From: Spizellomyces punctatus DAOM BR117
Lineage: Eukaryota; Chytridiomycota; Chytridiomycetes; Spizellomycetales; Spizellomycetaceae
Assembly (NCBI RefSeq): GCF_000182565.1
Contig: NW_015971552.1
Span: forward strand, 431,353-495,352
DNA: 64,000 nt
Reading direction: 5' to 3'
Both the position numbers and the translations under genes were made by a program. Below, piece after piece: positions 1-64,000 of the stretch. The notes under the pieces were generated by a model. That model saw nothing but the letters and a program-made list of their open reading frames with translations, had not been told where the DNA came from and did no database searches. Positions within the stretch are counted from its first letter, which is position 1; each line of letters opens with the position of its first letter.

Positions 1-1173
1 AATCATCAAGTTACATACCACCCAAACTAGCAATCTTAAACTTTTTCCTATCGGGGCCCCGATGAACAGTAACAACTCTCACACCCTTGAGCGTCTTTTC
101 CAAACGACTCTTATCCCTCTCCGTTAGTCCCTTTTCAAGCATCCCGACATCACTCAATCCCAAAATGTTGGAAACAATCTCAAGCAAAGGACCAGACTGA
201 TAAAACGCTGTAGACGAGACGTCCAAGTTGATCTTCATCTCGTTACCAGCGGGACGTATGGATTGATGATATCCAGGCCAGACTTCGGCACCAAAACCAA
301 GGCAGTGAGATCCTGTGTTGGTGTAAAAGCTTCTGCCGACGGATACGTGGGTCGGGGCACAACATTGGCGAAGAAGGATATCCAGAGTCATTATGGCGTC
401 GTAGGGTGTAACGGCCATTTCTCCAGCAAGGAAATCTTGGAGGTTGGACATGTCAATCGTGGCCACCTAGTTCAAAGTTGTTAAAAAAAAGGGTATCAAG
501 GAATAGTAAATAAATGTGGTAAAAACTCGTTTTACCTTTTTGACTCGCATTTTGATTGTCCGAGGTGCACGGAGTTGCCTTCCATCCTGGATCGCTGTCA
601 TTTTCTGATGGGCAATCGCTCTAGCTTCATCATCATCTTCAGGGGGCTCCTACATTCCCAAAATAAGATACAACCTCACCATGCATCCCAAAAAGAAAAA
701 CGTTTAAAAGACACAAATCATACCTGAATGTCAAACACACCCATCGCTCCACATTCCAATTCATCTTTAACATACATATTCTTGCGTCCATCAAAAGCAG
801 GTTTCATTCCTCCAAGGCCCGAATCCTTGTATGCGTGCTCAAAAGCAGCAAAAACCTTTTTAGCAAACACGGGGGGCACGTCCGGAGTAAAAGCGACATC
901 GTAGTGAATGATGGGACGAGTCGGTAGACGAGTAATTCGGATCCAGTTGGTGCGGACTCGAATGGGTCGTCCGGATGTTCCTGGCTCTGGACGAGGGTGG
1001 AAAGCTACGATGGTTTGTTTTTTGGTTTTGCCTTTTTCGGAGCTTGTGTCTGAGAGGGATCCTTCACCGTTTGTAGGGGATGAGGAGCTACTGTGCGTAT
1101 CGCCGTTTTGGTGTACGTTGGGTGAGGTGCCGTTGAGCTCGTCGGGCGATCCGTTGCTGGAAGGGCTGGACAT
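1..1173 (-). CDS. Argonaute protein, 5' part (gene runs off the window)
   Basis: This is the N-terminal part of an Argonaute, the small-RNA-guided effector of RNA interference. Three exons are readable: 1173-724, 649-536 and 466 to the window edge. The introns use GT...AG and the phases close. The first about 55 residues are a low-complexity Ser/Asn/Thr-rich leader. The ArgoN domain follows (WIRITRLPTRPIIHYDVAF, then VFAAFEHAYKDSGLGGMKPAFDGRKNMY). The third exon carries the linker-1 signature GFGAEVWPGYHQSIRP...MKINLDVSSTAFY, which is diagnostic for eukaryotic Argonautes. The reading continues into the start of PAZ. MID and PIWI lie outside the window, so slicer competence cannot be judged. 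A fungal QDE-2-type role in quelling is the likely function. The gene diverges from the carboxylase gene at 1901. Confidence 0.93.
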
Positions 1174-1688
1174 GATTTGTTTTTCTGCTGTGAGGATGGG
1201 GTTTAGGTTTCGTCGTCAAGTACGCATAATGCCACAAAACACACAACAAGAAGCCCAGAACTTACTCTGTAGAAATCCCATAAAATACCAAATTTTCAAA
1301 ATCCAGAAAACAAAGAGAGGAAATGCATGGACCACGGGTTTATATACTTGCGCTCATGAACCAAAAAGTCTATTTTGATTTCAAAAGAAAAAAGGCTTAC
1401 AAGCCCTGTGAAAGTAGTCTATTCTTTCGCGACCCGTCATTGATTGACATTTAACAAGCTACCGGCTCCTGCCCTCCAAAAATATTCATTATTGAAATGT
1501 ATCGAGTCGAATAGCACATCAGACAAATGTCCATGTCCTATTCCTCCACATTAACTGTAAATAAGTGTATTGGATTTTAATTCTATGCATGATACATGAT
1601 ACGTTTATAGTTTGCAATGATATGAAGAATGCACTCCACGAGTCTCCTTCCAAAAAGTTAAGCAAACTATTGCAGACCAGGCAATACC

Positions 1689-1706
1689 CACGTGACATTT
1701 CACGTG
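1689..1706. promoter_or_regulatory. Two CACGTG E-boxes in the divergent promoter
   Basis: The 727-bp spacer 1174-1900 separates the divergent Argonaute and acyl-CoA carboxylase genes. It is AT-rich and holds no convincing gene. Two perfect CACGTG palindromes lie 12 bp apart at 1689-1694 and 1701-1706. CACGTG is the classic bHLH site (Cbf1, Pho4 or SREBP-like factors in fungi). Control of the carboxylase by such a factor is inference. Confidence 0.4.
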
Positions 1707-1900
1707 AATACATGACATGAATTTAATTTGTGAAATTGGTGAGGGGCTAAACATTTAACCACTCTTGTTGTCCCAAAGATCAAGGTCTTTTACGCACAGC
1801 TGCGTTTTCATGCAGGTCCTTCTGTTTGGAGGGTTTCCGTTTTCTTTTATCAACCAGAAGTTTTTGAATCGTTTTAACTGTCTTTTGAACTATTTGCAAG

Positions 1901-4900
1901 ATGGGGGATGATGCATCGCAGAGACGTTTACATGCCATCAAAGGACATTTACAAGGTACCCGTTTTCTATCCAACATTAAACAATCCGCACAGGCACAAA
2001 AACTAACACCACACATCAAAAAAAGATGCCCCCAAAAAACACAAACTCCTCATAGCAAACCGTTCCGAAATCGCCATCCGAATCGCCCACGCAGCCTCCG
2101 CACTGAATTTCCACACAATCGGAATCTACACTATAGATGACGCCGAGTGTTTACATGTCAAGAAATGTGATGAGGCGGTGCAGATTGGCAAGGGTGTGAA
2201 TGGATATTTGGATATTGAGGGGATTTTAAATGTGTGTAGGGAACGGGGGGTTTGGGGTGTGCATCCTGGGTATGGGTTTTTGAGGTATGTAATGTGTGGG
2301 ATTTATGTTATGGGTTCTTTTTTTTAATTAATGTTTTTTGTCAAGTGAGAATAAAGAGTTTGCGAGACGGTGTGAGGAAGAAGGGATTGTGTTTGTTGGA
2401 CCTTCTTCGGACATGTTGGGATTATTTGGTGACAGTACGTAACCATTTCAAAATCCCCCCCCCCCCCCCCCCATGTACAAATCGTAAGTCTCATTCTCTC
2501 TTCATTAAACTAGAACTCGCAGCCAAAGCCCTCGCAACCTCTCTCGGTATCCCAACCCTCAAATCCACAACGGGACCCACAACACTTGATCAAACCCTGT
2601 CATTCCACTCCAAACTCTCCAACCCCATCATGATCAAATCGATTCACGGAGGAGGTGGAAGAGGCATGCGAATCGTACATGACCCAAAAGAGATTCCAAA
2701 AGCGTATGCGCTTGCTCAAATGGAATCTGAACGGAGTTTCGGGAATGGGGATGTTTATGTCGAGGAATTTCTTGCGCGGGCTCGACATGTTGAGGTTCAG
2801 GTTATTGGTGATGGGAGGGATGTGGTGCATTGTTGGGAGAGGGAGTGTACGTTGCAGAGACGGAATCAAAAGTTGGTGGAGGTTGCGCCTTGTCCTGCGT
2901 TGGAGGATGGTGTGAGGATGAGAATTGTGGATGCTGCTGTAAAAATGGCCAAAGCTGGGTGAGTTATTCCCAAAAAACAAACAAAAAAAAGGACAAGAGG
3001 GATATATTAACTTGTATGTCTTTAGAAAGTACAAATCATTGGGAACATTTGAATTCCTCCTCTCCCCAACAACAAACAAATTCTACTTTCTCGAAACCAA
3101 CCCCCGAATCCAAGTCGAACATACCATCACCGAAGAAACCACTCGCATCGACCTAGTCCAAACCCAACTCTCCATCTCCCTCGGCCACAGTTTAGTAAAC
3201 CTCGGTTTAACAAACATACCCAAACCCACAACATACGCCATCCAACTCCGTATCAACGCAGAAACATACGAAAAAGGGGACGTGATACCTTCTTTTGGAT
3301 ATATAAAAGCATTTGATCCACCTACTGGCCGTGGGATTCGAGTGGATACAGCTGGATACGCGGGGTACACCCTTCCATCGACCTTTGATTCCCTTCTTGC
3401 TAAACTAGTGATATTTGATGCACCGAGTTTTACGGCAGGGTTGGATCGAGCTTATCGGGCGTTACGTGAGTTTCGGATTGAGGGTGTGCAGACGAATATG
3501 GGTGTTTTGATGGGGTTGTGTTTGGATGAGGAGGTAAGGGGGTCTAGGGTTTGGACGCGGTATATTGAGGAACGGGGTGTCAAGGCTTTGAATGGACCCA
3601 ACATGTTTTTTGAGAAGAGACGGGTGGTGGAGAAAAGTGAGGAGGTGGTTGTGGGGCCTGAAGGGAGTGTTGCGGTTCGGATGCCCATGCATGGTGTTGT
3701 CGTGTAAGTTTGGACGTTTTGATTCTTTGTTTGAAATATTTGGGGTTGTTTATTTTTTATTTTTTAGGGCTTTGAATGTTGGAGTGGGGGATACAGTCTC
3801 TACAGGACAAGAGGTAAAAAAAACCCCCTTCAACCAAACTACAAGTTTATTGGTTTCACATATCATACTCACACTTTTCCGCATTGTACCAGCTCGCGAT
3901 TATATCCGCCATGAAAATGGAACACGCCATTTCATCCCCCCAATCTGGTGTAATAGCCTCCATACCCACTACACTAGGATCAACCCTCGAACCCTCCTCT
4001 CCCATCCTGTACGTAACATCCCGCAATATCACAACAGACGACATTACTAACAAACTACATAAAGATTCATCACCCCAATGGACTCGACGATACTTGCAAA
4101 GGAATCTACACCAGCGAATCTGGACGTCATTCGACCGGATTTGGCGGACCTTTTTGAGCGGCGACGGGTATTAACGGATGAAGCCCGTGTTGACGCTGTG
4201 CGTAAGCGGCATGAAAAAGGGAAATTGACTGCCTGGGAGAATGTTGTTGGGTTGGTGGATGAGGGGAGTTGGATAGAGTATGGGAGTTTAGGTAAAACCG
4301 AAAAAAAAACCACTATTTATTGTTCACGTAACGGTTTTGTTTATGTTCATGTTTTCTTTTTGGGGGGATTTGTTAAATAGCTGTAGCAGCTCAATCCTCC
4401 CGACGATCCGAAACCGAATTAACAAAAATCTCACCTCGCGATGGAGTATTAACTGGGTTTGGAACCATTAATGCCCACCTCTTTCCAACCCAATCTCGAG
4501 CGGCCGTTATCGCATGTAAGTTTCTCATACTGCTACTTCTTTTACGACTTGCTAACGTATTTTTTTTTGTGGTAGATGATTATACGGTTTTTGCGGGAAC
4601 ACAGGGATATTATAACCATTTGAAACAAGATCGGATTCTTCACCTTGTGCATAAATTTCGGATACCTTTGGTGGTGTTTTGTGAAGGTGGAGGTGGACGG
4701 CCTGGGGATGTTGACGTACGTATGCACCAACATTGCAACAAGTCAAAACCAAAAACTAACATGTGTATTGTTTTTTTTTTTTTTTTTTTTGTAGACACCC
4801 ACATTAACGGGACTAAATGTCCCAACCTTCCACTCCCTAGCCCAAATATCATCAAAAGTCCCAACCATCGGCATCGCCTCTGGAAACTGTTTTGCCGGGA

Positions 4901-6174
4901 ACGCCGCCCTCTTATCCATGTGTGATATCATTATCGCGACCGAGGATGCGTGTATTGGGATGGGAGGACCGGCCATGATTGAAGGGGGTGGATTGGGACG
5001 CGTAAAAGCAATCGAGATTGGACCTGTGGATGTCCAGGTTCGGAATGGTGTCATGTGAGTATGGAATGGCAAATATTATAGTCTTTTTTTGAGCAATTAA
5101 ACTAATGTATGTTTTCTTGGGGGGTTAAATAGTGATGTACTCGTTAAAACGGAACGAGATGCCATCACGCCAACCAAACAATACCTATCCTACCTCCAAG
5201 GCCGTCTTCCATCCTTTACATGCGCAGATCAACGGGCCCTTCGGCACGCCATACCCGAAAACCGTAAAAGAAGTTTTGCAATCCGGAATGTGATTAACGT
5301 TCTTGCGGATACAGATAGTATATTGGAATTACAAAAAGGGTTTGGAGAGGGTGTTGTTACCTGTTTTATACGCATCGAGGCAAGTTTGTTATTATAAACA
5401 ATTAAACATACGCAGGAAACGAAAAAATAAATAACAATAATATTTTTTAGGGCTGGCCATTCGGACTCGTAGCAAACAACTCACAACACAATAGTGGAGC
5501 CATCGACTGTTCTTCCGCAACAAAAATAACCCGTTTTATCCGTCTCTGTGATCGGAATGGTATCCCCATTCTTTCATTATGCGATACACCGGGGTTTATG
5601 GTGGGTGTTGAGGCGGAAAAAACGGGGCAGGTACGGAGGTTTGGAGAGTTGTTTTGTGCGTGGGGTGCGATCAAGGTTCCTGTTTTCACTGGTGAGTACG
5701 CACTTTTTTTTACACGTTCTTGTCCCAACAAACACATTTTTTAATATTTTACTGTAGTCATTCTACGTAAAGCCTATGGTCTAGGCGCCCAATCCATGGC
5801 CTCTGGTTCCCTCTCATCCCCCTTTTTCAGCATCGCATGGCCAACAGGTGAATTCGGTGCCATGGGTCTCGAAGGTGCCGTTCGATTAGGATTCAAAAAA
5901 GAATTAAAAGGGGATGATGGAAAGGAGTTTGAGAGGTTGGTTAACGAGTTTTATGAAAAGGGCCGCGCGGTGAGGGTTGCGAGGGGGGTCGAGATTGATC
6001 AGGTATAAAGTTGTTTTGGTTTTTTTGGGAATGTGTGATGGGTGATGCTGATGTTGTTTTTTGTTATGATTTATTTTTTTTTTAAAGGTGATTGATCCGG
6101 CTGAGACGAGGCAGTGGGTTTTGAGGGGGTTCTTGTCGTGTGGAGGTGGCATCCCAAAGCAAGGCTTGGCATAG
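1901..6174 (+). CDS. Single-chain biotin-dependent acyl-CoA carboxylase (BC-BCCP-CT)
   Basis: One polypeptide of 1089 aa carries all three parts of a biotin carboxylase system. Fifteen exons close in phase: 1901-1955, 2026-2284, 2346-2434, 2514-2958, 3026-3703, 3768-3813, 3893-4008, 4065-4291, 4381-4515, 4576-4715, 4795-5054, 5133-5379, 5451-5691, 5758-6002, 6088-6174. Residues about 25-480 are biotin carboxylase ([17 protein letters not shown], the Gly-rich [11 protein letters not shown] loop, [14 protein letters not shown]). The biotinyl motif AMKMEH places the modified lysine near residue 532. Residues about 570-1089 are the carboxyltransferase, its two halves corresponding to the PccB/AccD and AccA-like folds ([11 protein letters not shown], then CDTPGFMVG and [10 protein letters not shown]). 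The likely reaction is ATP-dependent carboxylation of a short- or long-chain acyl-CoA. Propionyl- and methylcrotonyl-CoA carboxylases split these parts over two chains. The fused order recalls bacterial single-chain long-chain acyl-CoA carboxylases. Substrate and compartment cannot be read, and no clear targeting peptide is seen. Confidence 0.9.
5380..5450 (+). other. GC-AG intron in the carboxylase gene
   Basis: The coding frame requires a splice after GAG at 5379. The donor there reads GCAAGT instead of GTAAGT, and the acceptor is TTTTTTAG at 5450. A GC donor with otherwise perfect consensus is the usual form of this minor intron class. The frame is open on both sides only with this junction. 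Confidence 0.75.
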
Positions 6175-6738
6175 TTACAAAGTTGATGAGGGCATTTCAT
6201 AGTCCATAGGGTTGCTTTTTCGAATATCTGTTAGAGTTGGTGTGTCCGACGTTTCGACCATGACCAACACACTATGCGTTAAATGTCTAGATAGCAAACG
6301 TTACCTATCCCACAATGATAGTAATCTATAATGTTGCGGTTCTGAAAAAAAGGATTGCAGAAAAGTCATTGCAAACATAATACCTCAAAGTAAAAACGTA
6401 AAAGCTTTGATCAATATACAAACATGTTTTTTTCCAATTTCATAAAGAAATCTCTCTCAACATACAAAAAAACACACACACAAAGGGCTCCGACGACAAC
6501 AAAGAACATAAAGAACAAACGAAAAAAAAATAATGTACAAAACAGCTCTCCCTCCCTCTCTCTCTCTCTCTCTCTACATCCTTTCCTCAAAACATTCGAA
6601 AGGTTTTTTTTTTCTCTGGTGTCCTTTTTGTCCCTTTTTCTCTTTTTCCTATCCAACAGTGATATACATTTTGTTGCGTCCATTGTCCTTTCAAAAAAAA
6701 TGCGCCAGCAAAAGTGGCCGACCGCCTCTCGAGTTTCC
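6175..6738. other. Convergent 3' spacer
   Basis: This is the space between the stop codons of the carboxylase (+) and NoxA (-) genes. It is T- and A-rich with a CT microsatellite near 6548-6574. Overlapping reading frames exist but are low-complexity and have no family signature. I see no gene. Confidence 0.6.
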
Positions 6739-8667
6739 TTAAAAGTTTTCTAACAAAGAAAACAATCGAGTTGGTAAAATGCAAATCATCAAAAAAACAA
6801 TAGAAAATAAAACCTCACCTTTTCCATAAAAGAACCGTGTTCCATTTTCGGTGGCTTCTGTCCACCGATTACACGCCTTGTGCAGCGCCCCACTCAAGAC
6901 CTTGGGTCCACAAAACAAGACACCGACATCCGTGCCAGGGTGGTTGGTCCGTACCATTTTAAAGATTTGATCCCAGTTTGGTCGCCCATAGTGGGTTGGA
7001 GAGCGTAATCCCGTAATGGCATCCGATACACCTTCCTCATCATTGACGATAATGTTTTTGACTTCATCGATTTTGAGCCCGCCAGTGAGGTACGTGTGGA
7101 TTTCAATGAAACCGTCAATGTTTTCTTCCTCAAGGGTCATGAGAAGGTCTTGGAACCATTCAAAGGCGTCCTTGTCACGACAGACCCAGAAAAAGTAGAC
7201 CTTTCTGAGGCGGACCATGCCGTTGGGGTTGTTGATGCGGTACCAAATGGTCTTGAGGATGGAGGCAAAGGGCGTGACACCGATACCGGCTCCAACGAGG
7301 ATGGCAGCTTCATAGTCAAACACGTCCTCAGAGGCAGAACCGTAGGGGCCGTCAATCATGACGAGGGGGAGAGACGTGGGAGGGGCCATGCCTTGCTCGT
7401 CCTTGTCGCCAAACCGGCATCCGCAGCGCTTGGCAAATTTGGTGGTCCAATCACCAACGACACGAATGTGGATCGAGACGAAATCTTCGTGGGGGGACGA
7501 CGTAAGGGTAAACGGGTGCCATTCAAAGTTGCCAATCTCTGGACAGCAAATGAAAATGTACTGTCCGGCCTTTGTGACACACGAGGGCTTCTTGACTTGA
7601 ATTTCCACCACTTTGGAGGGGTGTTGGACGACTTTGGAAATGTACGTTTTGCGTCTTCCACGGACTTCGCGCACAATGCGCTCGACGAGGTAGGCGACAC
7701 CAGAAAGGACCCACCATTTCCAGAATGTAGCACCTCCACGGCACTTGTCGATGGGGGGCGAACCTGGCGGGGGATCATCCGCCTTGATAAAGCAGAATGC
7801 ACCGTGCATCAAGAGACCGCCGAAAAAGACGATAAACAGGTGGTGGGTGAACCAAAACTGTTCAAAGTACTTGCGGCGGACACCTTCGACGGCCGAGGTG
7901 ACCATGAGAAAAAAGGCCAGCGTGATGACTTGACCCGTGAGACCGGGACCCGAGAGCCAAGCGAGTTCCATGGCCGACATGTTTTGAGCGCCGAGGGTTT
8001 TTTCCACGTTGAGGTAGTTGAAGTAGTGAGCGACGATGTGGACATAGGTCCAAAAGACGATACACCAGGCGATAAAGATGTGAAAGGTAATGTTTTTGTC
8101 AAAGGGGACAAATTTGTTTAGAAAGGTTGTGCGAACCATGGAGATCAAGTTTCTGCAGACGGTAAAGAGGAGGATGGCGCAATTGAGGTTGATGACGTTT
8201 GCAGCGGAACGTGCCATGGGGAGGCCGTGTGAGATGACGGAGCGAAAAAACGATAGATTGGGAGCCGTCCAGAGCTGGTAGTAACCGTAGGCAAAGTAGG
8301 CAATCTGAATGCCAATCCACAGAACGGTAAAGATTTGCCGTGGTCCTATAATAGAATGAGCCAAGCATGTTAGCACAGTGTTTTACTGTTAGCAAGCCGT
8401 GGCTCCCATTGTTTCCCCCTCCCAACCTCGACTCTGCGACCTTTCCAACACTTGTGTGCGTGTGTGCGTGTACGTGCGAGTCTCTGATTCCCTCCTAATT
8501 CCCATTGTCCAGTTTTGCAATTCGCACCGCAACTCACCTTCATTGACCATCCAATTGTCAAAGCGAACCCGCAGTTTGCTCTTTCTTGTCCGTGGAGGGA
8601 GAACACCAATGTTGACCTTGTGCTCTCCTGCCGAGCCCTTGTAGTAAACGCTCTGAGATGGAGGCAT
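6739..8667 (-). CDS. noxA: NADPH oxidase, NoxA type
   Basis: The 555-aa product transfers electrons from NADPH across a membrane to oxygen, making superoxide. Three exons close in phase: 8667-8538, 8345-6819 and 6749-6739. The splice at the end matters: the last exon gives the conserved C-terminus FFYGKENF, whereas reading through the intron does not. The start gives MPPSQSVYYKG and leads into WMVNEGPRQIFTVLW, the conserved first membrane segment. The two heme-binding histidine pairs are in HIFIAWCIVFWTYVHIVAHYF and FWFTHHLFIVFFGGLLMHG. The FAD motif is HPFTLTSSP and the NADPH-binding motif is DGPYGS...GAGIGVTPFASIL. No EF-hands precede the core, which separates it from NoxC/Nox5 types. The length suits fungal NoxA. 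Regulators such as NoxR and Rac are not in the window. Confidence 0.95.
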
Positions 8668-9271
8668 TGCGTGTGTTCTGTGTGTGTACGTGGGGGGGAA
8701 TGCAGTCTTCTATCTAGTGCGAATGCGTGTGTGTGTGTGTATATGCGCAGGACAAACGAGTGTCCTCCCCAGTCTAGTAAAGGAATGCACTAGTTCCCTA
8801 CTCTCTCTCTGTCGTTGTCGAATTCGTTCACCACTGACACTGCAAGATTGCAACTATATACAAACACACAAACCAAGTGTGTTGATGAGAGTGACAGAAG
8901 AAGAAGTAAGTAAAAGTAAGCTAAAGTCTAATAAGTGGGTGGGAATAAAATATGAAACAATTCAACCCCTCATTTGACCGCAACCATCCCATGTAATACG
9001 CGAAAAAGAAAAGTCTAAAACACTCTATACAAGAGACACACAAGAGACACGAGTGAAAAGAGATCAATACAAAAAGAGGAGAAATTCAAAAGGAGAAAAA
9101 GTGTCTCCATGTCTCTCATTCCAATTAGGAAAGAAAGAAGAAGAGTCATAATGACTCTAATAATAATCCCACTCAAACACTAAATAAGGAGAAATTATAA
9201 TTAATATTTCTGTTCACATTGGTAGACTCGCTCTAGACTTCCACACACACAGTTGTTAGTGAGAGCGAGAG

Positions 9272-9302
<31 letters not shown>

Positions 9303-10570
9303 TTAAGAATGTGTGTGTGTGTGTGTGTGTGTGAGATGAGAGAGAAAAGCAACTTCAATAATCAATTATAACGACTATTTACATATTCTCTTGATCTCTC
9401 TCATTCTCTCTCTCACACACTTTTTTGTTTCTCTCACTCATTCTCACTCATTCTCACTGTCTGTGTGTATTTCTCTCTCTCTCACTTCAAACTTACTCTT
9501 TTTACCACGCGCGTTTGATGATTATCATTACTACTTGTGAAACATTATTATACATACATGTTCTATCTAGAATATTTACATTATATTTCTTTTACTTTCG
9601 GGTTATTTGATTGCAATTACATTGTTTGTTAGTGCATGGTCTCTCTTCAATGCAACAAGAGGGAATTCAAACATTACAGAATTCCCTACTCTACAAGTAT
9701 GAGCAACTACTCTTGTTACGGATTCCACACGATGTAGTATTCTTTATTTTCCATGCTTGTTTGACTATTCTCATGGGGAATGGTCACTCGGGCACCTAGT
9801 CTCACATGTTTAGGTTTTCTTCATTCACACACACACGCACACGATCTTTGATGATGGGGACAGCTGCATGGGTGACTCGATCTCTGTTTGGATAAGTATT
9901 CTCACAGAGTGGAAAGAAGCGACATGTACGCACCATACACACACAGCATGTCTGCATACAGAGTTCAGTGGAACTAAGGACCATGGACCATTTGGTCAAT
10001 GTCATTGCATTTTCATGACGGCCAGAACATGATCTTTTGGTACAAGAATTTGTGACATCCAAGCAAGACCAGGATCTCTTCTGCCTTTTTACTCTACGTT
10101 AAACGCAAATACTCGAAGCCGTAAGCACGAACCCGTGAGTGGCATCCATTGCATTCCACGCTCTCATCATCCTCGCTCTGGCTCAGAGTATGCCCTCTAT
10201 TAAAGGACTCGCTCATGCTTACAGTACCTTTATCCAGTGACAAATGTAGCTGCCAGATTCTTCCCAAATGCGCCTGGGGGGAAATGCAATGCATTGTCAA
10301 CATGCAAGAGTCTCTTGTGCGGGGAATCAGATGCTAGAGTACTTTTAATTGCCAAATCAATGCCTCGAGGTGTTCCAAAAATCGTACATTCCATATTGTG
10401 ATCGATTACGTCAGCACATGCGTCATGTTTTTGTACAGAGATCGCTCGCTCTGTGAGGGCATGTTGGAACACCTTTTTTCATTATCGGGCTCGCCAGACC
10501 TGACACGACTCCAACAAATTGCCTTGACCGTCTTGGACTTGGCGGCAACAGAAAAACGAATCCCTACGAC
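8668..10570. other. 1.9-kb spacer rich in simple repeats
   Basis: This is the divergent spacer between noxA (-) and the FUSC gene (+). Microsatellites dominate 8680-9480. The stretch 10094-10560 has overlapping open frames on both strands, none with a family signature. A minus-strand frame at 10230-10472 (80 aa) is the least compositionally biased. I do not call a gene. Confidence 0.5.
9276..9334. repeat. Adjacent (GA)n and (GT)n microsatellites
   Basis: A GA run at 9276-9302 is followed after nine bases by a GT run at 9311-9334. Both are perfect or nearly so. They lie upstream of noxA. Confidence 0.9.
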
Positions 10571-13500
10571 ATGCATCCCTCTGTCGCCGAAATGTATCTA
10601 CCCAACGACCAAACATCCGTCCAGCTCGAATCGCTCGAACTCGAAGCGCTCAAAAGAGACAATCAAGTACTTTTACCCATCCCATCCTCTCCTTCCTCCG
10701 TACCGTCACCACCACCACCATCACCACCGCCACCACCACCGTCAGTATCAGGACACAAAAAAAAGTGCATGTGCCTCCATACCCTCCTGTCCACCCCTCT
10801 CGTTGCCCATATCCTCACTACCCTCCGCAACCCACTCTACGCCCACCGTCTATTGAAATGTCTAGTCACTTTTTACGCCCTCTACATTATCACTTGGGTC
10901 CCATCCGCCCGACACGCTCTCACACCCTCTCTCCTTCTCGCGCCGCTTGCTGTCGTCTTTTTCCATCCGGGCCGGACACTTGGTGCGCAATTGGAGTCGG
11001 TTGCGTTTGGATTGGTGGGTGCGGGTGTGGGAGCGGCCTATACGCTTTTGGCCTACGTTGCGATGGCGGCTGTGCAGAGAAATGTGAGTGTTGGGTTTTG
11101 GAGGGGGGTGGTGGGTGTCATTGTGTTTTGTTTGCCAGTGTTTTGTTTCAGTGCGTTGAGGAGTTTGGTGCCGAGGTTGAGGGTGGGTATTTGTAATTTT
11201 TTTTTTTTATATTTCATGTAATGAAGTGATGGATTTAAATACTAGTTTCTTTGATTCACTATGTTAGATCTTTTCGACATTGGGTCTTTTGGTCATTATA
11301 CTCAATGTCATTCGCGGGTACGATGATCCGTCTGTCAACACCCAAACCGTATGGTATGCCATCGTTCCTTTCCTATTTGCAGGGGGTGTGTCCCTTGTTG
11401 GGAGCATCGCCCTGTGGCCCGAAACGGCCAACAGTCAATTACGGTAAATCTCTTTTTATGTTTTCAACAAACACATTTTATGTTTGTAACAAAATGCTTA
11501 TAACCTTTTGTAGACACGAACTTGTCTCCATCACGGATTCCATTACAAAGTGCTTGGACGCCCAAGTCACCCTCTTTATCCACACCTGCCATCCTCTCCC
11601 AACTCCCCCGACACCACCCCTCGACACGATCCTCTCCACCCTCCCCCGTCTCAAAACCCTCAAAAACGAAGCAACGCACGAATTAACGGGAGGATACTAC
11701 ACCCGGACCCAACTCCGTGCACTCATCCGATCCATCCGAACCCTTGCGAGGCATTTGGAGGGCATGCAAGCCGGTGTCCTCGGCACCCGATGCGCACAAG
11801 GTCCCTTTTTACCCGTCTTGGATCGCTTTATTCAAGACTTGAACCCCGCGTTACGCCTTCTTGTTGAATCCTGTCAACGCGATTTGGACCGTCTACGTAC
11901 CCTCTTTACATGCCCTCACCTCGATATTACATTTAAACCCTCCACCCTTTCCACCGTCCTTCCAGTCTTTGTCCGCGTTCAACGAAAAGCAATGGAACGC
12001 CTCTCACTGTTGCAAAATAAGGACCCCCTCGCAACTGAACCCTTGTACAGAACCTGTTTTTTTGTATTTAGTTTAATGCGGTTTGCGGAAACACTTTTAG
12101 ATATGCTCCCTCTCCTATCCGATATGCAACAATCAAAGAAATTCCGAATTTACCTCCCTTCTTCTTCGCTATTTTATCGTTCCAAACCCCTTCCTCCCAT
12201 CTCATCCACTCGCCCAAACATTACCTACGACCCTCCCCCGCGCACCCTCCGTCAACGCATCGTGTATGGTGTACAAGATGTATTGAATTCTCCACATGTC
12301 AGGTTTGGATTGCGGAATGCTTTTGCGGCTCTAGTGGCTGCTTTGCCTGGTTATGTTGAGAGTACTCGGGACTGGTATATGCGGATACAGGGGTACTGGG
12401 TATGTATTCGTGTTTTGTGTTTTTCTGTTTTCATTTGGTAGCGTTTGCTCGTTGGTGGTATTTATTGAGATTGTTGTTTCTTATGTAGGTGTTGTTTACG
12501 ATTGTCGTGTTGGGTATGTACAAACGAATTTTCCTATATTCACTGCCCTCATTCTTTTGTTTTTTTGCGACCTCATTCCCGCTCTATCTACATTAGTCTA
12601 TCCAACCCTCGGAGCAACATGGCCCATGGCCATGTATCGTATCCTCGGGTACGTTTTTCAATTTTCACACATACATGACATTCCCTAACTCTTATAGACA
12701 ATTCAAGAACGATTTCAGGAGCACTATGGGGATTTATTTCATGGGTGATTGCACCAGAGAATCCATACATTATTTCCGTCCTGCTTTTACCATTTGCGAT
12801 TGGGTGTTGGTATGTTATTCTTTTCACTGGGTATTCCTATGCAGGTATTGTTGCCCCTATTTTTTATGTATCATTATTTATTTTTGCAACACCATGACCC
12901 ACTCTTTGACTATTTTCCAGGCGTAGTAGGTCTCTTGACGCACATCATCGTCATATTCGAATACCCAACCTACGTCCCCCAAGCCGACCGCAGTATCTTT
13001 TCCTACGCCCTCGCACGATGCATCACCGTCCTCATTGGCTCTATTATAGCCGTTTTGGCTTCTTGGCTCATTTTTCCGCAACTTGCCCGCAAACTCGTTC
13101 GATATGCCATTGCAACTACTTGTCGCGATTTAGGCCAAATTTATGAAATGGAGATGGTATGGTTAGTTGAAAAAGCCCGTAATGTTGATATACCGAGTCA
13201 ACCTCCCACTACGACAACAACAACAACAACAACAACAACACATCATCGTCCACATCACCTCGTCACCACCATCCAACAATCCCTATCAAATCTTAAATTA
13301 CTCTTAATCCCCCAAGCTACAAAAGAACCCGATTTGGAACCACCCCCCTTTTCTCCATCAACCTACACAACCCTCGTTACGCACCTCCAAACAATCCTTA
13401 CGATCCTCTCCGCCATGCGAGACGTCAGTGAAACGTGGTACACCCAAGACCAACAGCAAGGTGTTTTAAGGTTTTTAGGGTTGATTCGAAGAGAACGCCG

Positions 13501-13978
13501 ATACCTTGTTTCCTCTATTACGACATTATTGTATATCCTTTCGGGGGCGTTGGTCACTAGGACACCCTTACCGGCTTATATTCCCTCCCCCCATCAAGAT
13601 TTGGATACACTTCATCAGGCGCTTTTGAGGGTTATGGAGAAAGAGTGTGGAATACCGCCTTCTCAACGGGTTTTTGTGTATGCTTTTGCGCTTGGGAATC
13701 GGTTGATTGTTGCGGAGGTTGAGGGGCTTGTTGAGTATGTTGAGCGGGTGGTGGGGAGGGAGAGGGTTGTGTTTGGGTTCCAGGAGGGGAGTGCTGGGAA
13801 CGCGGTTGAACATGTTGAGATGAATGTTGACTCGCGTGATGCTCCTCATTCAACGACAGTAGAGAAACAAGAGAATGGAGGTGATGACATTCCCCCTTGT
13901 TCTTCATCATCATCTACAATCTTGATTGAATGGAATGGTTGGAAACGAAACCCAGACCTAGTCGGAATAGGATGGTAA
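10571..13978 (+). CDS. FUSC / aromatic-acid exporter-like membrane protein (Bre4 family)
   Basis: The 981-aa multi-span membrane protein is assembled from seven exons that close in phase: 10571-11182, 11268-11443, 11514-12399, 12489-12513, 12597-12648, 12708-12844 and 12921-13978. The N-terminus is polar with a Pro tract, then a first membrane block follows (LLKCLVTFYALYIITWVP, LLLAPLAVVFFHPG, LESVAFGLVGAGVGAAYTLLAYVAM). A long cytosolic helical region follows, then a second membrane block: YWVLFTIVVLGVYPTLGATWPMAMYRILGTISGALWGFISWV and PYIISVLLLPFAIGCWYVILFTGYSYAGVVGLLTHIIVIF. Two membrane blocks separated by a cytosolic domain is the layout of fungal brefeldin-A-sensitivity (Bre4) and ArAE/FUSC proteins, thought to export organic anions. 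Exon 4 is only 25 nt. The substrate is unknown. The stop lies 51 bp from the stop of the convergent chitin synthase. Confidence 0.75.
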
Positions 13979-14029
13979 AAAATACATTATATAAAAACAA
14001 AAAAAGAAAACCATTTGTTGAACAATTTT

Positions 14030-17000
14030 TTACACTCCTTCACTCAACAAGACCCCTTGCTCCTTTTTATACCGCCCGCGGACACTCCGTCCCCCAAAAG
14101 CTTTAACCAAACCCTTCATACCCAAAAACCAAAACACACCCAACAATTTAAAAAACGCTAATCCAGCCGTAACACTCAATAAAACATTTAGGTACCCATT
14201 TCCACTCCACGTTGTCCCAACGGCAAACAAGACGGCATTTGAGGACAAATAAGTCAACATCATGATGGTTCGAAAGGACTTGTAGTCGTCTTCTTGTTGG
14301 GTTTTGGGGTCTTGAGTTGATGTGGATACGTTGGATGGGAGGGATCGGAGTTCGTCGAGGGTTTCGGAATAGTGTTGTGCAAGTGTTGTTTGGTCGGTCG
14401 AGATTGAAACATCTGCTACCACGGTTCCGTCGCTTTGTTTTTGGGCTTGGACGGTTGGAAGCGTAGTTGGTTTTGATTCACCTCTGTTTTGGTTTGTTAG
14501 TGAATTCATCAATTTTCTTGAATGTATACGGTAAAAACATACTTTGTTCCCCAGGATACATCGTGGAGGTTGGATAGGGCATACACAGTGAGAACATTGA
14601 TATACGAGGGAAGCAACAAGAGATCTACCCCCCCCCCCCCCCCCAAAAAAAAACCATTAAAAAAAACATAACCCCAAATCACCACAAACAAAAAACAAAC
14701 GGACTCACATTGCACAAAACACGTAAACATATGCGCAAAATCCAACTGCAAAAAACTCGCCAAAAAATACACACCCACCGTCGAGGCCAACGTCACAGCA
14801 TACACCAAACTCTCCCGTTTAGCATCCCGCAATTTCACATCCATTTCTTTCCGCATCACTCTTGCCACTTGGTTTACCAACGTATTCATTAATAACTGCC
14901 CTCCATCTCTGGTGGGTTGTACGGCAGGTTCCACGAGCGGCCGCAACACACTCCCATAATCCATATTATATTGCGTTCGAACAAATTGGGTTGTTTGAAT
15001 TAACCGTCGAACCAAGAGTCCAATCATGACGGCTCCAATCACACCAAACCCAAACATGACGGCCTTGTACGTTCGTCGAAAGGCTTGAGGGCGGTTCCCG
15101 AATGATATGATGAATAAACAGACTAGAACCACTGGGTAGGAAAATCGGGCGATGCCGAGTAGGATTTGGATGATCCTGGTTCGGACGTTGGGACTTTGGC
15201 CCGCTGATGTTGGATCCGATAGGATTTGTTCCAGTTCGCCAAAGAGGAAGAAAAATGTGATGGCAAAGTTACCTAAAGAGAATCAAATGCGTTGTAAAAA
15301 CAATGCAAAGGTATCGAGTGTGACACAAAGTTTCATTACCTAGGATAAACCACGAGAAAACTTGGTTCACGACATTATATAAATACTGTACCGTGAACGC
15401 TAGTTTTCGTAACAAACTATGCCGCGTCGACCACATTCGCGTAATATTCGCCAAAGCATAAAACCTATACTTGGTCATTAGCCCCTCTCCAAAATCCAAC
15501 GTCTTCTCCCAAAAAACAAAACTTACCCAGCAAACAAACTCCCATTCAACCATCGCCGCCTCTGCGACAAAAACTCTGGAATCGATTCAGGTACATCCGT
15601 ATCCGCTTTAGCATCATTCACATAATGCAACGTCCACCGTCCATTAGGTTTAGCAACGAGCTCAAAACAAAGGATTCGATCCTCGGCTAAATACAAATTG
15701 GCAGAAAAAATGGAACTGTCTTGTGGTTTGCCGACACGTGCTTCACCCTGTGTACACACACCTATCAGTATACTGTGTACACACACAATTGCGTTTGAAA
15801 TTGGGCTTGATGGATTTTTTAGGTACCTCAAAGTACTTTGAAAGAGGTCCTTGCCCGGGTCCCAAATCCTGCAACGCTTGCCATCGATACGCCGAAAATG
15901 CACCCGGAAGCACGCTAATGTACCCAAAAGCACTTTCAAGGGCTAAAAGAAAAAAAACAAACAACTTTAGCAAACCTATCATGTAACAGAAAAAGAATAA
16001 AGAGAATAATACGCACACTTGTCTAACAGATTTGAAATCTTGTACTCAAAGTTCTGACTCGCCACCAGTGGGTTCATGATGTTTTTAAAGTACGTCAGAC
16101 CTTGACCCAAGTCTGCTCGAATCTCACCGCATGCGCCCGCAATCTGTATAGACCAGAATGAGCCTTTCAACACGACAGCTTCAACACACTGTCAAAAGCG
16201 CTTACCTGGTCATTCCGATAAAAAGCCTTCCACAGTGAATACAAACTATTGGCAGAAGGTTTCGTCCCAACGTCAATCAACTATAGTATTCACAAAAATA
16301 ATTCAGTCCCCGACATAGACTAAATCCCACCATACGACAAACAAAGATTATACAAACCACACAGACACGCGGATCCAGTAACGCCGAAAAGGCCCTAAAA
16401 AACCATCGATGGGAGTTGATCTTTTTCGCATTCTTTTCTTTAAGACAGAATATTGTTTGTATGGGTGGAATTCCTTCTTTTGGGCCCCATAGTTGCATTT
16501 TGGTGTCAAGGACTTTTTGGGGTGTGTATTCGAAAATGTCTGTTCGTATCGCGTTGTCAGCAAAAAGTGGTTGAAAGTTCAAGTACAGGGTTGGTTTTTA
16601 CTTACGTGCGGTGGTTTCGTCGCCATTCACGGCGGATTGGGCCACACCGTCTTGATACACGCCCATGACTTCAAGGACTTTGAGAACAGTTGGATGGATT
16701 TTAGATCGTCCGTCCGCCACTAAAAGGATGTACCGTTTACTCTTGTTGTTGGTTGGTTCTCCTTAGAGATGAGTGTATTTACCTATGCAAATAGCCACTT
16801 TCTTCCATCCATCTGCATCCCATCCATTCTTGTTTTTCTCGCAGAGATACTTTAGGTTTTGAGCAAGGGCAAACATGGTGCGGTTAAAGCCTTCCTATCC
16901 ATCCAGAAACGACGTCGGATTTAGTCCATTGCTATCCAAATGACAAAGCAACACCTGTTCATACATGGTCTTCATTGTACATGGTAACGACAACGAAAAT

Positions 17001-17604
17001 CTCTATCCGTCGCTGATAATTCGCGCATCGAAGATTGTATCCTCGCTCGACAAAATTGTCTGGATCTGAAAAGTGCCGGTTTCAGTTACCCTACCCGTTA
17101 CCTCACTCTATTTGCAAAAAAGCTCTTTTCCTACATACCACATGTCGAAGCCGTATACCGCATACTCTCAAACTCTTCCCCCTTCCCATACTGCACCTCC
17201 TTGATCACCTCATCCGGAACCCGCTGCTTAATCACAAAATTCCCAGTCTGAGACAACTTGACGGTCTTGATCCGTCTATTTATCGTCGTCTTTCTCTTCC
17301 TCAACGTACTATCGTATCCAACCGGCGAGAGCTCGTCATCATCAGCAGGCGGATAGAGATTGGCGGTGCTTGTAGGTGGATACTCTGCGTATCCCGCCTG
17401 TCCAGGCGCGTAAAGAACCGGAATGCTCTGGTGGATCCCAGGTGGTGTATCTGACTCCCATGTCTTTGGTGTGCTCGTTTCGGAGGGGTAAATATCAAGC
17501 TGGGTTTCTCCGGAATTGACTGACGGTTCGTAGGCGTCGCTAATGTAGCTTGCCCGAGGGTCGGCATGTTCGATATTGGGTTCAATGAACCGAATGGATG
17601 CCAT
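14030..17604 (-). CDS. Chitin synthase, class I-III type
   Basis: This membrane GT2 enzyme polymerises N-acetylglucosamine from UDP-GlcNAc into chitin. It is split into many short exons; the first four start or end at 17604-17139, 17065-16965, 16894-16783 and 16719. The N-terminus carries the short class I-III leader, then [21 protein letters not shown] and [16 protein letters not shown]. Further signatures follow in order: [67 protein letters not shown], the catalytic LAEDRIL and the product-binding QRRRWLNG. Several membrane spans close the protein at 15130-14040. There is no myosin or cytochrome b5-like domain. Middle exon edges were read by similarity and not all were closed base by base. 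A 17-nt C run (14628-14644, plus strand) lies in an intron. Confidence 0.93.
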
Positions 17605-18054
17605 ATTGCGTAAACGTGGATAAGAGGAACGGTTGTTGGGTGGGTATGGGAAAAGATGGAAACTATTTTATGGCGTTCTTCATTCGTATTGGAAAATATG
17701 GGTTTCTTGTGTGATTTCTCGAGAGATGCTGGGGGGGAGACGGTAAACCGTTCTTGTTAGGTAGGTTGTGTGTGTGGCAGATCGTCGGCTGTGCAAGTTG
17801 AAAGTACAAGCAATTTTGATCATTTATGGTTATATTGCCATGAAAGAGAGGCGCAGCAGTTGCTGTGTTGAAGGGAATTTGGAAGCAGCACAGTTGACAG
17901 TGTTGAGGCTGTAGCGAAGTGTTCTTTTTTGGATGGACTTTTGCGTGCGGCTTGAAGAAGACAGGAACAAGATTTCCCGCCTGCTACATACACACTGAAT
18001 ATACACGCATTGTGCATGGACATACAGTCTATGCTGTACACGGAACGAACAAGG

Positions 18055-19059
18055 ATGGGATTCGCACGACAATCCGCCAGCATCATCTCGTTTGCCACGC
18101 TTGCCCTCCTTATCACGTACATTACAACCATCCATGCCCAACCCGCCGCACCCCCACCACAATCCCCCCCTTCCATCAAAGAAGACTGGTTAGATACTGA
18201 CAACATGTTCTTTGCCCTCGTCGACGAACCAGAGAGTCCAGACGGAGAAAGCGCCCTCTACCCTCCGAACGACTGCTACGCCAATTGGTGCTTCCCTTCT
18301 GGAATGTTTGTCGACCTCGTCATCAAACACTGTAACCAAACAATCACGAAGATCGATTCAAAGTCCCTCCCGACATCTGCAAAAGAAGTTGAACAGCTAC
18401 TGGGAGATTGCATTTGCGGTGCAAGCGATGATAAAGGGCTTCAACAGGATATCAACGCCATGTGGCAAACATGCGCAAACTGCTTGAACGGAAAAATGGG
18501 CGTCACCGATCCGAAGCATCATAGTACCATCAATGCAACAACATTCAATAAAGCTTGTTCGTGTAAAGACCCTGGACCCGTTCAAGCACTTGTCAACATG
18601 CAGAATCCAAATTGGGTGTGTAATGATTACGATGAGGATCGGTTACGCAATGGACGACGATCTGGAAGGGCTCTACCGGTTTTTAGACCGCCTACCTCGG
18701 CTACACCCAACAATGCGTCAGTGTCGGCGCCTAGTTCTGCTGTACCGGTTTCGGTGCCTGCATCTGCAGCACCATCGGCGGCACCATCGGCAGCACCATC
18801 GGCAGCCCCGTCCGCAGTATCCGCACCGCCTGCAGCGCCTGCACCGCCCGCAGCGAGTCCCACAAACGCCCCGGCACCACCCGCCCCTGCTAATCTGAGA
18901 ATATCAGGAGCAGCTTTCATGCCACAAGCTGCAGGTGACCGATTTCCATCACCACCACCTCCACCTCCACCACCTGAAGATATCGAAGACGACTGGCGGT
19001 GGTGGATGCGTCCCGGAGGACAAAGAGAAGAACGGAGTCTGGGCGGATTGAGACCATAG
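18055..19059 (+). CDS. Secreted Cys-containing protein with Pro/Ala-rich tail
   Basis: A single exon encodes 334 aa. The start at 18055 is chosen because it begins a good signal peptide (MGFARQ then ASIISFATLALLITYITTIHA). An in-frame ATG at 18010 would put 15 polar residues before it. The mature part has a globular section with about ten cysteines (DCYANWCFPSG, CICGASD, CANCLNGK, CSCKDPG) and two Asn-X-Ser/Thr sites. A tail of Ala-Pro-Ser repeats and poly-Pro follows at residues about 225-315. The end is WRWWMRPGG without a GPI-type hydrophobic segment. The layout suggests a cell-wall or extracellular protein. I do not recognise the family. Confidence 0.6.
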   Translation: MGFARQSASIISFATLALLITYITTIHAQPAAPPPQSPPSIKEDWLDTDNMFFALVDEPESPDGESALYPPNDCYANWCFPSGMFVDLVIKHCNQTITKIDSKSLPTSAKEVEQLLGDCICGASDDKGLQQDINAMWQTCANCLNGKMGVTDPKHHSTINATTFNKACSCKDPGPVQALVNMQNPNWVCNDYDEDRLRNGRRSGRALPVFRPPTSATPNNASVSAPSSAVPVSVPASAAPSAAPSAAPSAAPSAVSAPPAAPAPPAASPTNAPAPPAPANLRISGAAFMPQAAGDRFPSPPPPPPPPEDIEDDWRWWMRPGGQREERSLGGLRP

Positions 19060-20091
19060 TCACAAGACATTTGCGATGGATAGAAAATATTGGACTATTA
19101 TATGACGCATTTTTTGTTTTGTAATTTTTACCATTCAATAGTCTTCTTTATAGTGTGCAGGTGGTAGAAAATGTCACTAGGGACAAATTCTCCCTCCAAC
19201 CCACTACAGCCGGTTCTAATTTACAATTAGCCAGCCTGTCCAACCCTTCATAACCTATCCTGCAAACAAGTCCCACCCCTATCCTAACTCGCTACAGGTT
19301 CCAGCCTGGGTTGAACTGGGGTACGTGAAAAGCTAACTACTACTAGGCCCAATGACACACGCAATACGTAACGGTTGGTTCTAACCGGGTAACTAAGCCC
19401 ACCACCACGAGAGAAATCCTACTAAGCCCTTGATTCCGAAATTCTTTAGTCGGAGGATGTTCAGATACTAATTAAACCAGAATTAGACTGGATAATCCGC
19501 GTGGGAAAATACAAAGATAATGCATACCTGCGATCGTAGCAATATAGTAGTAGCAGCGTTTGCAAGGGGTTATGTTGTTGTTGTAGTCGGGAGGCGAGGT
19601 CCTCGACACCACCACATCTGCATTCTCATGATTCGACCGACAGTCGCGATGAGAAGAGTTGCACAGATGCTTTGAGAGTCGAGGAACTGGTGAGGAAGGG
19701 GAGAGAGAGCAAAGGCCCACCTTTTATAGACCTTCGGCATGCGCCTCACCGCAGTTTAAAAAAAAAACATTACATGCATGCCACACCGTTTTTGAGTTAG
19801 AGGGGGTGCTGATTATGCGATATGATTAACTGGATTAATCCGGATAATAACGGGTTCTAGTGCCATTTTCAATCACCTCCACACTAAACAAACGGCGGAC
19901 ACCCCTGTTTTTTACATTCGAATGAACCAACTCGATCATTACCCAAATTTCGCTGACTCATCACAAGAGCCTTCTGGTTGACGGACTTGCCACGTTTTTG
20001 CCCAGCACCCACGCATCTATCTGGCCATTACATCTCTTTAACAAATCTCTATTATAAATACTCTACCATACATTTCCTTTTGAAAGCCACC
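19060..20091. promoter_or_regulatory. Spacer with TATA box
   Basis: No gene is visible here. A TATAAATA box at 20053-20060 lies 32 bp before the start codon at 20092. That start has a near-perfect context, GCCACCATGG. The stretch 19190-19480 contains runs resembling tRNA T-loops, but no cloverleaf could be folded. Confidence 0.5.
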
Positions 20092-21393
20092 ATGGCCTCT
20101 CTCCTCTTTGACGACATAACCTTCCCAACCGAGCTCTACGACCCAACAACATACACCTTCTCCGACCCCATAAAAGACTACCTCCTCTTTGCCCCTCAAG
20201 TCATTACCCTCTACGAACGCAAAAACACCCCAACCTCCAATATGTCACAAAAAACGGGTACAGAGGGACCCAGTGTTGCGGAAACGGCTTTGAAAACCTC
20301 CGTACAGGTTTTTGGAGAGTTTGTTAAGTACCAGTTGAGGTCTTCTGAGTTTGATACTTTTACCGCGAGAAAGGCGGAGCGGGATTGGGAGGGTAGTAAG
20401 GAGAGTGTACGAGAGCGGGAACGAAGGCAAGAAGAGGAGCGGGAACGGGAACGGGAACGAGAACGAGAACGAGAACGAGAACGAGAACGAGAGAGGGAAC
20501 GAAAACAGACACGAGAGAGGGAAAGAGAGAGTGAGATGGCAAAAGAGCGCGACCACGACCATGAACACGAAACAAACAGAACCCGCCCCCAACACCATAC
20601 CAAACACCCAGAAAATAATCCAGAGAAACAAAAACACCATGCCTCTTCACTCGACACTCCACCCAAAACCCCACCCACATCCCATTCCACCGCACCCGAA
20701 TCACCAACAACAACAACAACAACAACTTCCCTAATAACAACAACAACCCTCACCCTCCTCTCCCTAACAACCGCCTACGCAGCCTCCAAAACCCACTCCA
20801 AAGCAACATTCCTAAACTCCTTCCGAAGCCTCCATAAAGACCTAACAAACCATCTCACCAAAATCCGCACATGGATAAAAACACGACAAGACCTCTCACT
20901 CCCTATTCCAACATTTTTGTTACACGATGTGGAGAAAATACAATCATTGCATGACTTGGTGTCGAAATTGGATCAAGGAGGCCATGATTGGGCTTTGATG
21001 CCTGCTTATGTTGGTGCGTCTGTGTCGGCGGCTGTGGGTGCTGCTGCGTATGGTGGGATCCTAGCGGCTCAGGTGGGTCGGGTGGGAATCCTGGGGGTCC
21101 TTGTTGCGGCAATGTATGGGGCGGTCGTCAAGGGGAGGTTGGCGAGTGGAGTAGTGCGCTCGAGTTTGGGGGTCGTGGCTGATAAGGCTAGGCGGGTTTG
21201 CATGGCGTTGGAAGAGGGTGAAAAGGAGAGGGCAGAGTTGGTTCGAGGGGCTTTTGGGAGAGATATGGTTAACTTGGATGAAGTTCCATTGGAAGATGAG
21301 CGTGAGGAGCAATGGCAACGGCCAATAGGAAGAAAGACAAAGATACACAGTACTCCCACTCGTGGACATGAAAATGAATTCATTGCAGTATGA
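20092..21393 (+). CDS. Unknown protein with an (Arg-Glu)n run and C-terminal membrane segments
   Basis: A single exon encodes 433 aa. The start is set by the Kozak context and the TATA box. In-frame ATGs upstream lie in the promoter. The N-terminal third is ordinary (MASLLFDDITFPTELYDP). Residues about 105-155 are an almost pure Arg-Glu alternation encoded by GAACGG/GAACGA hexamers, then His/Lys/Pro-rich and Thr-rich low complexity. The C-terminal third looks folded: a helix (FRSLHKDLTNHLTKIRTWIKTRQDL), then two Ala/Gly-rich hydrophobic stretches (PAYVGASVSAAVGAAAYGGILAAQ, VGILGVLVAAMYGAVV). Membrane insertion is plausible. The family is not recognised. Confidence 0.6.
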   Translation: MASLLFDDITFPTELYDPTTYTFSDPIKDYLLFAPQVITLYERKNTPTSNMSQKTGTEGPSVAETALKTSVQVFGEFVKYQLRSSEFDTFTARKAERDWEGSKESVRERERRQEEERERERERERERERERERERERKQTRERERESEMAKERDHDHEHETNRTRPQHHTKHPENNPEKQKHHASSLDTPPKTPPTSHSTAPESPTTTTTTTSLITTTTLTLLSLTTAYAASKTHSKATFLNSFRSLHKDLTNHLTKIRTWIKTRQDLSLPIPTFLLHDVEKIQSLHDLVSKLDQGGHDWALMPAYVGASVSAAVGAAAYGGILAAQVGRVGILGVLVAAMYGAVVKGRLASGVVRSSLGVVADKARRVCMALEEGEKERAELVRGAFGRDMVNLDEVPLEDEREEQWQRPIGRKTKIHSTPTRGHENEFIAV

Positions 21394-21580
21394 ATTCATA
21401 ATGTTATCAGTAACAGAATATGTATCTATATTCAAAAAAAAAAAAAAAGTTCAAAAGTAAACACTATAAATTTGAAAAAATGGCCAACTGGACGGTGAGA
21501 AACCCCGTCCCCAAAGACGACATGTATACACAACGTTAGCCGAAACACTATTCTTCATCCACAATTTCCACACACCAACG

Positions 21581-24500
21581 TCAAACAACAGGGACCCTCC
21601 ACTTGTAATGTTCACAAGGAAAGGCAAGTTCTTTTCCACCCTCGTCTCGCCTTGCTCTGCGTCCTTTGAAGCTGACAAGTACAGGCTCAACTTCGTCACC
21701 ACCTCCAGCCTCCTCAGCTGCAGCTGCCGCTGCCGCAGCTGACACCAAATTCGACACTATATTCACTCCGCATGATTCACAGAGCCCAACTTGGCTGCCA
21801 TACACTTTCCTCGCACTGCTCAACAGTGTCCGACGAACCGTATTGGCGTCTTTGCCAGCTGGAAGGCCCAACAATTCTAATAGATCCCTACCGGCATTCA
21901 ACCGCTGTAGGTGCTGGTGGAAGGCGTATGCAATCAAATCCGCCGAAAGACTAAGGAGTGAAGGCCCAATCCACGTCAAGGGATTTATTCCAGCTTCATC
22001 CGTTATCGCCTCGTCATGATTCGCCAAATCCAACATGGTGCCCAATACACCACCTTCCGTTCGCACTCCACCCGTGTCGCCGAATAGTCCATTTGACACG
22101 GGGGACAACAAACCGCTTGATGCAGACCCTGCTTCACAAGTCTTGACAGCCTGTGCAAGCTCCTTGACACTCCTAGCGAGTGCTCCTCGTCCTTCGTCAA
22201 GATACAATGTGCGGAAATCGTCCGGTACACCCTCACCGGCAGAAGCAAGGACCCACGCAACCTTCCCTGTCGTAGCCGACGTGATGACTGACTTTTGCCG
22301 CGTGACATCCAAGGACGCACTCCCCATGGCATAAAGAGTAGCAGCGGCCTGAGCCCGCAAGTTCATAATGCTATCCAACATCTGCCGACAGCCTTCCAAT
22401 AGCTCGGTTAGTGATTCGTCGTTGAGTGTTTTTATATCCACAACGGGCATGTCGAGGGCCTTCAATAGTTTGTTGACAGGTTCCGGGTCCATGACCGGTA
22501 TACCTGTTCCTTGATCGATGGGCTTCCCGACAGTCGCTGGTGGGAATAAGGGTCGGTCGGGATTCTCTTGACTTAGGCGGGTGAGTATAAACAGCGCTTG
22601 GCACAAAGTGAAATATACATGGGGGTAAAGGAACGGCGGAACGCCGCCACGTTTGTACGTCCCGGGAGGACCGGGAGCAAACGTGTTGGGTGGTACTGTT
22701 GGCGATGTTGATGTGTCGGGGGATGGATCACGGACGACCTTTGACAGGTAATATAGAGCCAGGTACGGCTGATGCAGCAAAACATACCCCACAGCTATTA
22801 AACCAAAAATAGATTTAATTGCGACGAACCTTTGTCAAACCAAACCCGAAAAATACTTACCCAGATTCGCATAAATAAGCATAGACCCAATCCAATCATT
22901 AGGACTCTTGAACACTTTTGCAACTTCATACAAGGCCAAAATGCCTTGATCAAACAATGGTTGCCCAATCACTTCCGGTGCGGTCTCATCCGGGCTTCCC
23001 GTTCCGATATTAATCGTCTCCAACCGCGGGGGACCCCAGTACCGTCTGCATTCTGCCAAATCCAGTGATCCATTACCGGATGTCTCCATACTCCGAATCC
23101 ATTGCATCGAATTTAATGTTCGCCCTACTTCGATATACAGGCAGCCAAGATTGGCTTCCTCTTTGGCTTTACCCATAGTGTCCTGGATATTACGAAAGAG
23201 CTTGGCGGCACGGTCGTGATACTCCAATGCCAGCGGCAATCTTCCTTTGGCATAATATGATGTACCAACATTCGCCACGATGGCAGCTTCTGCTGCATAT
23301 ACTTCGGTCGGTATCGCCTGGGGATTGGATAGAGACGCTCGGCGAGTGGAGGTGGACGCCAGCAGACGAGCCGAATAAAAGGTGACGATTGACTCTGCCT
23401 GTGTGTGCGAGTTTAACGCTTCGTCATCCAGACCAAGCTGTTGATGACAGAGTCCCAAATGGGTCAAAGAGCGGGATTGGGCGAGCAGAGTTTGTCGATG
23501 CAAGTACGAGAGCTTGATTTTGGTCTTGGTGGACGGTCCAGCATCAAAAGATGATCGGCGATCATTTCCTGGCATCGATTCAGACGAACTCCCCGTCGAC
23601 AATGAAGGAGCAGATGACGTCCTCTGCAGGTTTGGCAGGTTAAATCCCGGCGGCAGCGGATATTCTTCTAGGACCGCCTCCGCTAACCGCCGGCACATAT
23701 CATGATACTGTATTGCTTCCTGATACTGTCCCAAGCAAAAATATCCGTTCCCAAGGTTCGTCGTCAACTGCAGAAACCACACTACGATGGGTGGGCCTTG
23801 TGAAGCATCCTGGGCAGGATCATTGAAAGACTTTGTTGAAGAAGTCCTTACTGATCCGCTAGGTTCATCAGGCTCCATATCGCTATCGATATCCGCGTGC
23901 CGCATCACCAGTTGTAACCACAAGGAATTGGATCTCCACGCAGCATCCTCTACATACTTTGTCGAAACGTCCCACGCATCACGAAGTTCGTTAAGGCTAT
24001 CTTGCAATTTCCCTTGGCTCCGCAAAGCGCATCCAATGTTTGACAACGCCTTTGCCTCTCTCAGCAAATCCTTTTCCTTGACTGCCAATTCGCGCGCCTG
24101 CCGCCATTTTGACAATGCCTCCTCTATATTATACCTTGGTGCCGCATATGCCATACCGCCCTCATCCAGTAACGTGTCAATGTTGGGTCTCTGCACCGAG
24201 GTGTTCCGCATTGGTATCATGAATCCAGTGGATCTTGGCGGAATTACGGGCGCAGGTGCATACACTGATCCATCGGAGCCCTGTCGGGACAGACGCGATG
24301 CCTCTTCGTCGAGGGATGAAATCGAGGATGTCTCACTGAATGAATATCGCTGTGTTTCGCGGCGAGGTGGTATCTGCACATCTGCATCAGCGTGGAACGA
24401 CACTGGACGGCGACCATATTCGTTTCCCGTGTTAAAGGAAGTGTACTGGGGTTCCGGAAACATTGCCGTCGGCTGTGCGTATGGAGATTCGAATGACTGC

Positions 24501-24994
24501 GGAGATGAAAGATAGGGCGACTGTGCTTGAGGTGGTGGATATGCACTCTGTTGCGGATATGGTGGATGTTGATATTGCTGCTCTGGGTATGACACTGCTG
24601 AATGGGGTAGAGGCATTTGCACTGAAGGTCGGGGAGGATATGGTGGGGCAGCTTGAGATGGAAGATTACGACGAGGCGGGGGCACAAACGACATTCGCTG
24701 TCCTGAAGCAGGAAATGCAGTCCCTCGATCTGGAAAGCCTTGCGCAGAAGCTCCCCGTGAGGGAATGCTGACAGTTGCCCCAGATGTTGTGCGGGGTGCA
24801 ATCTGTACGGTAGGCGGGATACTGCCGACAGTTGCTGAACGATTGACGTCGACAGCAGGGGTCGGCGGTCCGGTGCTCACTGTACTGCCGCTGAGCACAC
24901 CGGTTGAGCTGCCTCCACGAGGCAATCGTGCGGGGATATTTCTTCGCGGCGGAATGTACACGGTATTATTCTGTCGTGGTGGTGGTGCCGACAT
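21581..24994 (-). CDS. Tetratricopeptide-repeat protein
   Basis: The 1115-aa product comes from two exons, 24994-22861 and 22794-21581, joined in phase. Residues 1-285 are a disordered Pro/Ser/Gln/Tyr-rich leader. TPR helices follow: SNIGCALRSQGKLQDSLNELRDAW, LTTNLGNGYFCLGQYQEAIQYHDMCRRLAE, LTHLGLCHQQLGLDDEALNSHTQAE, ANVGTSYYAKGRLPLALEYHDRAAKLF, EANLGCLYIEVG, and YANLAVGYVLLHQPYLALYYLSKVV. The spacing resembles kinesin light chain or LGN-type repeats. The C-terminal 400 aa include further helices and a lone CESC motif, then a poly-Ala run. A scaffold or adaptor role is likely; partners are unknown. It is convergent with the gene ending at 21393. Confidence 0.75.
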
Positions 24995-27182
24995 GTTTGA
25001 TATTTCTTGCTCTGCCAGGGAAAAAAAGGCGCATTAAAACACATCCTAGTGGGAAGAACATTGAAGACCCAAAAAGGATTGCTTTCCAACTTGTATCCAT
25101 TGCCAAATCCAGTGTCATCCACCCAACTCCCTCTTGCTTCATGCGCATATCAAAGTACCATAGCCGATCATCTTTCACCCACCTCAACACACTTGAGCAC
25201 AGAATTTGAGCAAATACTGGTTCCCTCTTCAAGGCTCACTGCCTCCACTGATGTCTTATAGTGAATGTCGTTTATGATAGCAATCAGGCCTTCAGCCCAA
25301 TACGCAACGGTCCACCGTCGCCGATACTCCCTACAGGAGTATTCACCAAAAGGGGGCACCCGACTTTACACTGGAGATAATAGGCCAAGGTTCGGCTGAA
25401 TATGTAATGAGCAAAGGGGCCCAAGAAAAGCGCTCTAAAAGATGGAAGCATGAGAAATCTTGCTCTTGGCACCATCAACCGCTGTCCAGCCATGAAACAG
25501 CCGGCCTCAGCCGTTCATGACAGCATTTCCGCTCAGGCCATTCACACCCACAACCTACCAAGTAACGTTTCCAGTCCACTCACGTCGCTGATGGCCCACA
25601 GAAACCCATATGGCAAAAAAATCTCGACAGGTGTTCTTCCCGTACAGCCAACTTGGTCAAAAGCGCAACAGAGCCTCAATGTTCAATTTTACCCGTTTTG
25701 GAAGGTATCCGGATGGAAAATTTCGCTCTTTAAGACCCGATGAAGGCAGCGGGAGTCGAACCCGTCCCTGACATTGCGACTGTGGCGGTGGACTTTGCAG
25801 GTTGCATTGCATAATTTCCGGTGCTGACGTATTTGTCGCTAGTCACCACAGGCAGTCCAGTTGAAGGATTCATGCAGAGCTCATGGGAAATGACTATCTT
25901 TCTACAGTATATTATGGGCGATAATGGGCCATAACCCCCACAATCGGACTCGGGCACGCGACCACCACACAGATCTGTGTGACTATGGACTTTATGTTCA
26001 CACTCGCTGAGGGCCAAAGTCTTTAGTCTGATGACGTGCATGGTGAAGGATGGCACAAGATATTACAGCCCTGGAATCACAAGAGGGTTTGACTGGATCC
26101 AGCAGGAAGAAGCCCTACTTAAAAGCAAGATATGTAGTTGTAGTTGTTGCCATCCGATACCCGGAGCGCAATGTACCTTGAGGAAAAGAATTAAATCCTA
26201 GAAAAAAACAAGGGCGAGAGAGAGTATGGAGCTCTTTAGCGCATCTCTGGACTCACGGTCCACAAGTGTATTATTCTACGTAAGTATGCACGTATGATAC
26301 CAAATAAAGAGACAAGCCCGCCGCTTCATTTGGGTTCCCAAACACTTTTCTGTCACATACCTGGTTCCAAGAGGCCTTTCCAATCAGAGATAATCAGAGC
26401 TCCTTACAATGCACCCTGTTGGTTGCTGAGAACAATTCAACGGAACCCATTATGCAACTCGGGGATGCAGCCCTGTGTAAAGTGGAACCATCAACTTTTG
26501 TGACTTTGTGACAGATACAAGTACTGACACGAACAAAGATGCTGAGAATCGCCATCCAAGCGTGCATGCATGCCATATCACAAAGAGAGTGACATGCTAT
26601 CCCCACAAAGCAATGACAATGGAACGTACCACATGCTGTGCCCATCAATGGTCTGGTCTGCTGTTGTCCCCTGCTCGGTTTATCCGGAGCTGAGGCGAAG
26701 TTGATTGGCGACTACAAAATGCCTTGCTTAAAAAAAAAGAATCCAAGGCGAACAACAATGTGTGAAACGAGTGACCCCCCGCCCAACTTTGATCGCCAAG
26801 CCTCCCGTCCGCCCACAAGATGCGCAAACCCATGAAACAACTAAGCACATGTGTAGATGTAATAAACGTCATGTATCCTAATATGGTAATAATCTATAAA
26901 TCCTGACGTCATTCACTGAGCGGCGAGTGAAACAAAAAAAAAATGGCCATGGGTTGAAACACAGAGCCTTTTTGGATACCTTTTTTTACCATGGTCATCT
27001 GCTCTCCATTGGGCTTTGTTTTTTTTCCTTTTTATTTAAGTTATTTTCAACGAATTGTTTTCCCACTGTTTTTTTTTTTTTTTCCTTTGAGGGCCGTCGT
27101 CGTTTCGCCGTCGTTCGTTGTTGTCGATCGTTCTGGTGTTTTTTTGGGGTTGTGTTTCTTGCGTGTGTATCTACCCGGCATA
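24995..27182. other. Divergent spacer without recognised gene
   Basis: This lies between the TPR gene (-) and the Crz1-like gene (+). A minus-strand frame at 25730-26056 (108 aa) and several shorter ones have no signature. The GGGAGTCGAACCC at 25746 looks like a tRNA T-arm, but the matching acceptor arm is missing. T-runs at 27018-27090 probably belong to the leader of the zinc-finger gene. Confidence 0.5.
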
Positions 27183-28250
27183 ATGAATCACCTCGAGCTA
27201 CCTCCCTTGGCACATGTTGTTACGCATTCAAAGCCCATAGATCTGATTCAGAGAGACCAAAAGTTTTCGATATCTCCTTCTCTTCACCCACCACTCCTCC
27301 TCCCGCCCGCGATAGAAGGCCCTTTCTATCAACCGCCCGCCTCCCCACCGACTCCTGCACATGCCCTTCCACAGTTTAGACCACGAGATTTGAAAGAGTA
27401 TGGAGATCGGTCCATCACGGACTCACATTTTGACCGCCGCATCCATCCGCCTGTACCACGATTGTTCCCGCCTCCCCCAGGGTCTCCGGCAGCTGTCGCT
27501 GCGGCAGGGTGCGGGTCGCGCGATACCCAATGCTCTATTGCCCCTCCGTTCCCGGTGCATATCAAAGTAGAAGACGATCGACAGTCGTTTTACTCGCCTC
27601 ACTCTCGATCGTACCAAGACTCCCCTGTGCACGCGTCATCCCGCCAATCCATTCAACCTTCTCCTCCGCCTCCGCTGCCACCAAAATCCCACGCAACCTC
27701 TCCCGAAAGCTCACCAACTATAACAAAGATACCTCCAGTGACAACGACAACAACCAACGCGAGCGGTGACACCGTCATCGTTACAACTCATCACAATGGC
27801 ACTACCAAACACTCCAAACTGTACCGATGCCCTTCACCAAACTGCTCCAAAATGTTTACAAGGCGCTACAACCTTCAGTCCCACATGCGATGTCATTCGG
27901 GGGAAAGACCATTTGTATGCAAATACTGCGGAACAACCTTTTCGCGTAAACATGATCTAAGACGGCATACCCGATCGCTACATAGCGAAGATCGACCACA
28001 CCACTGTGGATTCTGCAGTCTGTCATTTGCAAGATCGGTATGTGATTTTTGTTTGAACGACGTTGTGAATAAATACTTAACCTATATTCTCAATTAACAG
28101 GATGCGCTCAAGCGACATTTAGCATCCGAGGCCAAACGATGTTCTTCACATCCTCCATACCCTCCGATACCAAACGCTACCGACTCCTCATCGCATCATG
28201 AGGAGGAAGATGAGGTTCCTATAAAGGAAGACAAAGGGGAAACTTTGTAA
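27183..28250 (+). CDS. C2H2 zinc-finger transcription factor, Crz1-like
   Basis: The 334-aa product comes from two exons, 27183-28037 and 28101-28250, in phase. The start at 27183 (MNHLELPPLAH) is chosen; an upstream in-frame ATG at 26991 would add a Phe/Val-rich stretch encoded by T-runs. Residues 1-210 are disordered and rich in Pro, Ser and His. Three C2H2 units follow: YRCPSPNCSKMFTRRYNLQSHMRCH, FVCKYCGTTFSRKHDLRRHTRSLH and HHCGFCSLSFARSDALKRHL, the intron falling inside the third. The order and spacing match the calcineurin-responsive Crz1 finger block, and the family acts in Ca2+ and wall-stress signalling. No clear PxIxIT docking site is seen, so regulation by calcineurin is inference. 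The acidic tail ends EEEDEVPIKEDKGETL. Confidence 0.75.
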
Positions 28251-28587
28251 TTGTCCCGAGAATCAGTTATGTTTACACACGTGGGGTTTTTTTGTACTCG
28301 TTTGTTTATAGCAGGATCCAAAATACTTTTGTGTATTTAACAGCGAAACACAGCTGTAGTGTTAGGGAGAATAAAACTCATTGTGAGAGTCCACACAGCT
28401 CACGAGGCGGAGAGTAACGCAACGTGCCAATAAAACTCTCAGGTATTGCGCCAAATGATATACAAACACACAAAAAATGCCTATTTACTGGGATTTTCCA
28501 CACGATAATCCCGCCATCAATTCTCCATAACCTACGGCCTCTCATGCCAGCCTCCTCGATACAATTGGCGACATCCTAATCCTTCCC

Positions 28588-29288
28588 TCAATTTGTCTTC
28601 CCACCAATGGCATATCCCGCTTGGGACGCCATCGATCGAGTGTTTCCACCAATTCCATATCCAGTTGCATAACCCAATCCAGACGCCGCAACAGGCCTGC
28701 AGCTAGATACTTTTCCGCCAGACTGTAACATGATCGGCCGTACGGTCACAACCAAATTCTGATGTCCACCATACTGATGGTGCATCCAAGGACGTTCCGG
28801 TGGGTAATAGGGCACGTATGCACCGGTCACTATGACCATACCCGCCCCTCAATCCACCTCCAACAACCTCTTGTGTTTCATGCCGTGCAGGTTCATGTGA
28901 GGAGCCGTATAGGGCCGATGGGGTTCGGTCCGCATGCCACTCAATCGGCTGGGCGACGGACGCGTGTTGGAATTCGGCACGTTGGTTCGTATGTGGGCGG
29001 GGTTCTTCCACTGGAGGAGGGGGGACAGCGTACTTGACGGATCCTGGGCCTCCACTCAGAGCGTAAAAGTTGGGTCTGGATACAATGTTAACCACATGAA
29101 GCATGTCGCACGCATATTCAGACGACTCACTTTTCAATAACCTGTTCTTGCTTTGTACCTCGTTTGATCAGCACCTTTGTCGATAACGATGATGACCATG
29201 GAGCAGAACGAGGAACAGCTGCCGCTTCCGTCAGTGACGCAGCGAATAGCGCTAATGCAGCTACAATGTAACCATTTAGGGCAACCAT
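28588..29288 (-). CDS. Small secretory-pathway protein, exon structure uncertain
   Basis: The gene starts at 29288 with a signal peptide (MVALNGYIVAALALFAASLTEAAA). Exon 1 ends near 29131 before GTGAGT. The second exon reads PNFYALSGGPGSVKYAVPPPPVEEPRPHTNQ... A Gly/Tyr-rich end (YATGYGIGG, SQAGYAIGGKTN) to the stop at 28588 is in another frame. No GT...AG pair that I could find joins the two frames in phase, so either an intron was missed or the copy carries a frameshift. No family is recognised. Confidence 0.4.
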
Positions 29289-29835
29289 GATAAACAGTGC
29301 CAGCCGTAATCGGCGGCTACGAGAATGATACTGTGAGGTACAGTAGTGAAAGGCTTGAATGATTTTAAAGGGTAGAGTGCACTCTCCAGATGAATATGCC
29401 TTTTAGCGATAGTTGGCTGTGAGCGTGCGAAAGTCCTGCCACAAGCCAACTCGGCTCAGCCTCGCCGAATCCAGTCAGTGGCTTAGGCAACGCTGAGTCA
29501 AATGATCATGTGATCCAGTCGAATCTTGCGAGACATGCGATAGGAAGAACAAAGTGTAAAGGAATGACAATTGTGAATGAGCATTGAAAGCCCTTAATGG
29601 TTTATAGTAGCTGCGCAGCACCTTTCCCACTTCAGTGTTGTTTTTGGAATAAAGGCGACGGATTGGGCGTCATTGTGCAAGCAACGTTGGTACCCTCTCC
29701 ACAAAGTGGATATATCCTCCGCAAATGTGCACTATTCCGGCAGTTAGTCTTTACAGCTCGTTACACTTCAGACCACCAACTTACAAAAGTCGTTCCATCG
29801 TTCCGTCAAAGTATCTCGATGTTGGACAAAAGGGC

Positions 29836-30052
29836 GGGTGTTTGTTTACAGGTCAGGCCTCCGGCGATGCCAACCTCAAACCTAATCACCATCGCGGAAG
29901 TGCCCGAGTCTATAAATGGCGACCATCATCCAAGCAATAAGTGTTAAACACGCGAAAGCATCTTGCGTTGTTTACAGGTCAGGCCCCCGGCGACTATCAG
30001 TGCTATACGGTCGGTAGATATCGCGGGGGTTGCCAGAGACTGTAAACGGCGC
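29836..30052. repeat. Two diverged direct repeats, about 90 bp each, offset 126 bp
   Basis: The motif TTTACAGGTCAGGCC-Y-CCGGCGA occurs at 29845 and again at 29971. The units continue with similar text to CGTCTATAAATGGCG (first) and GACTGTAAACGGCG (second). They lie in a gene-free stretch between the small secretory gene and the 7TM gene. Confidence 0.6.
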
Positions 30053-30825
30053 ATAAGAGTCCTTTCGGGTTTTGAGAGTACGGGTGAGGTGAGGATCTTT
30101 CAACCTCGCGCTCTTAAATAAACCTCTGGGGCAGTCAAACTCCGCTACGCGTCACACCCCTTCAAATGCCCACAGGGATGTCAATTATAAATTACGCAGG
30201 GATCTATGATATTAGAACGTAGAGGTAATTATATTGCGCGCTAGAATGTATTAATCTCTCAAGGCGGGAAGGAAATAATTACGGACCTGTGCAAGGAGAC
30301 TGTAGGGAGCCAAGTCATCCAACATGAGTTCTGCCAAAGTGGCCACGATTTCCACCTGAAGACAAGCACGCGCCATGTTTAGAATAAGCGCAGCTCAATT
30401 CCAATTTGTCAAAATAAGTGGCTCGACTGGCAGGGGAAAACGAAAGCTGTTTAAAGAAATCTTTAATATTGTCGTCATGTCATCTCCACGCACCTGTCTT
30501 TGGCTTAAAGATTCGGGGATTGAGGGTTTAAATTGATGCGTTCAACCCTGGACTTGATGCCCAATAACAGGAAGGGTATTCACTCAGCATAAGCATCCAT
30601 GGATTTATTCATGGGGATAGACTGATATTCATTATCGTCCCGAGTTTTGCATCTTTTAAGTTATTGGGGTCCAATCTAGGCTCAAACGTTCATATTCAGG
30701 TCTTTATCATTGTTTCAGGTCAATATTAACGCTATTGTTATTTATCTTTCTTTATTTTGTTTGTGGGGATGAAATCGGGATTCCGAGGCATGGTTAGCCA
30801 CAATGTAGACTAAATATTTATTTTT

Positions 30826-31040
30826 CGATCATTATTTCCAATATGCCACCCAAGCGAGCTAGTAGATCCTATTGGACTGCGAGGCCGAAAGGCCGATGAC
30901 ATAGTAATTCCATTCGGACACATTGTATCTCTTTAAAGATTTACATTCGACTATTAATTTGTATTATTTTCAATATGCCTCTCTGTATGATATTCGAGCT
31001 ACATGAGATCTAATTTGGACTACCGAAAGGCCTGCCCATA
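30826..31040. repeat. Second pair of diverged direct repeats, offset about 130 bp
   Basis: Two units share the order ATTTYCAATATGCC, CGAGCT, AGATC, TTGGACT, GAAAGGCC, AGTAATT or ACTAATT. They begin near 30832 and 30963. They are AT-rich and non-coding. Relation to a transposon is not evident. Confidence 0.5.
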
Positions 31041-31216
31041 TACTAATTTCAAAAAGTAACAGAAAGAGTAGGTTTCAGCGCAACAGAAAAATCCTACTCC
31101 AAAGTGCATGAGTTCCAAAACTTAATACTGTTAACATTGGTACAAGAAAGAAAAAAAGGATTAAAAGAATTTCTCTGACTCTAGCTATCTCAAAGCGCTC
31201 TCAAAGCGCCCCTTGA

Positions 31217-32353
31217 TCAAACATTTTTTGGGCCAGACTCTCTCACAGATCTAGTATCCCTCATGGTCGGTGCCCTCGCCAAACCACCTTTCACACTTCT
31301 CTCCATTGCGTCCGTATATGTCCCACCCGATGTCAACCCTCTCGTACTGTGGGTGACAGATGAGTTGTGATTGGCGGAATGGCTTCCACCAGAAGTCACC
31401 GATCCCGTTCCCGTTCCCGTTCTTGGTCCAGAATTTTTGAGTTGCTGGACTTTTTGCAAGAGGAAGATAGAGTAGAGCAGGAAGGTGTATTGAAAGGGTA
31501 GGGACATGGTCGAGGCGTACGAGTACGTATAACCTAACCCGCCACTTCCACCGGATGACAGGTTGAAGATAATGGCGAGAGTCAGATCCCCTATTAATTG
31601 AATCGCTGCGGCTACTTTGGCTTGTGCTGCAAACGTTTGTACTTCGGATATCGTGAGGGTATCATAACTTCTTAACAGGGCAGTTTGACGGTAACAGAGG
31701 TGAAGAATCATGGCGGATAGAGTAACGTCCGTGGCACCGACCGTGACGAACCAAAATGTGTACGGTAAAATATACTTCATCCCTGCTCTCTCGATCCCCA
31801 ACGACGCTCCAACGGCAAAACTTGCAATGGACCAAATGGCGAAAACGGCGCCAATGATGAGCAACGTCTTGACAAATCGCGGAGCCCAGACTCTTGATCT
31901 TCCCCATCCAATCAACAAAAACTCCACACGCACACCCTGAGCTAATCCAATCAGAGTACAACTCGAATAGTAAAACACTTTGGGAAAATGTCCAATATTG
32001 GGGTGTCCATTGAATTGGGAAAAGTTTGAGACGGTAATAAGGTCGAGCAACAAGCCCATTAGACAGATGATGGGACAGATGAACATGAGGTAATTGTACG
32101 TTGTCTTGCGGCGAGAGAGGAGAAACCGCCAACAAAAGACGAGGGCGGTTGTCATGATAAAGATTCCTGTCAGGATGAGTGCAATGTTTGCTGCTCGTAG
32201 GTTGACCCCTGTACATGCTGCTTGGGGTGTATCCCACGTACTAATGTGGCCCGTATAGGTGATGTTAACGACCGTTCCATTTTCGTCGTAAGTGTACTGG
32301 CAGTATGGGTCGTCGACGTTGTATATCACCATTCTCGTACGCTTATTATTCAA
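31217..32353 (-). CDS. Seven-transmembrane protein, GPCR-like
   Basis: A single exon encodes 378 aa; a second ATG seven codons in is an alternative start. A short extracellular N-terminus has an NGT and an NIT sequon and three Cys. Seven hydrophobic segments follow: ANIALILTGIFIMTTALVF, YNYLMFICPIICLMGLLLDLITV, VFYYSSCTLIGLAQGVRVEFLLIGW, FVKTLLIIGAVFAIWSIASFAVG, ILPYTFWFVTVGATDVTLSAMIL, VAAAIQLIGDLTLAIIFNL and LPFQYTFLLYSIFLL. The cytosolic tail is Ser/Thr/Gly-rich. The topology fits a fungal receptor or sensor. I see no pheromone, carbon-sensor or rhodopsin signature, so the ligand is unknown. Confidence 0.65.
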   Translation of the reverse strand: MNNKRTRMVIYNVDDPYCQYTYDENGTVVNITYTGHISTWDTPQAACTGVNLRAANIALILTGIFIMTTALVFCWRFLLSRRKTTYNYLMFICPIICLMGLLLDLITVSNFSQFNGHPNIGHFPKVFYYSSCTLIGLAQGVRVEFLLIGWGRSRVWAPRFVKTLLIIGAVFAIWSIASFAVGASLGIERAGMKYILPYTFWFVTVGATDVTLSAMILHLCYRQTALLRSYDTLTISEVQTFAAQAKVAAAIQLIGDLTLAIIFNLSSGGSGGLGYTYSYASTMSLPFQYTFLLYSIFLLQKVQQLKNSGPRTGTGTGSVTSGGSHSANHNSSVTHSTRGLTSGGTYTDAMERSVKGGLARAPTMRDTRSVRESGPKNV

Positions 32354-33082
32354 AGACTCAGAGTGTTGTCTCTATGGAGTGTCTTGACTAAACTTGACCA
32401 GCGGAAGGCTAAACAGGAACAGCCTAAGGCTATATATGCACTGCACACATTCGCTCTTCCACGCCGAGGGTAACCATTATATTTCATACCCCACTTGCAA
32501 GTAGACATTGCTAAAAATACCACATTTTGTTTGAATCTCATGGGATGTAACGACTGTGTGTTCTGTGTCGATATTTTTCCAGTGTTGCATTTTTCCAGGT
32601 GGTACACGCTGCCGCGGGGAATCGTTCCAATCACTCGCTATTGCGGGTATTTTTAGACTGTGTACAAAAAGAGGGGGATCCGTTCCTTTACCACGGGAAC
32701 TCTTGCTATTATTCTTTTACAAACTGCATCGATTGTTTTAAATGCATGGGTTTTCTCGTTTGCGAGAGTCATGAATGCCCGCAGCAGCTGACTTGTGTCT
32801 TGTATATCCATCCCCATGAAATAAACGCAATCTTACTCAATTGGCATCACTGGAACTGTGCAAAATGGCCACTGTGCAACCCACGTTGATAAACATCAAG
32901 ACTGAGCATACACAAATGAAACTCCTGTGCAACAAGATTACATATTAAAAAATTCCAACTAGCAAAATCATTTTACAAGATTTGCACCTGATTGAACTGT
33001 ATAAAAAAAATGCTACCCTTCCTAACCGTGCAAGCGAGCAGTTCCCAGATTATTATGTTCCAAATACCCCAATTAACCCAAT
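32354..33082. other. Spacer
   Basis: The spacer lies upstream of the 7TM gene and downstream of the GT2 gene. No convincing gene, repeat or RNA was found. Confidence 0.5.
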
Positions 33083-35259
33083 TTACACCATTATGCTCGC
33101 TGTTCGCTCCACTCCTACAAACTCTTCAAAAAACCCTTCATCACCTTTACTACTTGTCGTGCTTCGGACACTTTTCGCATCCGCTTCTACAACCCGTCCC
33201 ATCATTTTGGCGCTCATAAGCACACTTAGCGGTACAGCACCTGTTGGGCTTTTCATGTCAGGCACAACAGTTGCAATCACTTCCGATAGTGGCGCAGGCG
33301 AAATCATTGACACGTTTGTTGCATTTTGCGCGGGTTTGGCAAGTTGAGGTTTGGCTGCAACCTTGTAGTCAAGACGTTCGGTGAACAAATGGCAGATTTG
33401 GGCGTGGAACTGGGGCATGACGTAAAACAGGAAACCAGCGACTGGAATAGTGAACCAGTCAAACAGGTTCCGCGGGTAACGTCGCTCGCTAGACAGTTGG
33501 GCACGCTTGCCAAGGTGTTGCACGCGGAGGTGAGCATGTGAAGATGCAATCTTTACATGGCCCATCGTTTCCCCGCTGAGGTCCGTTGCAGAGTCCACTC
33601 GTCGTGCTTCGCCAACCTTCAACGTCTGGGATTCACGCATCTGAGCCTCCTGCAAAGCCCATCGTTCGAAGCCAACCCACTGATGGTACTTTTCATAGTA
33701 CCAGATCATGATCACGTTAGGAATAACAATCGTCATACGTGTCCAGAACGACACGTTCAAGGCAAGTTCGACGTAGGGGTGTACAGGATCACTGGAGAGG
33801 TATCCCCAGAAGAATGTGGCAACAGAGTACGAAAACGAGGAGCGGATGGGTAAGATCAACGCCGAAGTGACAATAAGGACAAACAAGTGACCCATCAAGA
33901 TGTGGGACTCCAAGAGACGGTGAAGAAGCTCCATGATGACCAAGGGTTCATACTTGAGCTTTGGCGTCTCTTCCTTTCCGTATTTGTTAACGTTGGCATT
34001 CTTCAAGGGAATCGTTGCTTCGTACCCAGGAGCAATCATGCCCATCAGTGTACGACGCAAAGCATAACCAGTGTCGAGGGATCCCCACAAGTGACGCTTG
34101 GCCTGATCGTAACGAGCCTTCAGACCACTGACGTAGCCAGAGACTCCGGATCCAGTGCCCTCAACGTTACATTGAGAGGCAGGAGAGAAGATAGACTTGA
34201 CAATCACGCGTCCTTCTGTGGCAAAGAAACACTTGAGGTACATGTGCATGTCCTCTCCAATGGCTTCTGGCCCAGCATCCCAAAAGTTGACAGCGAGAGC
34301 GAGATCCATCGAGACAGAATATGCAGAACAGGGGATTTTGACAGAAGAGGATGGGTAAAGGTTGGAAATGACGCCAATAGACCAGAACATGTCGGTGACA
34401 CGGACAAAAACGGGAACATTCTTGGAGTTGCTGGAAAATATGGAATGGTACGTCAGCACCGAGCGGCAACAGGGCGCTGTTAAAAATCAACTTACCGATC
34501 AAACACAGTGCATGGAGCAAACATCATGATCCTGCGTTGTTCAGGGGAAGCAGTAGTGTAGTGGAAGGTAACCGCACTGAAATAATCTTCAGCAAAGCAG
34601 GTATCGGCATCCATAACTGTGATGATCTCGTGCTCGTGACGACCGGCAAGGCCACCACCGCTGCGAAGCGCCATTTGGGACGCAGCCCAAGCAACGTTAC
34701 TGGATTTACCACGGATTTCACCAGGACGACCAAGAGGGTGAACAGTGTAAGTGATTTCGTAGAAGGAATCGGCGTACATCTTCATGAGTGTTTGGGCCTT
34801 TTCCACGCTGCCCTTTTCGCTCTCCTCCATTGCCAAACAGATCTTGTACTGGGAGACGGCCCGAGTGTGACTAGCAAGCACATCAAGCGTCTCACAAAGG
34901 GTATCCATCTCTTCCTTGTAGTTGGGCAAGATGACAACGTGGATCACCTGTTCGAAGGGGAGGTCGTGACGAGTGTCGTTTCCGTCCACAGTTCCAGTCT
35001 CCTGGCAATACTTTTGAAGCCAGTCCGTGATCGAGTACAGTTTCGCATTTGTGTAAGCGATATACATTCCGTAGGCTGAACGCGCATTATTCACCAAAAA
35101 TGCAAGATGGAGGGCAAAGTAGTACAGCCCAAAGAGCACAGGCGCGTACACGGGACCTAGGAAGGCGAATGGGAGCATGCAAAGCAACCATAGTCCAGGT
35201 AACCGCTGGAAGATTGGCTTCCAAGGGACTTGTGCGAGGTATTGTCGCAGAGCCTCCAT
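33083..35259 (-). CDS. Membrane glycosyltransferase, GT2 family
   Basis: The 703-aa product comes from two exons, 35259-34496 and 34430-33083, in phase. Two N-terminal membrane segments (LPGLWLLCMLPFAFLGPVYAPVLFGLYYFALHLAFLV) precede the GT-A domain. Catalytic features are HVVILPNYKEEMDTL, the DxD-type TVMDADTCF, and the acidic GEDMHMYLKC. The usual QxxRW is not obvious; QAKRHLWGSLDTGYAL occupies that place. At least four more spans follow, then a Ser/Thr-rich tail. GT2 enzymes of this layout make or decorate surface polysaccharides. The sugar donor and product cannot be read. It is not a chitin synthase, since the QRRRW motif is absent. Confidence 0.75.
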
Positions 35260-35282
35260 ATCGTTGAATCAGTAAATAAAAT

Positions 35283-35376
35283 CTAACAGGTTATGTACAA
35301 GTCTATGTATGCCTAACAGACGTAAGAGGATGAGCTGTTTGAAAAAAGGATGTGAAAGCAAGTACAGGTAACTTAC
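35283..35376 (-). other. Probable 5'-UTR intron of the GT2 gene
   Basis: On the minus strand the sequence CCCG|GTAAGT at 35376 and CTGTTAG| at 35283 define a 94-nt intron ending 23 nt before the start codon. Reading the upstream exon into the coding frame does not keep phase, so this is judged untranslated. Confidence 0.5.
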
Positions 35377-37814
35377 CGGGTGCCAATGGGCGTCCGAACT
35401 AGAAACGAATCTATGTAAAGACCTGACCAAAAGAACACAAAAGACGTTAGATAGTGTCTCTTGTGACGGCAACGTTGTTGGCAGGGGTGCTGTGAGCTGG
35501 GTTCCCAATGATCCCACGCAAGTAGGTTCCAATGGGCTGGGTTGGGCAGGATCGCTGGCTGCCGGGGCTCGAGGAGAATGTACAAGAGAGCAAAAGCACC
35601 GAGGCAGATTGACGTTTGGGAACGTTGCAGATTCGCAGCAGATATACAAGCACTATGTACAGAGGCGAAAAGGCAAAGAGGGGGCGCATATGCCAACGCC
35701 GATAGGAACACAAGGGGCCAGGTCGAGGCGGCCCGAGTAAGCTCTTGCTGCGGGCCAGGAAATCCGTGGACGGTTTGCGCGCCCAAAGTTGATGATATCC
35801 GAGACCCTCGTGCAAAAAATACAGTTTCACAACCGTCCGTCGCGGCGTATCCAAAAATAGTAGCTCGCCGTTTAAATGCTCTGCGGCGAGAATTTGGATG
35901 CACCTTTCAAGCCAGCAACAAGTACAAGAGTTGCAAGGAGCTCGCGACGGCCTTGATTGTCTTTGAGGGGTGGTTCTTGGCGGACGAGGGGGGAAGGGTA
36001 AGAGAAAACCGCCAAGCACCCAACTCGGAAGGGGCCGTTGAGAAGGCACAGCCGCATCGGGGGGCCGATCATTTTTTTTGGCAATGGAACACGATTGGAA
36101 CCTCACATTGGATCCGGTTGGTGCCCGCCAAAAGTATCCAGTGACGTCATGTGCCAAATGGAGCGCGTGGGGTTGCGTTCAAACCGAGGGAGCCAGCAAT
36201 CAAGCGATCCAGCCAACAACCATGGAACCATATTGACCGTGGGAAAAAGCAAGAGACATTGTTGCAATCGCGCCCATCAACGCACAAGCCAATGGGAGAA
36301 AAGTCCGTTTTTCACAACCAGTTTATGGCATCTGACAAAGCTGCTTTTTTTTTTCCCACGACCAGGATCGACAGATCACACACACTTTCATCTGCTTGTT
36401 TTGCACAGTGCCCATATGGTTGTTATGTCACAAAAGTACTCACTGATAGTACAAAACACAATCTCCGGCCAGCGGAGTGTAGTTTGATGAGAAAGCGTAT
36501 CGTCAACTTGAGAAAGCTTACAGACCCGCACGCAAGATGAGCGGAAGTATAGAGGGAATGAGGTACGGTGAGAGTCCGGGATCCGCTTTTCCCCCAAGTA
36601 AGTCTGTCCGCCGTTCTAAAGGAATACGCGGATCAACTCGTTTGAGGTGAGACGCGAATGCTTGATCGTTGCGGAGTTGGGTGAGAGAAGGGGGGGAGTT
36701 CACCGCACGATTGCTCTTTGAATTGGGGGGGAGGGGAAAAGCGAGAAGCAAATCGAGGTGAAGAAAGAAGAGGGGATCTTGCTGTTCCCAAATCCTTTTA
36801 TTCTGCCCTTGGCGTTCTTGTCCATTTTGTCTACCACCAGCCTGCCGTTTTTTTTTTTCTTCTTCCGGCAGGCGAGCTCATCCGTTGTGTTTGTATCCAC
36901 AACCATTCGCAGTGGCATTTTTGACTTGTCTTTTGAGACAAACAGGAGGTATTTCCATTTTAGGATGTGCAGCGGCCAACTAGTTTGTGGCTCTTTTTTT
37001 GCCGGCACACGTTTAAAAATTGAAAGTTTTGTTTTTTTTGCGCGTTCGTTGCATGCAACACAAGGGAAAAGGGAGCTCTCTAAAAGAACATTAGAAAAGT
37101 GGGGGCAATCGACTTTCGCTTATGTTATCTGGTTCATCTGCTCGGGGCGCACTGCCACGTTCTTTTGAACTATTGAAATACATGGAGCACAGTGTCAGGA
37201 TGGAAATGAAGCAGATCGTGCCCTCAGCAGTACACACACACACGCAAGTGCAATACGAAATGGACAGGGAACACCAAGATGGATCAGCAGACGGGAAGGT
37301 CCCCCGGCTGGTGAACTTTTTGTCACCGCCCAGATGGTCTGGGTGATATCGTCCCGCCCCATACGCCAAAAATATGAGAATTCGTGCCGCTTGTTGTTCT
37401 TGAGCCGCTCTTCCCAAAACACAATCGTAACCCCCCCTTCGTTTTGATTTTCCCACAAACGAACGCGGCTGTCCCAAGTTGATGGCACAGTCATATCAGA
37501 AACAATTTAGCTAAATATGGGTATATGGACATTACACCAAACGCAGCGGGCGAGGATCTCCCCATTTGCCAACCCGCCACCACCAACGAACGAACTACGG
37601 CGGCGGGAAAAGTGCGTTGTTTTGCAGTCGGTTTACTTCAAGTCCTCGCTGGAACACCGCGCCCTCTCCCTATTCGATACCTCATAGTACCCAGATATCT
37701 CATTGCTTTTTCTTCTTGCTCAACAATCTGGACACTTTTGTTGATCGTCCCTCCCCCCAATTGACTTTACACATATTCTCATTGTCATACTTTTAGCTAT
37801 CGTGGATTTCCACC
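35377..37814. other. 2.4-kb gene-poor spacer
   Basis: Long frames overlap here on both strands (for example 35542-36144 plus and 35447-36157 minus). They are Arg-, Pro- or Cys-rich shadows of GC-rich DNA with no signature. The stretch probably holds the divergent promoters of the GT2 gene and the LRR gene. CCAAT motifs occur on both sides. Confidence 0.45.
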
Positions 37815-40327
37815 ATGGCTGCTGAACATGAAGAACGGGAACTGGAAGTGGCTGAAACACAAGTGCATCACGGAGATGGCAGTCCTTTGGTGAGTTGTAG
37901 AGATGTCAATGGTCGGTGGGAAAAAAGTCTGCCAAAAGAGGAGAGTAGATGTCGAGGCTGTGGGCATTTGAACGTTGGCGATAGTCGCGATTACCTTGGG
38001 ATTGTTTGCTCCATTGTGGAACCTGTGTCCTAATGCACAAAGATCTGTAGGTTGAAATTGTCCCATTGCCAGCAGAATCAGGCAACGATGAGTCTGCTGA
38101 AAGCAAAGATCAGTCTTCTGCCCGGCACGTCGTGGAGGAACAAGAGAACGCAGTAGAAAAAGGGACCTCGGAGACAGTGAATATTGAGACTGGCAATGAA
38201 GAGCCATACCCTTCAGATTCAATTCCAGTGGCGACTGACGATATTGTCCACGAATATGATTTGATCAACAGTGTGGTGCTCACCGACCGCACCGAACACG
38301 TCGAATCAAATCTGGACTTCGTGACAACGAAGGAGAATATTCGAACTGACGATGAGACCGTCCCTGCCGATGCTCTTGTGGACGATCGGGATTCCTCCGG
38401 CGAGCCACACCCAAAAGTCATGAGCGATACGAACGTTGACGATCGTACTGTGGATATGGCTGGGTCGGTGAATAGTGTTTTTACAGACCGCGTACATGAA
38501 TACGAGGTTGTTGACACCCCAGAACTCGGCGGTACACCCGATCTTGTTGAGGCTGTTTCAAAGTCACCATCGCCAGTTTGTGTTGGTGAGCTAAAGTCGC
38601 ATCAGACTGGACCCAGCACGTCTCCTGATGTACATGCTGCTGCCGACATTCTCGAGGAATTCATTGCCGGCACTCCAACTGAGAACCTCAACGAACTTCT
38701 CGAAGGCTTAGCTGAGAACACGAAATCTACGAAATCTACCGAACACGTTGATCCAGTCCCAGATGCCAACGTCATTCAGGAGAGAGATTTACATATCCAA
38801 CCAGAAGAGAACCCCACCAGCATCCCAGTTGAGCGGTCGTCGGAAGTTGAGGATATCACGCCTTCTGCAGTCGTTGCGTCCGTTGAAGAGATTACAATGG
38901 ATGGTAGCGATCCTGCATATGCGGACATCACTGCGCTCCCGCTGGTTAGCAATGTGCTTTCCGAAGGTAACACAGTGGATCTAACTGAATCTGTAACCGA
39001 GGTCAAGCAAGATATTGCAGATGATGTCCCAGCGGATTCTTCCGCAAATGGCGAGACATTGGCCGATGTTATCAATGTCGTTGAAATTGAAAACAAGTCT
39101 CAAAGCTCCGAAGGAGCGATAGCCGGAGAACCTGCTGTAGGAGATCCACCTGTTGCTAGCGCAGCGGAGGAACAGTCTTCTGACACTTTCCAGATCAAAG
39201 ACACACCTGTGGAACAGGAAGACCATACTGGCAATAAACAATCTTTTGAAAAGATTGTGGCTACAGAGGAACCCAAGACGAATGCCATCGAGGTACCTCG
39301 GGCAGAAATTCAGGAGGAAGTCAAAGAAGAGCCCAAGCCACAGTCTCAGAAAGAAGAACCCAAAGAAGATCAGAAACCCGTACAGGAACCTATAACCTCC
39401 CCCGTTATTCATCCTACCCCTCCTCAAACTCCTCCGCCAAAGCCTGCCCATCTCTTTTCCGACTACCGTCGCGTGTCAAGGAGCTTGGAGCGCCTTGTCT
39501 CTGCCGCTTCATCCCCAGCACCGTCTCCGATAGCTCGTACAGCTGCACACGGTGAAGTCCTGCCAGTATCCGCAATAACTGCCGCAGTGCGCGCTACAAA
39601 CCCTATTTTGGATGAGCTTCTCTACTCTTTGAACCTGATACAGAACAATGACGAATCACTGGTGGATTTGGACTTGACAGACTGCCCCGTGTTCCGGATT
39701 GTGCATGGAACTGCTTTGGCTGGCGGTCTTTTGAAGAATACCCATTTGAAGAAGGTGGCGTTGAAGGGTGTTGGGTTCCAAACCCAGAATGCAATTGAGC
39801 TTGCTGAAGCGTTGAAGCACAATACGACACTTGAGGTGCTTGATTTGTCAAATAACCAGATTGCGCCTGCTGGGGTAATGTTCTGTCTTTTTCGAAATGG
39901 GCAATGGAAAACAGATTATGGACTGCGATACTGATCGATTTATCATGATAGATCAAAGCTCTGGCCGAAATGCTCCAAGAGAATCAAGGGTTGAAGGAAC
40001 TACGATTGTCACAACAAGTCAGTACCCGACAGTATCGTTTATTGTGTATCGCACTGGACTGATAGTCATCGTGTTGTCTTCTATAGCGCGCCCCAGCCGG
40101 AACAGACGCCGAACAAAGCCTCGCCCGAGCATTGGCCAAGAACGAAACCCTCACACGGCTCAGTTTGCAAATCCGTGATGTAGCCTCTCGCAACGCAATT
40201 GACCGAAGCATAACGAGGAACAAGGAAATCGGTTGGTACTCGTGTATTGTCCGTTTTGGTAAAAGACAAAGTTACTGATCTCTTGTATGCAGCTCGGAAA
40301 AAGCGCTGGGCAGCTCAACAAGCATAG
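37815..40327 (+). CDS. Acidic protein with tropomodulin-like leucine-rich C-terminus
   Basis: Five exons close in phase to 714 aa: 37815-37889, 38051-39874, 39952-40017, 40087-40231, 40293-40327. Residues 1-480 are long, acidic and disordered (Glu/Asp/Val/Pro). The C-terminal part has leucine-rich units: NPILDELLYSLNLIQNNDESLVDLDLTDC, LLKNTHLKKVALKGVGFQTQNAIELAEALKHNTTLEVLDLSNNQI, IKALAEMLQENQGLKELRLSQQ, and DAEQSLARALAKNETLTRLSLQ. It ends RNAIDRSITRNKEIARKKRWAAQQA. That order, with a basic final helix (..AI..N.E.ARKKR), matches tropomodulin/leiomodin LRR domains, which cap actin pointed ends. The tropomyosin-binding N-terminus of animal tropomodulins is not evident. An actin role is inference. 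Confidence 0.6.
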
Positions 40328-41560
40328 TAAGTTTTGCGCATCCATGGGCGAAGGGCGACGGGTTCGGTTCTACTTGGGATGGATTGCATTATGTGATCGG
40401 CTAGAATCATGTAGAACATCTGTATGCATATAGGTATCATTTGTTTTAGCGAATTTTTTGCATAGTTTGGCTGTGACGGCGAGTGGCCTGGAGACAAAAA
40501 TAGGATTGTATCATTTGTTGCAGCTTTTTTTGCATACTTCGCAACCCGGCCTTTATCAACTTTGTGACATGTTGTATCAGGCCGATAGTGAATCTTGATC
40601 ATCTGCTAAACGTCCTCCATGAAACACAATCACAGTCTTTGACGAGCTTACGGTTCGTGTGCCGGTGACAAGGTCCCCTGTAGGTCTTTCACGGATGCTT
40701 CCCCAAACCCATAGACGTCACGTCAAAGTCTCAATGAGCACCATCGCCAACCCAGTTGGCGTCAACAAGGAACTGTAACATCCGCAGCAGCCAGCGCAAA
40801 GACATTACCAAAGGACCACGGACCGCGACCGCAGTCATGGCAAAGCTGACATATATACCAACCTATAATTTTGTTGCGCATCTTTGCGATGACGATAAAT
40901 GTGAATCTCGTTCCCGCAGTTGTCCGTTGAAACAAAATATCTGAGGGTTAGACTGCGTGGCTAACTGAACCTATACTGTCCATATCCGTCCTTTTTGGCG
41001 ACAACGAAAACGTGATTGCACCGGATTCAAGCACTCCTCACTATCAGACCCTTGCGCAAAAATGGAAGGAGCAGCAGTTTGTGCGGGTAGCCCGCTTACC
41101 ATCATCGACCGTACAAACCCGAGAAGAATAGAAATACTTCTTGCACACCCAAAATGTGAACAGGGCCTTAGAGTTGTGCTGTTGCACATCCAACAGTGCA
41201 AGCAAAAGATTATACAGCTCTACACTTTATCCTGCTGAAGTGAGAAAATTATCGCACAGGTCTGGCCAAAGTGTTGTATTGTCCAAGCTCTATGTCTATG
41301 ATCAAGACATGGAGCAAGGTACGCTGTCCTGACTTCTCATTTCGGTGCTCAGGAGTTTGCACGTCAGTTTACCAGAGTCCAGCCATTGGATCGTCGAGAG
41401 TGCCTTTTTCATCTCCTCAACCTTACCTCAAATCCAGAGACATAGAACACCTCTACATATAGAAATTGAAGAGCCCAAGCCGGGTCCACATAGATCAACA
41501 GCCTTGAGTGAGTTGGAGACCACTGGGTATGTCAAGCCCACCTACTATATTGGATTCCTT
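40328..41560. other. Spacer before the accessory cluster
   Basis: No gene with a recognisable product is seen. A short imperfect inverted repeat lies near 41176-41202. The similarity to the accessory gene family begins near 41600. Confidence 0.45.
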
Positions 41561-41767
41561 CATCAATAAGCATACAGTGCATTATGATACCTACCTTATG
41601 CAAACGCTAAATATCGGCTGCCTTGAATCCGTAGCTCTTTCATATCATCCAAACGGTATCAATGCTGCTATTGCTTCGCAAAAAATGTATTCCTTTGAGT
41701 TGTTAGCGGGAGCAGCACTTCAGCTTATCATGAACAGTCCCCGAGGCGTCCAACCGCCTATGTTGTT

Positions 41768-42010
41768 GAGCGTGAGCTTGACTAGTATTATGAATGCCGA
41801 CACAGGGAGAGAGAGCATTTCTGGTGTACCAAAAGAACGCCTTATCAGGAGCTCTAGGAAGTGGGGAACACCGCGCTGCCTCCTCTATTGCATGGAATTG
41901 GTTCCATGCAATACTTTGGTACATACAGCATACCAGCCAGGTGAAACTGCCGATTCGTTGACACGTTATGCCTACGCATAAGGTGCGCCCATGATCCAAC
42001 AGCAATGGTC
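41768..42010 (-). repeat. Repeated intron, copy A (truncated)
   Basis: This copy keeps the 3' part of the element, the GA-run, the perfect inner palindrome (arms 41887-41897 and 41902-41912, loop TTGG) and part of the CT-run. It has lost the GTAAGGCGGGG donor end. Confidence 0.6.
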
Positions 42011-42107
42011 CCTCTCTAACTGTGTTTTCGGATCAAAGGACATTGTACTTGTTGGAAGGAGCATCCGAGAAGATCGCTTGAGTTACTAAATCTCGTATTC
42101 CCGTCGT

Positions 42108-42436
42108 CTATATGAGCAGGCAGAGATATGGCGCGAGTTTGACCAGCATTATGGAAACTGATACAGAGAGAGAGAGAGCACTTTCTGATGCACCAAAAGA
42201 ACGCCTCTTCAGGGGTTCTAGGATGTGGGGAAACCTCGCTGCATCCTCTATACATGGAACCAATTCCATGTATACTGGCGCCCCAGCATACCAGCCAGCA
42301 CAAGCCTAGCGGGCACCGCGGACCGAGCTTGACACGTTATGCACATGCATAAGGTGCGCCCACTCCAACAGCAATGGTCTCTCTCTCCCTGTGTGAGTAT
42401 CGGATCCAGGGATACTGAAGCAAACCCCCGCCTTAC
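42108..42436 (-). repeat. Repeated intron, copy B
   Basis: On the minus strand this 329-nt copy begins GTAAGGCGGGGGTTTGC and shares the body of the other copies. Its acceptor side differs: it ends CATATAG. The inner palindrome has 11-nt arms at 42249-42259 and 42264-42274 with loop CCAA. Confidence 0.65.
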
Positions 42437-42515
42437 CGGTCAACTCAACAGCGAGGAACGATGGCGACAAGAGAAAGTGGGCGACGCGCGGTGGGTAAAG
42501 AGATTTGAGGTATGA

Positions 42516-42885
42516 CTACATGCAGAGAAACAGCGTGAGTTTGACCAGTATTACGTATACTGACACAGAGCGAGAGAGAGAGCATTCTCTGGTGCACCAA
42601 AAGAACGCCTTATCAGGGGCTCTAGGAAGTGGGGAACACCGCGCTGCAACCTCTATTGGATGGAATTGGTTCCATGCAATACTTTGGTACCTCCAGAATA
42701 CCGGCCAGCACAATGCTAGCGGGCAGCCGCCGACTGAGCACGAACAGGGCAATCTGGAACTGCCGAGTTCGCTTGACACGTTATGCATATGCATAAGGCG
42801 CGCCCAAAATCAAACAGCAATGGTCTCTCTCTCTCTGTGTGTGTTTGTATCGGATCCAAGCATACTGAAGCAAACCCCGCCTTAC
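42516..42885 (-). repeat. Repeated intron, copy C
   Basis: The copy is 370 nt, GTAAGGCGGGGTTTGC to CTGCATGTAG on the minus strand. It has a CT-run inside the 3' end, a GA-run inside the 5' end, and an imperfect inner palindrome. Confidence 0.75.
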
Positions 42886-42944
42886 CGGTCAACTCATACA
42901 GCGAAGGGACGATGGCGCGGTAGGTAAAGAGATTTGAGGTATGA

Positions 42945-43306
42945 CTACATGCAGAAAAAAACAGCGTGAGTTTGACCAGTATCAATGCGCACGGTGAGAG
43001 AGAGAGAGCACATCTCTTGAATTACAGAAGAACCGCCTTTTCAGGGGGCCTAGGATGTGGGGAGGTTCACCGCGAGTGCATCCTGTATCCACGGAACGAA
43101 TTCCATGGATACTCTGCGACCAGAGAACACCGGCCAGCATAGGCTAGCGAGCGCTGGGGACTAAGCACATTGCCGGGCAATATGAAACTGCCGAGGTTCG
43201 CTTGACGCGTTATGCATAGGCATAAGGCTCGCTTGACCTTCAGGTAATGGTCTCTCTCTCTCTGCGTGTACCAGATCCAAGAACACTAGAGCAAACTCCG
43301 CCTTAC
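42945..43306 (-). repeat. Repeated intron, copy D
   Basis: The copy is 362 nt and almost identical to copy E at 47441-47803. It starts GTAAGGCGGAG and ends CTGCATGTAG. The inner palindrome has 12-nt arms at 43085-43096 and 43101-43112 with one mismatch, loop CGAA. Confidence 0.8.
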
Positions 43307-43567
43307 CTTAATCGTGCAGCGATGTGACGATGGCCAGGAAATCGGAAAGAGATGCTGGAGGGGAAAAAGCAAGAGACGCGCTTTTATAACCCACGCGCGC
43401 AAGGGGTAGAAGTTCGGACACGTGAGACTCTGCTCCGTCCGATGACACCCAACACTTGTTTTTGCATATACTCGGCTGTGATAAATATATTCCAAATTGA
43501 CAATCCAGAAATGAATGGACTGCATGGCAGCAGAGAGGAATCAACCAAAACACCCACTGGACAATGT

Positions 43568-43775
43568 GCAGAGAAGCTCTGCTCACTGCGAATGATGCCA
43601 AAAAACACAACACACAACGTCCACTAGACAAATGTGCAGAGAAGCTCTGCTCAAAAGTCGAATGGTGCCAAATAAATGCAACACACTACACCCGCTCGAT
43701 AATTTGCAGAGAAACTCTGCTTATAGTCGAATGATGCCGATACCGCAGGCTGGACCATGTGCAGAGAAACTCTGC
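43568..43775. repeat. Tandem array of four hairpin units
   Basis: Four units of 55-70 bp each begin with a GCAGAG-AAR-CTCTGC palindrome (43568-43582, 43636-43650, 43706-43720, 43761-43775). Three of them are followed by a GAATGRTGCC word. The array lies upstream of the minus-strand promoter at 43.4 kb. Two units of the same type lie upstream of the related gene at 48282-48353, in the opposite orientation. Confidence 0.8.
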
Positions 43776-44045
43776 TCCCAGTTCAGCGCAATTTGACCAC
43801 GTTCATGTTTGCGAATGATGCTGAAGAAGTGTGCACACGAATATTGTAAACAAAGTAGAATCAGTTTGACAGCAAGCCATATGCATGTCCAACCACATCT
43901 CCGCTATCAAACCCCCTCGGATGTTCTCAAGCCCCTTGGGCTTGGGATGGATGATGATCGCCGATATAGCACCCCGTAAATCTACCAACTATTTAGGCTT
44001 CCGTCTGGCTGAGAGGAACTCTCAACCATTGCAGTAATAGCAGTA

Positions 44046-45038
44046 ATGAATTTCCACCTATTCTACGAGGAAGACGGCTGTGAAAATGGTTTTGTTTGCC
44101 GCTCCGACGGCAACATTTTAGTAGCCACAAACGACAACGAAATAACAATTACCCTGGGAGAAGAAAAGCCTCCTAACCTAGGCCCCTCATCCAGCATTCA
44201 TGATTTGGTCGCAGAGAAACTCTGCGACCAACCAACCAAAAGAACTGCCAAGGAGATTGAAGAGGATCTTGACGCCAGGAGGAGAGAACTGACCATCGCT
44301 CGCGAACAGCGTGATTTTGGGAACGCAAAATTCCTTCACTTCGAAAAAATCCCGCAGTTGCAAGAGGAACTCTTGCAAGTTCTTGGGACGAATAGGACGG
44401 AAGATCGCAGAGAACCCTCTGCGCCAGTCCTTTCAGCCGAGGAGGACTTTATTGCCCTGCCCAGCGACGATGAAGAAGTAAATTTCTCGTGCGCAAAAAA
44501 GGCGAAACGTTACTGGGCTGTGCCCGCGAAGAAAGCCAGAGTGGAGAAAATGAGCGTCGACAACGAGGATCTTAGGATCCAGCTCTCGTCAGCAGGGACC
44601 AGCTCACAGCATGCTCTCGAGGCGGTTCAGCAAAGAAAGCCGAGAAAGGGAACCCGGGACCGTTACCACTGTAAAGTCGATCTGTACATCAACGGCAAAC
44701 TGTGGAAACGCGATTGTGTTTTTGTGATCGTTACCAAGCAGGGCTCAGAAAGATCCACGGTCTCTGTTCAATACGATCTGTCTGAAGAGCTTCCTCTTCA
44801 AACAACACGGCCCAGATACATCATTTACCATGACAGGACGTATATATCGTTCGACGATACCCGTCCTCCCCACGCAATCACCTTCAGCAGTGCTACCGGG
44901 TTCTTTGACTGGTACCACAATGAAGATTTTCGCGGCTTTGCATTCCAGTACGCGGGCAACATCAATGAGATACTCATTGCTGACGTGGAAGGCAAAGATT
45001 CGTTGGCAATAATGTATGAGGCCCTACACCGGCTGTGA
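44046..45038 (+). CDS. Unknown accessory protein (plus-strand partner), 330 aa
   Basis: A single open exon starts with MNFHLFYEEDGCENGFVCRSDGNILVATNDNEITITLGEE. A helical, charged middle follows (KEIEEDLDARRRELTIAREQRDFGNAKFLHFEKIPQLQEELLQ), which recalls the coiled-coil linker of ClpB/Hsp104 or a UVR motif, but only loosely. A basic stretch (KKAKRYWAVPAKKARVEK) could be a nuclear signal. The C-terminal 150 aa look folded and end YNINGKLWKRDC-like through FEYHNEDFRGFAFQY-like beta-rich text to YEALHRL. Five strong palindromes lie inside the coding region (see hairpin entry), each read through in frame. No family is recognised. It is convergent with the gene ending at 45293, and the same pair recurs in damaged form at 48.5-49.9 kb. 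Confidence 0.65.
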   Translation: MNFHLFYEEDGCENGFVCRSDGNILVATNDNEITITLGEEKPPNLGPSSSIHDLVAEKLCDQPTKRTAKEIEEDLDARRRELTIAREQRDFGNAKFLHFEKIPQLQEELLQVLGTNRTEDRREPSAPVLSAEEDFIALPSDDEEVNFSCAKKAKRYWAVPAKKARVEKMSVDNEDLRIQLSSAGTSSQHALEAVQQRKPRKGTRDRYHCKVDLYINGKLWKRDCVFVIVTKQGSERSTVSVQYDLSEELPLQTTRPRYIIYHDRTYISFDDTRPPHAITFSSATGFFDWYHNEDFRGFAFQYAGNINEILIADVEGKDSLAIMYEALHRL

Positions 45039-45292
45039 TCGGAGAGTATCTCTCCGTGGAAGCAGATGGCAGGCAAGTAACGATCATATGCAACATCAAT
45101 GAGTTCCTCATTGTGATGCAACAGACTAGGTGATATACCTCGGTTGACTTGCAAGAAATATGCTCTCAGTGCAAAAGAATGATTGCAAGAAGATAGGATA
45201 TGTAATGTAAAATAAAACAACAATCTTTTGCGACACCGTCTCTTGAGTTTACAAAGCACGCTATTCGGAAGAGAATCTCTTCCGGACAGGAG

Positions 45293-48031
45293 CTAACGGA
45301 CCTTCTTCTTTGGTGTAGCACCAGCGAGCGGTGCTGACGCGCGAGACCAGGTTTTAGGTCGATCTGTGCTGTTCTTCACCAGAGGTCGCGGCTTTACGCC
45401 ATGAGCACCGCCTCTGGACCAAATGCTGGCCCTTCGCTGCTTCTTGCCGAATGTAGATACAAGACGGCGTGCAGCTGTTTGTAAATCTGCCTGTAAGGAT
45501 GCAGCATTTCCGGCGAGGGCCTACAGACTATGCATAAGCCACGCTGTTGCAGCAAGCACAGAAATCGCCAACAGTACCTCAAAGAGCAAAAAGTTCTCAG
45601 CCATGTCCAAGATGGAGAGGATCTCTCCATTCATGCCTGCAGAATCAACCGCGGCCCACTCTGCAAATGCGTAGAGCTCATCGCATACAACGAACATGCA
45701 GAAAAAGCGAACGGTGTAGTCTCGGATAACGTGGAATGGTACAGCAATCTGAGCAAATCCGTGTTTGAGCTCCTTGGACGGCGCGATGTTCTGTGCTTCC
45801 AGATGCACACACGTCTTCTTGACCAAGGATCGAATTTGTGCTATTGCACACTATCGAAAGTTCAAATGTCAGAGATAACTATTTAGGCTTCCATTTGGCT
45901 GAGAGGAACTCTCAACCATTGCAGTAATAGCAGTGATGAACTTCGACAGATGCCCCAAAGAGATTCTCTTTGGGGTGTCCGACATTGAATAATGAAAGTA
46001 AAACTTGATAGTACCTTGGTCGCCGCAATGAAGTCTCCATCACGTTTGTCACGGGAAGATTTGTAGCCGAAATTCTCACCCACCCCAATTTCATCAGTAC
46101 CCAGAAAGTAGTCGAAATCAACCTTCTTTCCGCCGCTGGTAGTGGATTGTCGTCTTTTCTTGTCCTCGTCATCGGCGCGCGAACATCCTTCACCACTGGC
46201 GAGAGCAGGTGAGCACAGTCAGTATCGATGATATGTCAATTGCGGTGTCATTACTTACTAACGTACTCCTGCGTTCGGCAATTTGGCAAAAGGGACAACA
46301 TAGTAGATGTCAATGGTCCTCTCCGTGGGGTTCTGTGGACAGTTCGCAATGTCGGCGCTGAGGTAGCAGCAGGGTTAATGGCATCAAAGGTGAGAGAAGC
46401 TCTCACTGAAACTGAGATACCATTCAACCAATTTTCTGCAGATCCAGATAGTCATCTCGTCGTCCTTATCCATCTGCCTGGCGTCATTTTCCAACTTGCT
46501 CCAAATCTCACGAGTTTCATTGCACTCTTCAGCGGCAGAATCCTCCGATGTTTGAGATGTATGGTCTTCGTCGTCTTCAGAGAGTATCCTCTCTGTGAGG
46601 TTCCGAAGAGACCGCTTCAGTAAGTCAATGAGACCTGCAGTACCATGGACCATTATGGTTCTCGCGAGAACAGAGACATCTCTGTTCAGCTCATGACATT
46701 CCAGGAGTGTTCGCATCACTGACAACAGCGCCACAGCTGAGGAACTCAGCTTTGCACTAGCGCGATTCATGATCCGCTCGAATTGACTCACAAGCTGCTG
46801 GTGGGTGGTGTAGTCGACAAATTCCGTAGCTCTTTCATTATCATCCAAAGGGTAATCGGGGTCATGATCTCGTAAGTCCAGCGCTGACCAGAAGAGAGTA
46901 CTTACAACTTAAGATTAGACAATGAAGTAATCTTAGGGAAACAGTTTGCAAGTACCTTGTTGCTTTATGCTCCTTTCGAAAGTTGATCATTGCCGATATC
47001 GCCTTCTCAAAAACTGTATTCATCTGCGTTGTAGGTAGTGGGGGTGGTACTTCCACTTCATCACGACAAGTGCCCGAGGCGTCCAATCGCAGTGGTCCAT
47101 GAAGAGCGTTCTCTTCATGTTCGTCCCCCAACTTCCTCTTCAGAAAAGTACCGGACGCGTTCAAACGCAGTGTTTCATGAAGAGCGTTCTCTTCATGCTC
47201 TTTCTCCAACTCTATCTTCTGATATGTACCCAAGGCGTCCATACGCAGTGGTTCATGAAGAGAGTTCTCTTCGCGTTCTTCGTCGAAGGTCCTCTGCGGA
47301 TGCGCATGGGCGATATGGACATGTTCATTTGAGCCGCTGACGTTGTTGATGAATTTACCGCGACTATGTATGCGATAAGTGGTCATGTCGCGTTTTTTAA
47401 GCGTCCGCTGAAGGGACTTATCTAGAGATCTGCAGTATGCCTGCGTGCAGAGAAACAGCGTGAGTTTGACCAGTATCAATGCGCACGGTGAGAGAGAGAG
47501 AGCACATCTCTTAGATGACAGAAGAACCGCCTTTTCAGGGGGCCTAGGATGTGGGGAGGTTCACCGCGAGTGCATCCTGTATCCACGGAACGAATTCCAT
47601 GGATACTCTGCGATCAGAGAACACCGGCCAGCACAAGGCTAGCGAGCGCTGGGGACGAAGCGCATTGCCGGGCAATATGAAACTGCCGGGGTTAGCTTGA
47701 CGCGTTATGCATGGGCATAAGGCGCGCTTGGTCTACAGATAATGGTCTCTCTCTCTCTGTGCGTGTATCAGATCCAAGAACACTAGAGCAAACCCCGCCT
47801 TACCGGATCAATAATCAGTCGTGCAGCTCTCTCTCGTAAATCTTTGGGAAGAGAATCCTCTTCCGCGAAGTTCTTGAGTATCTCAAGGACGTCAGAGACA
47901 GTTGTTCGGTTCGTAGGAGGAAGTGGGCAATCCAGGAAGAGCGCTTGCACAACAGATTTTGCACTCCAGTCGCGTAAGTCGTTAGCGTGAAAGTATTCTT
48001 TCAAAAATTCCCGTTGAATTGCGCGGGACAT
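45293..48031 (-). CDS. Unknown accessory protein (minus-strand partner), 657 aa
   Basis: Seven coding exons close in phase: 48031-47804, 47440-46956, 46900-46421, 46357-46259, 46195-46015, 45850-45578 and 45520-45293. The leader has a further 88-nt intron (48139-48052). Exon 1 (MSRAIQREFLKEYFHANDLRDWSAKSVVQALF...) is a small helical domain shared with the fragment at 49728-49940. Exon 2 has three copies of a 25-aa repeat around LHEPLRMDALGTYQK / LHETLRLNASGTFLK / LHGPLRLDASGTC. Exon 3 is helical and acidic. Exon 5 has DDEDKKRRQS. The C-terminus is basic (GKKQRR, then ATPKKKVR at the end), like nuclear localisation signals. The junction 45577-45521 removes an in-frame TAG. No known family is seen; a nuclear protein is inferred. 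Intron 1 is a full copy (E) of the repeated intron. Internal introns beyond the first were chosen on phase and should be confirmed by cDNA. Confidence 0.6.
47441..47803 (-). repeat. Repeated intron, copy E (intron 1 of the 657-aa gene)
   Basis: The copy is 363 nt on the minus strand, GTAAGGCGGGGTTTGC to CTGCACGCAG. It separates codon-phase-0 exons ending ARLIIDP and beginning AYCRSLDKS, so it is a true intron here. It is nearly identical to copy D over its whole length. Confidence 0.85.
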
Positions 48032-48051
48032 GGGCTAACGGAGATATGTGA

Positions 48052-48139
48052 CTACACGCAGAGATAGAGCGTGAGTTTGACCAGCATTTGGCAGAGAGAG
48101 ATTCTCTCTCTGTGTGTGTGTAGGAAAACCCTGCCTTAC
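48052..48139 (-). repeat. Repeated intron, copy F (88-nt short form, leader intron)
   Basis: This copy has the same donor end (GTAAGGCAGGG) and the same acceptor end (TGGTCAAACTCACGCT to GCGTGTAG) as the long copies. The inside is replaced by one perfect palindrome at 48092-48112 made of the element's own GA and CT runs. It lies 20 nt upstream of the start codon at 48031. Confidence 0.75.
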
Positions 48140-48179
48140 CTCCACTACATGCAGCGAAGCGACGATGGTGGAGGTTATG

Positions 48180-48260
48180 ACCTACGCGCGTAAGGGGTAA
48201 GTTCGGACACGTGAGACTCCGCTCCGTCCGATGACACCCCAACACATGTTTTGCATAACC
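48180..48260 (-). promoter_or_regulatory. Promoter-like block shared with 43380-43475
   Basis: The block contains CACGTG (E-box) within GGACACGTGAGACTC and the text CTCCGTCCGATGACACCC, conserved in order between the two loci. It lies just upstream of the leader exon of the 657-aa gene. A promoter role is inferred from place and conservation. Confidence 0.4.
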
Positions 48261-48544
48261 AAGTTGACAATCTAGATATAAATGCAGAGTTTCTCTGCAT
48301 ATGGTCCAGCTTGCGGTATTGGCATCATTCAACTGTGAGCAGAGCTTCTCTGCGCATTGTCCAGCGGGTGGGTGTTGTGTGTAGCATTTATTTGCCGTCA
48401 TTGGACTGTACAGTACAGTACAACTATATCGACTATTTCATCGGACAGATAACGGGAACATAGCAGAAACACTTGTCCGATCAAAAACTCGATACTGGTT
48501 GTAATGGGGAGTACCCCGCTGATGTAACACCCCGTAACTCTACT

Positions 48545-49240
48545 AACTATTTAGGCTTCCATCTGGTGAGAGGAACTCTCAACCATTGCAGTAAATTTTC
48601 ATCTCTATTTCGAGAATGAAGGCGTTGTTCTCCCAGCGTGATTGTTACTTCGGTGTCCGTTGTCGCCACTAAAATGTTGCCGTCTGTGCGGCACACGAAT
48701 CCGTACAGCCTCGCAACCAAGGCCCTGTACACCGAGTATCGTCGATTTGATCGGAGAGAAACTCTCGGAAGAAGAATGCCCGCAAGGAAAGCAAACCAAA
48801 AGAACTGCAGCGGACATCGAATAGGATCTTCACGCATCATACTGAATAGAGACCGTCGATCTCTCTGAGCCCTTCTTGGTAACTATCACAAAAACAGAAG
48901 CATGTTTCCAGATTTACATGATTGACAACGAATCTTTGCCTTCCACGTCAGCAATGAGTATCTCATTGATGTCGCCGGGGTACTCCAAGGCAAAGCCGCG
49001 AAAATCTACGTTATGATACCAATCTACTGAATGTGATGGCGTGCGGAGGACGGGTATCGTCGAACGATATATACGTCCTGTCAGCGTAGGCCCGGTTCAA
49101 TAATGTATGAGGCGCTACACCGGCTGTGATTGGAGAGTATCTCTCCATGGATTGCAGGCAAGTAAAGATCATATGCAACATCAATGAGTTCCTCATTGCT
49201 GATGCAACAGACTAGGTGGCACGGATATACATCGGTTGAC
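48545..49240 (+). pseudogene. Scrambled copy of the 330-aa gene
   Basis: The copy starts like the intact one: the shared leader (TTTAGGCTTCCATCTGG, a TGAGAG hairpin, AACCATTGCAGTAA), then TTTCATCTCTATTTCGAGAATGA-like text. The block 48618-48703 then reads as the reverse complement of 44085-44165 (minus strand GFVCRTDGNILVATTDTEVTITLGE). Forward order resumes (KQTKRTAADIE) with a premature stop. The block about 48845-49085 is again inverted, matching 44690-44765 and 44826-45005 in reverse order. Forward text returns at 49085 (NNVWGATPAVIG-like frame lost, then the stop region). The gene cannot encode the protein. Confidence 0.8.
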
Positions 49241-49439
49241 TTGCAAAAAATGTGCTCTCAGTGAAGTTCCCGAAGTTACGGATCTATTTTGCCGACTTCC
49301 CTTAGCTACATTGTTCTATAAATTAGAGGCTGTTCACCTTGGAGACCTGCTGCGGTTATGAGTACGACTAGGTGTGAAGATAGGATAGTGAAATGTAAAA
49401 TAAAGCAATAATCTTCTACACCGGTTCTTGAGTTTCCAA

Positions 49440-49940
49440 GGCATGCTATTCGGGAGAGAATCTCTTCCCGACAGGATCTAACGGACCTTGTTCTTTGGTG
49501 TAGCACCTCGCTGCATCCTCTAAACATGGAACCAATTGCAACATACTTTGGCACCCCAGCATATCGGCCAGCACAAGGATCGCGGGCACACGAAGAGGGC
49601 AATTGGAAACTGCCGAGGTCGCTTGAGGCGTTGTGCAGATGCACAAGGTGCGCCCACTCCAACAGCAATGGTCTCCTACAATCTATGTGTGTATCAGATA
49701 AGGACACTGAAGCAAACCCCGCCTTACTTCACAAACAGCCAGTCCCGCAGCTTTCTGTCGCCGCTCTATTGAAAGAGAGGTCGCTTTCTCATGGTCCTTG
49801 AGCACCTCAAGGATTTCTGGGACACTGTAGATCTTGAGAGGACCCTCCGATAACATCACTTTAGCTACAGTTCTCATATCCCAGGCGTCTAAATGAGCAG
49901 TACAAAAGTAGTCTTTTAGAAAGCTGTTAAGGGATGACAT
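49440..49940 (-). pseudogene. Truncated paralogue of the 657-aa gene
   Basis: Exon 1 (49940-49728, 71 codons: MSSLNSFLKDYFCTAHLDAWDMRTVAKVMLSEG...) matches exon 1 of the intact gene and stops at the same phase-0 splice donor GTAAGGCGGGG. The intron that follows (copy G, 49727 to about 49505) is cut inside. It runs directly into the 3' end of the last exon (ATPKNKVR and a stop at about 49483), so all middle exons are deleted. A hairpin at 49770-49790 sits at the same place as the one at 47847 in the intact gene. Confidence 0.7.
49505..49727 (-). repeat. Repeated intron, copy G (truncated)
   Basis: This copy keeps the donor end (GTAAGGCGGGGTTTGCTTCA) and the middle, including a degraded inner palindrome near 49525. 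The acceptor end is lost by fusion to the last exon of the gene. Confidence 0.7.
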
Positions 49941-50028
49941 GCGAACAGGACAACGATGGAGAGGAGAGAAAGGGCAAGACGCATAAAATATATTCCAAAT
50001 TGACAGCCTAGAAATGAATCAACTATAA

Positions 50029-53000
50029 CTATTTAGACCTTTTCATTCGCACTCTAGGTGGTGGGACCGGATGCAGCTTGATTGGCTCTTCTTCGTCCAA
50101 AAGTTCATCCGTCACATCATCTTCACCCTCTCCAGGCTCGCCATTCTGTCGATATTTGCGGACAACTTCATTCTTCCTATTCTCCAATTCCCATTCCAAA
50201 ACAATCGCCTTCCGCCTCTCTGTTTCCCAATCCACCCACCTTCGTCTTGGTACATCGGTTGCACCATCTTTCTCTCCCTCTCCCGCGGCTCCATGGCCCG
50301 ATTTATCTCCTGCGCCTTCACCAGCAACTTTGCGTGTCTGTCCCCAGGAAAAGTCGTCAAAATGCCAAAAAGCATAGACGGGAAGGACAAAATTCCAAAT
50401 GGGAAGGGCGAGAAGGTAGATGAGCATCCAATAGATGTAGACCCGTCTTTTGGTGGTGAGCATTATGAGGATGGCGGGGAGACCAAGGATAGCTGCTAAA
50501 AGGCCTAGTGGGATCCAAGGTACTTCTGGACTGACCCCTGCCATAACTAGGAGGAGGCTAGTAGGGGATGCAGTTGAGTTTAGGTAGCGTATGATACAGT
50601 GCTGGCCAGAAGTAAAACTTACAGGGTGAAAATGATGGCTGCAGGCAATACCACTGTCCCAATCAGCTCCAACATGATGACAAACTGCATCGAAAAGCAA
50701 AACACTCCACATAGTTCCCGAACCAGGACCAATTCCAGCAGATTGTGTATGGTAGAATTGATCCATCGGCGCCGTTGGGACAACAAGACTTTGAACTCAG
50801 CGGGAACCACAGTTTTGCAGAATGCTCGCGGAACGAATATCTGCTTTCGGTGTGGAAATGTCCCCAACATGAGTGTCGTCAAAAAGCGGTCTTCACCGAG
50901 AAGAAGCAGATTCTTTTTATGAAGCGTATCGACTCGGTTCTCAGAGTAGGTTGCAACAATGTCTGGATTGCAGAGGATGGGCACCCAGTATCCATCACCC
51001 TTTGGAGCTTTGATACGGTACATGCAGAAGCATCCTGGCAAGCATGTAACTCCTCCAAAAACAGATTCGAATGCTTTTGCAAGGTGATGCGATAGGTAAT
51101 ATTCAAATACTTGAATCCGGGAGACCCAGCTTTCCGACTTGTTCGCAATACGGGTTTCACCGCATAAGCCCATCACCATCGGATCGGACACCATGGAGGC
51201 CACCATTCTGGCCAAAGAATCGGGAGCAACTTTTGTGTCGGCGTCTACCATAAGGACAATTTCAAACATGTCGGGTGTGACTCCCATCAAGTAATGAATC
51301 TTTTGGAACAAGTCATAATCGAGAGGTGCCATGGGATCGTCAAAGGTCACTTTTTGGAAGAAAGACATCAGGATGATTTGACTGTCCCTCTTCCCTCGGT
51401 TTCCAGGTTTTGGTTGATCGGCTTCCTCTGGTGTCCCGCATTTGACGACCAAAATCGTGGGTATACATCGACCATTACTATTATACCATGCAACGTAAAC
51501 TTGCGCCATGTTGTGCCGTTTGGTCCCTTCCGAGATAGCAACATATGACATGGGTGCGGGCGGTGTGGGCCAATTCTTGTCCATTTCCAGCATATCGATG
51601 ATGATTTCGGGTGTGGATTTGTCGTTACCACTTCCAGTGATTAGCCCATCGGCAACAATGAACATCAGCTTGTGATCATCTGAATAAGTCGTGTTCGCCA
51701 GAGAGTCCATAGTATTACGGAGACCTTCTTCGCCTTCTGAATAGGCCGTTACAAGCATCACCGTATATACTTCTAAACCGTAGGGAGAACTGTAAGTAGA
51801 TGGGGACTTGGAAACGGCAGACCCGGCCAGCGGTCCCGACCAGCCAGGCATGTGACGCCGAAGATCGTCATTCGACTGCTGTTCATTCCGTGCTGAAGGA
51901 TGCTTGGACCCCACGAGGGTGTCACCAGAAATATCACTTGCCACTGATTTCCGGCCGTCCAATACATGTAGCGAAGGCGGAACTGAAAGTTCTGGCGAAG
52001 GTCTTGCACTTCCACCGTCCAATTTCCCTTTCATGGGGAACGGTACGATACCCTTGTCTAGAACCTGCCGCCGAAGAGCTGTCTTTGCAGATTGGGCGTG
52101 CTCTTGCTGGAGCTTACCCAGCTGCCAAGATATGAACCAGTCAAAAAGAATCGCCATTGCGAATCGAATGAGCACGACGGATAAAATAATAATCAGAGAA
52201 ACGTAGAGAACTATATCGGACGCAATGCATCCTAGAGTTCTCTCTTCGACCCGCCCGACAGCGTACATGGCTATCAGACATTCTCCCATTCTGATACGAG
52301 AGGGAGACCCACCAAAGATTCTTGATGCATCTTTTCCAAGGTGGGATCTGATGGCCATATCCGTCCAATTTCCAAACAGTTTAACATTGGCGTTAAGGTA
52401 CGGCCTCATGTCCAAAACCCGTTCTTTAAAAGCCATATATGTACTCTGCTCAAATACAATGTCCGGCCATTCGTATGTAACTGGCCCAATTCGTGCGGCA
52501 GGGAATTCCGCAAGGACTCTGGCGACTCGAGTTGGATCATGACAGTGAGTTAATGAAGCTGGAAAAGCAGAAGTGCCACAACTGGGAGCGTAAGGTGCCG
52601 TAAAAAGGTCCTTGCAAGCAGCTGGTGGTGTAGTTGGAGGCCAAAAGTATGGAGTCACATCTACGCCGGTAAGTTGATTGATATGAGTTGTTGGTAGACC
52701 GCCTGTCGTAAACCCAGGTAAGGAATTGTGCCAAGGTAGAATTTTCGACACATCGTATACAATTCCGTTGATAACGAAACGGTGAGGGAAGGTATTGGGG
52801 GTAGAAGCTCTCACGTCATCGATGCCTACAGTTTCCTGAGTCCGACATGCTGTGGCAACGAATCCGTACGTCAAGAATCCCAAGAGTCCGCACATAAAAG
52901 TAATAATGGTACAAAGTGCAACCTTTTCTCTCCAAGCTTGCTGGACCGCGGGATCATGCATCCGTCCAAATCGCTCTATACAGAAAGTAGGTATCCAACA

Positions 53001-53651
53001 GGTAAGTGCTCTGCTAACGATCGTCCACGGGTCGTACTTTTTCTTTTTCTCTTTTAGCATGGTCATGGCTGGCGGTCGTTCGCCATGCTCATCTTGTGCT
53101 CGCTCGGGACGAATCATGATCGAGTTCGCTCGTCTTAATGTCCCGCGTTCAACAGAAGGCGTCGGGGGTGCGCGGGTGTCTAAGAAGATGTGGGATGCAC
53201 TCCCACGACGTATATGGCTAGGGGTGTCCACTTTAACGCTCTTTTGGCGAGTAAGGGCGTTTGAAGCGGGGACCCATGATGAGCTGTGCGAATCTGCCTT
53301 CTGAGAAACGCCTGGAAAAGGTTGTGCGGGAAGTTCCTTTTCTTTTCCCTCGGCGATTTCATTAAGGTTCTCGTAACTTGTTTGATGTGGAAATCCGCTG
53401 CGTTGCTGTAAACTAGTCGTGCCACCATGTCGACTTGGAGAGACAGTAACGGTAGGGATGACTGGTAACTCCTTAGCGCTGGATGACCTTGGTTCCGTTC
53501 TGATCGGGCCTCTCCTAAACGCACTTTCCTCCTGTTCTCGCACAACGGGCTCGTCCTCCGCCTCCTTCTTTCCCCTGGATCTAAGTGGGCTCGCTCTCAT
53601 CCTGTCCGATTCCCGGAAGTTGCAGGATTTGGTCAAACGACGCGGAGCCAA
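50029..53651 (-). CDS. Chitin synthase, class IV (Chs3-like)
   Basis: The 1185-aa product comes from two exons, 53651-50623 and 50557-50029, in phase. The acceptor used is CTACTAG at 50558; the nearer CTCCTAG would break the frame. The N-terminal 190 aa are disordered and basic. Two spans follow ([10 protein letters not shown], then [21 protein letters not shown]), and a cytochrome b5-like region ([19 protein letters not shown]). A further span ([25 protein letters not shown]) leads to the catalytic domain: [72 protein letters not shown] and the product-binding [15 protein letters not shown]-terminal spans and a charged tail close the protein. Length and order match class IV enzymes. There is no myosin motor. 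It is the second chitin synthase in the window. Confidence 0.95.
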
Positions 53652-54035
53652 TCAACACTAACGCACACCTTACTTAATGATCCGTTTTGTTCTATGAAGT
53701 TATTTTTATACGTCTTATGTCATCACTTTGCTCCGCACGCAGTGGCTATTTAACAATGCATCCTCGTGTTGCATCCATCTACCCACATGTCAAAGCAAGA
53801 ACACCAAAAAATTATCGGAGTTGGCTTATGTAAGGAGATGCTACATGTCCCCTCATTGGGGCAAACGTATTCCAGACGTTGAATCGTGCTGTAGTGGCGG
53901 GTAGGATAAAGATGCAGATGTAGTCTGTTACATACAGGGAATGACAGTATCGACATATACGCAAGGGATCCCTAACTGCATCGTGTTCATGATCTACCCA
54001 CGCAAGAACTGTATACTATTGGTCATTCGATAAAA

Positions 54036-54876
54036 TCACTTCCCAGCAACGCCAGCTGTTATTCCCCCAACAACAGGCTGTCTAATAAGCTTTTGCCTCC
54101 TCTCGAAATCGTCTACTCTTGAAATACAAATGTTATTGTCGTGTTCGTTGGAATCCGCATAGCGTCCAAATACGACGCGCTTGGCGGCGATCAAAGGCCA
54201 GTCGGCAAAGGTCTGAATTCCTCCTTCTCGCTTGTGTTGTTCGGGTACTGGAAGGAAAATGTCGTGCTTTCGGTTGTGGGTTGAAGTTTTAGAGGCAGAG
54301 ATGAGGGTTGCAAGGTCATCAGAACCGTAAAGGAGGCCTGTCGAGTTCTGGGAGGGGGAAATGCTTAAAATCGATGGATGATTACTATATAAACGACCTG
54401 ACCTGTACCAATGAAGTAGGCTGCCCAGCAGGTTTATTTGCATGTCGCTCCCGCCTCTTTGCAGCCGCTACGGCGGGGTCGAACCCGGGAAGGACAAAGT
54501 CACGACGTTGAGTTGAGATTAGGTTTGCCCTGCCATTAAATACCAGTTTACACAGTGCATTACACTACAGCAGGTCTTGTGTGAAGCTGGTCAAATACCT
54601 ATCTGCCTTCTTCTGAGCTTCATCATCGATATCCGCAGATCTGGGAATAGGTTTAGCATGAACAGACAGCAGACGTTGACAGATCCTCTCACCTTCTGCC
54701 CTCCTGCCCACGCCGAACCTTGTGTTGTCGTGCAGCTTTCAGGTCCAACTCCTTCTGGGTGTAGTCAGCTCGGAAAGTGGTCAAGTAGTTGAGCTTGAAA
54801 AGGAATCAGAATTCATAGGAAATCTTGCTTCTGAACGCCAAGTGATGGCACTCACTGGGTGCTCGCCACCAAACAT
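54036..54876 (-). CDS. Unknown 200-aa protein in five exons
   Basis: Exons 54876-54856 (21 nt), 54793-54693, 54640-54599, 54529-54403 and 54347-54036 close in phase. The product starts MFGGEHPLNYLTTFRADYTQKELDLKAARQHKVRRGQEGRR and is basic and helical in the first half (FDPAVAAAKRRERHANKPAGQ). It ends RRQKLIRQPVVGGITAGVAGK. It has no signal peptide or membrane span. The opening TTFRADYTQ loosely recalls motifs of small axonemal microtubule proteins, but this is weak. I do not recognise the family. That a clean frame runs through five exons supports a real gene. Confidence 0.55.
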
Positions 54877-55193
54877 GATTCCTAGGAGAGTCAGATGAGA
54901 AAATCGCTTGCGACACACAGATCCAACCCATGTAGCTTGATGTCGGCGCTATGATGCGGCAGGTAATCTCCGAGTTTATCACGAGCACTAATTTTGGGGA
55001 TCTGTTGGTACCAGAGCACAGGCGCGCTTAAACCCCGATGGGCAGACATCGATATATTACAGGAACGTTAGATCATAGTAACAGGGAAACTAACCCAAGT
55101 CTTGCCTTTTCGGACTTCTATCTACGAGATCATGGAGTTCAGAGTTTTCTATCTATGATCATCCAAAAAGAGATATCACAGTACATAAATGAT
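54877..55193. other. Spacer
   Basis: This lies between the unknown 200-aa gene and the stop of the GH26 gene, both on the minus strand. Nothing else is seen. Confidence 0.5.
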
Positions 55194-56819
55194 TTAAAAT
55201 ACAACAGCCCACGCTGCAAGTGCACTCGCCATCAAGGCGCCCAAGGTGGTAGGAATGACAGAAGCGAAACCACTGTTTTTTGCATCAGGGTCCGTCACAA
55301 TTTTTTTCTCGGGGACTGTGGCAAAGAGGTACCGGGACTGAACTTCAGGTTTTTCAAAATCGGCTTTAAATGCAGCGAGGATGGAAGAGTCGTTCGTAAT
55401 TTGGAAGTCACGGAACGTGATCTCTTCCGGCTTTTGGTATTCAAAGAGGCAGATGGCCTTCAATCGCGGATGCGCATCCAAAAAGGTAGTATTGGTGAGG
55501 TACTAAATAGCGATGTCGTTAGGATCATCGACTTTTGAGCACGCACAAGGAAATAGTAATGAGCTTACCTGTCTCCACCAAGCTTGCTTGATAGCCAATG
55601 CACCGGGTCCTGGGGCAACAGCGCCGGTGTTGACAGGGTTCGCAGGGCTTTGTATCCTGTACTGATGGAAGGCCGCACCAGATTCGGTGATAAAGAATGG
55701 TTTTTGGTTCCTCTCCGCGAACAATTGATAGAAATCCATAGCTCCGGGGCCGGTGCCGTGAATGAGCTTGAGGATGCTGCCGCTCGGTGGAACATCATTG
55801 GTAAGGTACGGGTAGTCGGCACCGAACCAGTACGTCGAGAGACCAACCCAGTCAACATACTCGTTGCCTACAAACGCGCTTCATCAGTTAGACGAGCGAC
55901 CCAGACGCGAAAATAAACAAGCCACAGCTCCGGTCCAACAATCATCTTACCAGGGTAGTATGGTGTGTAGGGATCATCGAGTGTATCCAATCTTCCATTT
56001 TTGTTCGTGTCCAATGCTTGCGTCTCAGCAGCGCTAACAGTTGCATTCATAGAGTAAACGCCACCTTCGTACGGGTAACTAAAATTGAACGGTGTTAAAT
56101 ATTGTTTCCAACGGTAGAGGATGTTTCCTAGCAGATCTTTACCCGAGCTGCATATTTGGTGCCCATCTGTTGGCCAGTAAAAAAAAAACGGTCCATCAGC
56201 CTGGCGCCAATGAGAAATACCAGGAGCTGCCAATATATTACGTACATGAAAGCCACTCGTCCAGTAGTATCGCTATTAGCTCTGATAGCAGTGACTATGC
56301 GCTTCCACATCGCAGCGTAGGCAATGGGACGCTGAGCATACGGCTGCCAGGAGCCGTTCATTTCCGGCGCCAATCTTATAAAAACACCTCTCCCAGATCT
56401 TGCAAAGGTAGCAATCTGGGCAACAAATGCATCGATATCCCCATCTTTCAATTGTTCAGGAATGACTGTCGGGTACACAGAAAGATAGAGGATAGCATTC
56501 GTGTTCGCGTCGTCCAACAAGCGGACTGGGGGAAGATGGGGGGTCTTCAGGGGTAAGTCCTCCGCCATGTGAATAAGTGCCTTAATCAATGAGAGTTTAC
56601 GTTGAGCTGGGTCCGTGCCGTCCTAAGGCTAGCAATGGCACTTACCGCATTGTGACCCAAGCGTTCGCCAAACTGCTTTGGTGTATCGCGGCCAGGTAAA
56701 GTGTCGAGCCACGCCCCGAGCATGACCCTATCTGGTTCCAGTGGCGCTTGAGAGCGAACGACGCTGGACGCACAGAGGAGGACAGCAAGTGTGCTGGACA
56801 AGAGCTTTGCTGTGAACAT
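55194..56819 (-). CDS. GH26 endo-beta-mannanase-like hydrolase, GPI-anchored
   Basis: Six exons close in phase to 422 aa: 56819-56646, 56580-56246, 56166-56143 (24 nt), 56078-55951, 55867-55569 and 55502-55194. A signal peptide (MFTAKLLSSTLAVLLCASSVVRS) precedes the barrel: LGAWLDTLPGRDTPKQFGERLGHNAALIHMAEDLP. The acid/base glutamate is E131 in FIRLAPEMNGSWQPYA. The small third exon supplies IWAPNMQLGYPYEGG. Then EYVDWVGLSTYWFG and the nucleophile E282 in PFFITESGAA follow. The chain ends in a hydrophobic stretch (SGFASVIPTTLGALMASALAAWAVVF) with no basic tail, typical of GPI attachment. GH26 enzymes cut beta-1,4-mannan or, in some branches, beta-1,3-xylan or mixed glucan, so mannan is a likely but unproved substrate. 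An EF-hand-like DTNKNGRLDTLDD lies at residues about 195-208. Confidence 0.85.
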
Positions 56820-56859
56820 TGTGAATTGCTGTTGTGAAAACCGGAATTACGTTCTGACA

Positions 56860-57333
56860 AAAGATCTGCGCAATTCAGCAGACAGATCCCAGTCGTGGGG
56901 AATGGTGATAAATAGTCTCTATCTGTCTATTTCTTGCGTAAATCTCCAAACCGCTCAACGACAAGATGACGACGACGGGGCCAAGCTGGAAAAATACAAA
57001 ACAAAAAGACAAGGCAAATTGACCGCTGGATCCATTTGTTTTGTGTGGCTAAGAAATTCGATGATGCGGCCATGGCTTAGTAGCGATGCGCTTAGCTGCG
57101 CGTGTTGTAGCTTTCTCAGAGAGTGACGTGTACCACGGGATTGGCGATCAGTGTGCCTTTTTTTCCCTTGCACGAGGCGATGCATTTTTAAAAAATAGCC
57201 CATGCGCTCATGAAGCAGTATATAGTCCAGATCATTTACAGCTTCCATCTTTTATGAGACATCTGAAACTTGTCCTCATCCATTTTTACATAACAACGCT
57301 AATCCACACTGCGCTACTAAATATAAAAGAGCC
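56860..57333. other. Spacer
   Basis: The spacer between the GH26 start region and the NADH dehydrogenase stop holds no gene. A TATA-like GGTGATAAATAG at 56904-56915 may serve the GH26 gene. Confidence 0.35.
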
Positions 57334-60300
57334 TTAAAACTTCGAAATGTCTCTTCCAAATGCCCTTGAACGAGATTGTGAGTTAAATTGGGAGTGAGGT
57401 ACGCTGATTCTCTGATCACTCACCATGTCAAAAACCAATGAGCAGGAATCATAACCATGTTCCGCAATGACACAGATCGAATCAAGTAGGCGCTCCGCCA
57501 TACTTTTTAGGGGCAAGGTAATATGAACAGGTGTAAAAAAAAATCAACAAAGTCAGTAAAGACCCACCGAACCAAGCAAGTCGACCTCGAAGTCCGCCAG
57601 CGCCAGGTGTTTCCAGGGCGCCTCCAGATGTATCGAAAATTGCTTTCCAACTGCCCACATAGACCATGCTGCAAAATATTTGATATAAGCAACTGGATCC
57701 CAATACCCAATCCACGTGCCATTTTACAACCTTCCCAGGTGCGAATAGCGAAACGGCTAGGCACAAGCCATGTTAGGATACGTTATAGAGCAACATATTT
57801 GAACAACAAATCAAACCTTGCCGTCATCTCGCATCGCGGCAACCCTATTCAAATGCTTTCGTAGCCAAATGCCTTGCTGTGACGCTACTTGTGCCGTCGC
57901 GGGTAGTTCCTGGTCCTTGATCACTGCACAGTCTCCGAGGGCATACCTGTGCACCAATGTTAACACCATGGTGTCCAACGTCAGAATGCAAAAACATACA
58001 CGTCGGATATGGGCTTGCCCTCCTTATCCAGGACTCGCAAATACTGGTAACTGTTAGTTAGGGGCGATATTCAAGATTGCGCCGATGATTTCTAACCTCA
58101 TCCGTTACAAGCCGCTTGGAACGGGACTGGCTCACTTCCATGTTCTTGATCTGAATTGAATGTCAAATCAAAGGTACAATTGAGTAATACATGTGCGATG
58201 CATACCAATGGTGTAGCCGTTAAGCCCGTGGCCCAAACGAGAGCACCAAATGCTAGATTGACGTGTGTGAGGGTGACATTACCGCAGGCCGATTACCGAT
58301 AATCAGAACTCACGGATTTCCGTGTCATCCTTCAGAACTGCAAACATGGTGCGATTAGTACACTACAAAATTCCAAGCATTCAGTATAGAACTTACTTAA
58401 TTTGTTCTTTTGAACTTCCTTGATAAAGGTCTATAGTAAAACCCATGCCATTTAGGCTTCCTATGTCGCATAGGAACGATTGGAGTCAGAGAACTCGCCT
58501 TTGTACGGATCTTAATGCCGCTACGCGCGAACTTCTTCGTCGCATCTTAGATACAAGAAGATAAGCAGTGCCCAAAGCATACAGCAACCAAAGTGGATGC
58601 CTCACATGCAGCTAAAGCATCATCAAATCCCCCTGCAAAGCATTGCAGCAAATAAGCAAACCAATAATAACATCTGAGATACCATCGTTAACCCCTACCT
58701 AGAATCTTTTCCGCAACATCGTAGACCTAAATAGGCGTCAGCTACATTGTACCCAACGGCCAAAAACAGGTGACCCTAACCGTAATTTGAACTGTTTTGT
58801 GCGCAATAATGAGTCAAGTACATACATATCAAGGTGAGACGTTCAATCGCACCTTTATCCATGAGACGCGGATACAGGCGTGTGAGATCGTCTTTAATAA
58901 AATCTAGTGGAAGAACCCAAAATAGATCCGCTCAGCGAGAGCCCAAGTGGCAAACCATGTGTGCCACCCACCATGTACTGAAAAGAAATAAAATGAGAAC
59001 CCAGCATCGTAGAACCCAAATTAAACGGAAGCTTACTCACATTCCGCACTATTCATTACAGACGAGCAGAAGAAGGGAATTTTCAGTGTTAAATGAACGA
59101 GGTAATCCGCTCAGATGCATAATCAGACCTGAATTCTGCCCTTTACATGTTAAAAATGTTGCCTACAAGTTGGGCAAGGCTGGCATCCCTGCATCACTTA
59201 CCAACACCAGTTGGTCCCCCACCCACAACGGCAAACTACCGCAAGGTGTTAGCTTTCCAATAATGCCCACCCAGCCTGATAGCGTGGCAACCTACATTAA
59301 GCTGAAAATAGTAATATCAATCAGCAACTGCCTGGTCAATTTGCCAACCTGTCATTTGTCGTCATACCAGCTTCCATTGTTCCGCTTCGGTAATATTAGG
59401 CTCGGATGCCATTTCGAAACCTATAGCGTATACCGCTTCAGATAACGACTAGTCTAAACTTTCTTACGGCGTTTCCATACATTCAATGATGCGCGCTCGA
59501 ATCCTTTGAGCATGACTGATCTCTTTCAAAAAGAATCCGTACTTTTCCACACCGGGAATGCCGAAGGTATTCGAATAAGCGCCGACAGCAACAACAAGCT
59601 GGAGATGAAGTAAGCTTCATGAAGTGAATGAGGATGGTTTATTCACAAATTAACCTTGTCGTAGCTAAGTGTGAAGGGTTCCATGTCCGGAAGAGCTGGC
59701 GTGCATACCAGCTCTTTCTTGCGTAGATCTACGGCATCACACCACGCCTGGAGTGCATTGCACTTGAGCGCACGTTCCGCGAGTGATGACAAGTGAGAGT
59801 GGCGCTTACTTGATAATATTTGGCTTTTCGATTGTGGTGTCGAATTGGCTGTGATGCAATACGCATATATAGGTTACAGTCACTTCCTTCCACTCGCACG
59901 AAGACCTTTTTATCCACCATGTCGATTTACCTCTGTAATCGTACGAAATTCTAGAGTGCCCACTAACATCACGCATCAGGCTAGATGACCGCATACGCCA
60001 AAATCAGACGACCACAATACCCGATGTGCTTGCCAGTAGAGGAGTGAATACAAAGTGATTCTATGCATAAAAGTAAACAAGTTAAATAATTCCAAATATT
60101 CGATGCAACTAACGAATGCGACATAGACTTGTCAAAGCCGGCAATAATCCTACCCGCGGCGAGATCATGACAACCTCGTAGTCTTTGACATTTATCCCAC
60201 CCAGCAATTTCAACCCAGCCCAGCCAGATCCAAGAATAACCAGACGACCTGCATTTCAAGATCGAAATAGTAAGTATGGAGCGTTGCCAGTTTGACAGAG

Positions 60301-60500
60301 TGTGATCTACATGTGCATGTGGGCCAAGAGATGCAGATGGAGCCTGCGACAAAGGTCCGTCTCTAACCTTGCGTTTTTCCGAGAGATGTGGCATAGCGAG
60401 ATCCGAATATGGCAAAAGAATGCAAGATAGCCACATGAGGTCTGCGTATTCCTTGTATTTTATACGCGCTCGTTGGTCGTAGCGTTCTCACAAAGTTCAT
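57334..60500 (-). CDS. Type II (alternative) NADH dehydrogenase, mitochondrial
   Basis: This FAD enzyme passes electrons from NADH to ubiquinone without pumping protons. Twenty-eight exons close exactly to 466 aa: 60500-60368, 60248-60154, 60060-60021, 59962-59931, 59848-59810, 59762-59655, 59598-59481, 59420-59368, 59301-59296, 59235-59202, 59135-59129, 59048-59041, 58977-58972, 58903-58853, 58791-58781, 58726-58699, 58632-58606, 58545-58499, 58418-58397, 58337-58314, 58252-58206, 58150-58097, 58043-58000, 57946-57817, 57756-57731, 57668-57568, 57502-57424, 57364-57334. The start gives an Arg/Ser-rich mitochondrial presequence ([16 protein letters not shown]). Signatures: [14 protein letters not shown] (FAD), [60 protein letters not shown] (NADH), [38 protein letters not shown], and WRSAYL...[14 protein letters not shown]. 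The membrane-binding C-terminus is complete. One intron uses a GC donor (58498). No EF-hand insertion is present. Confidence 0.9.
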
Positions 60501-61206
60501 GACGCGATCTCGACAATTCGAATTAGAAATGGAAGGATGGTTTTCCAAGATACGGGACTTGTGCTAACGTTGATAGGAGAGTCTCGTCTACTTATTAGTA
60601 TCAGAAGCAAAGTGAAACTTGAAGGTTTAAACAAAGGCCCGCGAAAGATAGTTCAGCCAGATGGCCCCCGGTTGGCTCCGAGATCAACCTCGCGTCGCTG
60701 CGTCATCAGTATTGGCTGCGTGACTCATAAAAGTTAAATTTCGTTGCAACAGAGAAATATAATACGTAAAAACATAAAAAACATATGCCTAAAGATCCAG
60801 TCAGATGATGTGATTCAAGAGAGAATTGCCGGATGGCCGACGAAAGGGGAACATATGAAAGATCGTCAGGCTATGGATTGAAACTTGTTGTGAGGATCTG
60901 GAAACAGCTAAAGGACTGATAGCAGAGGCCAGGCCCCTCAAGAGAGGATTATCCAAAGTTTTCTCCTGCTGTTCGTGTTGGCGGAGCGTTTCTTCCAATC
61001 AAGACTCAATGATGCTGCTGGTTAGGGTTAGGGTTGGTGTAAATTCTTATACAATCATCAGCATTCCATCAGTTTCATGTGCCACGCGTCTCATCCAATC
61101 AAAATGCTTTACTGCTGACATTGTCCCCCTTTCCGATCCTCAAAAAAACATTTCCAGCCTTGCTGAAATACTCTCCCCCCCCTCCCCCCAGCCGTGATGC
61201 TAAGAA
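60501..61206. other. Divergent spacer
   Basis: The spacer lies between the NADH dehydrogenase (-) and the MFS permease (+). It holds a short telomere-like repeat (separate entry) and C-runs at 61173-61190. No gene is seen. Confidence 0.5.
61017..61036. promoter_or_regulatory. Telomere-like TTAGGG repeat in the promoter
   Basis: The sequence reads GGTTAGGGTTAGGGTTGGTG, two full TTAGGG units and a partial third, 170 bp upstream of the permease start. Such teloboxes can bind Tbf1/Rap1-type factors in fungi. It may also be a scar of break repair. Confidence 0.5.
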
Positions 61207-62851
61207 ATGACGACTATAACTAACGATACCATGGACCTTCCCACCCTCAATGGCACCTCCAGCCGCACTAGCGATACTGTGCAAATCGTCGATGTCGAAC
61301 CAACAAGGAATCCGGCCAGCAGCGATAACGCCACAATGAAAGACTTCTATGTGATCGCTGCTGGATATATATTCTTTACCCTTACCGACACAGCTGTTCG
61401 AATGATTGTCTTATTCGGATTGTGGCAGAGGCACTTTCAGGTACGAGCCATTGAGTTTAAGCAAAACTCAAAGGTCGGCTCCTCACTCTCCATCACAGGC
61501 TCTCAATATTGCCATTATGTTTGTATCTTACGAGGCACTGGGCGTAGTTACGAACCTGTTTGGAGGCATTATGGGTTCTAGGTTAGGGCTCCGCTTTTGC
61601 CTCCTTCTAGGCCTGTTGCTTCAGCTTGTCGGAATCTCCCTTCTCTTCGTTCTGGACCGTGAAGATGTTTCGCATTGGTCGCAAGCAGCCGTGACGGGTT
61701 ACGTGGTTTTTGCACAAAGCTTTTCAGGCGCTGCAAAAGATCTCGTCAAACTAGCCGGAAAATCATCCACAAAGTTAGCCACCAAAGCAGCAAAAAATCG
61801 CAAGACCAATGCCGGTGACCCTCTTTTCAAACTTGTCGCATGGCTGACTGGGGCAAAGAACTCTGTTAAAGGCCTTGGATTTCTCATTGGTGCAGTTTTG
61901 ATCAACTATGCTGGTCTCTGGCGAGCACTTTTGGTCATGGTTCTATTGACGCTCTTACCATTGCCGGGAGTATGGATGTGGTTGGATCCACGATTGGGAA
62001 TCTCAAAGGATCAGCAACGGTTAACGCTGAGAGAGATATTTGACAAAGGGAGGGATGTTAATATGCTGTCGTTGGCAAGGGTGTTCCTGTTCGGATCGAG
62101 AGATCTCTGGTTTGAGATTGCTTTACCCATCTGGTTACGGTATGTATGCATATCGGCTTCCTTCTGTCAGCTGAACATTTATCCCTTTTGCCCGACCAGT
62201 GCGCAATTTGATTGGAATTTTACCGCAAGTGGAGCTTTCCTGGCTGTGTGGATTATCATTTATGGGGCTGTCCAAACGATTACCCCTCAATATATTCTAA
62301 AGCCGCTGAAAATGTACCCATTCAAACGGTAAGAGACGAAAGTCGGGCCGTTTACAGGACAAAAACTCACGCATTTGCTATAGGGCAAAGCTGCTTGTAA
62401 TATGGACAGTTTTGCTCATGATCATTACTATAGCAATAGCTGCATACCTTACAGCTGTACGCAACAAGCCAATCAGTGATCAGAAGGCCGCTACTCTCTC
62501 GATCATTTCGATCGGTCTGGCAGTTTTTGCTTTCGTCTTCGCGGTAAACTCTTCGATACACTCTTACTTAATTGTTGCATATGCGGCAAAAGATAAGATA
62601 GCCATCAATGTTGGCTTTTACTGTGAGTACCCATTCATTTGGTTTACAAGAAGAACTTCGAAATTAAGTTCCCAATGCTTCATCTAGATTGCGCAAATGC
62701 GTTAGGTCGATTGACCGGAACTTTACTGTCTGGTTTTATGTTCCAATATTACGGTATCTGGGTTTGTATCTGGACGTCTGTGGGCTTTCTAGCCATCTGC
62801 ACAGTTATCACAGCATTCTTTCGGGATGTGAAAGACGCGAACACTGAGTAG
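61207..62851 (+). CDS. ArsJ-like MFS permease
   Basis: Five exons close in phase to 468 aa: 61207-61440, 61499-62139, 62200-62328, 62384-62622, 62688-62851. After 40 polar residues come the membrane spans in MFS order. The conserved text matches the bacterial organoarsenical exporter ArsJ: YIFFTLTDTAVRMIVLF, IMFVSYEALGVVTNLFGGIMGSRLGLR, the cytosolic SGAAKDLVKLAGKSSTKL, FKLVAWLTGAKNSVKGLGFLIGAVL, and LSLARVFLFGSRDLWFEIALPIWL. ArsJ exports 1-arseno-3-phosphoglycerate made from arsenate by a partner GAPDH. No GAPDH is in the window. A bacterial origin is possible, but the gene now has four fungal-type introns. The C-terminus (FFRDVKDANTE) is short and polar. Confidence 0.75.
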
Positions 62852-64000
62852 AATAACATTAAAAGTAACTACCACTTGAGAAATGTGCATGGGAGAGCGT
62901 ACCGTTCTTGTCCCAAAAAGACGGCTTATTGCTCCCCACAAAGCAAATAAATGCTTTTGGGCTTAATATTACATTTAACACTAGCGCAACATGGTCAATG
63001 CATGCTCAAAGAGTATACTACCGCATTGCGACTCTGTGCATGTGTAGCATCAGTGATCAAGAAAAAATTCAGATGCAACTCAAGTTGCGGGTCACCCAAT
63101 GTTGACATGTCCAACAGTCTTGGCGCGATATCTAAGTTGCACAAAAAGAAAGCAAGCAAGATAGCACGGCAAGATCGGCAAACTCAACAGAGGTGCCCAG
63201 ATCGAGTGGCAACCGACGTATGGCCTATAAAAGTGTCGGGTAAGCTTCTGGTAATATAAATGAAGCAGATAATCGCAGCAGCGTGGGTCAGAGTGTGAAT
63301 ACAAATGTAGTCGTCCCGGCCAAAGCCATTCCGATAATACATGCTTTAAACCATCATTCCCATTGCTGGCGAAGTATGCGCTATATAGCAACTACTGACC
63401 TTTTGCACAGGTGCGAGACCTGGATGTCGCGCCCTGGCCCACCACTCAACGTTAGGCATGTATCAGATCTAAAGAGACAAGAGACGAAAATACACCTGTT
63501 AGAACCCATTTCTTCTCTTTGCGGGTTGAATGTGCGACCCAAATAATGCTCAGTTGAAAAAGAATTTTCCGCTCATTCGGCAAATGGGAGATATCCCGCC
63601 TCGGTATTAGCATGGATAAACCATCACTGCACTTTTAAGTTCTACACTGCTGACGACCCGACGTTTGCTTACCTTGTGCGTGCTTCATAGCCGAACAGAT
63701 TTAACTAGAAATACGGAAAATATAAGAATTAATCCAAGTTATGCCACGAACTCAGCTGTTGCAAACAGCTCCAGTGATCATCAATATCTTGTCAACAGAG
63801 ACTGTTCAGGATTTGATAGTACTTTTTGATAATCATTTCACTCTGACATGTTCAGCCCAATTGCCAACCAAAACAACATACCTGCACACGATTTGAAGAA
63901 CTGCACATCCTCGAAATCGCCCTTCCTTTTATTTTCAGTCCAGCAGTGGCGCAGGTGTCACGAGCGGGGCGCATTCATTCCAGTCACATGATCCTGGTCA
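62852..64000. other. Right-end spacer
   Basis: No frame here has a recognisable product. A minus-strand gene built of very short exons, as in the NADH dehydrogenase, cannot be excluded. Conserved GT/AG pairs were not enough to build one. Confidence 0.4.

Follow-up and report, generated by a model that had tools for sequence, protein, structure and literature searches.

What could set the same short hairpin tip, dozens of times, into the exons, introns and spacers of a single nuclear locus of Spizellomyces punctatus? The window, by which we mean the whole stretch of 64,000 nucleotides that was analysed, holds 58 places of the form GAG-N3/4-CTC. Thirty-four of them carry perfect stems (arms complementary over 5 bp or more, GAG/CTC included), and all 34 lie within 43568-49813 (Table 1). 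Total arm length ranges from 5 to 12 bp and reaches at least 6 bp in 33 of the 34 stems; the loop is 3 nt long in 26 and 4 nt in 8. The original prediction of about 35 stems of 5-12 bp was therefore accurate, with an end coordinate (49198) that came too early, as one stem lies further on at 49795-49813 and an imperfect one at 49452-49468. The 42-50 kb cluster that it proposed does contain the stems but extends a little too far: the repeats at 41.8-43.3, 47.4-47.8 and 49.5-49.7 kb have no GAG hairpin.

A locus-restricted array of hairpins with a constant tip

The locus consists of SPPG_07619, a convergent unannotated open reading frame (ORF A) and degenerate copies. By-eye sorting placed the stems in ∼20 independent families, the remainder being duplicates in local copies. 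The idea of a repeated architecture rather than a single copied sequence is supported. According to the exon model, five stems lie in ORF A, nine in exons and three in introns of SPPG_07619, one in the partial paralogue's exon, and the other 16 in sequence that is noncoding or pseudogenic; exons, introns and spacers are thus occupied alike, independently of coding status, as had been proposed. The 5' arms are purine-rich. GA/CT runs occur in part of the locus.

The density of stems was compared with that of shuffled sequence and of ordinary genome, either of which, at equal density, had been named beforehand as fatal to the original prediction; neither condition was borne out. In 500 dinucleotide shuffles of 43500-49900, stems with arms of at least 5 bp numbered 0.30 on average (maximum 3) versus 34 observed, and those with arms of at least 6 bp 0.07 (maximum 2) versus 33. 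Twenty genome stretches of 10 kb (200 kb, of which ∼1 kb is N; four stretches flank the window and three were chosen for pattern-search matches) yielded ten GAG stems with arms of at least 5 bp and three with at least 6 bp. Sequence flanking the cluster has almost none, and GAG-N3/4-CTC places without long arms exist in other parts of the genome. When any apical triplet was allowed (loop 3 or 4, arm of at least 6 bp), GAG accounted for 33 of the 42 cluster readings; no other combination of triplet and loop length occurred more than twice, so the cluster has no second fixed core. Elsewhere in the genome, 207,033 non-N bases gave three GAG stems with arms of at least 6 bp, and no span of 6.4 kb had more than four hairpins of the same triplet, a TTT case.

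A covariance model built from 14 stems recovered 35 cluster sites, each scoring at least 14.0 bits on its better strand, versus 11.7 bits for the next best score in the window. On 208 kb of fetched stretches it gave 11 matches at E≤10, with a top score of 14.8 bits; a few stretches outside the locus therefore score like the weakest cluster sites. Genome pattern searches with AGAG-N3-CTCT placed the array at this locus only, among the matches listed (50 of the 56 places in one class; loop 3 and arm classes other than WW genome-wide). The dispersed 15-mer GAAGAGAATCTCTTC, identical to part of a cluster stem, was set aside as belonging to an unrelated high-copy repeat whose eight fetched copies are ∼97-99% identical. 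Rfam returned no match in the window above the gathering score.

Table 1. Genes, copies and GAG hairpins of the locus, in window coordinates.
Feature	Position	Strand	Arm (bp)	Loop (nt)	Context
ORF A	44046-45038	+			unannotated single-exon ORF of 330 codons; no homologue detected beyond locus
SPPG_07619	45293-48031	-			657 aa; exons 48031-47804, 47440-46956, 46900-46421, 46357-46259, 46195-46015, 45850-45578, 45520-45293
Copy B	48175-49507	+			scrambled pseudo-copy of ORF A region; four in-place inverted segments
Partial paralogue C2	49725-49940	-			exon 1 of SPPG_07619 family
GAG hairpin	43568-43582		6	3	tandem repeat unit 1, upstream of ORF A
GAG hairpin	43636-43650		6	3	tandem repeat unit 2, upstream of ORF A
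GAG hairpin	43706-43720		6	3	tandem repeat unit 3, upstream of ORF A
GAG hairpin	43761-43775		6	3	tandem repeat unit 4, upstream of ORF A
GAG hairpin	44010-44024		6		directly 5' of ORF A start codon
GAG hairpin	44205-44231		12		ORF A exon, GAG in frame
GAG hairpin	44358-44378		9		ORF A exon, GAG in frame
GAG hairpin	44406-44423		7	4	ORF A exon
GAG hairpin	44783-44800		7	4	ORF A exon, GAG in frame
GAG hairpin	44963-44979		7		ORF A exon, GAG in frame
GAG hairpin	45040-45056		7		directly 3' of ORF A stop; compensatory change, outer C-G being T-A in copy at 49131
GAG hairpin	45097-45113		7		downstream of ORF A
GAG hairpin	45266-45284		8		between convergent genes ORF A and SPPG_07619
GAG hairpin	45612-45630		8		SPPG_07619 exon; aligned to SPPG_05127
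GAG hairpin	45900-45914		6		SPPG_07619 intron; copy of 44010 module
GAG hairpin	45953-45975		10		SPPG_07619 intron
GAG hairpin	46390-46406		7		SPPG_07619 intron
GAG hairpin	46578-46595		7	4	SPPG_07619 exon; aligned to SPPG_05127
GAG hairpin	46668-46687		8	4	SPPG_07619 exon; aligned to SPPG_05127
GAG hairpin	46735-46751		7		SPPG_07619 exon; aligned to SPPG_05127
GAG hairpin	47098-47119		9	4	SPPG_07619 exon repeat unit
GAG hairpin	47176-47197		9	4	SPPG_07619 exon repeat unit
GAG hairpin	47257-47272		6	4	SPPG_07619 exon repeat unit
GAG hairpin	47847-47864		7	4	SPPG_07619 exon 1; G-C to A-T pair in partial paralogue
GAG hairpin	47873-47887		6		SPPG_07619 exon 1
GAG hairpin	48092-48112		9		upstream of SPPG_07619
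GAG hairpin	48282-48300		8		copy B, at inversion junction
GAG hairpin	48339-48353		6		copy B upstream region
GAG hairpin	48567-48581		6		copy B
GAG hairpin	48754-48766		5, then one mismatch		copy B
GAG hairpin	48952-48968		7		copy B, within inverted segment
GAG hairpin	49131-49147		7		copy B; compensatory partner of 45040
GAG hairpin	49182-49198		7		copy B
Imperfect GAG hairpin	49452-49468				copy of 45266 with G-T pair
GAG hairpin	49795-49813		8		exon of C2; homologue of 47873

Proteins encoded at the locus

The exon model of SPPG_07619 gives the exact protein, and this annotated, spliced gene and the intact ORF A together read through 14 stems. GAG is in frame in 11 of the 15 exonic stems. 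A protein-level cause (Glu-x-Leu codons) was rejected: with 19 stems situated elsewhere than in these exons, the protein can account for the hairpins at most in part. Codons within hairpins are, if anything, less conserved than the others, with 6 of 28 residues identical versus 150 of 362 in the well-aligned part of SPPG_07619 and SPPG_05127 (p=0.045).

Neither ORF A nor SPPG_07619 matched a Pfam family above the cut-off or a solved structure at E≤10; weak Pfam and PDB matches (UPF0253, Importin_rep_6, HEPN_Apea, DUF5765, 7pku) were below the cut-off or at E 0.24 and were set aside. Searches of 5.8 billion proteins returned only the query itself for ORF A and, with the 8,000 candidates sharing most words scored, for SPPG_07619 and SPPG_05127. 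The SPPG_07619 search also missed the 39%-identical SPPG_05127; given this and the 8,000-candidate scoring, the protein searches do not establish absence from other species. No recombinase or nuclease, and no coat or binding protein, was recognised by sequence in ORF A or SPPG_07619.

The core is constrained and the arms pair

Homologous copies within the locus show constraint on the core. Between copies, 1 of 96 core (GAG/CTC) sites has changed, versus 15 of 138 in the outer arms, 8 of 51 in the loops and 192 of 1,067 in the flanks (arms versus flanks, p=8 × 10−6; loops versus flanks, p=0.85). The outer arms alone change weakly more slowly than the flanks (p=0.04 overall; p=0.32 for noncoding sequence). 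The core is intact in 12 of 13 copy pairs, where 5.05 would be expected; some copies recur among the 13 alignments, and these were selected with BLAST, a method biased towards conserved stretches. Arms pair, loops are free, and the array is confined to this locus among the sequence examined. Compensatory changes account for 3 of the 11 changed pairs (114 pairs examined) versus 0.13 expected (P=0.00015), small numbers in which one of the three comes from an alignment adjoining a large gap. In a set of 14 loop-3 stems drawn from different families, 98% of cells are paired versus 71% after shuffling, the rows having been chosen as hairpins. The stems persist in the scrambled pseudo-copy, copy B. 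Five one-sided changes to G-T or A-C, read by eye against gene direction, showed no sense-strand preference, so that this test does not favour RNA over DNA.

The original prediction also asked whether hits concentrate in the gene family, and mentioned the palindromic mobile elements of fungal mitochondrial DNA. The first found no counterpart in the 8 kb fetched around three distant paralogues, where there are no GAG hairpins. As for the second, the four exonic hairpins of SPPG_07619 that were compared align without gaps to the hairpin-free SPPG_05127 (one of them has a one-residue gap in an alternative tblastn alignment). Insertion of a mobile element is therefore unsupported, and no dispersed copies were found in the AGAG-N3-CTCT classes searched, among the matches listed. 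To judge from these alignments, the hairpins look like in-place replacements, not inserts.

A proposed array of recognition sites

The reading that we favour, at about an even chance, is an array of hairpin recognition sites, with the core recognised by sequence and the arms by pairing, for a putative protein that probably acts on nascent RNA. Each site has three loop-proximal GAG/CTC pairs fixed in sequence, usually with an A-T pair next; the outer arms would need only to pair and the 3-4 nt loop is free. A nucleic-acid-binding protein specific for both structure and sequence would read the tip of the folded hairpin, most probably on RNA of ORF A and SPPG_07619 that is still nascent or unspliced, and many weak sites per transcript, bound together, would regulate, retain or protect the products of the locus. 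We infer selection as the cause, a binding protein as the reader, and RNA rather than extruded DNA as the form read. RNA is the likely form because RNA this long folds by itself and the sites occupy introns, spacers and exons; predicted stem formation within ±60 nt gave a mean pair probability of 0.85 on the + strand and 0.89 on the − strand. Structured RNA elements are the best of the options listed in the original prediction.

A bolder version, which we think rather unlikely, is that the locus marks itself: one of its two orphan proteins would recognise the GAG-tipped hairpin code, spread over its genes, introns and spacers, in RNA or folded DNA and so single out the products or DNA of the locus against the remaining genome, much as viral packaging signals do, and the two genes might form an element that is selfish or has been domesticated. 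Literature searches of open-licence PMC papers found no described element with this GAG-tip architecture. If the stems are recognition sites, a hairpin code extends over the coding, intronic and intergenic nuclear DNA of one locus and is kept while adjoining sequence is free to change, which would be a new way for a eukaryote to mark a locus or its transcripts.

Competing explanations

An alternative to recognition sites, possible but unlikely, is a hot spot of template-switch mutagenesis, in which replication copies one arm from the other and makes or re-perfects inverted repeats that need no function. Passages of Abraham and Hazkani-Covo (2021; PMC8604942) describe template switching as a mechanism for inverted repeats in yeast genes, and passages of Monttinen and Loytynoja (2022; PMC8794818) propose it as an origin of RNA hairpins. 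As those passages portray them, such repeats resemble ours in being short, perfect and made or kept in place, with compensatory changes and inversions. The ungapped position of the four exonic stems relative to SPPG_05127 fits, as do the compensatory changes seen in 3 of the 11 changed pairs, which homogenisation of arms between copies would produce. Copy B departs from copy A in four segments of ∼75-230 bp inverted in place, and template switching can cause inversions of this kind. Repeats r1-r6 have an inverted loop between matching arms; loop inversion was seen only in this r-repeat stem, which is unrelated to the GAG hairpins. The same passages depict repeats without a fixed apical triplet, spread over many genes and with inverted spacers, whereas here GAG is fixed, one locus is affected among the sequence examined and no differing GAG loop is the reverse complement of that in its partner copy. 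Template switching chooses no core, yet GAG prevails over every other triplet; a mutation in the core would be carried into the second arm rather than prevented, yet the core is nearly invariant between copies; and GAG-N3/4-CTC places without long arms exist elsewhere in the genome. This part of the original prediction thus fits the pairing of the arms and fails on the fixed core: template switching may maintain pairing but leaves the tip unexplained. If the cause is mutational after all, the locus offers an exceptionally clean example from nature of hairpin-making mutagenesis that is restricted to one place and specific for one core, in which the origin and persistence of perfect stems become directly testable.

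The hairpins might instead be extruded as DNA cruciforms that a DNA-binding protein recognises, for instance to control transcription at the divergent promoters and over the whole locus, which we regard as improbable. Phage N4 provides a precedent for the reading of short hairpins, with loops of 3 nt, in DNA; the stems here are indifferent to exon, intron, spacer and strand, and four tandem stems stand upstream at 43568-43775. However, arms of 6-12 bp extrude from DNA only under strong supercoiling, and roughly half the stems are within genes rather than in promoters.

More improbable still are folded-DNA sites of a sequence-specific endonuclease or site-specific recombinase, a suggestion of the original prediction, comparable in principle to integron attC hairpins, recombination sites that act as folded DNA. 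Variable paired arms around a fixed short motif would suit such sites, the locus is heavily rearranged, and one inversion junction falls exactly on hairpin 48282. Block ends between rearranged copies, however, lay within 10 bp of a hairpin in 4 of 31 cases versus 6.2 in circular-shift controls, so that the coincidence test of breakpoints was negative; their mean distance from hairpins was somewhat short (46.5 versus 66.7 bp; 3% of controls as short), the 31 ends being compiled by hand with one entered twice. Exchange at the centre would also join unlike arms, whereas the arms here are perfect, and neither ORF A nor SPPG_07619 is recognisable as such an enzyme.

Chance, low complexity or an assembly artefact has a negligible claim, for although purine-rich 5' arms and GA/CT runs lend it some colour, shuffles, flanks and genome stretches lead us to reject chance and composition, and 14 stems are read through by the annotated, spliced SPPG_07619 and by ORF A, which is intact over its 330 codons.

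Comparison with known hairpin systems

Small RNA viruses carry dispersed packaging signals, many stem-loops with a minimal motif and variable stems. The array resembles them in its tens of short, degenerate stem-loops with a common minimal motif in coding and noncoding sequence; it differs in belonging to a nuclear two-gene locus with introns, in having no recognised coat protein and in carrying the motif in the apical stem, not the loop. Bacterial REP palindromes (20-40 bp, GTAG/CGTC-tagged) likewise have a constant short tag, but at one end, and are extragenic and dispersed over the genome, whereas here the tip is constant, 15 of 34 stems are exonic and one locus is involved. Palindromic hairpin elements of fungal mitochondrial DNA are also scattered over genes and spacers; they are mobile insertions of near-constant sequence, unlike the present nuclear hairpins, which have variable arms and no sign of insertion.

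Two further ideas were rejected. Avoidance of unprotected GAG/CTC finds no depletion beyond the hairpins (27.0 versus 28.3 per kb). Decay from once-longer arms was discarded, as none of 20 chosen stems extended far in a gapped test; past the first mismatch, 55 of 160 positions in 20 chosen stems are complementary, a weak excess over one quarter.

Hairpin density at the locus

The window holds 58 GAG-N3/4-CTC places (script listing), and 34 of them are flanked by perfectly pairing arms of at least 5 bp. All 34 lie inside 43568-49813, and no GAG stem of this arm length was found elsewhere in the window. The arms are 5-12 bp long and close 26 triloops and 8 tetraloops, in agreement with the original prediction of about 35 such stems. 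That prediction staked its claim on two comparisons, with dinucleotide shuffles and with the genome at large, and neither matched the density. In 500 dinucleotide-preserving shuffles of 43500-49900, stems with arms of at least 5 bp averaged 0.30 (maximum 3) versus 34 observed, and those with arms of at least 6 bp averaged 0.07 (maximum 2) versus 33. Twenty 10-kb stretches of the genome yielded 3 GAG stems with arms of at least 6 bp in 200 kb; in 207,033 non-N bases of other genomic sequence, at most 4 stems per 6.4 kb shared any one apical triplet (TTT), as against 33 in the cluster.

The stems were also correctly predicted to occur in exons (5 in ORF A, 9 in SPPG_07619 and 1 in the partial paralogue), introns (3, all of SPPG_07619) and spacers, with 16 in noncoding or pseudogene sequence. 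Their density is similar in the exons of both genes (∼1 per 210 nt) and in the remainder (∼1 per 170 nt), and coding status is therefore of little weight.

Anatomy of the locus

The exon model of SPPG_07619 gives the database protein exactly, and its annotation to Spizellomyces punctatus DAOM BR117 marks the locus as nuclear chytrid DNA. Copy B is a scrambled version of the ORF A region, with stops in all three forward frames; four segments of about 75-230 bp are inverted in place, their order unchanged, as might arise by template switching or local recombination. A MITE-like element of ∼86 bp, with inverted ends TACAAC...GTTGTA (by eye), is inserted in copy B; on other contigs it matches 18 places in full or in part (78-97% identity).

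Features of the locus (window coordinates)
Feature	Position	Remarks
Third-unit remnants	41.6-43.4 kb	By our reading of the copy comparison
Repeats r1-r6	41760-43330, 47424-47820, 49500-49735	∼230-400 bp each
Copy A	43384-45322	ORF A region
ORF A	44046-45038	330 codons, unannotated; convergent with SPPG_07619
SPPG_07619	45293-48031	Minus strand, 657 aa, seven exons
Copy B	48175-49507	
MITE-like element	48418-48504	
Partial SPPG_07619 paralogue, exon 1	49940-49725	Convergent with copy B
Segments inverted in copy B	A43542-43775, 44088-44165, 44703-44777, 44831-45016	Copy A coordinates
Compensatory pair	44212/44224	C-G to G-C; alignment beside a large gap
Compensatory pair	45040/45056	C-G to T-A
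Compensatory pair	47848/47863	G-C to A-T

The r1-r6 family, to which intron 1 of SPPG_07619 (GTAAGG...GCAG) belongs, contains no GAG stems. It carries two stems of its own with other cores. TTATGC-N4-GCATAA shows a compensatory change in r6 (TTGTGC/GCACAA). The second stem, around GGAA-N4-TTCC, has a loop that reads TTGG in r1/r3 and, in inverted form, CCAA in r2/r6. Used as genome queries, r5 and r6 matched at this locus only.

Evolution of the stems

Positions were scored in 13 alignments of homologous blocks, several of which share copies. Loops differ at 8 of 51 sites and flanks at 192 of 1067, so loops drift as flanks do; of 96 sites in the GAG/CTC core, 1 has changed. The core is intact in 12 of 13 copy pairs versus 5.05 expected from flank divergence, some copies being counted twice; the one pair without it involves the partial paralogue, where 61 of 150 flanking sites differ. 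Outer arms differ at 15 of 138 sites, a rate only a little lower than that of flanks (p=0.04 overall; noncoding blocks 0.32, coding blocks 0.05). Eleven of 114 arm pairs have changed: three are compensatory, five became G-T or A-C and three are broken. With the 14 changed sites placed at random, 0.13 compensatory pairs are expected (P=0.00015). In a set of 14 loop-3 stems drawn from different families, pairing cells make up 98%, versus 71% with partners shuffled, a descriptive figure, the rows having been chosen as hairpins. Judged from these alignments, this is the pattern of a sequence-recognised tip, arms obliged to pair and a free loop.

SPPG_07619 has three distant paralogues, at 751.5 kb (SPPG_05127, 39% identity) and 264.6 kb on contig C8 and at 1193.8 kb on contig C3. 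In the 8 kb examined around the three (one ORF runs beyond its stretch) no GAG stem has arms above 4 bp, contrary to the idea that stems concentrate in this gene family. The four SPPG_07619 hairpins that lie where the two proteins align well show no gap against SPPG_05127 (tblastn puts a one-residue gap in the one at 46578), which speaks against these stems as inserts. Residues identical to SPPG_05127 are fewer at these hairpins (6/28 versus 150/362 elsewhere, p=0.045). Taken together, these stems look like in-place replacements, made at some cost to protein sequence. Both exon-1 stems lack a counterpart in the alignment, and three repeat-unit stems fall in poor or absent alignment.

SPPG_07619 and SPPG_05127 are members of one small protein family in S. 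punctatus, and three aligned members share the motif D-x(8)-E-x-G-x-G-E-N. No homologues were found in other species, by a search that also missed the 39% paralogue.

Possible function and origin of the hairpins

The best-supported reading is that the hairpins form a recognition array for a putative protein, which would recognise a folded strand by its GAG/CTC tip. That strand would by preference be RNA, because isolated stems this long are predicted to form in RNA (mean pair probability within ±60 nt 0.85 on one strand and 0.89 on the other). Since introns and spacers carry stems too, it would more probably be nascent than mature RNA. By visual reading, the five one-sided G-T/A-C changes reveal no sense-strand preference, so DNA hairpins may be the recognised form instead. 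No hairpin-binding protein was recognised among ORF A, SPPG_07619 and the paralogues, which have no Pfam match above cut-off and a best match to solved structures at E 0.24.

The chief rival is that template switching, by which replication copies one arm from the other, makes and maintains the stems. One paper describes it as creating and homogenising inverted repeats in yeast genes (PMC8604942), and another proposes that it makes and maintains RNA stems (PMC8794818). This option, raised originally, is consistent with the in-place origin, the local inversions and the compensatory pairs. It does not predict that the core should be fixed and nearly invariant, and between copies no GAG loop is inverted. 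Both processes may act together, selection keeping the tip and template switching the arms. The endonuclease or recombinase sites originally proposed are disfavoured: block ends are not enriched within 10 bp of a stem (4/31 versus 6.2 in circular-shift controls), although their mean distance is somewhat short (46.5 versus 66.7 bp, fraction 0.03).

In its mode of working the recognition array would resemble scattered stem-loop signals that a single protein reads. None of the known families considered was matched in full, Rfam gave no match, and the open-licence literature yielded no description of an element that combines a fixed apical triplet with pairing arms and free loops across nuclear exons, introns and spacers.

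Genome-wide search

In the 24.0 Mb genome (29 contigs), RAGAG-N3-CTCTY occurs at 145 places, the first 50 of which were listed, versus 88 for the reversed control. Places were split into four strong/weak classes by the next two arm positions, with SS and WS listed in full. In SS, 11 of the 23 places belong to the cluster, and the other 12 include 3 perfect 6-bp stems. Of 19 WS places, 5 are cluster members, and 4 of the remaining 14 pair perfectly. Among the 50 of 56 SW places listed, 2 are in the cluster and at least eight outside it are one 15-mer within a high-copy repeat. No second GAG array was seen among the SS, WS and SW matches listed, in a search that covered 3-nt loops with A at the fourth arm position. 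Eight copies of the high-copy repeat (L043-L050) are ∼97-99% identical; it is probably a transposable element, and carries a tandem array with a 48-bp period.
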